From assembly GCA_027625915.1 (NCBI GenBank), contig JANTQA010000057.1, forward strand, positions 8,556,001 through 8,620,000: 64,000 bases of DNA, read 5' to 3'. The DNA is from Anaeramoeba flamelloides (taxonomy: Eukaryota; Metamonada; Anaeramoebidae). Below are positions 1 to 64,000 of this stretch, in pieces. A program made the position numbers and the translations under genes. Under the pieces are notes generated by a model. The model did not search any database. It had not been told where the DNA came from and worked only from the letters and a program-made list of their open reading frames with translations. Within the stretch, counting starts at the first letter, position 1; the number at the start of each line of letters is the position of its first letter.

Positions 1-1998
1 TTTGTGTAAGATTACAACTCATAGAACACCTTGAGTTTTAATCATGAAAAGAAAAAAATCAGATTTAAAAGAAAGTAAAGGGAAATAACAAGAAAAACAA
101 CAAATGAAAAAGAGTATAAAAATCGAAAAAAAAAAAAGACACAGTCTGAATATAAAAGGTTTTATTTTGTTGCCTTAGTGTTTCAGAAGTTATTGATTGT
201 TTGATTTTATTGAAAATTTAAAGATCGTCATCATAATAAAACACTTTTAAATAATACAGAAATTAACATAATTTTAATTTTAGTTCAATACATTAATACT
301 ATACTTGACAGAAGTTGATCCTGATCTATCTGAAATCTACTTTTTATATTACTCGGATATTTTTGAATATAATATTGATTCTTGGTCAACAAATCAATTA
401 TCAACCCTACTTAAATACTGATAGCTTAAACTACTTTAAGAGACCTTTTTTTTTATTTATTTAAAAATTAATCAACACTATCATAAAATGAAAGATTATA
501 AGCTAAAAATAATTATTTAGAAAAACCATATCTTAAATATTTATTCTTGATTCTTCTCATTTACTATTAATACACTATTGTTTCTTCCACTACAAGCTTT
601 TAATCAATAAAAAAATTATCTTCACTTTTTGAATTACTATGAGTAATCAATTTCAAGAATTTAGATTCGAAATGGATTTTTAATCTGTTATCAAAAAGAG
701 TATATTTGATTTTATCAGAAAAATTCCTGAAATACTTTTTTTAACAATAAATAATCACACCAAAAATTAATAATATTTATGAGTTTATTCAATCTCACCA
801 CTTCTTTACAATTAGCGAATTTGTTTGAGATTATAATTAAGAAGAAACCAAACTATAACTCTTTAATCTAGGGAAAATTTAAACTATAATAGAAATTATC
901 AAAATTCAATTAAAAACCTGTTTTTTTTCTTCTGAGAAATATCAAATCAATTTAACTCATCTAATTAAATATATGTTATTTTAATATAAAAAACATGATG
1001 AAAAGAATACTTAAATACTTTATTTAAACAATTTGAAAATATATATAAATTATCTTTTTTTTCCGGGATAGGTTAAAAAAATGATAAAAAATATTATATC
1101 TACAAAGATTTCTTAATTAGCTTATACTTTAGATCAAAGTCTTACCACTTGCTTACGCTCTTAATTAACACTATTTTCAAATTATAAATTATTATTTTTT
1201 GCAATTCAAAATAACTTTTAAGGATTATGAGAGAATTTCTAATTATTAAAATTAGAAGAGTAGTTGGATAAATCATATTGAAACTTTTATGTAGATCAAG
1301 TATAACAACTTATACTAATTTTCAAAAAAATGAAAATTAAATGAGTCTTCTAATCATCTGACTCATTTAATTTGAATGTTTTTAATAAAAAATAATAATA
1401 AAAAATACTAGTTGAAAATTTCAAGATCATTTTTATCAATTTGACTAAGTTTGGTAATTTAAAGTTGATTTTTTGAAAATTCTATATTCGAGAAAAATTT
1501 TCAAAATTAATAATAAAAATTGGTAGAATTTTTAACATTTTTTAATTTATTTTACAAAGAAAAATTGTAAATACCTTTATTTATTTTTTTAGTCTGTTTT
1601 GAAATTTTTATTTTAATTATAGGTATTAACTAGTCAGTTTCAAATAATAATTTGATCAATTTGGTTCATTTCTTCAATATAACTATTTTAATATTCTCTT
1701 GATGTTAATAAAAATATCACCTATCGATAATTATAATCAGTATTTTTTTTCGTCTTATCTGGAATTTTCACTTAAAAGCTCTTATGGTTAGAAAAATTAA
1801 GGTAATAAAGAAAAAATTATAAAAATAAAGTGAAAACAAAAAATACTTAAAATAGTAAAAAATATATAAATTCGGACACCCAGTACCCCACTCAGATAGT
1901 CATAAAATAATAATTATTAATCTCAGATTATGTAAGTTTTATCCATAATTGCTAATCTTTCTTTCGGGTTTTTGTTCCTCCTGTGTATTCTGGGGACG
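1..1998. other. Gene-free AT-rich DNA
   Basis: I see no coding exon on either strand. The stretch is A/T homopolymer-rich with frequent stops in all frames and no segment resembling a protein family. A slightly less AT-rich patch occurs near 1880-1990, just before the palindromic cluster that follows. Confidence 0.6.
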
Positions 1999-2480
1999 TG
2001 TCTTCAAGTGCCACGAATGCCTTGGTTTCTTGAAGTTTTCTGTTTTATTTGTAAAGTTTTCTAGGTTTTTTTTTTTTTTTTTTTGAGTTTTCTATTTATT
2101 TGTTAAGTGTTCTAGGTTTTTTTTACTTTTTGAAATAAACAGAAATTTTTGATACATTTTCGGTTTATTACAAAAAGTAAAAAAAACCTAAGGAAAATCT
2201 ATCGATTTTCTAAATAAATAGAAAACTCAAAAAAAGCTATCGGCGATTTTTTTTACTTTTTGTTTCGAAAATCTATTGATTTTCTGAATAAACAGAAAAC
2301 TCAAGAAAACTTATCGGACCATTTTTTTAAATTGAGAAATAAAAAGAAAATTAAAAAAAATTTCTTTTAATTTCTTAAATTAAAAAAAAAACTAACCGCG
2401 GTTTTCGATGATTTGAAAGAATTTAGTAAAATCATTGATTTTATTGAATCCTTTTAAACACTGGAAAACCCAACAACAAT
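1999..2480. repeat. Modular palindrome cluster 1
   Basis: This is a run of imperfect palindromes built from the same modules seen near 15.7-16.4, 22.8-23.25 and 50.2-51.5 kb. Recognisable pieces are the GAGTTTTCTATTTATTTG arm and its reverse complement, the hairpin core GAAAATCTATTGATTTTC, and a module reading AAATTGAGAAATAAAAAG that folds back on TTTCTTAAATT. Modules are joined by short GC-containing linkers such as CTAACCGCGG and TATCGGCG. No ORF is evident. Confidence 0.75.
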
Positions 2481-2548
2481 GTATTTTTCTATTTCGTCAT
2501 GAAAATGATAGATTTATTTTTTCTATATAGATATATCTATATATATAT

Positions 2549-3137
2549 AAACTCTTTTTCAAAAATTGTGACTTACCTGAAATAATAAATTGAAAAAAAA
2601 AAAAATTATCCTTTAGTATTCAAGAACAATTAATAACTAAATATCATTTGTAATTCACTTTTAAGTCATTTTAAATCAATAAAAACCTCATATATTAAAA
2701 ATTAAAAAAAAATAAATAAAACCAAAAACTAAAAAAAAGTGAGTAACAATTTTTGAAATGAGCATTACCCATTTTTTATTACTGAACTTTCACTGAAAAA
2801 AAGTTGAAAAACAATATTTTTTATGAATAATTAAATCCATTTTCAAAGACATTACATTCTCAATTTTCTTAGTGATTATTTGTCTTTTCGAAGATCTCTT
2901 TTTTTTTTCCACATGATCTTTTGAAAAAAAAAAATGAAAAAGAAAAAGAAAAAAAAAGAAAAAGAAAAACAAAAGAAAAAAAAAATTTGAAAAAGCAAAA
3001 CTAAAATTTGAAAAATTAGAAAAAATGATTATGATCTAAAAATTTGAAAATATTTTTTGTTAAGAATACTGGAATAAACCCTCAAAACAACTCCCATTAA
3101 CATTATAAAGTGAGTCAAAATTTATGAAAAATAGTTT
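2549..3137 (+). mobile_element. MITE family, copy 1 (about 589 bp)
   Basis: The left end reads AAACTCTTTTTCAAAAATTG and the right end, reverse complemented, reads AAACTATTTTTCATAAATTT, giving terminal inverted repeats of about 28 bp that end in GTGACTTAC / TTGACTCAC. Both ends lie in TA-rich flanks, consistent with insertion at TA. The interior has a purine-rich AAAAAGAAAAAG tract and no intact ORF. Related copies lie at 6363-7036, 32427-33043, 44512-45055 and 48031-49933. It looks like a non-autonomous DNA transposon. Confidence 0.7.
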
Positions 3138-5340
3138 ATATATATTAATTTTCTACTTCTCTTTTTTTTTATTTGATAAATTTTCCTTTATTACAACTTA
3201 CTAGAAATCAATAAATATTAAAAATCAGAATATTTTTTCGAATTCACTAAAATAGGGAATATTTATACAATTGATAGTTCTGATTTTTTTTTTTTTTTTT
3301 AATATTCCAAAATTGGAATCTGGTAGTGCCATCTCATCTGTTCTTTAAATTTTATGATGTAAATTCAATTCAATAGAAAAAAAAAATTATTGAATTAAAA
3401 ATATCTGAATATGTATTAAAAGGGCATATCTGATTATTTTTCAATTTTTCTTTTATCAAGATTTATAAAATATATTAAATAATTTAAGGAAAATTTGAAA
3501 ATTTATTCAAAAATTAGATATAATAGTGAAAAAAATACCCTGACATGTAAAACAATCCGGACCAAGATTTTTAATTGTGAATATTCGGAAAATTTCTGTG
3601 TAATTGTAAATATTTTCAATCGAAAGGTTATTTATAGATAACCACTTTTTTTATGAACCTCGGTAATAAACCTACCTAAAGTTTATTAAAAGTGGGTCTG
3701 TCTATAGAATACTCATTTTATTTTTTTAATAACCTGGGTAGATCTACTTTTTTTTTGAACAACAATAGAGTTTTATAGAGGTCTGTTAGAGTTTTAAAAA
3801 TGATAGTTTTTATTCTTGTTTTTTGATTGATTGAATCTTGTTTGAACAAGTTAAATTTCATTAATCGTGATTCTAATACATGGGTGTGTTATAATTTTAA
3901 AATTTTAGGTCTCATTAAAAAAGTATTTGATTCAATAAAAGAAATTAAACAACAATTTTTCTAATATTCAAAATTATAAATCTTTTCATGGATTTTTTTC
4001 ATTCATGGTTTTTTTTAACACTATAATACTTGAAAAAACTTGATAAAATCAACTTGCTCTACTGGTAATATAGAAAAAATAATTCCCTTATATCATTTTT
4101 TGTTTTTTAAACTCATTGTTGTTTTTTTTTTGTTGATTCAGGCAAACACAAAAAATCCTGATTACCAAATAAAATGAATTAATGTGTAGAATTTGATTGT
4201 TGTCTGATTTTTTTGCTATGAAATATACTTGAATTTTTATGCAATTGAGAGTTTGTTGATTAATTACAGGCCTACCCACAAAAAAGTTGATAAATAGTAA
4301 TTGATTGTTTAACTAAAAACTATACTCCTTTCAATTTATTGAGTGGATGCGATTCTTGTGAGAATTAACCATATTGACTCTCTCACTTGGTTCAACAATA
4401 TCTCTTATCCAAATTACGAAAAAGAAAAAAAAACAGAAACCGAAAAAAAAAAAAAATTAGAAGGTAAAAAAAAATAAAATAAAGAATAGAAAAAAACAAT
4501 AAAAGAAGATAATAATGCCTGAAAAGTTTCACTCAATATTTGTTCAAGACATATATTTTTATATTACCTATATCATTCAAAGACACCCAAGACAATAATG
4601 AAAATTCACTTTTTTTTTTTTTAAATATAAACTAATCTATAATTTTTCAGAAATATAACAAATAATTTAATTCAAATCAAATTTGAGATTCATAAAAAAA
4701 ATACCTGAGCAAACAATAAATTTTCTTTGAAAATTAAAAACTCAAAATTCATAGGTTAAGCCCTTCCATAACCGAAAAATGGTTTTTTTTAAATATCCAC
4801 AGACATTATATTTCAATAGAAATTACTATTTTGATTCAATTAAGAATTTTATCAAATTTCAAAAGTATAATTTCCCCTTCAACACTCTTAGTAAACAACT
4901 CCAATTTTAAACGATCACATTGCCTATGAGTTATGGCAAATGTGCTTATTGGATTGTTTATTATTTTTACCAATCAGAACAATTCTTGGAAAGGAATTAG
5001 CTTTGTATAACGTCTTTTTGTATAAATGTTTTTTTATTTTTGGATTTTTTGTTATTTTTTTATTGAATTGAAGTTCCTCTTCAAGCTTTATAACAATTTT
5101 AAAACAACAATATGAAAATTTATTATTAATTACTTTTTTAACAAAATCAAAAGTAAAAATAAAAAAAAAAAAAAAAACTGAAAACATGGAGTTTCTTTAA
5201 ATTTATTTTTGAGGATCCTGTGTATTATTTAATTTTTAATACTATTAATAAAAAAAAAAAAAACAAAAATAAGAAAAGAAAATTTAATTTCATGAAAAAC
5301 ATTGAAATAATAATAAAAAAAATAATTTAACAAAAATTGT
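3138..5340. other. Gene-free stretch between MITE copy 1 and the RasGEF gene
   Basis: No supported exon lies here. Several open frames of 60-90 codons on the minus strand are poly-F/K/N runs without family resemblance. The stretch contains the small dispersed repeat at 3526-3890 and the putative 3' flank of the RasGEF gene. Confidence 0.5.
3526..3890 (+). repeat. Dispersed repeat sharing AATACCCTGACATG
   Basis: The block starting with AAAAAAATACCCTGACATG and continuing through CCGGACCAAGATTTTTAATTG recurs at 7588-7700 in the same orientation. The similarity runs for about 110 bp, and shorter matches continue further, including TTGATTGATTGAAT here against the reverse complement of TTCAATCAATCAAAAC near 7770. 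The two copies therefore seem to share both ends, with different middles. I cannot assign a superfamily. Confidence 0.5.
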
Positions 5341-8300
5341 TTAATTTAAACTTGTTCTGGTTGATCCTCTAGGCTCGTTTTGTAAGGAAATTTCATATAA
5401 TAATTTCTCATTTTTAAAACATAATCTTTGTTTGAATAATTCTTGTATTTGATAAATAGGAATAAAATTATAAGCCACTTTTTGGTATTTTTTTATTTCT
5501 CTCATTATGTTATATAAAGATTTTCTTTTACGGAAATTTATTAAACCTTCAATTGTGCTTGAGCTGTCGTCTGAAACATAAGTTAAATCTGATTTAAAAG
5601 CGCCAAAATAAGGCAATGCGGGCAATTTGCATGTTTTTAAAATATCTTTATATTTTTTAACATCTTCAATGCTTTTGACATCCTTTATTAAGTTATCAAA
5701 AGATTTCCAGTGATTTTTTGAAACTTCACTTCTTGTGACTTTCAATCTTTTACAATTTGAATTATTCATTGTACGAACGATCATTAAAAGGCTATCAAAA
5801 TTATTCATTTCTCTTAATAATTCGCAGACATTAATCCAACGAACAAATTGTGCGGCTCTTCGTCTTAATGTTTTTTGACTTACTATCTGTTCAGTTACAT
5901 ATAATGATACATCATTAAATTTTTTGATCATTTTTATTATATTCTGAGATTTATGATCTTTTTTTGTTTTTCTATTAATAGAATACTCAATTAGTTCATC
6001 AGGCTATTTAGGAATTTAAGGTATAAATAATTATTTAATATATTTTTAATTTTATGATTAATTTATTTTTTAATGTTGAATATTTTTATATTTTATTTTT
6101 GGATTTATTCTTTTTGATTATTTTCAAATATTAAACTAAAAATTATGAAGCGAAAAGGTATAAAAAAATAATATATTTGGTTGATATTTTCATGTATTTT
6201 ATTTCATATTAATTAATAATAAAATAAATTAATAACAAAATAAAATAGTTCAAGAAAATTTTCTTTAAAAGTTTGTTTAAATGTGTTGAATAATTGTTTA
6301 AAATAAAAAATAAAAAAAAAAATTATTAATATTATTTTGTTCTCTTAACTATTCAAAAAATAAAACTATTTTTCAAAAATGTTGACTCGTTTTATAATGT
6401 TATTGGAAGTTGCTTTGTAGAGATTTGTCTTCTATATTCTTATCAAAAAAATATTTTCAATTTTTTGATCAGAATCATTTTTTCTATTTCTTTTTTTTTT
6501 TCTGTTTCTTCTTTTTTTTTTTTTTGATCATTTTTTTTTCTTTTTCCTTTTGGTTTTTTTTTTTTTTTTCTTTTTTTTTTAGTCAAATTTTCCTTCTCCT
6601 TTTTTTTTTCTCTTTTCTTACTTTTTTGTTTTTCTTTTTTCTTTTTTTTTTGAGAAAGCAGAGTTGAAGCCAAAAAAAACAAAAAGATCTTCTAAAATAC
6701 CAATAAACCTTAAGAAAATTGAGAAAATGTAATGTCTTTTAAAATGCATATATTTATTAAAAAAAAAAATCTTATTGTTAACCTTTTTTTCTGTAAAAGT
6801 TCAGTAATAAAAAATCTTAGGCTGATTTCAAAAAATGTGATTCAATTTTTTTTCGTTTTAGGCTTGTATTTATTTTTTTTTAATTCTTAAAATATCAAGT
6901 TTTTATGTGTTTGTAGAAATGATTTAAGAGTAAATTACTCATAAGATTTAATAATTAGTTGTCATGTAATACTAAAGGATAAATTTTTTTTTTCAATTTA
7001 TTATTTCAGGTGTGTAACAATTTTTGAAATATAGTTCAAATATAATAAAGTAAAATTATTAAAAAAAATAAAGAAATCATTGCGTTGTAGATTTTTTTTT
7101 GAGTCAGATTTCTTAAATTGTTTGTTAGTATACCTTTCAGAATAACAACAATATAGATTTTGATCTTCAACTTTTTTTTTTTTTTCAAAAAGTTTAATAT
7201 TTAAAATCGAATTAAAATCAAAAACTGAATTAATTAAGAGAAAGTTTTGTCATTACGATATAGAACCATGATTATAGTATGGGGTATATTATCGATGAGA
7301 ATTCATATATACATATGAATGATTTTCAATCTGCCATTTTCTTTTGAATATGGCCTTTCTTAATGAAATTTTCTCAATTGCTTCATATAAAAAATGAATT
7401 CTTTTTATTTTCATTCTTTATTCCTTCCTTTGTTCTTTTTCCTTTATTTTTTGAAAAAGTGTGTTATTGTGTTGAGAATATTTTATCAAATAATAAATAT
7501 TGAACGATATTTTGGATCTAAACATTATTATTTTGGAATCACTTGGTTGTACAATTCTTCAGAAAGCGAAAAATTCAATTATAGTAGTTAAAAAAATACC
7601 CTGACATGAAAAAAATACCGGACAAGATTTTTAATTGTGACTATTAGGAAAATTGATGTGTAATTGCAAATATTTTAATTAAAATTCTTTTATTTAAAAA
7701 ACAAACCTTTTAAATTATAACTCACCCACTTATTAGAATTGTTATTAATGAAATTACACTTGTTCAAAACACTATTCAATCAATCAAAACAATAATTAAA
7801 AAAAAAATCAACACCTTAAGTTCCACGATAATGATGTCACAAAATCGGAATTAATGTTTATATTTAATTGCTGTTTCTTTCCAACTCAAAATTTTCCAGT
7901 TTTATTTTTTTTATTATTGTTGCTTAGTGTTATGAATATAATTGGCCGGTTAGATTTATAACAAACTTCAATTTAATCTCAGATAAATTTGAATAATTTA
8001 ATATATTCTGAAAGAATTGTTTTTAATTTTGTTGTAAAACAAATCCTTATATGATTAGGAATTTCTCGTTTTATATATTATTTTAAAATTATTTAATTAT
8101 TAAGTTTTTTTTTTAGTTTTAGACAAAAGATTAAAAAAAAATAATAATAGATAATAAAAATGGAAGAAGAAGAAGAAGAAGAAAATAAAGACGATTATTT
8201 AATTTGTTATAAAAAAGATCCTTACTTGAATTTTGCTAAATAATTGATGGAAAAACAATGTCATTTGTCTTGCTATCTCTATTGGCTTAACATCAGATAG

Positions 8301-9790
8301 TGTAAAATTAACTGAGAACAAAGTCTTTGGGATTATCGGATCAGGGGGTTGGTCTTTTTTTGTATAATTTTGACCTGATAGCTTTGAATGGTTTTTATTT
8401 TCTTGTAAGGTTTGTATTTTTGTTATTAAGTTTTGACTTTCTTTTGGATAGTTTTGTTTTACTTCATTTTCTAGAAATGAAAGCAATTGTTCAATAAGAA
8501 TTGGACCAAAATCTGAAAATTGGGTGTCCACCCAAGAATCTAAAACTGTTATTGTTCTTTTTTGAATTGATATCTCCATTTTATTTTCATTTTTATTGTC
8601 CTTTTCTGTTTCTATTTCATTTTCCTTTTCTATTTCCTTTTCCTTTTCCTTTTCCTTTTCTTTTTCTATTTCTGTTTCCGATTCCTTTTCTGTTTTTGTT
8701 TTTGTTTCGTTTGTTGTTAATGAGGGTACTCGATATCTTTGTACTATTTTTAAAAATAAATGTTCAGGCTTCAAAAATTCATGATAAGTGATTAAAAAAG
8801 TTTCCATAAATTTTTTATCGAAATGGTCTGGATGAATTAAGTGTTCAATTAATTTATTAATATTTGATAAATAAATTGAGGAAAAAAAATCCCCATTTTG
8901 GTATTTTTTCAGATCTTCTTTTTCAATTCTGATATTTTTTTGATTGTTTTTTGGTTCATCCCAAATGTTTATATCTTCGTCGTCTAGACTTAGCACGATA
9001 TTTCTCCCTACATCAATTTCCTCGTCTTGGTTATCTTCTAAGGAATCTTCTTCTTGATGAAGGATATCCCATTTTTTATTATTTTCATTGACTCCTACAC
9101 GGATAAAACTAATCAACATACTTTCTGGTTGCTCTTGAAAAACATCTTTTAAATAACAATAAAATATATAGTTTTTTCAGATCAAAAAGGAAAGACAAAA
9201 ATTAAAATATTAATAATTAATTGAAATAAAAAGAAAAGATACCAATGATATTTTAGAAGATAAAAAGTTATGAGGGGAGAGAGAGAGAGAGAGAGAGCAG
9301 TTACATTTGATTCCAGTTTGATTTTCAATAAATTTAATGATCGAAGGTCTTTTTTCTATATCATAATGTTGCATAATTAGTTGTAATATATCTTCTGAAT
9401 TTAGTATATTTCTATTTAAACTTTTTTCAGCTGTCTTCAATCTGCCCAGACTTTCATTTTGATAAATTGGTGTAATTCTTTCCCGAAATTCTAAAATTTC
9501 TGGTCTATTGTTCATTAACTTTGCAAGCCATTGGGATTTTCTATTTTGATTTTCTTGTTCTATTTTAGATCTTTTTTCATCTTTATTTTTTCTTGACTTT
9601 TCTAACTTGATCGTTTTTTTTTTACCTGCAGAAATTGATTTGTTTAATTGATTTATTCGATCTGCTAACTCAAAAATATTTTTTCCTTTTTGAGTAACAT
9701 TATTTCCCAAAGATTTTAAGATTTCCTTTTTTTGTTTTTGGATTTGTTTAATTTCTTGTTTTCTAATCTTATAAATTTTTGAAACTTCAT
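5341..9790 (-). CDS. RasGEF (LisH-like + RasGEF_N + CDC25 domains), 5' exon missing
   Basis: Guanine-nucleotide exchange factor predicted to load GTP onto Ras-family GTPases at membranes. Exons on the minus strand are 9790-9305, 9145-8226 and 6003-5341 (at least 688 residues). The first part has a Lys-rich coiled coil (NIFELADRINQLNKS), then a LisH-like stretch (ILQLIMQHYDIEKRPSIIKF). Exon two has an acidic segment, a RasGEF_N/REM core (LIHPDHFDKKFMETFLITYH), a KEKEKE linker and ARQMTLFFHQLFSKIQ. The last exon holds the catalytic half: EQIV, LREMNNFDSLLMIV, LPALPYFGAFKSDLTYV and LINFRKRKSL. Joins are phase-consistent: donor GTAACT to acceptor AAAAG, and GTAAGG to AAATAG. The second join rebuilds SKIQ-PDELIEYS, as expected at the start of the catalytic domain. 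Exon one reads back to a phase-1 acceptor at 9791-9792 without an in-frame ATG, so the start codon lies in an upstream exon I could not find. Confidence 0.85.
6363..7036 (-). mobile_element. MITE family, copy 2, inside the RasGEF intron
   Basis: The terminus AAACTATTTTTCAAAAATG followed by TTGACTC at 6363 matches the right end of copy 1 reverse complemented, and the far end carries the GTGTAACAATTTTTGAAAT motif. The inside matches copy 1 in reverse orientation, including GATCAGAATCATTTTTTC, the poly-pyrimidine block and AAAGTTCAGTAATAAAAAAT. It is slightly longer than copy 1 because the pyrimidine tract has expanded. Confidence 0.7.
7588..7700 (+). repeat. Second copy of the AATACCCTGACATG repeat
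   Basis: Matches 3526-3640 in the same orientation (AATACCCTGACATG, then GGACAAGATTTTTAATTGTG). It lies in the RasGEF intron. Confidence 0.5.
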
Positions 9791-10512
9791 CTATTGATTA
9801 AATTTATTTGGATTTAATTAATGGATAAATTTTGTCGATAAATTTCAAGAATTATTTATAGATCGAGAAATTAAGGATTTGGTTAAGTTAGTATTTTTAT
9901 TTTTATTGTGATTTTTATTTTCAAATATACAAAAGCATAGTACATTTCTACATTTATCATAATGTATTTTTTTTTCTTTATTTCCACTATAATCGAGAAT
10001 AAACTTTATTTTAGTCAAACGGGTATCCAAAAAAAAACATTTTTTTCAAATATCAAATATTTTTTATTATTGACCTTTGAAGATTAAATTAGAAATAAGT
10101 AGAATAATACACCTCAAAGAATAGTTGATATCCGCCTGAAATAAAACTAATAAATCTATAGATTTTCTTTAAAATTTTAAAACTCAAATTCTTAGTGTTT
10201 AGATTGAGAAAAAAAAAAAGAATGTTCATTTTGATCTCCTATTGAATATCAAATAAAATTACAATTAAAATCATATGATTTTTCTCTACAACCATTTTTA
10301 CTGTTTCAGTAACATTAGAATAACACGTTTTTGCCAAGTGACTATCGATCATGCAATAAAAAAAAAATTTGCAAATGAATTAGGTGTAAAAAAAGTTCAA
10401 AAAAAAAAAGTAAAAATGTGGAAAAATGATTTCTATTTGAAAATTTCCAAAATAAAATTTTTTCTTCTAATATCAATTCAAACCCTTTAAACACGTGTAA
10501 TTCACTCATCAC

Positions 10513-10577
10513 AACTGGGCCTCTTTGACTGGAAAATGGTTTATATAAATTCTTTTTCAGTCAAAGAGACCCAGTTT
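10513..10577. repeat. Near-perfect hairpin
   Basis: The left arm AACTGGGCCTCTTTGACTG pairs with the right arm CAGTCAAAGAGACCCAGTT with one mismatch, around an AT-rich loop of about 24 bp. Its GC content is well above the surroundings. No gene is adjacent. Confidence 0.7.
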
Positions 10578-10619
10578 TATTGAAGAAATAGAACATATTC
10601 TATTAGTTTAATTCATCAT

Positions 10620-10870
10620 TCTTCTCAAACTAAAATTTAAATTTTTAGATCAAAATCATTTTTTCTCATTTTGTAAAATTTTGTTTTTTTTGTATTTTGT
10701 AAATTTTTTTTTTTTTATTTTTTTTTTTTATTTTTTTTAACAATTAAATTTGAAAAAAAAAATGTTTGAAACCCCAAATTAACATTAAGAAAAGTTGGGT
10801 TTTTTATGTTCATTAAAATTCATACTTTGACAAGTCAAAAATCTTATTGTCAACAGTTTTAATTTCATTT
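10620..10870 (-). mobile_element. MITE fragment
   Basis: The segment has the order typical of the reverse-orientation MITE: ATCAAAATCATTTTTTC, a T-rich block, AATCTTATTGTCAACAG, then a loose match to the AGTTCAGT region. Neither terminus is clear, so this is a decayed internal fragment. Confidence 0.35.
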
Positions 10871-11721
10871 AGAAATTGAGAATTTTACACGAGACTTTCG
10901 AATAATATAAACCAAAAAATTTTTTTCATTTTTTTTTTTTTTGAAATTTAAGGTTTGTTCAGGCTTTTCTTTATGATTATCGACTCTAATACGAAGTTTA
11001 TTATTTCGGTATTTCGAAACAATCTAAGTTTGGTTGATTCTTAAAAATAAAGTGAATTTTTCATTTTTGGCTGGGAACCTTTGAGTGAAATGGAGTTTAT
11101 ATCTATATTATATATATATTAATTTTGAATTGAATTAAGAGCAAAGATAGAAATTTGAATTTAACTTTGTTAAAAAAGTTTAGGTAATCTATTTTTTGAT
11201 CATAAAGAGATTGATCAAAAAGAAATTTAGTTGGAAAAAAGAAATGTATATGGATATGTCAATTTCAATTCTTTGAGGGGGTAATGAATTTTATATTATT
11301 TGAATAATTTTTTTAAAAAACTATCTTTTATAATTTCTAGTTACAAAGGCAAAAAATGTTCATTAGTTTAGAGAGAATCTGGAAAAATAAATGTAACCAG
11401 TTTTCTTTTTTTTTTGAAGAGAATTTTCTTTAAAAAATTAAATTTCTTCAATAGATATCGGGGATTTGGTAATCATATTTTTAAGTGAGATTTTGCTTTT
11501 TGAGATTATTTATCTCCAAGTTAATTTAAAAAATTCAAAAATTTACTGCTTGGAAAGAAAACCATTTATTCTTCGATATTTGACAATTGTTAGATTTTCT
11601 CTTATTTTTTTAGTTCAAGCAAAATAAAAAGTTCATTTATTTTCTCAACCCATATAGAGCTTCGTTTAATTTCTTTTAGGTTTGAAAAATGTTTTAGTTT
11701 TGGCAATATGTATTTCAATCT

Positions 11722-11722
11722 G

Positions 11723-11752
<30 letters not shown>
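11722..11752. repeat. TA microsatellite
   Basis: Uninterrupted alternating TA of about 30 bp. Similar tracts occur at 17195-17222 and 31435-31467. Confidence 0.9.
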
Positions 11753-11757
<5 letters not shown>

Positions 11758-12355
11758 ATAAAGGGGTAGTTGTCTTTGTTTAGTAAAGAGTTACAATTCA
11801 ATTTCTATTTTTTTAAAAAAATAAAATTGTTTTCCTTCTTTGTTCAAATTCCCAAGAAAAAAATAAACTATACTCTTCTTTTTTTTTTATTGATCTTTAA
11901 ATTTAGGTTGATTTTATTAATAACTAAAAAATAACAAAACTTTGGATATAATGGTAAATTCAAAATAAGTTGTTAAATATCTTTTACTTCATTATGTTTT
12001 TTGCTTCATTACATTTATTAAATCTTATATGGGTGAAATAATTTAATCAGCAAATTCAATTAAAAAACTGGAGAGATCTTGGAAGATTAGTGATTATAAT
12101 TATTGGTGAAAAATGAGTGCTAAAGCTATTTTCATAAAGAAGTGGCTTTTTTTTTCAACTTTTAGTCAACAGCCTGAAGATTTAGTAAACTCAAGTAGCG
12201 GATCGTTTCTTAATTTAAAGTGTATCTTAATTGAGCTTGGGTGTTTATTTACATTAAAAAAAAAATTTCAAAAGCAAACAAATGCCATGTGTGTTAAAAT
12301 ATATAACTGATACAGACGTTCTAAAAAAGTGTATAATTTATTTTAAGATTTTTAG

Positions 12356-12715
12356 AATTAAAACTTTTATCAAGTTTTCTGTTTTAAAAAAATTGAAGAC
12401 TTTTTCGGAATTAAAACTTTTTGAAAGGTTTTTTAAAAAAGAAAAGGACTTTTTTAGAATTAAACTTTTTGCAAGTTATCTGTTTTAAAAAAGTGAAGAC
12501 TTTTTCAGAATTAAAACTTTTTGAAAGAACTTTCTATTTTTAAAAAAAGTAAAAACTTTTTTAGAATTAAACTTTTTGCAAGTTTTCTGTTATAAAAAAA
12601 TTGAAGACTTTTTCGGAATTAAAACTTTTTGAAAGAGTTTTCTATTGCAAAAAAATGAAAACTTTTTCAGAATTAAAACTTTTTTCAAGTTTTCTGTTTT
12701 AAAAAAGCGAAGAAT
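12356..12715. repeat. Tandem array of about 52-bp units in a two-unit register
   Basis: Seven units start with AATTAAA at about 12356, 12408, 12458, 12509, 12565, 12617 and 12671. Units alternate between a type containing CAAGTTTTCTGTT...GAAGACTTTTTC and a type containing GAAAG...AAAACTTTTT. The higher-order period is therefore about 105 bp. No gene overlaps convincingly. Confidence 0.8.
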
Positions 12716-13028
12716 CAACCTTAAAATTTGGGGTATACGGACTGTAGTCTGGAGTATGAAGGAAATCACTTTTTTTAATTTTTGGGTACTCACTTTATTA
12801 AAATAGAAAATTTTAAAATAGTTTTAATTCAGAAAATCTCGAAACAAAAAAAAAAATTAATCAATTTTTTAAAATAACTGTAAAAGTATTTTTTCCATTT
12901 TTTGAATTTATTAGTCCTAATTGGAAAATAACAGCATAATTTATCTGGCCAAACCCGCAATACAAATTTTTCCTCAATTTAAATTTTGAATTTTATTTTT
13001 TCGTTCAAGCTATTTGAAAACCTTTTTG

Positions 13029-14160
13029 TTACAGTTTTTGAAAATGGCTGTACAAGAAGTGTCCATTCGTAAAAATTGATTCAGAATTTTTTTTCTTGTT
13101 GTAAATTGTAACAAACAAACCTTTGGATAATTAAAAAACAAGAAAAAAAGAAAAAAAAAAAACAAATAACAAACCCTTTTCTGATTCCACTTTTTCCATA
13201 AGATGTGTAAATTCGTCAGTAGCTTGTTTGTTGCTTTGATCAAGCTCGATCTTTTTTTCTGTAGCGTCTTCGATTTTTTGATTTAAAAGTTTTTTTTGCA
13301 TTTCCAATTCCAAGAATCTCTTGCTTAAGACATCTTCAGATCGAGAGTCTAATTCTTCTTGGTAATTTTCTAAAATGTTTTCAGTTTGAATACAGTTTCC
13401 TTGTAAATGTCTTTCTTCGTTCCTTAACTCCTCGATTTTTTGTTTTAAAGCAAATATTTTCTCCATTTGGTTGACACGTTTGATTAATTTTTTTCCTTTT
13501 TTCCCTTTTTTTGAGAGTTGTTTTTCCTTTTTTGTCATCTCTGTTTTGATTTGATCTTTTTCTTTGCAGTATTGTGAAATTATATATTTTTGGAAGGCTA
13601 TCCTTTTGATTAATTCTTTTTTATTGTCGACTTTATTTCTTGAAATTTGCGGACTAAAAACAGACAAGGGGGAGATGGTCTCTTTTTTTTTGCTTTTTTT
13701 TGTTTTGGGATTCAAATATGAGGAATTAACACGAACAAAAATTCCGTGTTGTTCGTTACATTTAAAATATCTTTTACCATAAAGTTTTCCATCGTGCACA
13801 CCCTCTAGAATTATTGTTAGTTTTTTTTTTTTTTTTTTTTTTTTTTTGAAAAGAGCCAATAAATAAAAAATAATTTTCAATAAAAAGATATTTTTTTTTT
13901 AGGTTGCTAATTTTTCTTTAAATTATTTTTCTGATTTGGAAAAAGTCATTGAAAAAAACTCTGGTTACCAAACAAAAGAAAAAATTAAAAAAAAAGATCT
14001 TATAGTTTTTGTTTAAAGGAAACAAACCTGGTTGATTAAGTTCAATACCAATCCAAACGCCTGGTGCAAAACCTGTTTTTCCAATAAATTTGACTGTTCC
14101 TATTTTGTTTTGTATTGCGACACTGTCACCGATTTTGTAAGACTTTGTATTTTTAGACAT
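13029..14160 (-). CDS. CAP-Gly domain coiled-coil protein
   Basis: Probable microtubule plus-end or tubulin-tail binding protein. Exon 1 (14160-14028) starts MSKNTKSYKIGDSVAIQNK and carries GTVKFIGKTGFAPGVWIGIE. The intron (13805-14027, donor GTTTGT, acceptor TTCTAG) joins at phase 1 to give NQPEGVHDGKLYGKRYF, then CNEQHGIFVRV, completing a CAP-Gly domain at residues 7-75. The usual GKNDG signature reads GVHDG here. The rest of exon 2 (13804-13175) is a charged coiled coil rich in Lys, Glu and Gln. A GTTTGT donor follows ESEK. Two acceptors could serve the last exon, giving either a very short tail ending near 13081 or a longer one ending at the TAA at 13029; I could not decide. The gene is far smaller than CLIP-170 or dynactin p150 and resembles a minimal CAP-Gly adaptor. 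No signal peptide or membrane segment is visible. Confidence 0.85.
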
Positions 14161-15479
14161 TTTACAAACACCAAAAAATTAAATAAAATCAAAAAAATGA
14201 TTTCTCATGCTAGTCAGTGTAACAAGAAAAGATCAACAATTTTGGTAACTTATTTTAAATCAACACATAATGTTATTTCAAATTCTTGACGGTAATTCAA
14301 ATATCACCATCCAATAAAGGTATTTACTTCAAAAAGGGAATCAATTTTTATATCTATATTCTTCTCTTTCTTTTAATCAATAGAATTCCCCAAGAATGTG
14401 GTTGAAATTTGTGTATTTAATGGAAAATGTTATTTGAAATAGAGTTCAAAAGTTTTTTCAAAGTAAATACCAGTAACTTTCTATTAAAAAGTTTTCACGA
14501 TTAAAACTTTTTAACAATTTGTCAATTTACACATACTTTGGATTTTGGCTTTTCATAAAAAAAGTTTTTTGTTTTTGAAAGTTTACAAATTTTTTTAATT
14601 TGAGAACTTTAAAAATATCGCAAATGATGTCTTTTTGGAATTCTAATTTGGATATTTACTTGAAATTACCTCAAAACCAGAGTTTCTAATTCCAGTTATA
14701 ATTATGGATCAATGTTAATGAAAATATTCTCCAATTAGGATCGAAATAGTCTTTTTCGTTATTTTTTTAAATGAAAAATGAAGAAAAAAATTTCAGATAT
14801 CTTAACTAATAACCTTTTAAAGAAAATTTAAAATCAAAAAGTGAAATTATCTTGATTTTTCAGACTAAAAAATGATCAAACTTTCAAACAGTCTGTATAA
14901 ACTACTCTATAACTTTTAAAAGATCACATTATCTTTTCAATTTTTGCCCTTGTGTTACTTGAATTGTTCAATATTTTTCCACAGATCTTATTAATGCATT
15001 ATTAATCATTGACGCTTTTTCTAATTTTTGTCTTTGTTCTTTTGGTTTTTATATTTTTCCCTGAATTGAAGTTCTTAACAACTCTTTCGAAAACAATATA
15101 AACTCTTTTGATTTTTGAATAGAATCTCAGCACTAGGGCATTACCAAACACTCCAAAGATTATGTTAATTTTTTAAGGGCTATTTTTTAATTTGTTTTGT
15201 GTTTTTCTTTAACAGACAAGGGTTAGTTTCAATACAAATTAGCGTACTAGTGTTGCGGGGAAGTTGTGTGTATTTTACATACCATGTCCAAAATGAAAAA
15301 AATATTAAAAAACAAGCCAAAAGTTTTGTATTTGAAAAAAAAATTATTTAGACTACGATCATAAAAAATTTTTTTCAAAAAAAATTAAACACTTGCTAAT
15401 TTTATACTATTTAATAACTTCAATTATAATAAAAAAGATTGGTTAATAAAAGATCTTTTATCAAAAAATTAATTTTTAA

Positions 15480-15700
15480 CAATATTTAACGATTTTAAGT
15501 TGAAAAATCCAATTTTCCAGGCTCTATTAATTTTTTTTTCAAATTTTATAGTAAAAAATTTTAAAATATTTTTTTTTTTACAGTTAAGAGGTCATTTTAT
15601 TATATTTTGTAAGTATTTTAGCCCCGATAAATATCTTTCAAATAGACTAATTATTTGGACAATTTTTGAATTATTTATTGATTTAAATTGAAAAATAATA
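15480..15700 (+). mobile_element. Possible degenerate LINE tail
   Basis: An open stretch includes HFIIFCKYFSPDKYLSNRLI, which parallels HFLWDCPSYEKNRIIW in the clearer LINE tail near 30.5 kb (HX4C, then a spaced Arg and Ile-Ile-Trp). The first Cys pair of the knuckle is not visible. The fragment ends where palindrome cluster 2 begins, as in two other copies. The call is weak without an alignment. Confidence 0.35.
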
Positions 15701-15719
15701 TTTTTTGTTTGAAATTGGA

Positions 15720-16400
15720 TTTTTTTTTTTTAATTTTTCCGTTAGGTTTTCTTGAGTTTTCTGTTTATTTGGGAAATCGATAGATTTAGTAAATAAAACA
15801 GAAAACTCAAGAAAACCTAGAATACTCTCGTTTGTTTTTTTTTTAATTTTTGAAATAAACTGAAAATTTTTAAAATTTTAGGTAATTCTTTCATAAAGTA
15901 AAACAAAAACTTCCTTAAGTTTTCCAGAATAAAAAAGAATTAAATAAAATTGTTGTTTTTTTATCAATTCTTTTGAATTCTGGAAAAGCTATGCACTTGG
16001 GGGATATTTTCGTTAAATTTTCCAGAATGGAAAAGAATAGAGTAGAATAGTGATTTTACTTGATTCTTTAAATTCTGGAAAATCACTGTTAGCTTTTCTT
16101 GAGTTTTCAGTTTATTAGGAAAATTATAGATTTTTCTCAATTCTTTTGAATTCTAGAAAATTGCAGTAAACTTCTCTTGAGTTTTCTGTTTATTTAGAAA
16201 ATCAATAGATTTTTATTAGGTTTATTTTTATTTTTTGTAATAAACCTAAAATCTATTAAAATTTTCTGTTTATTTTAAAAAGTAAAAAAAAAAAACTTAT
16301 AACACTTAAAAAATACAATAAAAAATCCCAAAAAAACCTAGAAAACTTCACAAATAAAATAGGAAACCTCAAAAAAACTTAACGATAATCAATGGATTTA
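15720..16400. repeat. Modular palindrome cluster 2
   Basis: The clearest unit is 15744-15818, a 75-bp hairpin whose arms AGGTTTTCTTGAGTTTTCTG and CAGAAAACTCAAGAAAACCT match exactly at their ends and meet near ATCGAT. Further units include the GGAAAAG / CTTTTCC type built on AAAAGAAT and ATTCTTTTGAATTCTGGAAA, and the GAAATAAAC / GTTTATTTC type. They follow head to tail with linkers such as GGGGATATTTTCG. Confidence 0.8.
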
Positions 16401-16429
16401 TAATTTTTTTTTTAAAAAAAGGTATTTTC

Positions 16430-16665
16430 AATCTATTGTAGAGATTTTCAACTTTGAACTCTTCATATTGATAATTCAACATATAAGTTTTGTTTCTAAA
16501 AAAAATATTTTCTCGGATTGTTGGGATGTTTTTCTGTATATATAGTATCTTTTTTTCATTTCTAAGATCAACGAAGGAACTATTTTATAAATCAGATTTT
16601 TTAAAAAACATTTGAACCCATGAGCAGAAATGTGATTTACATTACCAAGTGATATAATATAATTT
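16430..16665 (+). mobile_element. Long-TIR element, right-half fragment
   Basis: TTGATAATTCAACATATAA, then AAGATCAACGAAGGAACTAT and ACATTTGAACCCATGAGCAG, follow the order of the right half of the element at 45073-45833. The left half is absent and palindrome cluster 2 abuts it. Confidence 0.5.
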
Positions 16666-18677
16666 TAAACGACTCCCTTCAAGATGCCACTCTCTTAAGA
16701 AACACAAATTTTGGGCAAAATTAGAAGAAACTAACCCAACTTTGGAAACAAATAATAATTATATTTCAATTGTAAACTTTTTATGTGTATTAAAATATCC
16801 AACCAGAAAAAATTTAAGCTGAATTTTCATTTATCTTTTTCGGTGGTATTTCTAGGAATAGATGGGGTGAATATACTCTATTTATTTATTTTGTACTTTT
16901 TTTAATTCTATATATTGGAAGTGTATATTTTTTTATGGAACCAAATATCCTAAATAAAAGAATTTTAAGAGAGAAAAATAAGTCAGGAATTTCAGCAAAA
17001 TTTTATCCTATTTAATATTCTAATATCAGTTTGAAATCAATTGGTTATTAAAAAATTTTTCTGTACAACATAAGATCCTACTATTTGTTGTAAAATAAAG
17101 TGAAAAAAATTTTTATTCAGATTTCCAAAAAATAATTTTACAATGATCGAAATAATTCATTGCCCAACCACAATAATACAGGTTTCAAAATATAATCTAT
17201 ATATATATATATATATATATATTTCCCATTCCAATGCAATATCTAATTTACTACCCCGTCGTATAAGCAAGTTCAAATCAATTTTAAAAGTAAACCCCAT
17301 GATATTTTCAGTAAAATGTAAATTATGAATGAAATTTTTACAAAATATTTCTTAATTTTCTCATTTTTTTTATAATTTTTTGTTTTTTTGATTAAGAAAT
17401 TTTCTTTGAAATTAAGGACTACATTTCCACCCTTGAGGGGGTAAACAATTGTGTTATTTTACTTTCACATCTCAAAAAAAATTTTCACACTGAAGAAATT
17501 GAACAAAAAAAACAAAAATTTTTTTGTCATCTTTAACTTTTCACATTAAATGTTTTTCTTTGTTTTTCAACGAACAGGAAAATTTAAAATAACAAAAAAA
17601 ATGATTGCAAAAAATAATTGCAAAAAATAGCTATTGGGGATTTCCAAGTGCATTTCAAATCTGAGAACATTTCAAACTTGGAAAATCAAATTGAAAAAAT
17701 ATTACAAACACCTCGTGGAAATAGTTTGAGTTCAGAAAGTTGAAATGGAAATTGTAAAATATTAAAATCATAATTACGTATAATCTATCAAGGTAAAAAT
17801 TTTGAAAATCTAACAAGGCAAAAATTGTGAAAATTTCACTTTTTTTCAAAAAGAAATTCTCATGAGACAAATATTACTTGTATTACCTAACTTATTCAAA
17901 TGTGAATTTATACATTCTTTCACTGTTTTCACCAAAAAACCCAGTCCTTAAATCTATTTTTTAAGAGAAATTTAGCAATTTGATCCTTATTTTTTACGAT
18001 TTCTTTTTGAATAATAGAACTTTAAGAAACGAACACAATATTTACTAATTGTTTATTGTTGGTTTCTTTTTATGGTTGGTGTATAGGTCTTCTTAAATAA
18101 AAAAACACGCTTTTTATTTGGAAATACAGATTAAGTTGTATTGAACCCTGTATTTTGACAACAGTAAAATTATCGAACATTTCAATTTTTTAATTTCCAA
18201 AACCAGCTTAAATATTTCATTTCCTTTTTAGAATTGGGAACTTTGATGATTTATATTAATTCTGGGAGATAAGTGTTTTTTTTTTCAAAAGCTGAATGAA
18301 AATTTTGATCTTTTTATTTTACACTTAACTGTAATTTTGTCAACATAAGACCTTTGACAAATATACTAGATTTGATGACTTCTTGTTTTTGAAATGATAT
18401 TTCGAAATAATAAAGATTACATGATCCAAAGATTATTTATTGAAAGATTTTCATAGCGAGGGGCTGATTAATTGGTAATTACTTCTATTAAAAATTAGAG
18501 TTTGAAGTCTTTTTAGTTCACACATATCATTATTAGAAAAACTTTATTCAATGTTCTGATCCAAATACTCTTTGAAACCAAGGAATATGAAATTTTAATC
18601 TAACCAAAATATTAATCATTTTTTTTTAGTATAACACAATTTAGAATACACATTCTGTTTTTTTAAGATTTGTAAAA

Positions 18678-21600
18678 ATGATTAGACGTAACACTAGATT
18701 AATTCAAGAATACCGTTATAGAAAATCTTTACAAGGCCATCTAAGAGAGGAATATGATAAAAAACATAAACTTCGAGAAGCATTAAAACAAGGAAAACAA
18801 CTCCCAAATGAACTCCAAATGGAAGCTGAAAAACTGTATGACAAATCCCAGTTTGATGATAAAAAATCACTAGGTTTGTAAAAAAAAACAAAATTTATTA
18901 AAATTCTTTTCTTCTAAATGCATTACGTAATATTAAAATTTTTTTTTTTTTTTTTTTTTTATTTTTGTTGTTTCTTTTGTTTCAATTTTATAGAAAGAAT
19001 TGATAACATTGATGACGAATATTCAACATGTGGGATTAAAGATCCCAAAATTATGATTACAACTTCTCGTGATCCAAGCACAAAACTCGTTCAATTCGCC
19101 AAGGAATTAAGATTGATCTTACCAAACTCACAAAAAATCAATAGAGGTAGTTATGTCATCAGCAAAATTGCTGAAGCTTGCAACAGAAATGATTTTACAG
19201 ATCTTATTCTTGTTCACGAAACAAAAGGTGTTCCAGGTTTGTGGTTTTTATATTTTTTTTTTTTTTTACTTTGCAAGAATTTTTTGTGTATTTTATTTCT
19301 TTTAGCAAGTTCATGAACAAAATGGACATTACTTTACATTTTTTTGGACAAAACTTCTTAAAATCAGAAAAACACTAACGTGTTCGTTTCTCTTTAATTT
19401 CAATCTTGCTTAACGATCGAATGTTCTGTATTTTTTATTTTTTTGCTTCATTTTTTTTTTTCAAGATTTTTCTTGTATTATTTCGCAGCATCCCAATGAA
19501 ATCCCAAAAAAAAAAATCAATCAATGACCGTCTCGTTTCAAAGACTAGACCTTATTGGTCTCGGAAAACTCTGTTAGGGATTCTATTGCCTGCATTTTTG
19601 TTTGAAACTCTTCTCAAGAAGGAAAAAAATAAATAGAAAATCATGAATAGACAACAAAAATCAAACATATATTTTTAATATTTCAATCCTTTCAAAATAT
19701 TTTGGAATCATGGTTTTAAAGAATACTTCAGTGTTTTTTTGTATTTCAAGGTATTAGAATTATTGAAATAAAGCTAATTAAAACTACTGGTATTTGAAAT
19801 TCAAATGGGACACAATATCAAACTGACTTATCGTTTTTTCAATTCACCAAAATCTATTGGTTATTTATGATTCTTAGTTTACTAAGTGTAAAATAAAAAA
19901 GGTACCTAGTAAATAAATATAGACACAAATTACAATCTATTTCTTTGAAGATTTCTTTTTATTAAAAAAAAGAAAAAGCAGATGAGATAAAAAATTTTTT
20001 CCCATTTAAAATTCAAATACTAGTATGAGATCCGACCCAAGCTGAATATTTTGAAATTCTGATCTTCAGAAGAAAAAGACTTCATTTAAAATTTGAAGAT
20101 TTACAAATTCAGGGATTCGTTTGATCCATCGATTTAAGGGGCTATTTAAACTAAAAAAAACCTCCTAGTAAATTTAATTGTAAATCCCAAAAAAATTTTA
20201 ATTGTTGAAATCGAAAAATAATTTAAAACATTGACTATAATACCAATTACCAATATTACACTAAAAAGGAAATTTATTTAAATACTAGAAACAAACACAA
20301 GAGACCTAAATACAAAAATAAATTGAAAGATATTATAATAAAACTCTTTTCTGGACTATTCATATTTTATGCCCTGTTTGGATTAAAATACAATTCTTGA
20401 GCCAATAACAATAATTTAAAAGGATTTCAATTTAATGAAAGCAAAAATATTGCAAATTTTAGTTTCTTTTGGGGATTTGAATGAAAACATTTGTTGATCT
20501 ATAAAAATTTAATGAAAATTTAAATAAAACAAGGGAAAATTTAAAATCGTATTTTTTTTTTATTATTATTTCTGCTTATGTACAAATCATTTTCTAGGAT
20601 ATTGAAACACTCAAAGTAAACTTATATGGTGGTTGAAAATAATTTGTATAAAACCTTGCAACATGAAAATTTCGATTTTCGAATCTTTTCAAGTTAAATT
20701 TCAAATTTGGATAACCGTAAAAATGGATTTTCCAAATTACACAAAATTTTCGAAAAAAAAAAAAACATAAATTTTAAATTTAAGAAAGATTTCTTCGTCT
20801 CAACCCGATTTTAAGTCAATAAATAGGTCGTTGGCATAAAAGTAATGCCCACAGACCATAAAATATGAAAAATACTTGCTTTTCTCAGAATTTTAATTTG
20901 ACTATAAAAAAATTGATCTTTTACACCAATGGCTTATTACAAACTCTTAATTCTACACCCAAAACACGAAAAAAAAAAAAATAAAAAATAAAAATAAAAC
21001 AATCAGCTATTTTTAAAAAAGTATGGCAAATTTATTTTAAAATATCTTGATTTAAGCTTTATTCCAATACACACCTGCAAAAAGTGATGTTTTAATATTT
21101 TATAAGTTTTTTTTGATAAATTTGCAATTTTTCCAAAAATTTAAAATATTCAGACACCACTTTTTGCAAATGTGTATAATTATTTAAATATCCAAAATTG
21201 TTATTTCCCATAAATTGATTTTACAAAATAATTCAATTTGTTTGTTTTCAAGACATTACTTTAATAAAAGTTTTTAAAGTTTCTGATCTCAATTTTCTAT
21301 GATATTTTTTACGTGTGAAAATTGGTGGTTATTTTTTTCCTTTTTGTTCCTAAATTTTTTTTCCAACAGAGTTTTAATCTTGATAAAATCTTGTAATAGA
21401 AGAGAAAACTTATAACTGTATCTTAGTGTTTAAAAACGGTTTGGATTCTTACCATATTGTTCATTTTTTATTGAAATTGGATTGTAACTCGAGTTTTCTC
21501 TAAAAAAAGCACAATTTTTTTTTCATTTTTTAGGAATATTTTAATTTTTTTTGAAATATATACAATAAATACTGATACAATCATTATTGGCATTCCTCTT

Positions 21601-24476
21601 GCTTATATATAATCAATTTAAGAACAAAACCAACCCCCCCATTGCAATAATTTGGACATCACAGAAACACCTAAAATTAAAAATAGGCAAAAAAATAACT
21701 TAATTTATTGTATTTTCGGATTTATTGCTAATAACTAAGTGTTTGGAACTTCATCGAGTCTGGTAAAGAGAGAATTTGGAAGTGACTAAATGTGTGTCTT
21801 CTAATTCAAAGTGCGTTTAAATTAGACACAGTCATTAGAAGAATTTTAAACTCAATTTGTTTTTCTAAATTTATTGTATTTTTCCAAACAGAATATTAAA
21901 GCACATTTAAGATTACCCAGTATAAATGTTTTTATCTGCAATCCCTTTTCATCCAAATAAAAGAAAAAAAAAACAAAAAAAAAAAAATGATGCGTCCAAA
22001 ATGATGAAACGAGTGGAACAAAACATTGTATTGGTGAAATTTGTTGAAATTTCACCAACAATTATTGTTCGATGAAATGATAAGATAACACCGACTAATT
22101 GTATTTAATTTTCCTATTTAACAAACTCAACATTAACCTTCTATCATTCATTGAAAATTTTTTTCCCGATCTAACAAAAGATATAACATAACTTGAAAAA
22201 AGGAAATGAAAATAAAAAAACGAATTAAAATATTTTTTAAAATCAAAATTATTCCCAAATCTAATGGAAAGCGGAGTATTGATATTCTTTCACCTGCTTA
22301 AACTGTTCCAAAAATTTTGGAATTTCTTTTTTTATCTTTATTATTGAAGAAGTGTAAATTATAAACTCTAGTTGTACTTAGACTTAAATTCACTTTCAGA
22401 AATTTAAACAGAAAATCATAGAATTGACGATTATTATTTAATGAAAATAATTTCAAACTGTCTTGATTTAAAATTAATTCCAAAAGATTTTATTTCTTTT
22501 AATCGATTATGGAATATTAATCTATCTTTTTCATAGGAAGGGCATACCCATAAAAAATGATCAATATTTTTCTATAATTTCCTTATGTTTTTTGAGATTT
22601 AATTTTAAACATAATGGACAAAATTTATTTGAGTTTGTATTGATTATATAGTAAAGGTATATTTAGGCAATTAGTGAATGATCTGAATTTTAGAATTGTT
22701 GAACTTGATGGATAACTTAAATATTTTTTTTGGTTTTTAAATAAATAATTTTGATTTTTAATTATTGTAAAATATTTTTGTGGGGTGTCGTACAGTACTG
22801 TCAATTGCCTATCAGTGCCTAGCTTTTCCAAAATTCAAAAGAATAGAGAAAAATCAAAGATTTTACTAATTCTTTTAAAGCCTGGAAAAGCTAAAGGAGT
22901 GGGTTTTTTTAATTTTAGAAATAAAAAGAAAATTTTTGAAATTTCCTTTCTATTTCTAAAATTAAAAAAAAGCTAACGACGGTTTTCTAAAATTCAAAAG
23001 AATTGGGAAAATCTTTGATCATTGATTTTACTCTACCATTTAAATTTTGGAAAACAGAAAGAAAAGTGTCGTCAAGTGTCTAGCTTTTCCAGGATTTAAA
23101 AGAATTAGTAAAATCTCAGATTTTTCTCGATTCTTTTGAATTCTGGAAAAGCTAACGGCGTTTTTTTTTAATTTGAGAAACAAAAAGAAAATTTAAGAAA
23201 TTTTCGGTTTATTTCTTAAATTAAAAAAAACCTAACGACACTTCCAACTTTTGGAATTCAGTAAATCATTATATGTGTACTTATATATTTCAATTTTTAG
23301 TTCACATAAATCTTTTGAATGACAGTTGATTTTATTATTTATTCTTTGATTAAATTTTATTAACTTTTCTAAATAAGGAAGAGATAAGTTATTTAATTTA
23401 TTTTTTAATTTAAATTTTTTTTTATTTACCCAAATTATTATATTTTTGAATTTGAATTTTGTTTTGTAAATAATAATTGGTGTATTTCTGTTTATTTTGC
23501 ATATTACAGCAAAAAATTTTGGAATTTAACATATTAAAACTAAAGGAATATTATTTGAAAGAAATTTCGAAAAAAAAAAAAATGCTTTACTTTTTTGGAA
23601 ATAGCTCATTCCAAAGCAAACATAATCTTAAAAAATATAAAAGAAAATTTTTTATTTTTATTATTTTTTGAATTAACAAAAAAATCTTTTATTTTTTTAT
23701 TTATTTATTTATTTATTGAGACAAAGAAGTAAAAAAAAAAAAAGAAAATTTATCAAAATAAAAAAAGACAAGAGAACAAAAATAATTATAAAAAAAATCT
23801 TTTATGTTTTTAGGATGGTTGAAATAAACAATTAATAATGAATTTTTACTGTGAAAACAAGTATAATAATAATAATTTTAGTAAATGGTATACTGGCATA
23901 CTTAAAGAAAATCAACCAATCGAATGATTTGAAAAAATAAAAATAATAATTGATTCAGATTTAAAATTTGATTGTTATTCAAAAATTTTGTCTAAGACTG
24001 TGTATTAATTTATATCATTTTTTATCTTATCGTATTCTTATTTCTTTATTTTTTAAATAGATGGAATGATCGTTAGTCATTTTCCATATGGACCAACTGC
24101 ATATTTTGGAATTTTAAATCCTGTATTAAGACACGATATCAAAAATGTATCTTCAGCTTCTGAAAGTTACCCACATTTAATTTTCGATAATTTCAATACA
24201 AAACTTGGAAATAGAGTACAATCGATTCTAAAATATTTATTTCCTGTTCCTAAAGAAAGCAGTAAACGAGTAATAACCCTTTCAAATACCAGCGATCTTA
24301 TTTCTTTTCGTCACCACACGTTCAGCAAAACTGATGGTAAAATTGAACTTGATGAAATTGGACCTCGATTTGAACTTCGGTTATTTCAAATCAAACTTGG
24401 AACAATTGAAATTGAAGACGCTGAAAAGGAATTCATTTGGCGCCCATATATGAATAGTAAAAAACTTTTACTTTAA
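18678..24476 (+). CDS. IMP4: IMP4, U3 snoRNP protein (Brix domain)
   Basis: Component of the Mpp10-Imp3-Imp4 module of the small-subunit processome, acting in the nucleolus in early 18S rRNA processing. Exons 18678-18873, 18994-19236 and 24061-24476 encode 284 residues, against about 290 in animals and fungi. The N-terminus MIRRNTRLIQEYRYRKSLQG is the typical Arg-rich Imp4 start. The Brix domain follows: DPKIMITTSRDPS (about residue 82 on), INRGSYVISKIAEACNRND, DLILVHETKG, GMIVSHFPYGPTAYFGI, LKYLFPVPKESSKRVITLSN, ISFRHHTFSK and GPRFELRLFQIKLGTIE. Both introns use donor GTTTGT at phase 1; acceptors are TTATAG and AAATAG. Joins give KSLERIDNID and GVPDGMIVSHF, matching the family without gap. 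The oddity is intron 2, 4824 bp, full of repeats, while intron 1 is 120 bp. Confidence 0.93.
20340..20950 (+). repeat. Dispersed repeat, copy A
   Basis: Shares ordered blocks with 28890-29480: GGACTATTCAxATTTTATGC, AATATTGCAA, a segment around TTGATC near a run of A, then AAGTCxATAAATA...CATAAAAT. The similarity is patchy but collinear over about 600 bp. It may be a decayed non-autonomous transposon; ends are not defined. Confidence 0.4.
21735..21865 (+). repeat. Small dispersed repeat, copy 1 of 3
   Basis: The core GGTAAAGAGAGAATTTGGAA is followed by GTGACTAAAT, CTAATTCAAAG, ACAGTCATTAGAAG and TTTTAAACTCAATTTGTTTT. The same order occurs at 51590-51740 and 59715-59870, all in the same orientation. 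The length is about 130 bp and no ORF is shared. Confidence 0.65.
22300..22789 (-). mobile_element. LINE 3' part, distal to palindrome insertion
   Basis: Reverse-strand frames give FCPLCLKLNLKK, then HFLWVCPSYEKDRL, a CX2C...HX4C knuckle like that at the C-terminus of LINE reverse transcriptase proteins. Further along, NQDSLKLFSLNNNRQFYDFL parallels NKDSLFIMSLVNEKDNYDSL in the copy near 30.7 kb. The frame changes between the two halves of the knuckle, so the copy is not functional. It is 5'-truncated and continues at 23250-23530 on the other side of the palindromic cluster. Confidence 0.65.
22790..23248. repeat. Modular palindrome cluster 3 inside a LINE copy
   Basis: It starts at GTGTCGTACAGTACTGTC and ends at CCTAACGACAC, so the ends themselves are inverted (GTGTCGT / ACGACAC). 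Inside are three to four palindromic modules, for example CTAGCTTTTCCAGGATTTAA facing GAATTCTGGAAAAGCTAACG, and AATTTGAGAAACAAAAAG facing TTATTTCTTAAATT. LINE coding sequence occurs on both sides in the same orientation, which makes this an insertion. Confidence 0.75.
23250..23530 (-). mobile_element. LINE 3' part, proximal to palindrome insertion
   Basis: The minus strand reads KINCHSKDLCELKIEIYKY, then TYNDLLNSKSWK up to the palindrome border. The last part parallels QFRVNLIINSSGWK of the copy near 30.3 kb. Together with 22300-22789 it forms one interrupted LINE tail. Confidence 0.5.
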
Positions 24477-26936
24477 TTTTATTTATTTATTTTCTTCCTT
24501 TTCTTTCTTTTCTTTATCCATTATATATATATATATTATTAGATAATTAATTGAATTGGGTTATTAATAAATAATTCTAATATGATTATAACAGGATTTT
24601 TTTTTTTTTTTTTATTTCAAAAAAATAAAAATAAATCATTTTATTTTGTTTTTGATTTTGTAAATTTTGTGATCATAATTATAAAATAAAAAGTAGAAAA
24701 TAAGAAATTACTAAAATAAAACCTTTGTGACCCGAGAATGCATTTTTAGATTACTAGATAACAGATAATTAGAATCTATTTTGAAAAAAAAATCAAAATT
24801 TGAATTTTTACTATACATAAATAATATAAAATTTTATTGGACTGTCAATCTTCTGAAAAGAATCGATATTTTGGGATTAAAGAATTAATTCAACTTAAGG
24901 GATTAGCTTCTACCAAGGAGAGGCCTACGATCAAAGTATGTTGTTATTGGTCCGAACCACATTAGTGCGACATGGCATAAATAGCTCTAAAAAATCTATT
25001 TAAAATCCTATGGCCCAATAAATTATTCGATTTTTTACTTAGGATCACTTTTATCAATTGTATTTTTGATAAATTTTTTTTTTAATTCTTTTTTAAAATC
25101 TAAAAATAGAAACTCAAAATAATATATTACTGGTATTTAAAAATTATTATTTAGAATCTTCCACAAGTAACTAACTTTTCAATTTTTTTATTTTCTAAGA
25201 ATTGCTCAATAAGCATCAACATAAAATCATAAAGATTGATTAGTTTTGTTTCCCTTTTTTAAAGATAAATCGAAATGGTTGTTTTTCAAAGATAATTTCC
25301 AATATGTTGACATAATTTGTCAACTTATAATTTATAAAGTTGATTATTTAATTTTTGATAAAAAAAAATGAATTTTTTTATCAACTAATCTACATTTCGC
25401 CAGAATATTTAAGCAAGACTTTTTTCAAACATCAAGTGTGAATAATGATGATTTAATCTTTTAAAATTGTGGCAGAATGCATTTTTTTTAGAATTATTGA
25501 CTTTTTTAAAATTTTACCATTGATAATTTTTTCTTGATGGATCAACAAATAATACGACTTTACTGATTGATTTTTTTAGACACATTTAAGCCGTGGAGAA
25601 GGAATATGATTTACATCCAATAAAAAATTGGTTTCATTCTAAACTTTTCCTTGGTTGAAGCTAATCACTAATACTAGAAGAAGTCTATTATTTTGATAAA
25701 TAAAAAAAAAATTTATAAGAGCATTTTTTGTGAATTGAAAAAATTGTATAAACTTTACCAAAAATGAGAAAAGTTTTTTACGAATATCATAGGGAAAAGG
25801 GGCATTATCAACTAATTTCTTTCATTAATATAGGAATATCAAAACACGAAAAATTTTCAAGGGTTGGGTTATTACTGTTTAAAATAATTTTCTGAAATGG
25901 ATTAAAAAATTTTTGTAATTTTAAATGATTACTTAATACTCAATCCAAAACTAACGTACAAATGAAGCCTGATCGATCTCCAAAAATAAACAATCAAAAA
26001 AGAACGTATTTTAAGAAAAAATCACCTAAGAGTGGCACCCAATTTCCAATTAGAATGGTTTTGATTTATCATTTTGAAAACAACTGTGTTCTTTTTAGGA
26101 TCGCTCTATGGCGCTTTTTGAGATCTCAGTGATTTTTTTTGGTTTTTTTATAAATTAGATCCTATGAAACTTTTTTTTTATTATTTGAATTTTTTGACTT
26201 TAATACTTTTTAACCAGACACTAAGAAATTTTTTTGATTTTTATTAATTGAATTTTTTGTCAATCAGATCCTATGAAAATTTTTTTAAATTTTGATTTTT
26301 TGAAATTGAGAACTCTTTTAAACTTTTTTTATATTTGTTTTTTTGGCAAAGATATCATAAGTTGTTGTTTTTTTTTGCTATCTGTATTTTGTCAATCAAA
26401 AGAAGGGCAATTTCACATGATCCTTTTTTTTTGGTATCAAGTCACTTCTTGAATATGGGCCAAATCCAGGGTAAATTACTAGAGTCTTACAATCGAAATT
26501 TTCAGCTTTATTTTTATAAGAGAATATCCCCCTTAAACTTTTTTCATTACAAAATTCTGATGTTTGAAATTAGCATCTTGGTTCAAATTTTCTTGAAACA
26601 AATTGAAAATTGATTTAATAGTCTTGATCATATTCTTTGTTTCTGATCATGTAACGTGAACAATTTGTATTTTTGCAAAAACCAAAAAAGAAATCAAAAC
26701 ATAACAAATCAAATCAAACCAAAATAAACAAAAAAAAAATAACTTTTATAGAAGGTATTGAACATTTTCTTTTGGGAAAAATTCTAAAGTTTGTTTTCAG
26801 CCTGGTTTCAACTTTTATCGAACCCTTTTAAAAAAATTCGAATAAAAATTGATAAAAAAAAAAACATAAAAAGAGAAAAGAGGAAAAAGAAAAGAAAAAA
26901 TACAAAAGACAAGAATAAAGAATCAAGAAAAAAGGA
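24477..26936. other. Convergent intergenic region, IMP4 / RhoGAP gene
   Basis: Both flanking genes end here, so no promoter is required. It holds the long-TIR element at 24894-25675. The remainder is AT-rich; a 92-codon open stretch at 26335-26613 shows no family resemblance and I do not call it a gene. T-rich tracts just after the IMP4 stop could be part of the 3' UTR. Confidence 0.5.
24894..25675 (+). mobile_element. Long-TIR transposon (TTAA ends), copy A
   Basis: The left end CTTAAGGGATTAGCTTCTAC continues CAAGGAGAGGCCT...CAAAGTATGTTGTTATTGG. The right end of the related copy at 45073-45833, reverse complemented, matches this closely for roughly 110 bp, ending in CTCTAAAAAA. The right end of copy A itself is worn (TTGGTTGAAGCTAATCACTA). 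TTAA sits at the left tip. No transposase ORF remains, so the element is non-autonomous. Confidence 0.7.
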
Positions 26937-28001
26937 TTAGTTATTCTTTAAGGAATCATTTTCAATCCATTTTGGATTAATTCCACGCTTTTGCCTTCTC
27001 GTCTTTCGACTTTTTTTATTCTTTTTGTTGATTAAAATGTCTACCCAATTGTTGATCATGACGATCATAATTTTTAAGGGTATTTGCAAAGTCGGCGAAA
27101 AGACGATAGCGAGATTGTTCGCGCACATTTTGTTAATTTCCGAGTTTTTAGCCACACGATACAAATGAGGCAAAATCCAGACAAGAATTGTTTTGTTTGC
27201 CTCGGGGATACGGTTACACACATGAGTTAGACGCTTGATTTGAGTTTGCTTGTCTAAAAGCGCAAGGTTGCCTAAACGCTCTGTGTATTTTTCTGTTAAC
27301 AGTGGCTCTGGCAATTCCCTTAAGTACAATTTTAATAAGGAGGACACGGTTTTGACATCATCAACAGCATTGTAGAGGTTGATGGCTACTCCTTTATTGA
27401 ACTGCTTTTTTAAATTTTTCATTTGAGAAATTGAGCCACTCAACCGATAGATGCCCTCTTCTTGCATCCCATATTCCTCGATGTACATGATTGTTTTTTC
27501 GATTATTTGAGGTGGCGAGGTTGGAAGTTTTCCTTCGTTTTTGATTGCCTCCTTAAGAGGTAGACCAAAAAGCTTCTTTTTTTGTAATTCTTTTCTTTTG
27601 TTTTTGTTTTTGTTTTTTTTTTTTTTATAGTCCATCAAGCTTGGTGAATTGTGAGAGGATTTAATTTTCGTTATAGTTGCATTATCTAAATCAAGCCCTC
27701 TTAAAGTTTTGCTGTATTGGCGTGGGCGTTTTTGTCTTTGTTTTTGTCTTTGTTTTTTTTTTTGTTTTTGTTTTTGATTTGTTCTGGGGTTATTTTTCAC
27801 AAGATGTAAGGAATGATCTTCTTTTTTTGTCTTTAATGTCGAAGATCTTGCCTTTCTTCTAACGTGACTTCGTCTTGGTGTTTTGTTTTCTGTCTCTTTA
27901 TTGACTTTTGAACGTAGTTTTGTAAATTGTTTTTTTGGAGTTGCTTGTTTTGGTAAAACAAATCTATCTTTTTTGTTGACTTTTTTTCTAAAAAATTGCA
28001 T
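26937..28001 (-). CDS. RhoGAP domain protein
   Basis: GTPase-activating protein for Rho/Rac-family GTPases. A single exon encodes 354 residues. The ATG is preceded directly by an in-frame TGA, which fixes the earliest start. Residues 1-143 are strongly basic and low-complexity (KQKQKKKQRQKQRQKR), possibly binding acidic lipids or nucleic acid. The RhoGAP domain runs from about 145 to 320: FGLPLKEAIKNEGKLP, EEGIYRLSGS with the arginine finger R186, VSSLLKLYLRELPEPLL and NKMCANNLAIVFSPTL with the conserved Asn. A short basic tail follows. Neighbours are IMP4, convergent, and the bromodomain gene, divergent at 7.4 kb. No PH, BAR or membrane segment is present, so localisation is unknown. The catalytic residues look intact. 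Confidence 0.92.
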   Translation of the reverse strand: MQFFRKKVNKKDRFVLPKQATPKKQFTKLRSKVNKETENKTPRRSHVRRKARSSTLKTKKEDHSLHLVKNNPRTNQKQKQKKKQRQKQRQKRPRQYSKTLRGLDLDNATITKIKSSHNSPSLMDYKKKKNKNKNKRKELQKKKLFGLPLKEAIKNEGKLPTSPPQIIEKTIMYIEEYGMQEEGIYRLSGSISQMKNLKKQFNKGVAINLYNAVDDVKTVSSLLKLYLRELPEPLLTEKYTERLGNLALLDKQTQIKRLTHVCNRIPEANKTILVWILPHLYRVAKNSEINKMCANNLAIVFSPTLQIPLKIMIVMINNWVDILINKKNKKSRKTRRQKRGINPKWIENDSLKNN

Positions 28002-28889
28002 TCAAATTTTACAAACATAAAAATGAATTCTTTTTTCGCAATTATAAAATTATATAAGTAGAATTTCAAATTCTAATTCTTAGTTTGGAATTATTCGCAA
28101 AAATTTTTGTTTTTCCCAATTTTGAAGTTTTTTTTTAAATATTTTAAAAAAAAATTCTCAAATCCATCTATTTTTGTATAAAAAAGAATAACAACAAAGT
28201 TTTTTGAACACACAAAAGTTTTCAAAACTTGCGAAGAATCATTTGAAAACAATTTGAAAAGAATTTTTTGTTCGAATATGATCCATCTAGTATCTTTTGA
28301 AAACAAATAACTGTTGTGAGAATAAAATTGAAAGGTTAAAAAAGTTTATTATTTTTTGGGAATAATTAAAAATCGAGGAGTTTGATTTTCTGTCAAACTT
28401 AATCTCTCCTAAATTTAAAAAACACCTCAAATTCAAAATTTCTGATCAAGTGATAATAATCTAAAAAGTTCTAAAAATTTTTCGATTTTTGCCATACATA
28501 AGAAATTTTTGATCAACAATTCACTTCTCGAATTAGGAGATTCTAGATTTATCAATTTTATGTTACCAATAAATCTAATTTATTATAAAAACCTCAAATC
28601 TTAAATCTTAAAAATTACTGTTATTTTCCTATTGATAAATGAAAATTTTTTTTCAATTTCGAAAGTGAATATTTATTTATAACTGTTACAAGTAAATTAC
28701 CAGAGTAAAAACTTAGTCTCAGAGTTCAAGAAGGAAGTTTAATAAAATGCCTAAAAATATCATTTATAAACTATGTTTGAAAAGATCTTTGGCTTTTCTT
28801 TTCTTATTGATTTTCTTCACTTATAAACTAGAAAAATATTTAGGAATCTTAACTAAAAATTTTCTATTTTTTTAATTGGAAAATAATAG

Positions 28890-29480
28890 TTAGCAAGAAA
28901 ATGACAAAAAATTTAAGGACTATTCAAATTTTATGCTCAGTGAGGGTTGAAATAAAATACTATAAAAAGAAAAAAAGCTTTAAAAGACAATGAATTGAGG
29001 AAAAGTCAAAATATTGCAATTTTTGGATTTTTTAGATTTTGCTGGATTTTTACTAGAAAATCATTTATTGATCCAAAAACTTATTGAATTTCCCGAACAA
29101 AACAAGATAAAACTAAAAAGCTATTTTTTTTAAGATTAAGAAAATGCCACTCTACTTTCTTTTCAAGTATATTTATACTCTCTGGCTACACTCTAACAGA
29201 CTTGAAAAGAAAGTGGAGTGATATTTTCCTTATGAAATTTTTTCCTTCAAAATTTGTTGAGATTTATTTGGATTTGATGAAGGAAAATTTTTTTTTACCA
29301 AACTCAAATTTTTCCAAAAAAAAAACCTAAATTTTTCAAGTTAGCAAGATCCCTTATATCAAGTTTCTTTTAAGTCTATAAATATGTTACTAGGTGGGAA
29401 AATAGTATTCACTAACCATAAAATTCGAATAATCCTTAAAGTATAGTGATTATTCTTGATAAATTTCAAATTGGTATGAA
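28890..29480 (+). repeat. Dispersed repeat, copy B
   Basis: Collinear partner of 20340-20950 (GGACTATTCAAATTTTATGC at the left, AAGTCTATAAATATGTTACT and CATAAAATTCGAATAATCC toward the right). Copy B carries an extra internal hairpin at 29148-29222. Confidence 0.4.
29148..29222. repeat. Hairpin with 20-bp arms
   Basis: CACTCTACTTTCTTTTCAAG pairs with CTTGAAAAGAAAGTGGAGTG with one mismatch, leaving a loop of about 35 bp. The arms are more GC-rich than the surroundings. Confidence 0.75.
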
Positions 29481-30099
29481 AAAATATATTAATAGAATTA
29501 CTTTGTTTTTACCTTTATACAAAATAAGAGTTTATATTTTCATTGGCTCTTTTCTTTAAAGGAGAAGTCACCATAAAGTCAAAATTTACATTTTTTAATA
29601 TTTTGAAATACGATTAGAAAACAACATTTTTTAATTTGGATGTGTCTCGTTGCTTTTTAGTATTTCATGCACTTTTTGAACAATAATTGAAAAAAAATTT
29701 ATTCATACATAAATAAAATTAATAGGTCACAATAGATTTTTAAGTTGAAGAGTTTTGTCGACTTTGGGAAATGTTAAATCGTTTCACCTTTAGTTCCTAT
29801 CTCAACATTCAATTGTGGTATTTTATTTTATGTTTGGAAAAAATCTTAATTAATTGGTTAGACAAAGTAGTTTAAATATTCAAAATCACAACTAAATAAA
29901 CAATGTAGTTTTAAGATGCAATTGTAAATGTTTAAAAAAGTGAAAGTGTAGAACTCTGGTATAAGAATCTTCTTTTAATTCAACTTACTCTAAAATTTAT
30001 AAGGATATATATGGATCAGATCAATGAAAAAAAAAAGATACATACAGAAAAACAATCTTAAGATCGTTCATTTTATTTTTAACCTTTTTGTGAAATATT

Positions 30100-30807
30100 T
30101 TGAATTTAAAATGTTAATTTTTTTAGATCAAGTAAGAATTTCAATATATAAAAGAAGATTTCAACTTAAAAATAAATTAGAAATTCTTGGTTTCGAACAC
30201 ATATCAAAAAAGTTAAAATTCATTAAAAAAGATTACGAAAATATCAATTGGGAAGCAGAAAATTTAAAATTACTAGATATGAACCTTAATCAATTTAGAG
30301 TAAACTTAATAATAAATAGTTCTGGATGGAAAGTTCAAGAATATTAAAAATTATTAGGTATAATAATAATATCAACAAACAATAAAAATATTTAGAATGG
30401 AAGGGCTCTACTTCCATCTTAAAACAAATAAATTTCACAAATTATCTAAATTGATATTCTTATGTTTATGATAAGAATAAAATAAAAACAAAATCATGCA
30501 ACCTATGCAAAAAACATTTAAACCTAGAAATCATTGAAGATATCGATCATTTTTTATGGGACTGCCCATCCTATGAAAAAAATCGAATAATTTGGATTAA
30601 AAAAATAATTCAAATTAACAAAAATAATAAGAATAATATCTTTGATATTATTAGAAACAAAGATTCATTATTCATCATGTCATTAGTTAATGAAAAAGAT
30701 AATTATGATTCTTTATTAAAATTTCTAAACAAAAATTTAGAAATTAGGGCTGTAAGAGGAAATTATTTTCCTCCCTTCAAAAATAATAAAAAAAAAAACA
30801 AATATTA
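30100..30807 (+). mobile_element. LINE 3' tail with zinc knuckle (least decayed copy)
   Basis: An open stretch (30024-30347) includes FLDQVRISIYKRRFQLKNKL and NQFRVNLIINSSGWK. After a frame change the sequence reads CNLCKKHLNLEIIEDIDHFL then WDCPSYEKNRIIWIKKII, giving a CX2C...HX4C knuckle typical of the C-terminus of LINE ORF2-type proteins (zf-RVT), followed by NKDSLFIMSLVNEKDNYDSL and a stop near 30807. Reverse transcriptase and endonuclease parts are absent, so this is a 5'-truncated, inactive copy. Related tails are at 22300-23530 (-) and 50466-50930 (+). Confidence 0.65.
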
Positions 30808-31430
30808 ATTTTTTACAAAACAATAGAATCAAGAAAATGATTTAACTCAGGAAAATTATAAATATTAAATAGGTTTAATAATTTGTATTCTCTTGTGATA
30901 TTTTTATTGTTATTTAGAATCAAAACAATAATAATTTGAGATTCAATGATTATTCTCTAATTGGTAATTATTGTCTATGCAAATGTTAATTCAATTCTTC
31001 AAAAAAATCAAAAACACCAAAAAAATTCTCTTTTGATTTGATAATTAGTTTAATTTTTTTTTTTTTTTGATTTATTTTTCCAATTGATTGTTTTTTTTTG
31101 AAAGATCTTTGTATGAACCAAATTTTTATTTTTCTAATTCCAAAATATGTTAAAAAGACTTGAAAAGTTACAAAGTCTGAAATTCAAATTAATTTTTGAC
31201 ACTGACATGAAGACAAATATCAACTTCTAGAATTTAAATCTTATCTTATAGAATCAAACAATTCCAAATTATTGAACACTTTTTATTAAAATAGATTAGG
31301 GATTGAAATAAAAACAATACATTAATCTTGTAAGTTCAAAACATAATTAATACAAATTCCTGGTTTTTTTAAAATTTCCAAAATAATAAATATTAAAAAA
31401 TCGAAAAGAATTAGAAAAAGTTAATTTTTG

Positions 31431-31469
<39 letters not shown>

Positions 31470-31979
31470 TTGTTACAGTGACATTTTAAAGCTGATAAAA
31501 TCGTTTTAAATCTTTTTTAAATAAATCCAATAATATTTAAAATGATATAAAAAAATAAGACATTTTTCTTTATGAAATTTCACAATTCATTATCTAGAAA
31601 ATATATTGAATACTTTTGTAAGATAAAAAAATATAGTTTTACCATTTTATTAACATTTAATAACTTACTAAAACGTTCAAAGAAAGATAAAAAAAAAAAA
31701 ATAAAAAGATTCCAATTAATTAACTAAAAATTGCTTAAATAATATTGGAATTGTATTACAAAATAAAATGAATTATTTTTTAAAAGATACAAAATAAGGA
31801 AAGATAAAAATATATAAAAATGCCAATGAAACATGAAAGTCTCTTTTCTAAAGTAGAATTTTGAAAAAAAAATAATTATGATAATTTTTACTTTTAGACC
31901 CCTAGAATAATTGGAATTTAGTTTAAAATGGATCAAAAAGTAGTACAAAAACTTTCACATTACCGTAATAAAAATAGTT

Positions 31980-32220
31980 TTTTATAACATGTTATAAACA
32001 TGTTGTAAAGGTGTTACAAACGTTTAAAATGTTATAAAATTTTATAATAAAAACTTTTATAACATCAATGTATGTTATAAAATTTGTTATAAAATTTGTA
32101 ACATGTTTTAGCCTGTTATAATAATATTTTGTTCAAAAAATATTGATAATTCATCATGTAAAAGGGAATTTTTTTATAGAAATGTTATATAGATGCTATA
32201 AATTTTTTTTTTTTTACTTT
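31980..32220. repeat. Array of GTTATAA motifs
   Basis: GTTATAA or TTATAAC occurs about ten times in 240 bp, including the palindrome TTATAACATGTTATAA at the left. Spacing is irregular (about 12-30 bp). The density is far above what base composition alone suggests by eye. No ORF is present. Confidence 0.6.
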
Positions 32221-32426
32221 GGTTAATAAAATATTAAAAGAAATTAGGGTTAAAAGAATAAAAACTAAAATAAAATTTATAATGGCTCTATTTTAAAAGA
32301 ATATTGATAATTAAAAAAAAAAAAAAAGATTAATTATTTTTGAATTTAAGGGTAAATTAATGATTCAAAAAAACAATTTTTTTTTTTTTTGAAGATAGGT
32401 TCAATTCCATTGATTTACACCATAAT

Positions 32427-33043
32427 AAACTAGATTTCTAAAATTTTGACACACTTTATAATTTTAATGGAATTGTTTTGAGTGCTTATCCCTGTATTCT
32501 TTTCAAAATAATTTATAAATTTTTTGGATCAGAATCATTTTTTCTAATTTTGTAAATTTTTGTTATTCCTTTTCAAATTTTTATTTTTTCTTTTGTTTTT
32601 CTATTTTATTTTTTCTATTTTATTTTTTCTATTACTTTTTTTTTCTTTTATTTTCTTTTTTTTTCTTTTTTTTGCTAAAGGATGATGTGGAAAAAAAAAG
32701 AGATCTCTTAAAAGACAAACAATAACTAAAAAAATTGAGAGTGTGTCATGTCTTTTAAAATAAATTTAATTTTTAACAAAAAATCTTATTATTAGACTTT
32801 TTTTCAGTGAAAGTTCAGTTATATAAAATTGGTAATTCTCATTTCAAAAATTGTAACTTACATTTATTTTTAGTTTTTGGTTTTATTTTTTTTTAATTTT
32901 TAATATATCAGGCTTTTATATATTTAGAATGATTTAAAAGTGAATTACAAATCAGATTTAATTATTTGTTCTTCTTGAACATTAAAGGATATTTTTTTTT
33001 ATTTTATCATTTCAGATGAGTCAAAAATTTTGAAATTTTGTTT
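32427..33043 (-). mobile_element. MITE family, copy 3
   Basis: The end AAACTAGATTTCTAAAATTT followed by TGACACAC matches the TIR of copy 1, and the other end reads GATGAGTCAAAAATTTTGAAA. The interior contains GATCAGAATCATTTTTTC, a long pyrimidine tract and AAAGTTCAGT in the order of copy 2. Confidence 0.65.
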
Positions 33044-33090
33044 AGTTTCATCAATAATTGGAAAGTGTTTTTATTGAGTGAAAATGATAT

Positions 33091-33803
33091 TAAACTCTTT
33101 TTCAAATTAAAGAATACAGAAAATTTCAAGAATTATTCATAATTGAATCAAATTAATTGTTGTTTCATTCTACAATCTGAGAAACGCTTTAAAACATAAA
33201 ATAAAAAAACTCACAACCGAATATTTAAAACTCATAAAAACAAAACAATAAAAAATTAAAAATAAATATTTTAAAAATTGGTGTGCAATTTTATTTGAAA
33301 TGAGAAATCTTGTTTTGGAAATTGTTATGAAAAAAAATATAAAATCAATAAAAACCTTTGAACAAGGTGAATTGAGAAAAATTCTTTACAGGTTATTAAT
33401 AATTCTTTATATGTCAAACTTTTGTCATTTAAAGTTTCATTTTCAATATAAAGTCACAATTCATCTGCGTATTTTGTTGGAATGTTTTTTTTTTTTATTT
33501 TCTTTTCTTTGTTACATGAATTAATCCAATGATGGTCTTTCTTTATTCCTTATCTATCTCATTCGAAATCAAACTTAAAATGTTTTCATTTATACACTGT
33601 TAGATTATTTCCAAATTGGTTTCTTCTTATCTTATTTTTTTTTCATTTGCCAACTGTTCAATACCCATAAATAAAAAAAAACAAAAAATGAAAAAATGAA
33701 TACTTAAAATGAAAATCACCAAGAAGTAATTATCTTATTAACAATTGAATTCGATAGTATTGATGATTTGGGGGGTGTATCCTTTTGTTTGAAAAAGATT
33801 TTA
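33091..33803 (-). mobile_element. TAAACTC-ended element with HTH-like ORF remnant, copy 1
   Basis: It begins TAAACTCTTTTTCAAATTAA and ends TTTGTTTGAAAAAGATTTTA. The whole length is the reverse complement of 52027-52746, with matching coding remnants. The terminus AAACTCTTTTTCAA is shared with MITE copy 1. Coding remnants on the minus strand are more decayed than in the other copy. Confidence 0.65.
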
Positions 33804-33829
33804 ATTATACATTATTCAAAAATTTCAAA

Positions 33830-34700
33830 AAAAATCTATTTTATAATACTATTGAACAATAAATTAATAGATTTTTTTAATAATGATAACAATTAAAAAT
33901 GCTTGGTTTGTAACTTTTTTTAAAAAACAATAATTATTTAAAATCTCAAGATATAAATCACACTAATAGTATTTTTTTTAATTTCAAATTCATAGTTGAA
34001 AGTGCCCTAAAGTAAATATTTTTTACAATTTTTATAATTTCAAGATTAACTCAATAAATATTAACTTAAAAACCCAAAAATGATTATATTTAATTATTGT
34101 TTAACAAGTTGAATTTTATTTTCAATATTTGAAAATAATTGAAAAAAATACATTTATAGTTAATTATTTTATTATTAAAAAACTCAGTTTCATTCCTAGA
34201 GAAATTTAAAAATAAAGGATATTTTTTTTTTTGAAATCAAACCTCAAAAAAATGAAAAAAAAAATTACCAATTTTCATGGAATATTTGTATTGTTATTTT
34301 TTTCATTTTATTTTCCTTAAACAACCTCACTTCATAAACAATAACTAATCTAATTTGAATCATTTTTTCGAAAATGAGAAATATATTTTTCTTTCAGAGT
34401 GCTTTAAAGATCACCCTCTCAAGAAAAATATATTATTTATTTACTCAAATTTATTCATATAAGGACAGCCATTTTTCAACTTGGTAATCTTATTAGTGAT
34501 GATTTAACCTCTAAAATATGTGACAAAATGCATATTTTTATCTATAATTGTTGATTATTTACGAAAATAAATATCATTTTAAATTAACAAGTTCGACTTT
34601 TTGAACTATTTTATTAATCAAATTTTTAGACGAATTTGAGTCATGGACTACTTATGTGATTTAAATTCGTTGGCAATATAATTCAATTTTAGACTTCCTG
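33830..34700 (+). mobile_element. Long-TIR element, decayed copy C
   Basis: The left part (TAATGATAACAATTAAAAAT) and right part (TTTTTAGACGAATTTGAGTC, then GGCAATATAATTC) follow the order of 45073-45833. The outer TIRs are degraded. It abuts the element at 33091-33803. Confidence 0.45.
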
Positions 34701-35360
34701 AAAGTTTACACTTCTAATAGTTGATCAAAAATTTGTTTAGGGTTTTTTAAGAAAAATTTCAGGTTTCTTCTTTTTAGTGAAAGAGAAAGGAATAAAATTT
34801 CTTTTCTACCAAGACTAAAATTTTTTAAGAACTTTTTTGGAAAATTGATTTGAAAAAACAATTTTTAAAGCGTTTATTCTTTGAAAGTCTAAGAACAACA
34901 ACTTCAATTTTTTTTTGATCTTCCTCAAAATTAATACCATCAACAATTTGATCAAACTATTATACTATTAGTTCCTTAAATCTTTCTCTGAAATATTTGT
35001 CATTCTTTGATTGAGAAACTATCTATGGATCAACAACAAATTACATCTGAAAAAAAATCCTGAGTTTATTGAAGAAAAACAATTACATTCTCGTTTTTCT
35101 AATTAGAAAAAAATTTTTAATTTTTTTAAAAGTCTGTTATTCATTTCTTAATTGAAAAACATAGCCCAACTTGAACTTGAACATTAAAAATCAAATTCTT
35201 CATTTAAATTTTTAAAAAAGATTCATTTTCTTGGAATATTTCCCCTTCTCCATTTGAGAACAAATTTTTTTGTTATTGTGATTTTTTTTTTTGTTGTAGA
35301 CCCTTACCTCATTGCTTTGTTTTTTACAACATAAAAATTGAAAACTTTTCTCTCGGCTTT

Positions 35361-38300
35361 ATGTCGAAAAGTTACTTCAAAAACACAACAAATGTACCAC
35401 TTGTTTTGGATTCAAATAAAATAGATCAAATTAAGATCCCAAACCTAAAAAAACAAACAAAACTAAAGGCGGTTAATTCAAATTATCAACTTGACAAACA
35501 GGGAAATAATATCGACAGGAACAAAAAACAAAATCAAAAAAAAAAAATTCCAAACTTGTTAATTTCTCGTCGTGATTTTCAAAAAAGTGAACAAGAACAA
35601 GAAAAACAAAATGAAAAAAAAATCTCAAATCAGAATGGAATTTCAAAAACAGTTCCAGTATCTTGGCAGAAAAAGAAAAAAAATGTTCATAAACAAAAAA
35701 AACACAAGCTTTTTGAAGGACTGAACAAAAACAAAAAGCCAAGCCAAAAGAAAACGAAAACGAAAAAGAAAAAGAAAGGATGGTTTCAAAATCCAAAAGT
35801 AAGAGGAACCGATCAAACCCGAAATAAGTCCCAAAAAAAAAATGCTGATCTTCAAAAATATATTAACCAACAATTAAATGTCTTTTGGATGAAATATAAT
35901 ACAAACCCTGATTGTTGGCCGTTTGTTGGTCCTGTTGATCTCGAACAATTTCCGGAATACAAAACTGTCATTCAAAAGCCAATGGATCTTTCATTAATTA
36001 AACTGAAATTGGACACCAATCAGTATTGTGATGATTATTCTCAACTAAGCAATGATTTTCGTTTAATGTTTCAAAATTGCAAGGTGTTCAATGAACCTTA
36101 TAGTATTTATTATCAAATTGCAGATAAAATTTTGAAGCAATTTGACGACGATTGGAAGGATTTTGAGCAAGATCTTAAGGGGTGTGTATCCAAATGGAAA
36201 GAAATGAAAAATAATCACCCACTTAGGTTAACACAAAATACAAATAAACAAATAAAGGCTATTCATAAAGATTACCAAATAAGGCCAAAAAAACAAAAAC
36301 AACCCTTTCAAGCCAATTCCAATAATTTAATTAATCTAAAAATAGATTCAAGATCACGATCAACATTGAAAAGGAAACCAAAAACGGGCACAACCAATGT
36401 GGAAACTACAACAAACCGAGATTTAAAACAAAATATTTTAAAAAAAAAAATTAAAAATGAAAAGAATTCCAAAAAGAAGAAACCACCGGCGGTGTCTTCA
36501 TCATTTTCTTCAGACGTGTCATCATATTCTTCCTCATCTTCTTTATCATTATCTACTTCTAATTCTCTTTTATCATCTTTTTCTTCGTCCTCCTTTTCAT
36601 TCTCCGAGGAAAGCCATTCATTTGGTTCCATATCATCTTATTCTACAGATGTTAGTTCTTCTGAATTGATAAGTTCCGACTCCAAATTATCTATGAAAAA
36701 TGAATCATTAAATAAGAAGAAAAAAAAAACAAAAAAAAATTCAAAAAAAAATTCAAAAATCCAAAATAATAATAAAAACAAACGCAAAAACAACAGCAAC
36801 AATAAAAATAACAACAACAACAATATTAACAACAACAACAACAACAACAACAACAGTAATAATAATATTATTAACAAAAACAATATATTATTACCAAATA
36901 ATTCTAGAAAAAGATCGATTTTAAAAAATAAAGTTATTAACAATTTTGATTCAACTAAAAAAAAACGAAAAAAAATAAACAAAACTAATTACAAAAAAAA
37001 ATTTCAAGAAAAGCAATTACCAAACTATGCAAATTTAAATAAACAAATCAATTTAACACAGATAAATGATGTAAAATATGCCCATAACAAAAATAATAAT
37101 CAGAACGGAAATAATAACAACAATATCACCAATGCTATTATGCAAGGTTTTAAGAATTATTATAATTATGATTACAACAGTCCTCAAAGCCAAAACAATC
37201 ACAATAGCGTTCATAATAATTTCATTTTTAATAATAATTACTCTACTCGTAATTTATCAAATATGAGTGTTGAGCAAACAAACAATCAAAATATTCATAA
37301 TTCAAATTTGAATTTACCAATTTTTAATTACCAAAAGACAAATAATTTTAAGAATAAACAAAAGAGTTTCCCAAAGATTGTTGAGATTAGAAAGCAATCT
37401 CCAAAAACTAGGTATAACAAAATACCCACTTTTCAAAAAATTAAAACACTCTATAAAAACAACCCACAAAATATCCAAATAATTAATAATAATAATTTAC
37501 CAATGACCAGTCATAATAGAGTGGATTTACTAACCAATAAACCCGAAACAGCACAATTATTCAATCATCACAAGAAACAAAAACAGCAAATTTCCTTTAA
37601 CGATATAACAGATCAAAATAATTTAATTTCAAAAACAAAAATATTCAAAGATAACAAAAGTAAATATGAAAAAAATATCAAGACGAATAATAATTCTTTG
37701 ATGAAACAAAGAAAGCCTTTCGTTAATATTGAACAAAAAAAAACTTTAGTAGATAATGGATTCAAATATTTTTTCCAACAAAAACCAAATAAAATAAGAA
37801 AAAAATTAGAATATTTTTTAAAATCGAATCCTCAAACTGAAAAATATTTAAAAGGTATTAGAGAAGGATTAAAACTTTCTCAACAATTATCCATTCATTT
37901 ATTATATCTTTTACACCAGTCCACCTCTAAGCAATTTAAATTATTCTCAATTCATCCATCTTTAAATTCAATCAATCTATCCACTCATTCAAAAAATGAT
38001 CCCATTTCGAAATTAGATAAAAGTAATCAAAAAAAACTTCAAAAAAAAAACAATAATAATCTTATTATAAAAAGTAATATAAACACAAACACAAATAACA
38101 ATACCAAAAACAACAATATTAACAACAACAATGATAATAACAACAACAACACCAACACCAATCCCAATATAAAAGTTAATACCAATATGCATTATCATAA
38201 AGAAAAAGTTTACGATTTATTAAAGGATATTTCTAAATTAGAAATAAAGGAAAGGGAAATTCTTTATCAAATGATATGCAAAAATTTTGATCAATATGTG

Positions 38301-39113
38301 AGTGTGATAACTAATGATAATTTAGAACAAAATGTTGAAATAGATTTTTCCATAATGGAAACAAAGCATCTAAACTATATTATTAATTTTATGAAAAAAG
38401 GAAAATTTCAACAACGGCGCTATTTAAACTCAATCGACATCAAAGATACAGAAATAGAAAGGAATATCAAAAATGCAGATTTTAAAAATAACTACACCAA
38501 CGAAATTTTTTTGAAAGAAAAAAAAACACAGCCTATTCAACAACAACAAAATAATTTTCTTAATAGCAATCACAGCAACGATAAAAGCTATTTATTAAAA
38601 AATTATGATTCAAAAAAAGAAAGAAACAGCAACATTTTAGAATCATTTGATATGAATAATTTTTATAACCAAGAAAATAATATAAGAAATGAGAATATTA
38701 ATATTTTTTCAAAACAATTTCAACACCAATTTAATAAACAAGATAAAGGAAACCAAAACAATAAATCAAAATCTAGTTTATTGCCAAATCAAAACAGAAA
38801 CAATACCCAATCCAAAAGGATTAATGAAAATAACAAAGAAAATTGCAATGGGAGTGGGGACGACAATAATAACAATAATGTTGATCATCGTAATTATAAT
38901 AAACGAGAAAATAGTAAAGAATTAAAAGAAAAATCTTCAATGCAAAACACACCTTTGGAAATTATTGAGTTTGATTTCAATACTTTTGAAACTACCCACA
39001 GAAAAACAACTGTATTAGATTTTGAAAATATTGGATTATCAACAATTGATGACCCAAATACATCAATTAATGAAAATAATTCATTTGGAAATCGAAATGA
39101 ACATATAATATAA
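35361..39113 (+). CDS. BET-like protein: one bromodomain plus NET domain
   Basis: Chromatin reader predicted to bind acetyl-lysine on histones in the nucleus. One uninterrupted exon encodes 1250 residues. Residues 1-165 are basic. The bromodomain spans about 173-273, with a WPF shelf at W186, IQKPMDLSLIKLKL, and NCKVFNEP, where N244 is the acetyl-lysine-contacting Asn. A Ser-rich acidic stretch (about 375-440) and long Asn tracts follow. Near residues 805-860 there is a conserved-looking helical segment (KIRKKLEYFLKSNPQTEKYL). A NET-like domain lies at about 947-1016 (LLKDISKLEIKEREILYQMI ... VEIDFSIMETKHL, with E993 I D F). One bromodomain plus NET is the arrangement of plant GTE proteins; animal and fungal BET proteins have two bromodomains. 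The tail (1017-1250) is Asn-rich and unstructured. It could act in transcription elongation or acetylated-chromatin scaffolding. Confidence 0.87.
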   Translation: MSKSYFKNTTNVPLVLDSNKIDQIKIPNLKKQTKLKAVNSNYQLDKQGNNIDRNKKQNQKKKIPNLLISRRDFQKSEQEQEKQNEKKISNQNGISKTVPVSWQKKKKNVHKQKKHKLFEGLNKNKKPSQKKTKTKKKKKGWFQNPKVRGTDQTRNKSQKKNADLQKYINQQLNVFWMKYNTNPDCWPFVGPVDLEQFPEYKTVIQKPMDLSLIKLKLDTNQYCDDYSQLSNDFRLMFQNCKVFNEPYSIYYQIADKILKQFDDDWKDFEQDLKGCVSKWKEMKNNHPLRLTQNTNKQIKAIHKDYQIRPKKQKQPFQANSNNLINLKIDSRSRSTLKRKPKTGTTNVETTTNRDLKQNILKKKIKNEKNSKKKKPPAVSSSFSSDVSSYSSSSSLSLSTSNSLLSSFSSSSFSFSEESHSFGSISSYSTDVSSSELISSDSKLSMKNESLNKKKKKTKKNSKKNSKIQNNNKNKRKNNSNNKNNNNNNINNNNNNNNNSNNNIINKNNILLPNNSRKRSILKNKVINNFDSTKKKRKKINKTNYKKKFQEKQLPNYANLNKQINLTQINDVKYAHNKNNNQNGNNNNNITNAIMQGFKNYYNYDYNSPQSQNNHNSVHNNFIFNNNYSTRNLSNMSVEQTNNQNIHNSNLNLPIFNYQKTNNFKNKQKSFPKIVEIRKQSPKTRYNKIPTFQKIKTLYKNNPQNIQIINNNNLPMTSHNRVDLLTNKPETAQLFNHHKKQKQQISFNDITDQNNLISKTKIFKDNKSKYEKNIKTNNNSLMKQRKPFVNIEQKKTLVDNGFKYFFQQKPNKIRKKLEYFLKSNPQTEKYLKGIREGLKLSQQLSIHLLYLLHQSTSKQFKLFSIHPSLNSINLSTHSKNDPISKLDKSNQKKLQKKNNNNLIIKSNINTNTNNNTKNNNINNNNDNNNNNTNTNPNIKVNTNMHYHKEKVYDLLKDISKLEIKEREILYQMICKNFDQYVSVITNDNLEQNVEIDFSIMETKHLNYIINFMKKGKFQQRRYLNSIDIKDTEIERNIKNADFKNNYTNEIFLKEKKTQPIQQQQNNFLNSNHSNDKSYLLKNYDSKKERNSNILESFDMNNFYNQENNIRNENINIFSKQFQHQFNKQDKGNQNNKSKSSLLPNQNRNNTQSKRINENNKENCNGSGDDNNNNNVDHRNYNKRENSKELKEKSSMQNTPLEIIEFDFNTFETTHRKTTVLDFENIGLSTIDDPNTSINENNSFGNRNEHII

Positions 39114-42044
39114 TTTTTTTCATTACATAAATGGTAAAAAAAAATAATAATAATCAAAGAGAATAGAATAAACTCATTGGCAATTTGTTTACCAAGATGC
39201 ACAGAATACTTATATACAGCTGTTCGAAGTTACCTTGAATTTTTTTTTTGATATCAAATTTTGATCTTGATATAGATTTTTAAAAGGTTCAAAATGAGAA
39301 TAAGAAAGATCATATTTAAATTTCGCAAATGAGTTAATCTGAAGAATTATCTTGTTATATGATCAAAAAATTTAAATTCATTTTTTATAGGATTAAAATT
39401 TAAGGTGGTTTATGAATGAATTTAAGAGGTTTAAAGTCATTTTAGGTTCTCTGAAAAATTTTTTTGAACTTCAGAAAAAATTTTTTCATTTATGAAATTT
39501 CATTTTTCAATATTAGCTTTCATATTCTTATATTCAACTTTTTAAAAAATCTATATCAAGCATCAAAATTTGTTATAGAAAAAAAACTGAGTAGCCTTAT
39601 AATGACTGTATTTTACCAAAAAAAAAAAAATTAAAAAAAAAAAAGGATTAAGAATTCATATTAGAAAAAGCAATAAGTGAGATGTTCCCCTCCAAAAGAG
39701 AAAGGAAAAAAAAATAATAAAAAAGTTAATATGGAAACAAGATATTTATTATTTTCAAAAAAAAACAAATCGAAATATTTAGAATCAAACACATTATGAA
39801 AAATTAAAAAAAATCTTTATAAGAATATTTAAACATATCTGCAATTATTTAAATTATCCTTCAAAATTATTAATACACCTCCAAATTATTATTTACTCCG
39901 TGTAGGCTTATTCTTTGTTTTCAAAAGAAAGATTAAATTGTTTCACAAAATCATTTTTTACAATGTTTGATGAATCTAAAATTTTTATACAATTCAATTT
40001 CTTTGGCATTTGGAAGAAATGAACGTAAAAATAATTTTATTGGGTTAAAATGGTGCTAGAAAGCACTTCATTATAAATCAATTATGTATTTTAGCATTAT
40101 AAAAAAATTTTCTTGGTTAAGATTTGATAAAAAGAAAAACATTTATCACATCAAATAGAAAAAGGGGAAAGGAAGAAAGAAAAAATTATAAGAGTTAATT
40201 AATTTTATTGATACTATTATTTTTTGAATATAAAATGAGAACAATCAAAATAAATAAGGTCTACTTTAATTTTGTGAAAATTTTTTTACATTTCTTTCTT
40301 ATTGAAATATTTTTACTTTTATAAAGCCTTGAGACTTTTACAACAATTCCCCGATCTAAAAATTTTTGAAAGTGTTTGGAAGTGTTGTGAATTGTCTTCA
40401 AGTGTTTGAAAATTATGAAAGACTGGAAACTTTTATAAATGGAATGAGTTTGGTTTACCCTGTAAAAATATCTTTTTCTTTTCATTTTTTTTCATAAAAT
40501 ATAAAATCTCAACCAAATTTTATGATCAAACTAATAATTACCCATTTCAACAATAATACTTTAATATAAAATATATATTTTTAAAAAATGGATATTTTAC
40601 CTTCGATTTTAAACAACGAAAAAGATTAAAGAGTAATTTGACTTCTTCTTTGTGATCGATCAAACAAAAACACCTAAGCTCTAATTGTGTTTTCTGGCCA
40701 ATACAAAGATGCACAAAGAAGAAAAAGAAGAAGAAGACAAAAAAATTGTACAAAAAATCTTAATCAATTCGTGATAATCTTGCAAGGATACTGTGAATGC
40801 TTTTTAAAAAGTTATCCAACAACTTTTAGCTTTCTGAGAATATTGAAAATGTTTTCACCCAAAGAACACATTCTAAAAAGAACAGATAAAGGGTTGGTTG
40901 TTTTAAGGGCTAATTAATCAAGGCCATTTCCAACACCATGATTAACTGTGAAATTATTTATTGATACTTGAGTTCTTATTGTTGTTGATCTAAAAGGATC
41001 CATAGGTTTGTCACCCAAACCAAATGAAAACAAAATAAAACTCTTTGATCTGATCCTTGATTGGATCAAGTATCTTTTTTGTTGTTTTTTCAAAGAATAA
41101 CTTTTTTTCACCTAATCTATTTTTTGATCAAAAAAAATTTGTTTGTAAAAATATTGCCCAATTAGCCCAAAAGCCAATCAACTATTAGATAGTGATTTAT
41201 TTTTAATCGTGATAATTTGATATATATTACGATTTTTTGACAATTCTCTTGAATTTAGAGAATATCACGATTTTTTATATTATCGTGATAATGTTGAATT
41301 TCGTGATTTTATAATAATTTTTGCGATTTTATAGAATATCCCGATAATATGAATATCGTGATTATCTGGAAATTATCGCTATTTTAGTAACTTTATTGTG
41401 AATTAAGCACGATATCTTCAAAATCTTTATTTTTTTTCCCAAATACGAATTGAAGAGTTTAGGAATAATAGATTGGTAGGTAGTTTGCGAATAAATTTTG
41501 ATTTTTGGGTTATTGAAGAAAATCTTGATTTACTAAGTTGTCAATTAACCAAATGAAAAAAAAAAAATTTTTAAAAAGCTCCAAATAAAACCAAGCCTAA
41601 TTAAAATATTACAAACAACAACCACAAAACATATTTTTTTATAACTTAAGTTACGTCCAATTAATCTTACATTCTTCAATTCAGATTTCGGAAAAAAAAA
41701 AATAAATTGTCAAAAATTGCCATTTTGAACCACTATTAAAACCCATACCAACAACAAGATCGATCAGCTAAGAACCAAATTAGCTAAGTCAATTCACCCT
41801 ACACAAGATAATATTTTTTCAAATTTCAGGGATTGTAAACCTTAAGATTTTCTAAATTGATTTTAGAATTTTTTTGTACGAAAAAAACATTATTTATATT
41901 GGGGTATCAAAGAATCAGAAAAATCATATATTACTCTCGCAAACAATTAGCTGTTTTAAATACAATTTTTTCGCTTGTTTAAGTTCAAATTTTTCACATA
42001 ATTTGTTAATTGATTATTTTTTCATTTTTTGATCTTCGGGCTTG
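39114..42044. other. Intergenic region after the bromodomain gene
   Basis: It contains a degenerate copy of the motif-array element at 40200-41426. The rest is AT-rich with no recognisable exon. The 5' flank of the Cys-rich membrane protein gene occupies the right end; I see no distinctive promoter motif. Confidence 0.5.
40200..41426 (-). mobile_element. Motif-array element, degenerate copy 2
   Basis: Reverse-orientation relative of 48104-49370 with nearly the same length. Shared blocks include GATCAACAACAATAAGAACT, AAGATACTTGATCCAATCAA and AAACACTTTC-type segments. The right arm (41190-41426) carries ATCGTGATA-type motifs in place of ATCGCGATA, and the tip ATCTTCAAAATCT corresponds to TATCATCAAAACCTC. 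The left tip is worn. No credible transposase is present. Confidence 0.6.
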
Positions 42045-43723
42045 ATGAAAAATTATTTAATATTAATTTTTCTTTTTTGTTTGGTTTTGTAAGTCTCCAA
42101 TCCTTTTGTAAAAGTCTTAAATTACTAACCAATTCATATAATTGTTCCAACCTATCTTGATCATTAACCAATAATAAAACAAACAAAAAGACTTGAAAAA
42201 ATCAAATGTGAATCATGTGAAGGTTCTTTAGTTTATAGTGGCCTTGACGAATATTGCAATCCAAACCAAAGGCACGTATGTTACCCTAATTTATATTGCT
42301 CTGACCTAGATCACACATGTAAATTGGATAATGTTGGTGGCGAATGTGAATCTGGAAAGGAGTGTTCTTCTGGGTTGTGTCTTGGAGGTATTAATTACTT
42401 TATTGAATTTTTTTTTTTTTTTTTTGTTTTGTTAAAAGACACTTGGTTTTCCAGACATCGGACAACTTAAGGCATTCAATCAAATATAAAAACAAAAATC
42501 AAAAGATCTTGTTTTGTTTCGAATATTTAGCAAAAAGAAAAAAAGAAATAAACAAAGTCTTAATTAACTTGTACTTTTAAAAACACCTCAAAACAAGATT
42601 CAAAATAATTCTAACCCTACTTCTCTCTAAAAAATCAACAAAATGACACCAAAAAAAATAAACCAAACAACACAAACAAAAAACAAAAGACAAATGCTCA
42701 ATACCAAAATATAATTCAGAATATTGTGAGCACGATGAAGAGTGTTTGAGCGACAATTGTAATTTACATCAAAACCAATGCGAAGGGTTAAATCAACACA
42801 ACCATTGTAATCCCAAAAACGAGACTCTGGAATGCGATTCAGGCTTTTTTTGTTCGCCTTTAAATAATTTGTGTATGCCGAGATTAGAAAAAGACCAATT
42901 GTGTGCGCCATACCTCGAATCTAGTTATTACCCAGAACTAATTTGCCAGTCTGGGTACTATTGTAGCAACGAAGATTCCAATAGCCCATCACAAGAAACG
43001 TGCCGTCTACTCTTTTCTGGTGAGCAAGGTTCACAATGTGGAAGCATTATACATTGCCAACTCGGACGAATCTGCAATAATGGGGTCTGCAGTGAATTGA
43101 TTAAAAGGGATCAGGAATGTAATTTAACACAGCAAAACTGTCCTTTTGGTTCATATTGCCGTTGTGTTGAAGAGGATAATAGCCAAAGCAGTGAAAACGC
43201 AATAACTGGGCAATGTAAACAAATTTTTAATCAAGATCAACAATGCCAAGATATCCTAAATAAATTAGTAAAGTGCTCAAATCAGTTTAGTTGCGATAGT
43301 ATCTTTGAGTATGCCAATGGGACATGCATTGATTCAAATTGTGACAATATATTAAATGATCTTCAATGTTGTTTTCAAAATGGGTTTCAAAATTCCTTTT
43401 ATACCAATAATGGTGTTGTTTGTCAAGGTACGCCAGTACCACAGATACCAGTAATCACAGAGGATGTAAGTGGTGAATCAATCTTACTTATCGTTTTTAA
43501 GACGATATTACCTATTATAGTTTTTTGTTTAGGTCTTTTCATAATGATATACATATTCCGATATCACGCAAAGAAAAAAAAAACAAATAAAGTTAATTCC
43601 AGTTTGGTTTCTAGCTCGCCAGGATCAATGGAAAACTCTCAGCCTGAATCTAGCGAGAAAAATTCATCCCATAAATTAGTTATAAATTCAGATCAAAGTA
43701 TCGATGAAACAGGATTATATTAA
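42045..43723 (+). CDS. Cys-rich type I membrane protein
   Basis: Predicted cell-surface or secretory-pathway protein of 414 residues. Exons are 42045-42088, 42191-42387 and 42720-43723. Exon 1 is a signal peptide (MKNYLILIFLFCLVL). The joins, donor GTAAGT at phase 2 and GTATTA at phase 1 with acceptors AAAAG and TTCAG, keep one Cys-rich frame through KIKCESCEG...CLGEYCEHDEEC. The ectodomain (about 20-330) has over 35 Cys in repeating CX5-6C and CC groups such as CDSGFFCSPLNNLC and CQSGYYCSNED, recalling Dickkopf/EGF-like or paramecium-type surface modules without matching one strictly. N-glycosylation sequons include NET, NLT and NGT. A single membrane segment lies at about 335-360 (ILLIVFKTILPIIVFCLGLF), followed by a HAKKKK stop-transfer and a Ser-rich cytoplasmic tail of about 50 residues. 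Function is unknown; adhesion or sensing is possible. Confidence 0.75.
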
Positions 43724-44511
43724 ATATTTATAATATTTATCTGAAAGGTATCGATTATGAACATTCGTATAACTATATTTTACTTTATATTGATTACGTG
43801 TGGACAAGTATCAAAAACAATAATAATAAAATAAAAATACAAGACTATATTAAATTAAATCAAGCAAAGATAAAAAATATATTAAAATGGAAATTTTGAT
43901 ATTAAAATTTCTTGTAATTTTTTATTTAGTGTTTAAATATAATTCTTTATTGGATAATTTTTTTAAAAAAAATAAAATAAAATTTTTGAATCTTTTGTTT
44001 AGTAATTGAAGAATACATTTTTTGTTTACGTCTCCTCAAAGGGTGTTTCAAATCTTGAAAATATTCAAACTAAAATAAATTTGATTATTTTTAAAAACCC
44101 AAAAAATCATTTTGCAATTTTCAAAAATTGAAATAGTTTTTTCTAATTTAGCTTTTTTTGTTTTTTTTTTCTCTTTATTCTACTATTTATCAGATTTTGT
44201 ATTATTATTATTCTTTTTGATCCTTCGATTTCGTTTTTGAACATTTTAAAGAATATTTCTCTCAAAGTGTTCAAAAAAAAACCATTTTTTAAAACATAAA
44301 AAAAAATAATAACTCAATTTAGAAAAAATTATCAATTCTAAAAATGTAAAATTCAATGGATTTTTTGTCGGAAGAAGAGAATGTGGAGATTTAATAATTC
44401 AGAAAGTGTTTATTTTTTTTTTTCCCTTATGTTTAATTTATTTTTTTTATTTTCTATTTTTTTAAAAAAAAATTCTTTTAAAAATGTCAATTTTTTTGTA
44501 AAATAGTTTGT

Positions 44512-45055
44512 AAACCCCATTTCAAAAATACTGGCTCACAATTAATAATATATATTCTTTCGTATTCAAGGACACCTAATTATTAAATCTTATTAATAAT
44601 TTGCTTTTTAATTATTCTAAACCTATAAAAAATCAGATGTTTTACAAATTAAAAAAAAATAAACTTAAAAACTAAAAAAAAAATGAATCACAATTTTTGA
44701 AATGAGCATTATAGATTTTTTATTACTGAAATTTCAGAGAAAAATGGTTAAACAAGAATATTATTTGATAATTATATGAATTTGAAAATACATTACATGG
44801 TCGAAATTTTCTGAAGGTTTATCTGTATTTTCAAAGATTTTTTTTCTTAAACTTGACCTTTTACAAAAAAAAAAGTAATGAAAAATTAAAAGACTTCAAA
44901 AAAAAAAAAGAAAAATTCAAAAAGTATCAAAAAAAACGAGTAAAAAAAAAATAGAAAAGAAAAAAAAAATTGATGAAATTTGAAAATATGATTTTAATCT
45001 GTAAAATGAAAACTTTGTTTTGATAAGAATATCATACAAAACCATTTGTTTTTTC
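44512..45055 (+). mobile_element. MITE family, copy 4
   Basis: The left end AAACCCCATTTCAAAAATAC then TGGCTCAC is a worn TIR. The interior follows copy 1: AATTTTTGAAATGAGCATTA, a TTTTTTATTACTGAA block, and a purine-rich tract. The right TIR is missing and the long-TIR element starts 18 bp further on. Confidence 0.55.
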
Positions 45056-45072
45056 CATTCATTTATTTTCCT

Positions 45073-45833
45073 CTTAAGGGATTAGCGTCACCATAGATTT
45101 CTCTATAATCAAAGTATGTTGTAATTGGGTATAAATGATATTAGTGCACCATGGCTCAAATAGCTCTAAAAAATCTATTATAAATCTTATTGCACAAAAA
45201 ATTATTACATTTTTTACTAATGATCACAATTAAAAAAGTTTCATTTTGAAAAAATTTTTTTTTAAATACCTTTTCCAAATCTAAAAATAGAAATCCAAAA
45301 TACAGTATTCTGATATTTAATAATTTAGATTTAGAACTCCCAAAAGTAACTATTTTTATAATTTTTTATTTTCAAAGATTAATTCAATAATCATCAACAT
45401 AAAAGCCCAAAAACTGATTATTTTTGTTTGCTTTTGATAAAGATTCTTGTGGCATCAATATATTTTAATGATTTGAGAAATAATTTGTTGAAAAATATTT
45501 ATTGGTTAATTATTTAATTTTTAGAAAAAAAACGAATTTTTTAAAAACTAATCCACATTTCGCCATAAATTTAAGATAGATATTTTACATCTTTGGAGTC
45601 TGAATATTGATAATTCAACCTATAAATTTATGGCGAAATGCAGATTTTATTCTGAAATTTTTGAGTTTTTTTCAAATATAAGGATCATTTTTCATTGATA
45701 AGATCAACAAATATTACTGCTTGACTAATCGTTTTTTTAGAGACATTTGAACCATGTAGCACGAATGTGGTTAGGTCCAATAACAATATACTTTGTTCCA
45801 AGGCTTCTCCTTGGTAGACGCTAACCCCTTAAG
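45073..45833 (+). mobile_element. Long-TIR transposon (TTAA ends), copy B
   Basis: The ends read CTTAAGGGATTAGCGTC and GACGCTAACCCCTTAAG. Terminal inverted repeats are about 110 bp, and TTAA is present at both tips, which fits a TTAA target duplication. The middle has a second palindrome: CATTTCGCCATAAATTTA facing TAAATTTATGGCGAAATG. No ORF of note. TTAA targets are known for piggyBac-type transposases, but no such gene is here to confirm the link. Confidence 0.75.
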
Positions 45834-47669
45834 TACAATCCTAATTTTATTTTTGGCGAAAATTGTTTTTTTTTTTGATTAACAACATAGAATATTTCCC
45901 AATTAATAAGGTCGTGGCTTTAATGAATAAATTGGTTGTGTTTAAATACATTAAATTTCCCAAATTTTTCATTTACTTAAAATAGGAAAAAGAATCAAAA
46001 TAATGCAATTTTAATTTAATTAAAAATAATTTTGATTTTTATATAATAGAAAATCATTTTTTGATCTATTCGTTTTTTATTTTTCATTTTATTTTTTGAA
46101 TTACACAGCCTGTTTCATTTGAACAATTTTTTTTTGAAAAAAGTTGATATTAGGTTTAGGTTATATTTCAAATTGAAGAACTCAAACAAAATTAGTTAAT
46201 AGTGCCAAACTTTTAAAAAATCTATAATATTCCAAAGAGAATTTTAACAAAAATACCAATACATTTTTTTTATTTTACTCATCTTAACAATTTCTAAAAC
46301 ATTCTTGATTTGTTAATTTTGATAATTATTTATTTTTTGTTCAAATTAATGTAATTAATAAAAATGTGTTAACTTTCCAATTAGTGAATGGCTCTAATTT
46401 GATATTTCTTCAAGAATTGATTAAACAAGATATTATTTTTTTGAAAATGAATTTTGGAGTGTTAAAATTTTTGAATTGCGGTTTAGTTTGTGAGTACTTC
46501 GAAGAAAAAAATTCATTTTGGAATTTTCAAAAATTGAAATCATTTTTTCTAATTTAGCTTTTTTTGTTTTTTTTTTTCTCGAAGTTATATTGATGTTTTT
46601 TCACAATTAAGAATGTAGGATGGATGGTGCTTTTAAAAGGGTTTTTTTTTTTTAATACATTTATTATTTTTTTTTCAATTTTTTTTTGATAGGCAATTAA
46701 TTTGCAAATTTGTATTTTATTATAAGATCTGTAACATAGAAGTAAAACCATGTTAACTAAAATTTTATTGGAATTGTGAAATTGATTGTACAGAAATTAT
46801 ATTGGATTTTATTGTAATTTTATTTGGATCTTCAATAGGGGAACAAAATAAACATTGTTGTTTTTCTCAATCGGTAGACCTACTGAGAATTTTGGTTTTT
46901 AAATGTTTAAGAAAATTATTTGATTGTATGAATTTTATTTAACACAGATACCAACTTCTCGTGGATGTATATATTATTCTATTAATTTCTTATTTGTTCT
47001 TCAAAGTTCAAATTATAAAAAAAAATTGATATTTGAGAAAAACTTTTTTAGACACTTTTGACAGAAACAAATAGTATTTGTTTACTTAAAATATGTATAA
47101 TTCAAAAGTTCTTTTTCATATTTAAATTTCAGTTAAGGTTTATGTTTGAATAAAAATCAGATTTTACTGTTTTGTGAGCAAATTTGTAACTAAATATTTC
47201 TTTTTTACAAAATAAAATAAACAAAATTTCGATTCAATTATCCAAAAAAAAAATTTACAAGATCGAAGCAAATTATAAACTCTTTATGATTATAAATCTT
47301 GTTTATATTTTGAATTTCACTTTTAGAATTGAATCTCTTTTTAATAATTAATATTATTCGAAGGAATTTTTTTATCTTGATTTTTTAGTAAGCTGAATGG
47401 AAATTTTTGTCAATTTATTTTTCAAAAGTTACTCCAAAAAAAATCAAAAGTTAATAAAGTCTAAATATAAAATTTCAATAAAAAAGATTCAAAAAATTTT
47501 TGAGATTTGTTTTTACATCAAAATAAAAAACATTACCAATAAGAAAAAAAAATTAAATATTGTGAATTTATTTCTTTTTTTGGAATTTTTTTTCTTTTTA
47601 TAAACAAAATGATAGAATATAAAAACAAAATCTAATTAATTGGTATAATATATTTAATCTTTTAAAATA

Positions 47670-50600
47670 TTAACAACATCCTGCTGTTGAATTTTTTTCT
47701 GTAGAATGCAATTTGATTGATCCGTTTTCATCTTGTTCATCTCTAAGAAGATAGTCTTGTGCAATCATTGCAAATAATTTATTAACTCCTGTGTTTTCTT
47801 TTGCACTGGTCTCAAATAATTTAAATTTATTTTTTTTTGCAAAGTTCATTACGTCTTTTTTTGAAATATCCCAATCATCATCAGATGAAATTTGATCCAC
47901 TATTTATTTTATAAAGTGTAGTGAATTGTTTAATGTTTTAAGTGGGGGGGAAATATATTAGAATTTATATTTTATTTTTAAAAAAATTTTAATAGTTACA
48001 AATAAAAAAAAGTGGATATGAATTTATAGGAACTAATGTACCCGATTTCAATATATGTTACTCGCCGGAAATAATAAATTGAAATATATATATATATATA
48101 TTAGAGGTTTTGATGATAGCATGCTATAATTCACGATAAAGTTACAAAAATCGCGATAATTTTTATCAAATTGCGATATATCAGAAAATCGCGATATTCA
48201 ATATTATCGTGATAATATAACAAATCGCGATATTCTATAAAATCGCGATAATTATTAAAAAATCGTGATAAATGCCAAAATATCGCGATTACTTTTTAAT
48301 CGCAATATAATAGTTGATAAGTTTTTGGGCTAATTGAGAAATATTTTGAATAAAAAATTTTTTTTGATCAAAAAATAGATTAGGTGACAAAAAGTTATTC
48401 TTTGAAAAAACAACAAAAAAGATACTTGATCCAATCAAGGATCAGATCAAAGAGTTTTGTTGTGTTTTCATTTTATTTGGTTGACAAACCGATCGATCCT
48501 TTTAGATCAACAACAATAAGAACTAAAGAGAAATAAATATTTTTTCAGTTAATGGTGGTGTTGGAAATTGCTTTGAATAATTAGCTTCTAAAACAACCAA
48601 CCCTTAATCTGTTCTTGAAAGAATGTTTTCTTGGGTTACAATATTTTCATTTTTTCTCAGAAAGCTAAAAGGAGTTGGATAACTCTTCAAAAGATTTCAC
48701 AACATACTTGCCAGATGATCACCAATTATTAAGATTTTTTATACAATTCTTGTCTTCTTCTTCTTTTTCTACTCATATCTTTGTATTGGGCAGAAAACAC
48801 AATTAGAATAATAGAGGTTTTTGTTTGATAGATCACCAATAAGAAGTCAAATTATTCTTTATTCTTTTTGGCTATTTAAAATTGTGAAGGTAACAAATCC
48901 ATTTTAAGAAAACACACATAATTTATATTCAAGTGTATTGATGAGATGGGTAATTATTAGTTTGATCATAAAATTTGTTTGAGATTTTATATTTTGTTAA
49001 AAAAAAAATGAAAAGAATAAAATTTTTTTCCACAACAAACCAAACTCATTCCCTTTATAAAAGTTTTATGTCTTTCAAAACTTTCAAACACTTGAAGACA
49101 CTTCATAACCCTTACAAACACTTTCTGACATTATTAAAGGGGAAAGTGTTGTAAAAATCTCAAGGCTTTGTAAAAGTCAAGATATTTTTTTTAGAAATGA
49201 AATGAAAATAATAATTTTTCATTTTTTCGCGATAATGTGAATATCGCGATAATGTTGTTTATCGCGATTTTATGATTTTTCGCGATAAACTTGGACTAAT
49301 CGCGATTTTTTTAATATTATTACGATTTTATTGTTAATATCATGATAATATATGTTATCATCAAAACCTCTATTATTTTGTATACAAGAACAACTGATTA
49401 TTAAATGTTATTAATAATTCACTTTTAAATTATTCTAAATCATAGAAAAACCTGATATTTTAAAATTAAAAAAAAATAAACTTATAAAAAAAAGTTATCA
49501 CAATTTTTAGAAAAGAGCATTTCCGATTTTTTATTACTGAACTTTCACTGAAAAAAGGTGAACAAAAAGATTTTTTGCTAATAATTATCTGAATTTTAAA
49601 AGACATTAGAGTCTCAAATTTCTTAAGGTTTATTTGTTCTTTAAGAAAGATTTATTTTTTTTCAACTTGGCTTTCTTAAAACAAAAAAAGAAAAATTTTG
49701 AAAAAGAAAAAGAAAAAGAAAACGAAAGAAAAACAAAAATTTTAAGGAAATTCGAAAAAAATTTGAAGAAATTCGAAAAAATGATTCTTTATCCAAAAAT
49801 TTGCAAAATTAGAAAAAATGATTCTCTTCAAAAAATTTGAAAATATTTTTTTGATAAAAAGAATATGGGATAAAGCCACATAAACTACTTTCCAATAACA
49901 TTATAAAGTGAGTCAACATTTTTGAAAAATAGTGTATGTTGTTAATGTAGAAAAAATAATTGTAGTTTATAGAATGCTGAAATTTAATAATTAGGATGGA
50001 ATTTTTTATAATTCTATTTGCTGGTTGTGAGTTAAATTGTCATTACCAAAAAAAAAAAAAAAATTAATTAATTTGAATTTTGTTTTGTATTTTTGGTTAA
50101 ATATTTATTGTAAAGCGTGTTACAAAATTCATTTTTTAGGTAATGAAAAAAAAATCTATTTTTCAAAAATTTAGAAATAGGGAATTTCCTAGTTTTATTT
50201 CTTAATTTCAAAAAAAAAAAAACCTAACAAAAGTGCTTAAGTTTTCTAGTGGTTTTCTGTTTTATTTGTGAAGTTTTCTAGGTTTTTTTGAGGTTTTCTA
50301 TTTTATTTGTGAAGTGTTCTAGGTTTATTTCTAAAGTAAAAAAAACCTAACGAAAATCAATTGATTTTCCTAATAAATAAAAAACTCAAAAAAACCTAAC
50401 GAAAATATATTGATTTTCCAAATAAAATAGAAAACTCAAGAAAAGCTAACAACAAAAAAAAAATTTAAATGGAAAGGTTAAACTTCTATTTTAAAACACA
50501 GAAATTTAACAAATTATCTAAACAGATTTTCTTATGTTATGAACAAAAATAAATCAAAATATTGTTAGATATGTAAAAAAATAAATAATTTAGATACCAT

Positions 50601-53600
50601 TAAAGATTTGAATCATTTTCTTTGTGTTCGTGTCTAGGTTTTCCGGGATTCAAAAGAATTGAGCAAAATCTTTGATTTTACTCCATTCTTTTAAATTCTG
50701 GAAAACCTAACGAATTGCCCAGCCGATGAAAATAATCGAAAAATATGGTTTTCTTAATTAAAAAAAAAAAAATTGTTCTATTATTATAAATAAACAAGAA
50801 TATATTTTATTGATATTATCAGAAAAAAAGATCCATATGATTTATTAGCTTTAATGTGAAATAAATTTATTTTTGAGTCTCTTAACAAAATTTCAAAATA
50901 TAATTTAAGGAATGGGGAAGTGCCGTAGAGTGCCTAGGTTTTTTTTAATTTCTAAAAAGTAAAAAAAACCTAACGGCGGTTTTCCAGAATTCAAAAGAAT
51001 TGAGTAAGATCAAAGATTTTGCTCAATTCTTTTGAATCCCGGAAAACCTAGACACGAACACAAAGAAAATGATTCAAATCTTTAATGGTATCTAAATTAT
51101 TTATTTTTTTACATATCTAACAATATTTTGATTTATTTTTGTTCATAACATAAGAAAATCTGTTTAGATAATTTGTTAAATTTCTGTGTTTTAAAATAGA
51201 AGTTTAACCTTTCCATTTAAATTTTTTTTTTGTTGTTAGCTTTTCTTGAGTTTTCTATTTTATTTGGAAAATCAATAGATTTTCGTTAGGTTTTTTTGAT
51301 TTTTCTGTTTTATTTGTTAAATGTTCTAAGTTTTTTTTGAAGTTTTCTATTTTATTTGTGAAGTGTTCTAGGTTTTATTTAATTTTTGAAATAAAAAGAA
51401 AATTTCAAAAATTTTCTTATTATTTTTTTAATTAAAAAAAGCCTAATGACAAATAAAAGAAATTAAAAACTCCTTCCTTAAATTACAATAAAAAAAATAA
51501 ATTTTCTTTTCATTTCTTAAATCATAAAAAAAAAAAAACGCCACATAAGGGTAAATAGGGTGTATCTATTTTTAGAGTTTTGAGTTTATCGTTAAGGGTC
51601 AAGTGTGAAAAAGAATTTAATCTGGTAAAGAGAGAATTTTTAAGTGACCAAATTTTGAGACTTACAATTCAAAGAGTGCCTGAAATGGGCACAGTCATTA
51701 AAAGTATTTGAAACTTAATTTTGTTTTCGAAAAAAGAAAAAAAAAGAGGGAAAAACAATGATAAAGAAAAAAATGAAGAAGTTCAAAATAATTGATGTGA
51801 GAAGCCTGAAGTATTTTGATCCAAATGAATTAGTGTGTGTGGACATTAGGGGTTATTTAGTTTTGAGCTCCTTTTTTTTTGATTTTATGATTTGTTCTTA
51901 TATAAATATCCACTAATCACGAAGTTCTCATTAAGAGAAGTATTTATTTATTGCAATTTTTTTCAATTTCATTAAAAAATTGATAAATATTTACAAAAGT
52001 GCTAATAACTGGCTTAAATAAAGAACTAAACTCTTTTTCAAGCAAAAGGGTACACCTCTCAAATCATCAATACTATTGAATTTGATTGTTAATAAGATAA
52101 TTACTTATTGGTGATTTTCATTTTAATTATTCATTTTTTCATTTTTTGTTTTTTTTTATTTATGGTTATTGAACAGTTGGAAAATGAAAAAAACAAGAGA
52201 AGAAGAAACCAATTTTGAAATAATCTACCAGTATAAAACTGGAACCAGTTTAAGTTTGATTTCGAATGAGCGAGATATAGGAATTAAGAAAGACCATTAT
52301 TGGATTGATTTATGGTACAAAGAAAAAAGAAAATAAATTGAAAAAAACAATAATTCCAACAAAATACCCAGATGAATTGCGTATTTATATTGAATATGGA
52401 ACTTTGTGGAACAAAAGTTTGGCGTGTAAAGAGTTATCAATAATATGTAATGAACTTTTTCCCAATCCACCTTGTTCAACGGTTTTTATTGATTTTATAA
52501 TTTTTTTTCCATAGAATTTACAAAACGAGATTTCTCATTTCAAATAAAAGGGCACATCAATTTTTAAAATCTTGAATTTTAATTTTTATTGTTTTGTTTT
52601 AATAAATTTTAAATAGTCAGTTGAGTGTTTTTTTTTTTTATGTTTTAAAGAGTTTCTTAGATTTTAGAATGATAATACAATTAATTTAATTCAATTATGA
52701 ATAATTCTTGAAATTTTATCTGCCCTTTTATTTGAAAAAGAGTTTAGTTGAATAGATATCTTTGTAGGTGTGTTTTTATGGGATTTCTAAGTCAGGTTTT
52801 GGGGTCTAAAAACAAGTACTTTAATGAAACTAACATGTGCAATTCATTTTAATTTGTTAACGGAAATTTAACCCGTGCTCAAAATATTTACTCACCGGAG
52901 AGATTAAAGAGCCCCGCCAATGGCTTGAATACAATACATAAAAAAGAAATAATGTTCTTTAAATCAATTTTAAAAAAGAATTAGTAACATATTGAAAGTT
53001 TAAAAATGGATTTTTTAATAAAAAAAAAATGAGAAACACACAAGCACAAATTTATATGAAATCATTGAATTTTCAATCAATTTCTTCAAAAAATTTTTAG
53101 TTTTGAAATTTCAATAATATTTCAATAAAAGTTCCTTTAAATTTCATTTGATAAATTTTGATGAAATTTTCAAGAAATCCTCAAATTCTCAATGAAAATC
53201 ATTAAATCATTTTGTCAATGAAATTTCAATACAATTATCATTACAATTCTTGGAAATATTCGTTGGGTTTTAATCACCACTCTTCAAACATTCCAAATAC
53301 AACCAGAGAGCTAAAATAAAGTAGCACTCTTAATAAAGCCATTTAACCGTTGTGTATAAAAAGTCGGCAAGTTTCTTAATTGTAAAAATTACTTTTCATC
53401 TTTAGTCATGTTTACAATTAATACAAATCATTCATTTTTATAACAATGGTTATTCAGTTTTTCTATTAGTTTATGAAAAAATTTATTATAAGATTTTCAC
53501 AATTTAAGATTTTCATTTTTTTATTTTTTACTTTTTATTTGGGATTTTTTTTTTGTTTGGACATGGAATAAAAATACATAATAGAACTTTGGCTTAATTT

Positions 53601-56002
53601 TATTTCCTTTTAGTTTGTTTTGGTTTTTTTTTTTTAATTTTTTTTTCTTCTAAAACAAAAAATACCTAAAAATAAAAAAAGTGCCTTAAAGCCGAAAATA
53701 AAAAAAAATAAATAGAATATGTCTTTTAATAAATTCGATCATTTCAAGAAGCAAATTTTTCGGAGACAATTACGTTAGAAGACATTTCGATGATTCTATC
53801 TTAAAACTTTTTCGATTGGTTACATTTGTATTAATTTCTTTTTTCTTTTTTTCTTTCGTACATATTTTGGTGATGTTGTTTATTTTTTTCTCACACAAAA
53901 AAATCAAAAAATAAATACCACATTTGAAATTGCAATACATTTTCATTTAAATTTCATATATTTTTCTTTTATATTTTTAAACATTTTTCATTTAATTCCT
54001 TAAAAATTTTTAATAAAAATCTTCTTGAAATTTCACTGTAACTTCCCTTGAATATTTCAATGATCATTCATTAAATTTCATTAAAAAATCAATTGGTTTA
54101 TAATCGAATTTTATTTTATTTTCAGAAAAGTTTCCTTCAAAAGTAGCCTCAGGTTCAGATCAATTTTTTTTTTCATGAGAAAACATCATTTTTTGAATTT
54201 TAACAAAAAAATCATTTTATTTTACAATATTTTGTAATTAAAACAAAATATGTGAAACACAATCAATTAATATTTTTTAACTATTGACATTAATTCAAGA
54301 TCTAACCTAAAAGGCTGGTTTAAAATTAGAGTAGAGTGTGGGTACATGTTTTCCTATGTTAAAATGCCTTAGGCAAAAAATAAAAAGCATTGATATTTGA
54401 ATTTTAAATGGAAAAAATTTTTCACTTCATTTTTCTTTTCCAGATTTTTCTTTTTGAAATAAAGTTTCAAATTACAACCTACTTCCTTTGCAATATTTTT
54501 CTTTTCATTTCCTTATTTTTCGTTTATAAATAGAGTTTTTCAAAGAAGTAAATGGTGTATTGTGGCTCTCTGAATTTATTGGTAATTTTTTAGGCTATAT
54601 CTTGGGAACGTTGGATGAACAAAGAATTCTAAATGAAAGCAATTTTTCAGACAGAAATAAAGATAATCAAATGGAATTTTATCCCATTTAAATATCAAAT
54701 GCCAGTAGATTAAAATTTTCTTAATGGGTTCGAGGTCTTCAACACGGATGAGTGCCACCACTATAAAATGAAAAGCCAAACGAAGAAATTTGTTCTTGGG
54801 TGTTTTTTTAAGTGCTTTGTAAGAGGTTTTTGGCATGGAACAAAAAATAAATAAAAAAAAGCAAAAATAAAAACGTTCTTTTCCTCCAAAAAAAAAAAGT
54901 ATTTTAATTCTTCAATACCAAATCGTAATTACTTAAACCAACACAAATAGTTGGCTTTTGTGTTTTAGATTACGAATTCATTAGGTGTACCCATCCTTAA
55001 ATCAGTTTGGATATCAAAAACATTTTTACGAGAGATGCCACAAGATATAAGTGGGCAGTATTAAAATTTATGGAGATGAAACAACCATACTTTGATTACA
55101 AAAATTAAATTAGCTTTTTGTCAGTACATTACCCTCTTCCACCATTTCTTCAATAATCATTTGTTTCGACAAATTCAAATAAATAAAGAATTGAAAGTCA
55201 CACACAGTATAAAAAAAAAAAAAAAAAAAAAAAAGGGAAAGGTTATACTTTTTGTTGCAACAAGATACACTGAACAGTTAATTTCTGTTTCTCTAAGTTC
55301 TTTGATCCAAAATTGGGCTTTTTCAAAGCTTTGTCTTTTTGTGGGATCTAATAAGGTTTTGTTCCATGTTTATTAAATGGGATTTAGTTAAAGTTTCCAA
55401 AAAGGGTTCAATTAGAAAGTAAAATGAAGAAAAGGGACACTCACGAAGAAACAAAAATAAGAAAAGAAAGGTTGTAATTTTACCAAAACAAATAATGGCA
55501 GAAGTGGCCTTTCGGTAATACATTTTAGCAAGTGACTCAAATCTTTCTTGTCCAGCAGTATCCTTATTTTTTTTGTTTATTTTTTTTTTTTTGAGAATAA
55601 AAAAAATCGAATATCAAAAACAGGTTGACCATTAAAATTGAATTCTTCAATTTAACAACGTCTTGGTTGTGTTTTCGAAATTGATCAAAGAATAGAAAAA
55701 AAAAAAAAAAAATTAAATACAAACCCAAAGGCCCATTGCTACTTGCGATCCTCGAACACCGATGGTTTTTAAGCCAAAGGAAACACCAACTGTCTGCAAA
55801 AATATTAAAAAGAATGAAAAAAAAAGCTCTTTAGGAAAATGAAAAGAAATAGAATTGTTTTGATGAAAAGCAAGCAAAGCAATGTTACTGTCTTTGTGTC
55901 GCGAGCAAATTTGTTATTTACAAATCGTTCAAATAAGGAAGTTTTGCCAGCATTAGAAGCTCCTAATAAAACCACTTTGAAGTCAACTTGAAAAGTAGAC
56001 AT
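47670..56002 (-). CDS. Rab24-like small GTPase, five exons
   Basis: Small GTPase of vesicle traffic; human Rab24 acts around autophagic compartments. Exons on the minus strand are 56002-55889, 55793-55725, 55562-55484, 55347-55249 and 47899-47670, giving 196 residues. Motifs: P-loop GASNAGKTS (14-22), switch I TTVGVSFG, WDTAGQE (61-67), TKMD (119-122), ETSAK (150-154) and a C-terminal CC for prenylation. Rab24-like traits are VVLLGASNAGKTSLFERFV, the TVGVSF switch, FWIKELRE and LFETSAKENTGVNKLF. YDLTD is replaced by FDPTK. Introns 1-3 are 95, 162 and 136 bp; intron 4 is 7349 bp and interrupts the first base of the TKMD Met codon. Phase (1) and motif agree across it (donor GTATAA, acceptor AAATAG), so I join it. 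The alternative, two broken genes, seems less likely. The start is 563 bp from the divergent DBF4-like gene. Confidence 0.86.
48031..49933 (+). mobile_element. MITE family, copy 5, interrupted
   Basis: The left part (48031-48103) reads AACTAATGTACCCGATTTCA then GTTACTCGCC and AATAATAAATTGAAA, matching the start of copy 1. The right part (49371-49933) continues with ACAAGAACAACTGATTATT, ACTGAACTTTCACTGAAAAA and ends GTGAGTCAACATTTTTGAAA. The element at 48104-49370 has split it. Confidence 0.7.
48104..49370 (+). mobile_element. Motif-array element, copy 1 (1267 bp, nested, TATTA duplication)
   Basis: The ends are GAGGTTTTGATGATA and TATCATCAAAACCTC, perfect 15-bp inverted repeats. TATTA directly flanks both ends (48099-48103 and 49371-49375), a likely target-site duplication. 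The first 200 bp and the last 150 bp carry many copies of ATCGCGATA or one-base variants, several as the palindrome TATCGCGATA. The middle (48320-49210) has no long ORF on either strand. The host sequence on either side belongs to one MITE copy, so the insertion is clear. Confidence 0.8.
50160..51480. repeat. Modular palindrome cluster 4 with 285-bp inverted arms
   Basis: The left arm (50393-50676) and right arm (51010-51297) are reverse complements with almost no differences in their middle parts, separated by 333 bp. The arms include palindrome modules and a LINE piece; the spacer holds the next LINE piece and more modules. Further modules flank both arms (for example AAAATTTCAAAAATTTTC near 51400). 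Confidence 0.8.
50466..50930 (+). mobile_element. LINE tail split by palindrome modules
   Basis: The first half (50466-50640) reads NFYFKTQKFNKLSKQIFLC in one frame and ICKKINNLDTIKDLNHFLC in another. The second half, from 50711, reads NCPADENNRKIWFS. Together they follow CNLCKK...HFLWDCPSYEKNRIIW of the 30.5-kb copy. A 70-bp palindromic module sits in between, at the HX4C of the knuckle. The first half reappears inverted at 51060-51225. Confidence 0.6.
51590..51740 (+). repeat. Small dispersed repeat, copy 2 of 3
   Basis: GGTAAAGAGAGAATTTTTAA, GTGACCAAAT, CAATTCAAAGAG, ACAGTCATTAAAAGTATTTG and AAACTTAATTTTGTTTTCG follow the order seen at 21735-21865 and 59715-59870. Confidence 0.65.
52027..52746 (+). 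mobile_element. TAAACTC-ended element with HTH-like ORF remnant, copy 2
   Basis: The ends TAAACTCTTTTTCAA and TTGAAAAAGAGTTTA are 15-bp inverted repeats, and TA at the tips would fit a TA target. An open stretch from 52184 (MKKTREEETNFEIIYQYKTG) ends after about 51 codons. A second in another frame (52305-52514) reads KYPDELRIYIEYGTLWNKSL, then ACKELSIICNELFPNPPCST, with the spacing of a helix-turn-helix as in Tc1/mariner-type transposase N-termini. No DDE catalytic part is present. The copy at 33091-33803 is the same element inverted. Confidence 0.6.
53030..54090. repeat. Two AAATTTCA-rich arms around a 650-bp middle
   Basis: 53040-53260 and 53930-54090 are dense in TGAAATTT / AAATTTCA and TTTCAAT / ATTGAAA motifs, with both orientations mixed. 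The middle (53270-53920) lacks them and carries no ORF. The layout resembles the motif-array element at 48104-49370 but with a different motif; tips and duplications are not resolved. Confidence 0.4.
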
Positions 56003-56565
56003 AAGACAGAGAGATCGAGAATAAAGAATGAATTCCCAAAAAATGATAAATGAAAACCAAGAAATAGAATCACATGAAATCTTTCTTATTGTGGAAACGT
56101 AAATTATATTCTAGGTTGGTCAACTTTGTTGTTTTCAAGTCATTGCTACCGAATAAGTTTAATATTAAATTTGAAAAAATGTGTCTGAGAGAATCTTTTC
56201 AGATTTTATTTTTTTTAGATCAGCTTTATTTTTTTGGATTACTAAAAAGGAATATGTTGACTGTATAATAATTTTTGGATAATACAATTCAAAATTTTAT
56301 CATCAACAACGGGTCTTTATTCAAATCAAAGTATTCATTTTTTTCAACCTCACAAATTAAACTGGATAACTTTCCTAAAAGTCTGATGAAAACCCGAAAA
56401 AACAAAACTCCAAAATGTTTTGTTTTTATGGCCAAAAAAATGAAAAATATTAGAGATAAATTCTAATTTTTATCTGGATTTCATTTTTTTGGTTTTTTAA
56501 AAAAATCTTTTCTTTTTAAAAAATTATTAAATCACACCTGTTTAAGCAAATTAAAAACAGTTTCA
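56003..56565. promoter_or_regulatory. Divergent promoter region, Rab24-like / DBF4-like
   Basis: The start codons of the two genes are 563 bp apart on opposite strands, so both promoters must lie in this interval. A 63-65 codon open stretch on each half has no family resemblance. I see no clear TATA or initiator motif that stands out from the AT background. Confidence 0.5.
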
Positions 56566-58618
56566 ATGAACAGCCCCCAACAAAAAACTTTATTAAAGGG
56601 GATGGTGTTTTATCTTGACATTCAAGATCAAAAAATTCTTAACGATACCTCCAAAAAATTACGTTACTTTGGTGGCGAGATTGCAACATTTCTTAGCAGT
56701 CGCATTCAATGTTTTGTTACAGATCAATTTGATACCTCTCTACAGTCTCAATACCACAAGTTTAAACAACGACAAGCAAGTTCCCCATTAGTTTCTTTGA
56801 CGAGCACCCCATATCAACAAAGCCCCACTACACAAGAATTACAAAATCCAAATAATTTCAATCGTTCCGTAATTTCAAACAGATCTTCTCGAATGTTACT
56901 TTCTTCGCAATTTAACCAATTGCTAAGTAAATTTTAAATCCAATTTTTTTGTTATTTGCAATTCTCCCCATTTCTTTTCTTTTTTTTTAAATTTTTTTAT
57001 TTTTTTGATTTCAAAAATCACGAGAACATTTTTTTGTTCATTTAATATTTTTAAGTGCTGAATTTTTTTTTTTTTATTTAACTTTTCCAAATCAATAAAA
57101 ACAAACCATTGGTTTGATTTAAAAACCTTTTCGAATAAAATAAAAGATAAACAGCAAACACCAATATCAATTGCAATTAAATTAGGAATAAAAATTAGTT
57201 CTGTTCAAACAATTAGGGGCTGGCTAAATAAAAATTTATCAAGGAACAAATTTTCTGCTTCAAGGAACAAACTAAACCAAATCTATCAGCAAAAAAATAA
57301 TGGGAAAGGAAGGCAAAAAACAAATAATCATAATAACCATTTAAAAGAATATCTTCAAAAGAGGAATTCCACAAAGAATTCTGCTTTGTTGAGATCAAGG
57401 TTTACAAGCAAATTAAATTTCCAACAAAGAGTAAAAAAAAAACGAATCGGAGTAATACCAAAACAATTTAAAAAGCCCCGTTTGATAATCAAAAAAGAAA
57501 AAGAAAAAGAAAAAGAAAAGGAAAAAGAAAAGGAAAAGGAAAAAGAAAAAGAAATTCGAGAGAAAGAAAAAATGATCAAACTTCAAACACAACAAAACAA
57601 AATCAAAGGACACGAAGAGAAACCAATACTGGAAAAAACAAATGAGAAAAACCAAGAAGATAGAGACACGGGCACGAATTCAATGCAAACAGATTTTCTC
57701 TATCCTTATATTTATATCGAAAGTAACGTCCCCTTTTATAAACCACTTTACAAAGAATTCACAGAAAAAAAAATACCAGAAACAAGAGGATTTATATACA
57801 AAAGATCAAAGCAAAGAAATAAGAGATATTCCTTAAGATTTTTAAAAGCAAAAAGAAAATTAAAAAAAAGGCCCCGAAGAAAAAAGAAAACGAAAGGGAG
57901 TGGCTTTTGTGTGATTTGTTGCAAGCGCTATACAATCTTAGAGGAACATATTTTGGAACAAAAGCACCGAGAATTTGCCAAAAACAATGACAATTATCAA
58001 AAGATTGAAGATTTATTTTTAAAAGTTTCAAATTTAGATTTTTTTGGAAACGATCTTCAGGTGGAAAATCAAAATTCAAGTGCAGATGACAAACTCGTTG
58101 AAAACCCAGAATTAAAATTACAAAAGAATTCTAGAAAAAAGAAAACAAAAATAAAAAATTCACATTCACATTCACATTCTCAACACACCCAACAAATTGA
58201 AAAAATGAAGAAAATAAAAAGCACAATAACAGCACCAAGAAACGAACACCAAGAATTTATCAGCACAGGAACCGAATTGCATACAATGGAATCATTATCA
58301 ACCATTGGTAATCAAAATATACCTTTAAATACACAATCTTCAAATTCTGGAAATGAAATCATTTTGAAAGACAATCTTGATGATGATGACGACGACGAAA
58401 GTGCTGGTAATCATATAAAAACAGTTGACGCACAATTAAAAAAACATAACCAAATGTTAATCAAATCAACAAAAAATAGAAAAAGAAAAAAGACAACAAA
58501 ATATTCAAAAAAAAATCAAAATATTACATCTCGGGATCTAGAAAATGAAAAAAAACATTTGAAATATAACAATAACAATATCATTATTGAAAATAGAAAA
58601 GAGGACGAAGAAGAAGAA

Positions 58619-58650
<32 letters not shown>

Positions 58651-59011
58651 GGATAATAATTTTATAGAGAATGAAAAAAAATTAAAAATCAAAAAAAAAA
58701 AGAAAAAATTGAATTCCAGCAACGAAACAGACAACGAAAATGAAAATGAAAATGAAAAATATGTTAACAATTTTAAACATAATAATCGAAAATTAAATAA
58801 TGAGAATATTAGATTAGAAGAAACCCAAAATTTCTTTACTTTAGAACAACAACAAACACATCATCAAAAGTCGATCCAAAAATTGAAAAGCGAAACTTTA
58901 CAGCAATATTTTCCAGTTTCCACAACCAAACAAAATGGGCTAGTTACTTATCTTCAGAATAGAGGAACCAGGCGAAGAAGAATAAGAAGGCAGTATTTTA
59001 ATCGAAAATAA
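56566..59011 (+). CDS. DBF4: DBF4-like regulatory subunit of Cdc7 kinase
   Basis: Dbf4 activates Cdc7 kinase at replication origins by binding and stimulating it. Exons 56566-56926 and 57147-59011 (intron 220 bp, donor GTAAAT, acceptor AAAAG, phase 1) encode 741 residues. Exon 1 starts with a BRCT-like segment, LLKGMVFYLDIQDQ, KKLRYFGGEIATFLSSRIQC and FVTDQ. Exon 2 continues with PISIAIKLGIKISSVQTIRG, as expected for the second half of the Dbf4 N-motif. A KEKEKE tract follows. FLYPYIYIESNVPFYKPLYK resembles the motif-M region, which precedes the zinc finger in Dbf4 proteins. The zinc finger is GFCVICCKRYTILEEHILEQ, then KHREFAKNNDNY, with C375, C378, H388 and H394 (CX2CX9HX5H). The last 300 residues are Asp/Glu, Lys and Asn tracts. 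The divergent neighbour is the Rab gene. Confidence 0.86.
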
Positions 59012-62000
59012 ATGTATCTTCATCTAAATTTTGTATTTTTTATTTATTAATTTAATGTACAAATGAGAATATATTACGCATACAAACATATATTTAGATA
59101 ATTTCAAAAGAAAAAAAACATTTTTTTAAAACCAATATATTATTTTTTTTTTGAATGTATTAAATTGGATATTCATTAAATCCATATATTTACTAATGTA
59201 TTAATTAATTTCTTATTATTTTTTTTTTTTGTTGAAAAAATAAATTATAATCTTCAAAAATCTTTCTTTCTTTATTTTTTTTTCCATTAAAGAGACCAAC
59301 ATAATCTTTTCTAATCACTTACATAAAAATAAAGATTTTGGTCAATCGAGTAAAAAAACGTGGCATAATCTTTAAAGAATCTGATCCACTTCAAAAAATG
59401 TCTCAGATTCTGTTACAATTATTATTAGGAAAGTGGCTTAAAAAAAGATATATTTCAAAAAATTACTACAGTCCCATTTGTGAAAATTTTCAAATTTAAG
59501 AACAATTTTTATTTTGTTTTTGAAAATATAAAATATAATATAGTTTTACATTCAAGTATTACAAATTCGTGGATATCGTTACTTGCTAGTAAAATACTTT
59601 TTTTTTTTTCACAAATAAATACTTTTTCACTTATAAGTGTTTTTTTTTCCGAAAAAGTCGAGCTTTTCACACAAAATTGTTTTTTGTTTTTTTTGGAGAA
59701 TAGGCTTTATTGGTTAGGGTTAAGTGTTCTAAATCTCTTAATCTTTTTAAAGAGAGAGTTTTAAAGTGACTAAATTTGTAACTCCTAATTCAAAGAGTAG
59801 TTAAAAAAACCCTTTAATTACAGACATTAGAAGTATTTTAAACTCAATTTATTTTTCGGATTTTTTAGAGAATAAAACACATCTAATAATCAGGTTTGTT
59901 AAAAAAATTCTAAATCAATTTTAAAATCGTTTTGTTTCAGGTTTTCAATTAAAAAAAAAATTTCTTGTAACAAATAAACCAAAATAAAAAGACTTAGACC
60001 ATTAATTATACATTTATTTATTAAATTTAATAAAAATTAAACAGAAAGGAATATAAAATTTCTTTTTTTGATATAAATAATTTGTCTTCTAAATTAGTTA
60101 CAAAAAAGCAATTAAAAATCAATTGATCTTATAGGTTGGAATCTAAAATTGTTATTTTTTTGAAAAAATGGTTATAACAATAAAGGTAAAAATTCCCAAC
60201 TAGAAAGAGAAATTTCTATTATATCTAAAAATCTTGATTAAAAAAAAACCCATTCATCTTTATTTTTTAAAATTTTCCAAAATATAAAATTATAAAAGGA
60301 AGAACAAAAAGAGGATAACAGGGTTTTCAAACTAACCTTCTGTATTTGTGGTTGTATGATTCTACTATTGAAAAAAGATTTAAAAATGAAATAATCCTTC
60401 AAGTGTTCTGATACCTTGAAAAAATGTTTTGTTGATGAAAACCAAATATATTATTTCAATAAGGTTGAAAATATCCAAAATATTTTCTTTTCATTGTAAA
60501 ATATGATTCAAAAAATATCATAAATGAGAATTTTTCTTATGTTATCTATTAAGGACTTTTATATATCAAAATTATTTGATTAATTCTTATCTTGTGTATT
60601 TTTCTTTGTTTTTGTGAACTTTAAAAAATAATTTTGTTTTGGGCATCTGTTTGTTAGACAATAAAAGTTGATAACTTTTGAATTTCGTCCCAAATAAAGA
60701 ACCCAATTAATTTAGTGATTTGAAAATTCTGGAAAATTAATAAAGATTAAAACGAAAAGTTTATTGTATAAAAAACATTTTTTTTTCACAAAAAGGTTTT
60801 ACTTGTAAAATACCTTTTTCTGTAAAATTGACCTTCTTTTGTTAAAAAATATATTTTATCCTGTAAAGGATTATTATTTGTACAATATTGGATATTTCAA
60901 TGAAATAATTACTCTTTTTCATATTCAAGACTTTAAGATGAAAAAGTATATTGTATATTTCAACAATATTATTTTTTATTTATATTTTTTATTTTGGAAA
61001 AGGAATTAAAAAAAACAAATTCAAAAAAATATTTATTGATTGTAATATTTAGATAAAAAATCTATAATTTATATTTTAAATAATATTTATGATATTTTTT
61101 TCTAGGGTAATGTACTATATTTAAAACTACAATAATTTACATCTGATGACAACATATGTTAATTTTACCCAAAAATGTGATGAAAATAATCTCTTAAACC
61201 TGATTAAAAAATTGGAAAATAGAAAATATATCCTTTATAATTATATCACTAATAAATAAAATCCATTTAAAAACATACAATATAAAAATATCTTATTATA
61301 ATTCATAATATATTTAATAATTGATTAAATAAACTTAAGAACAATAATAATAAAAAACCCAAAATGTGAATACTTTATTGTTTAATAAAAAAAGAAAATG
61401 ATACCGGTAAAATTCTTCTAAAATGGAGATCATCTAAATAATTAATAAAAGTGAAAAAAAAATGACGGAGATCCGGACTCTTTATTGATTCTCCCTCTCA
61501 AATAAGTTATTTTCAAATTAATTCAACATTTTTCCTTTTTTATAAGAAAGAAAGAACAAGAAGATAAGCATATTTTGTTTGAAATGTAACAATTTATATT
61601 TTTTTTGAAAAATTTTAATTTTAAAAAGTCGACAAAAGTTGTAACAAAAATAAAATTTTCAATTAAAAAAAAAGAACAAGAAAAAAAATAAAGGAAAAAA
61701 TTATTTCTTCTATTGTTCAAAAGATACTTTGGGTCAAGGTTGAGAGGAAATTTTATCTTTTTTTTTTTTTTTTTTTTTTCATTTTATCGCTCTTTTCTTC
61801 TCTATTTTACTTGGTTGCCTTTCAATTTTATTGTATTTTATTTTGTGGGCATGTCCCACTTTAATAATCCTTTATCAACAAATAGTGGCCAATTGTTTAT
61901 TTATTGAAAATTTATATTTATTTTCACCGCCCAAAAAGCGATTAAACAGCTTCCTTACCCAGGATAAATTGTTTTGTTTTTGCAATTCCAAAATTATATG

Positions 62001-62933
62001 GATCCCTTAACCAAATAAAAGAATAAAAAACTTCGTTTTGTACAAAAAGAGCAAAAAAATTCTCTTAATGGAGCCCTTTTGATTTTTGTAACCAAACAAA
62101 TACTGTAAATTAAAATTTATATTTCAACAAAATTATTGTTCAAAAATTAATCCACTAAATTCTAAATAAATAATAAAAATTGTATTACATTTTTCTTTTA
62201 GGTAAATATTATATCTCCAACTTTTCAAACAGCACTTTATAAAGACAAATAAAATGACCTGTTAAATATTAGAAAATTTTTGTTCATTTAAATCGATAAT
62301 ATGCTTTATTCAAAGACAAGTTTAAATAATTTCTAGAATGTAAAAAATCAAGGAAAAATTTTGAAACATTTATTTGAATCACCACACAGCAATTTTTACT
62401 TAATTGGAAAAATTTCTAACAAATAAAATCATACTTACTAATTTTGAAAAATATTGAAGAAAATGTAATACAAACTTACTACCTTGTCAGTAAAAGTTCG
62501 AGTTTTGTTAACCAAATTTTTTTCAATGAAGGTAAAATTGATATAATTTTTGAACAAAAATTTTGTTAAAAAATAAATTTCAATTTAAATGATCTTTTTT
62601 ACCAAGATTATGGAAAGTTTGTGAAGAAAAAGGTTGATTTTCTTTGTAATACCTAATATTCTCAAAGGGTAAATCAGAAATTCAAGAAGATCGTTAAAAA
62701 AAAATTGATCTTTTTAAAATGTCAAAATAAATTTTTCAACTTTGACCAGCCAGAATTTTCCCTTCAAAACAAAAAAAGACAATTCTATCACTACCGTGTA
62801 AATAGTCTTTTTTGTTTCCTTACAATGTTTCTTCTCAAGAGGAATTTTCATTTTGAGCATTTTGTTTTTACTTTTTTTTAATTTAGTGTTTTCTCTTTTC
62901 GGTTCCAAAAGATTAGAAAACAAAAAATTTTAC
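59012..62933. other. Intergenic region between the DBF4-like gene and the right-edge gene
   Basis: No supported exon. A small dispersed repeat lies at 59715-59870. A 94-codon open stretch (59480-59764) overlaps it at one end and has no family resemblance. A sequence of higher GC content occurs near 61460-61490 (GACGGAGATCCGGACTC) without an evident gene. Homopolymer runs are frequent. Confidence 0.5.
59715..59870 (+). repeat. Small dispersed repeat, copy 3 of 3
   Basis: TTAAAGAGAGAGTTTTAAAG, GTGACTAAATTTG, CTAATTCAAAGAG, ACATTAGAAGTATTTTAAAC and TCAATTTATTTTTCGG match the other copies in order and orientation. Confidence 0.6.
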
Positions 62934-64000
62934 ATGACAACCATTTTTCCAACCAAAACAATTTGCTGGATCCAAGAAATATTAAAATTAAAAGAACCAC
63001 CAGAATTAAAACTACCGTCTTTTTTAAATGAATGTTACAGGGTTATGTATTTTCTTTATTTCCAAAAATTCAAGAAGAACAGACAGTAATTTTTAATCGA
63101 TTGAATATATTAATTCTTATTTTGGAAGAGTCTCAAATTGTCCATGATTGTTTCTTTTTTTTTCTTTTTTTAATAATTTTTTTTTTTTTTGTCTCCCTCA
63201 AATTAACAAGTTTAAATGAAAATCAATTAATTCAAAAGATGGTAATGCTATCAAATCAGTTTGAAAGTACAACAAAAATAAATTTTAAACAACAAGAATA
63301 TTTCAGTTCTCCCAACAACAATGAAAAGATCAAATATCTTTTATCCTTTATGAATTCTTTTTATGAATTAAGCAAACAAAAAATAAATCTGATCAATAAT
63401 GAAAAAACAAAGATGGATCCGAATCTAAGCCAAATTTCAAAAAACAAAACAAGGAGAGCAAACAACACAAACCTCAACACAGTCAAAAATAATAATGGCC
63501 ACAGAAATTCCCAACAAATCAATGAAAACGGTTTGACTGTTGATCGGATAGTACTGCAATTATTTGTCGAAAAGAAATGCAAATTTGAAATCTTTTTTGA
63601 TCAAAGTCCAATTCACAAAAGAACGAACAAGATGAATAAACATAAAAAGAAGAAGAAAGTACAAAACTTTCGGAAAAGTAAAGCCAATTTAAGGTTGGAG
63701 TGTGATTTTTTTGTATTTGAAATAGATATCGGGTTTAAATTAAAAACAAGATATTCCGATTGTAAAGATGCACAAATAATATTCAGTCCAGAATCAAAAA
63801 CAAAATTCCGTTTTTATATTACTTATGAACAGCAATTTGAATTAGAATCACAAAACATACAGCAAAGGAATATTCTCCAAAAAACTTTTCAAATGTATAA
63901 ACATTATTATGGCAATTTTACTGAAATTCATCCCATTTCTGGAAAAATATTAAATTTCGAAACTGAAATTGAGTCACTCGCTTTACGATGTTATTTTAAT
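62934..64000 (+). CDS. Unrecognised protein, N-terminal part, cut by window edge
   Basis: I do not recognise this gene. Exon 1 (62934-63046) starts MTTIFPTKTICWIQEILKLK; exon 2 runs from 63211 past the window end without a stop. The join (donor GTATTT, acceptor AACAAG, phase 2) reads FLNECYRVILNENQLIQKMV. At least 300 residues are visible. It starts with a helical region of about 90 residues, then a basic Asn-rich linker, then alternating hydrophobic and charged stretches likely to be beta strands (VDRIVLQLFVEKKCKFEIFF; LECDFFVFEIDIGFKLKTRY; KFRFYITYEQQFELES), broken by a basic loop (NKMNKHKKKKK). A beta-sandwich fold would fit but is only a guess. No signal peptide or membrane segment is visible. 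The open frame of 267 codons in such AT-rich DNA, with higher GC than its surroundings, supports a real gene. Confidence 0.65.

Follow-up and report, generated by a model that had tools for sequence, protein, structure and literature searches.

Short palindromic cassettes occupy fixed positions within other repeats of the Anaeramoeba flamelloides genome

Short palindromic units of Anaeramoeba flamelloides, single or joined into arrays, lie at exact positions within other repeats, and copies of these repeats exist in which the same positions are empty and carry no scar. At one of the hosts, the repeat F1, one junction of the inserts is near-constant and the other is loose. New here is that the arrays are insertions for which empty sites are available for comparison; they occupy fixed bases and join precisely on one side and loosely on the other. 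We lean towards reading them as non-autonomous hairpin cassettes that repeatedly enter preferred sites of transposons, grow head-to-tail and are reshuffled. The analysis covers a stretch of 64,000 nucleotides (the window) and searches of the 254-Mb assembly. In support of the original prediction, palindromic cassettes form a genome-wide family whose members are reshuffled and either move or recombine.

The unit for which near-exact hairpin arms had been claimed is the following:
15744–15818, + strand, palindrome A (b-half and a′-half) with the flanks CGTTAG...CCTAG; located by inverted-repeat search, folding and genome matches

Read directly from the sequence, it is a near-perfect 75-bp hairpin, and the claim about its arms was borne out. 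The inverted repeat at 15743–15819 has perfect arm runs of at least 18 nt, and the segment 15736–15830, folded as single-stranded DNA, reaches −28.2 kcal/mol (z −9.7), with 0 of 200 shuffles as good. Counting arms of at least 16 nt with a spacer of at most 60 and excluding low-complexity arms, the 64-kb window contains five perfect inverted repeats, four of them within the clusters first pointed out; control sequences averaged 0.05 (20 first-order Markov sequences) and 0 (20 fourth-order). Chance palindromes in AT-rich DNA are ruled out by these controls and the folding z-score. A known RNA family was rejected because a search of Rfam gave no match at the gathering score. A separate 85-bp hairpin at 45556–45640, with perfect arms of at least 18 nt, is different from modules A, B and C; 45577–45772, which overlaps it, is related to 16439–16637, and the latter also matches loci L012 and L015.

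The window clusters are built from common palindromes A, B and C of about 73–78 bp each. These are joined by linkers that read either TAACGGC or TAACG followed by one to four copies of a 10-mer such as GTGCCGTAGA. The linkers originally described, CTAACG and GTGCCTAG, are real, and the grammar is finer than first described. From the left, an array consists of a few bases, tandem 10-mers (GTGTCCGTCA, GTGCCGTAGA and variants, terminating in GTGCCTAGG), a palindrome, TAACGGC and a further palindrome; the pattern continues in this way until TAACG closes the array on the right. The smallest insert observed, 110 bp, has the same layout with one palindrome of A, B or C type. Among 81 matches to a linker regular expression, many of the longer ones being counted once per strand, 32 were 7-nt linkers of the TAACGGC type. 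By eye, 18 distinct long linkers are made of 10-mers, with lengths of 16–17 nt (four), 26–27 (five), 34–38 (eight) and 46 (one); the other long matches represent nested A halves or chance similarity. Other palindromes are often nested at the centre of A: undivided A reads GATAGATTTAACAAAT, and split A reads ..GATAGATTTT|CGTTAGG at the b-half and CCTAGAACAC|TTAACAAAT.. at the a-half.

Selection for the hairpin was considered and rejected for B. In 63 full-length B copies, arm complementarity was 0.784 within a module versus 0.776 across modules (permutation sd 0.005); B copies have decayed without constraint on the hairpin, and their arms diverge independently. The arms of 56 C copies do covary to some degree (0.820 within versus 0.778 across; largest of 2,000 permutations 0.802), and this excess may be explained by C subtypes.

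Module profiles, each built from one or two typed copies per module, place four clusters at 2026–2470, 15745–16378, 22822–23232 and 50241–51443. The features of the window are as follows:
2026–2470, + strand, array in host repeat H5, left flank ..CCTCCTGTGTATTCTGGGGAC, right flank ..ATTTCGTCATG
15355–15738, + strand, left arm of host F1 (BLAST to F1 arms of other copies)
15745–16378, + strand, array of A, C, B, B and A halves, with C between A halves (module profiles, sequence)
22822–23232, + strand, array B-C-B-B-C, antisense in a LINE at site S2 (module profiles, flank comparison)
29990–30805, + strand, LINE 3′ region without arrays (w30), the empty reference for S1–S4
50241–50446, + strand, nested A halves adjoining LINE site S1
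50375–50707, + strand, left arm of a 333-bp inverted duplication; holds a module, a LINE piece and the B insert
50625–50711, + strand, one B palindrome with the ends TGTTCGTGTCTAGG...CCTAACG, in the LINE reading frame (S3)
50918–51050, + strand, array start at LINE 3′UTR site S4: GTGCCGTAGAGTGCCTAGG, short C, TAACGGC, B
50978–51310, − strand, right arm of the 333-bp inverted duplication, 98% identical to 50375–50707
51239–51443, + strand, end of the fourth cluster: A halves and C, then the LINE tail at 51444–51500

The profiles match all four clusters, so the proposed sharing of palindromic modules stands, and the order of modules differs from cluster to cluster, as had been claimed. The make-up of the four is alike only in part: modules occur in all, whereas the fourth is a composite with LINE pieces (50451–50624, 50712–50913 and 51061–51234) and an inverted duplication. 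The latter, at 333 bp and 98% identity, indicates that arrays also undergo recent fold-back rearrangement. As a separate observation, 50375–51310 forms a palindrome of nearly 1 kb, from recent inverted duplication, around the LINE 3′UTR array. The H5 stretch 1914–2521 aligns to locus L024, and its flanks are alike in L009, L024 and L042 (by eye). The LINE flanks of the third array are at about 22484–22810 and 23233–23425. An F1 right arm was not found beyond the array at 15745–16378, which lies in a rearranged copy. The window also contains a dispersed repeat of about 0.6 kb in five copies and both orientations (2504–3149, 6363–7081, 32425–33046, 44553–45031 and 49376–49946).

The abundance of the family was assessed with three types of query. 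The 19-base end motif GTGCCGTAGAGTGCCTAGG occurs in 557 exact copies genome-wide (272 forward, 285 reverse), so the family is not confined to a few clusters; its reversed control occurs in none. With the unit as query, at least 84 matches were found among the best 40 of 633 candidates scored, most places being counted on both strands owing to the palindromic query. The module profiles, proposed earlier as a check, gave 267 matches to modules or half-modules (B 79, C 73, A halves 57 and 55, E 3) in 69 clusters within 324 kb, comprising the window and loci L009–L028 and L029–L048, which were picked for containing modules. Less biased sequence, the outer parts of L009–L028, holds 10 clusters (34 matches) in 120 kb, and the 64-kb window holds 7 clusters with 29 module or half-module matches. 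By extrapolation, clusters number in the order of ten thousand in 254 Mb.

Rather than lying inside one known transposon with a defined transposase, the arrays are insertions in several other repeats: F1, a LINE (sites S1–S4), H5 and F3. F1 without an array is about 0.7 kb long, with two arms of about 360 bp and CACT-type ends (CACTAGCATGAAAAAAT / CACGATCATGAAAAAA). F1 was compared with CACTA-like MITEs, which have CACT-type terminal inverted repeats and duplications of 2–3 bp: identical 2 bp flank both sides in 7 of 16 copies whose two ends were compared (by eye). These duplications are not always TA, and a Tc1/mariner nature of F1 was rejected. The arrays enter F1 at ATTATTG^GAAAATC. For the empty site, the two flanks of the array in L015 were joined and searched against the genome. 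Among the best 40 of 2,438 candidates, 33 span the junction uninterrupted and 7 match in two pieces or by half. Five of the 7, L015 and L034 among them, were shown to be filled. This ranking favours empty copies, so that 33 of 40 is no frequency. All 12 empty copies fetched from the 33 read ATTATTG|GAAAATC with no remnant or scar, leaving room for a target duplication of at most 1 bp (G); none was found at F1. The same base carries single-module inserts of 110 bp each, one A in L015 and one C in L062, as well as B+C in L063, C+B+C in L064 and larger arrays of up to 12 module or half-module matches (L013, L024, L025, L026, L034 and others). The flanks of the single A in L015 are up to 93% identical to those of empty copies, and the flanks of the single C in L062 are about 95% identical to those of L015.

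The right junction of the F1 inserts (TAACG|) hardly varies, reading CCTAAC[GA] in most copies. The left junction has 1–3 variable bases before the first GTG (TAA, AGA, AAA, CGA, AA, CC, CT, C or T), and these junctions fall into recurring classes. The regular expression used for this table required GTG near the left end; chance matches without modules (e.g. L012, L018, L020, L021) and overlong inserts (L014, L017, L023, L028) were ignored, and L010, L012, L027 and L044, filled by other evidence, were missed by it. The idea that the two left-end bases outside CG are complementary, at every site, to the right flank of the host failed on the full F1 table, with the left 10-mers GTGTTCG, GTGTATG, GTGCCTG and GTGTCTG against it. 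One precise and one loose junction is the pattern of target-primed reverse transcription. The reverse transcriptase of LINEs might accordingly copy a hairpin RNA at nicks, with a precise 3′ end (..CCUAACG) and a loose 5′ end bearing extra bases, as at F1, and template switching at the hairpins would shuffle the modules. The LINEs of this genome carry arrays beside their 3′ tail (S4), and RVT_1 domains are abundant (best 150 of 1,306 candidates scored). Against this route, the inserts at F1, S1, S2 and S3 show no A-tail or LINE tail by eye, and no target duplications were seen. The F1 inserts listed also start with 10-mers and none within a palindrome, in a set that is not independent of the GTG requirement. 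We regard the RNA route as improbable.

The relation between filled and empty copies was examined with a tree built from 203 columns of F1 flank sequence, for 18 filled and 12 empty copies. A single clade of all filled copies was rejected (p-AU 0.0027), as it was in a smaller tree of 15 filled and 12 empty copies (p-AU 0.0047). At least five changes of the filled/empty label are needed on the larger tree; its support is weak, with 2 of 27 inner branches starred, and those two require no more than a single change. Shuffling the labels gave a count that low in 1 of 500 trials; filled copies thus group together more than randomly placed labels do, which inheritance would predict. Since relatives hold different single modules at this base and the filled copies do not form one clade, the data support more than one event of insertion or replacement at the F1 base. 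Repeated ‘gains’ could, on the other hand, be gene conversion or precise loss.

In the LINE, the states of S1–S4 were read by eye from alignments. The reference w30 is empty at all four sites. S1 is filled in L019, L020, L028 (twice), L029, L043 and the window (near 50450 and 51235) and is also empty in L018. S2 is filled in L018, L010 and the window (22822–23232) and further empty in L020, L028, L029 and L043. S3 is filled in the window (50625–50711), L037 and L019, with further empty copies in L013, L018, L021, L028, L029, L036 and L043. S4, in the 3′UTR, is filled in L019, L020 (left joint only), L021, L029, L036, L039, L043 and the window; it is empty also in L018 and L028, and L013 has a decayed array there. 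S3 lies inside a frame encoding ..DHFLWDCPSYE; since its insert breaks this conserved reading frame, the empty state is taken as ancestral there. The contents of S3 differ between relatives, being B in the window, C+B in L037 and C in L019. Target duplications were absent from S3 and S4 beyond an ambiguity of 1–2 bp, S1 would allow a 3-bp duplication of ACA, and none of the arrays has an established target duplication of at least 3 bp. The recurrence of arrays at the one 3′UTR position in several copies would fit structural or regulatory parts of the host repeats, such as 3′UTR hairpins, that are immobile by themselves. The same modules occur in different repeats, however, empty copies of these repeats exist, the insert at S3 breaks the frame and the B arms are not maintained. 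S3 and the empty F1 copies contradict this explanation, which is very improbable. Introns, suggested by the likeness of CTAAC to a branch point, were set aside as the right ends are CG, not AG, and the hosts are often non-coding; literature titles held nothing relevant on hairpin introns of the diplonemid type.

Some repeats are chimeric, with an array at the junction of halves from different families (L028, L033, L041, L045 and L048; partly by eye). They combine an F3 head with a LINE tail (L033, L048), F3 with LINE S1 (L028), F3 with H5 (L041) and F1 with F3 (L045). A repeat of about 200 bp at L061:5418–5634 aligns to L013, L019, L023, L027 and L040 in both orientations and to L026 in one; it seems to represent a second family, palindromic throughout.

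Recombination between arrays has to be taken seriously as an alternative to repeated insertion. One or a few ancient insertions per host repeat may have been followed by ectopic recombination, gene conversion and deletion between thousands of copies, whereby modules are swapped, arrays lost and unrelated host halves fused. The chimeras, the differing modules in one place at S3, the recent 333-bp inverted duplication across the fourth cluster and the clustered labels on the F1 tree all argue for it, as does the TAACG end, which always points toward the same arm in the F1 arrays compared (by eye). On the other hand, arrays are found at six or more positions, spread over three or more repeats (F1, LINE S1–S4, H5), which indicates repeated entry. 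Deletion of a palindrome should often leave scars, and the 12 empty F1 copies have no remnant; the flanks of L015 and L062, with one A and one C, are also as close to empty copies and to each other as given above. Taken together, we consider an origin from a few insertions unlikely, while giving it serious weight.

A source of the movement was sought in the array loci and in the genome. From the loci, 53 ORFs of at least 130 aa were retained, and in the 47 scanned no transposase was found among the Pfam families displayed (25 of 61), which are of host type (RCC1, BTB, actin, dynein and others). In the genome, Y1_Tnp (PF01797) had no match at threshold, with 5 of 14 controls positive, and RepHel (PF14214) had none, as in the control genomes; MULE transposase domains gave 15 matches. 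A candidate autonomous element, defined by inward-facing end motifs 6.7 kb apart, was rejected: it is F1 plus a LINE 3′UTR, and it contains no stop-to-stop frame of 100 aa. L018:1635–3827, at a distance of about 1.2 kb from an array, holds a 731-aa frame of a family-A DNA polymerase (Pfam E 9e-81). The sequence is 77% AT, and its genes are rich in RasGEF and RCC1-BTB. The palindromic bodies and tandem 10-mers are foldback-like and, with MULE domains present, the cassettes might simply be a foldback element or MITE from one of the known DDE superfamilies, with a target duplication that escapes notice through brevity or decay. The 12 of 12 empty F1 sites permit no duplication above 1 bp (G), though, the F1 target is not TA and no transposase adjoins the arrays in the loci scanned, the 6.7-kb pair included; we judge this origin slightly more improbable still than the RNA route. 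The TA duplication of Tc1/mariner MITEs was absent at the F1 and LINE sites, and the F1 target, TTG^GAAA, is not the A/T insertion site of Helitrons.

For the preferred reading, entry of hairpin cassettes into preferred transposon sites, we propose the following route. An enzyme supplied in trans would recognise the TAACG end and the target and join this end precisely, leaving the 10-mer end to loose joining. The inserted right end would rebuild ..G^GAAAATC, enabling further units to enter in the same orientation and to form head-to-tail arrays. Entry at the centre of palindrome A would produce nested hairpins, and recombination between arrays would exchange modules and yield chimeric host repeats. 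Every recognised host is itself a repeat, so many copies were spread by the host, and true entries may be few.

The literature on palindromic, foldback and cassette elements, at the level of open-access titles and abstract openings, offered only GC clusters and Tetris as near cases. Bacterial REP/BIME mosaics, served by RAYT (Y1) transposases, are likewise rows of palindromic units, which share a short conserved foot and are joined by linkers. REPs are reportedly targets of insertion sequences, according to one study title (PMC1525189). They are bacterial, whereas the cassettes are found in a eukaryotic genome lacking a Y1_Tnp match at the control sensitivity given above. Double-hairpin elements of fungal mtDNA resemble the cassettes as ultra-short mobile hairpins; they are mitochondrial and have two hairpins, and we know of none with 10-mer linkers or arrays in other transposons. 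Integron cassette arrays offer an analogy, with no membership implied, as they too are head-to-tail hairpin-forming units with a constant core per joint. Unlike integrons, no integrase is known here, the cassettes carry no genes and the hosts are eukaryote transposons.

Drosophila FB has 10-bp repeats, and foldback target duplications are 8–10 bp. Autonomous foldback copies carry a transposase of MULE or P type. An identity with foldback elements, raised at the outset, was not supported, as no duplication of that length occurs at the sites compared with empty copies. Long terminal inverted repeats are also absent; single-unit inserts are one palindrome with asymmetric ends. Foldback elements such as Tetris are the nearest nuclear case found. 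Foldbacks (Drosophila FB, Galileo, Tetris) share with the cassettes inverted-repeat bodies, modularity, internal tandem repeats and many rearranged forms, but have one pair of long terminal inverted repeats, where the cassettes form rows of separate hairpins and show no duplication at sites that could be compared. A Tetris transposase was not found either, and structurally complete Tetris copies have target duplications (PMC4079207). The nearest published shuffled mobile palindromes found are the yeast mitochondrial GC clusters (GC42 etc.), which are very short mobile palindromes without coding capacity, present in many copies and bordered by AG or ACT repeats that are interpreted as target duplications (PMC4478555). 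The cassette junctions lack such AG/ACT repeats. In contrast to the organellar, GC-rich GC clusters, the cassettes are AT-rich, with tandem 10-mers, nested hairpins and fixed sites in transposons; they lie on contigs of many megabases, up to 24 Mb, and are thus nuclear.

A new class of eukaryotic mobile DNA, namely hairpin cassettes that integrate without duplication and with one precise end at sequence-defined sites of other transposons, probably moving via a folded single-stranded intermediate, is a tentative proposal that we think rather unlikely. By rebuilding the target at every insertion, such cassettes would pile up head-to-tail and within each other's loops, in the manner of integron gene cassettes. 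Small palindromes are commonly seen as relics of conventional transposons; here they appear to act as the mobile unit itself, parasitising transposons, with filled and empty sites resolved to the base. If integration is truly site-specific and duplication-free, its chemistry would be one not known to us for eukaryotic MITE-like elements, and the F1 base offers a ready assay for it. As junctions between repeats, the arrays can provide a route by which new composite elements arise.
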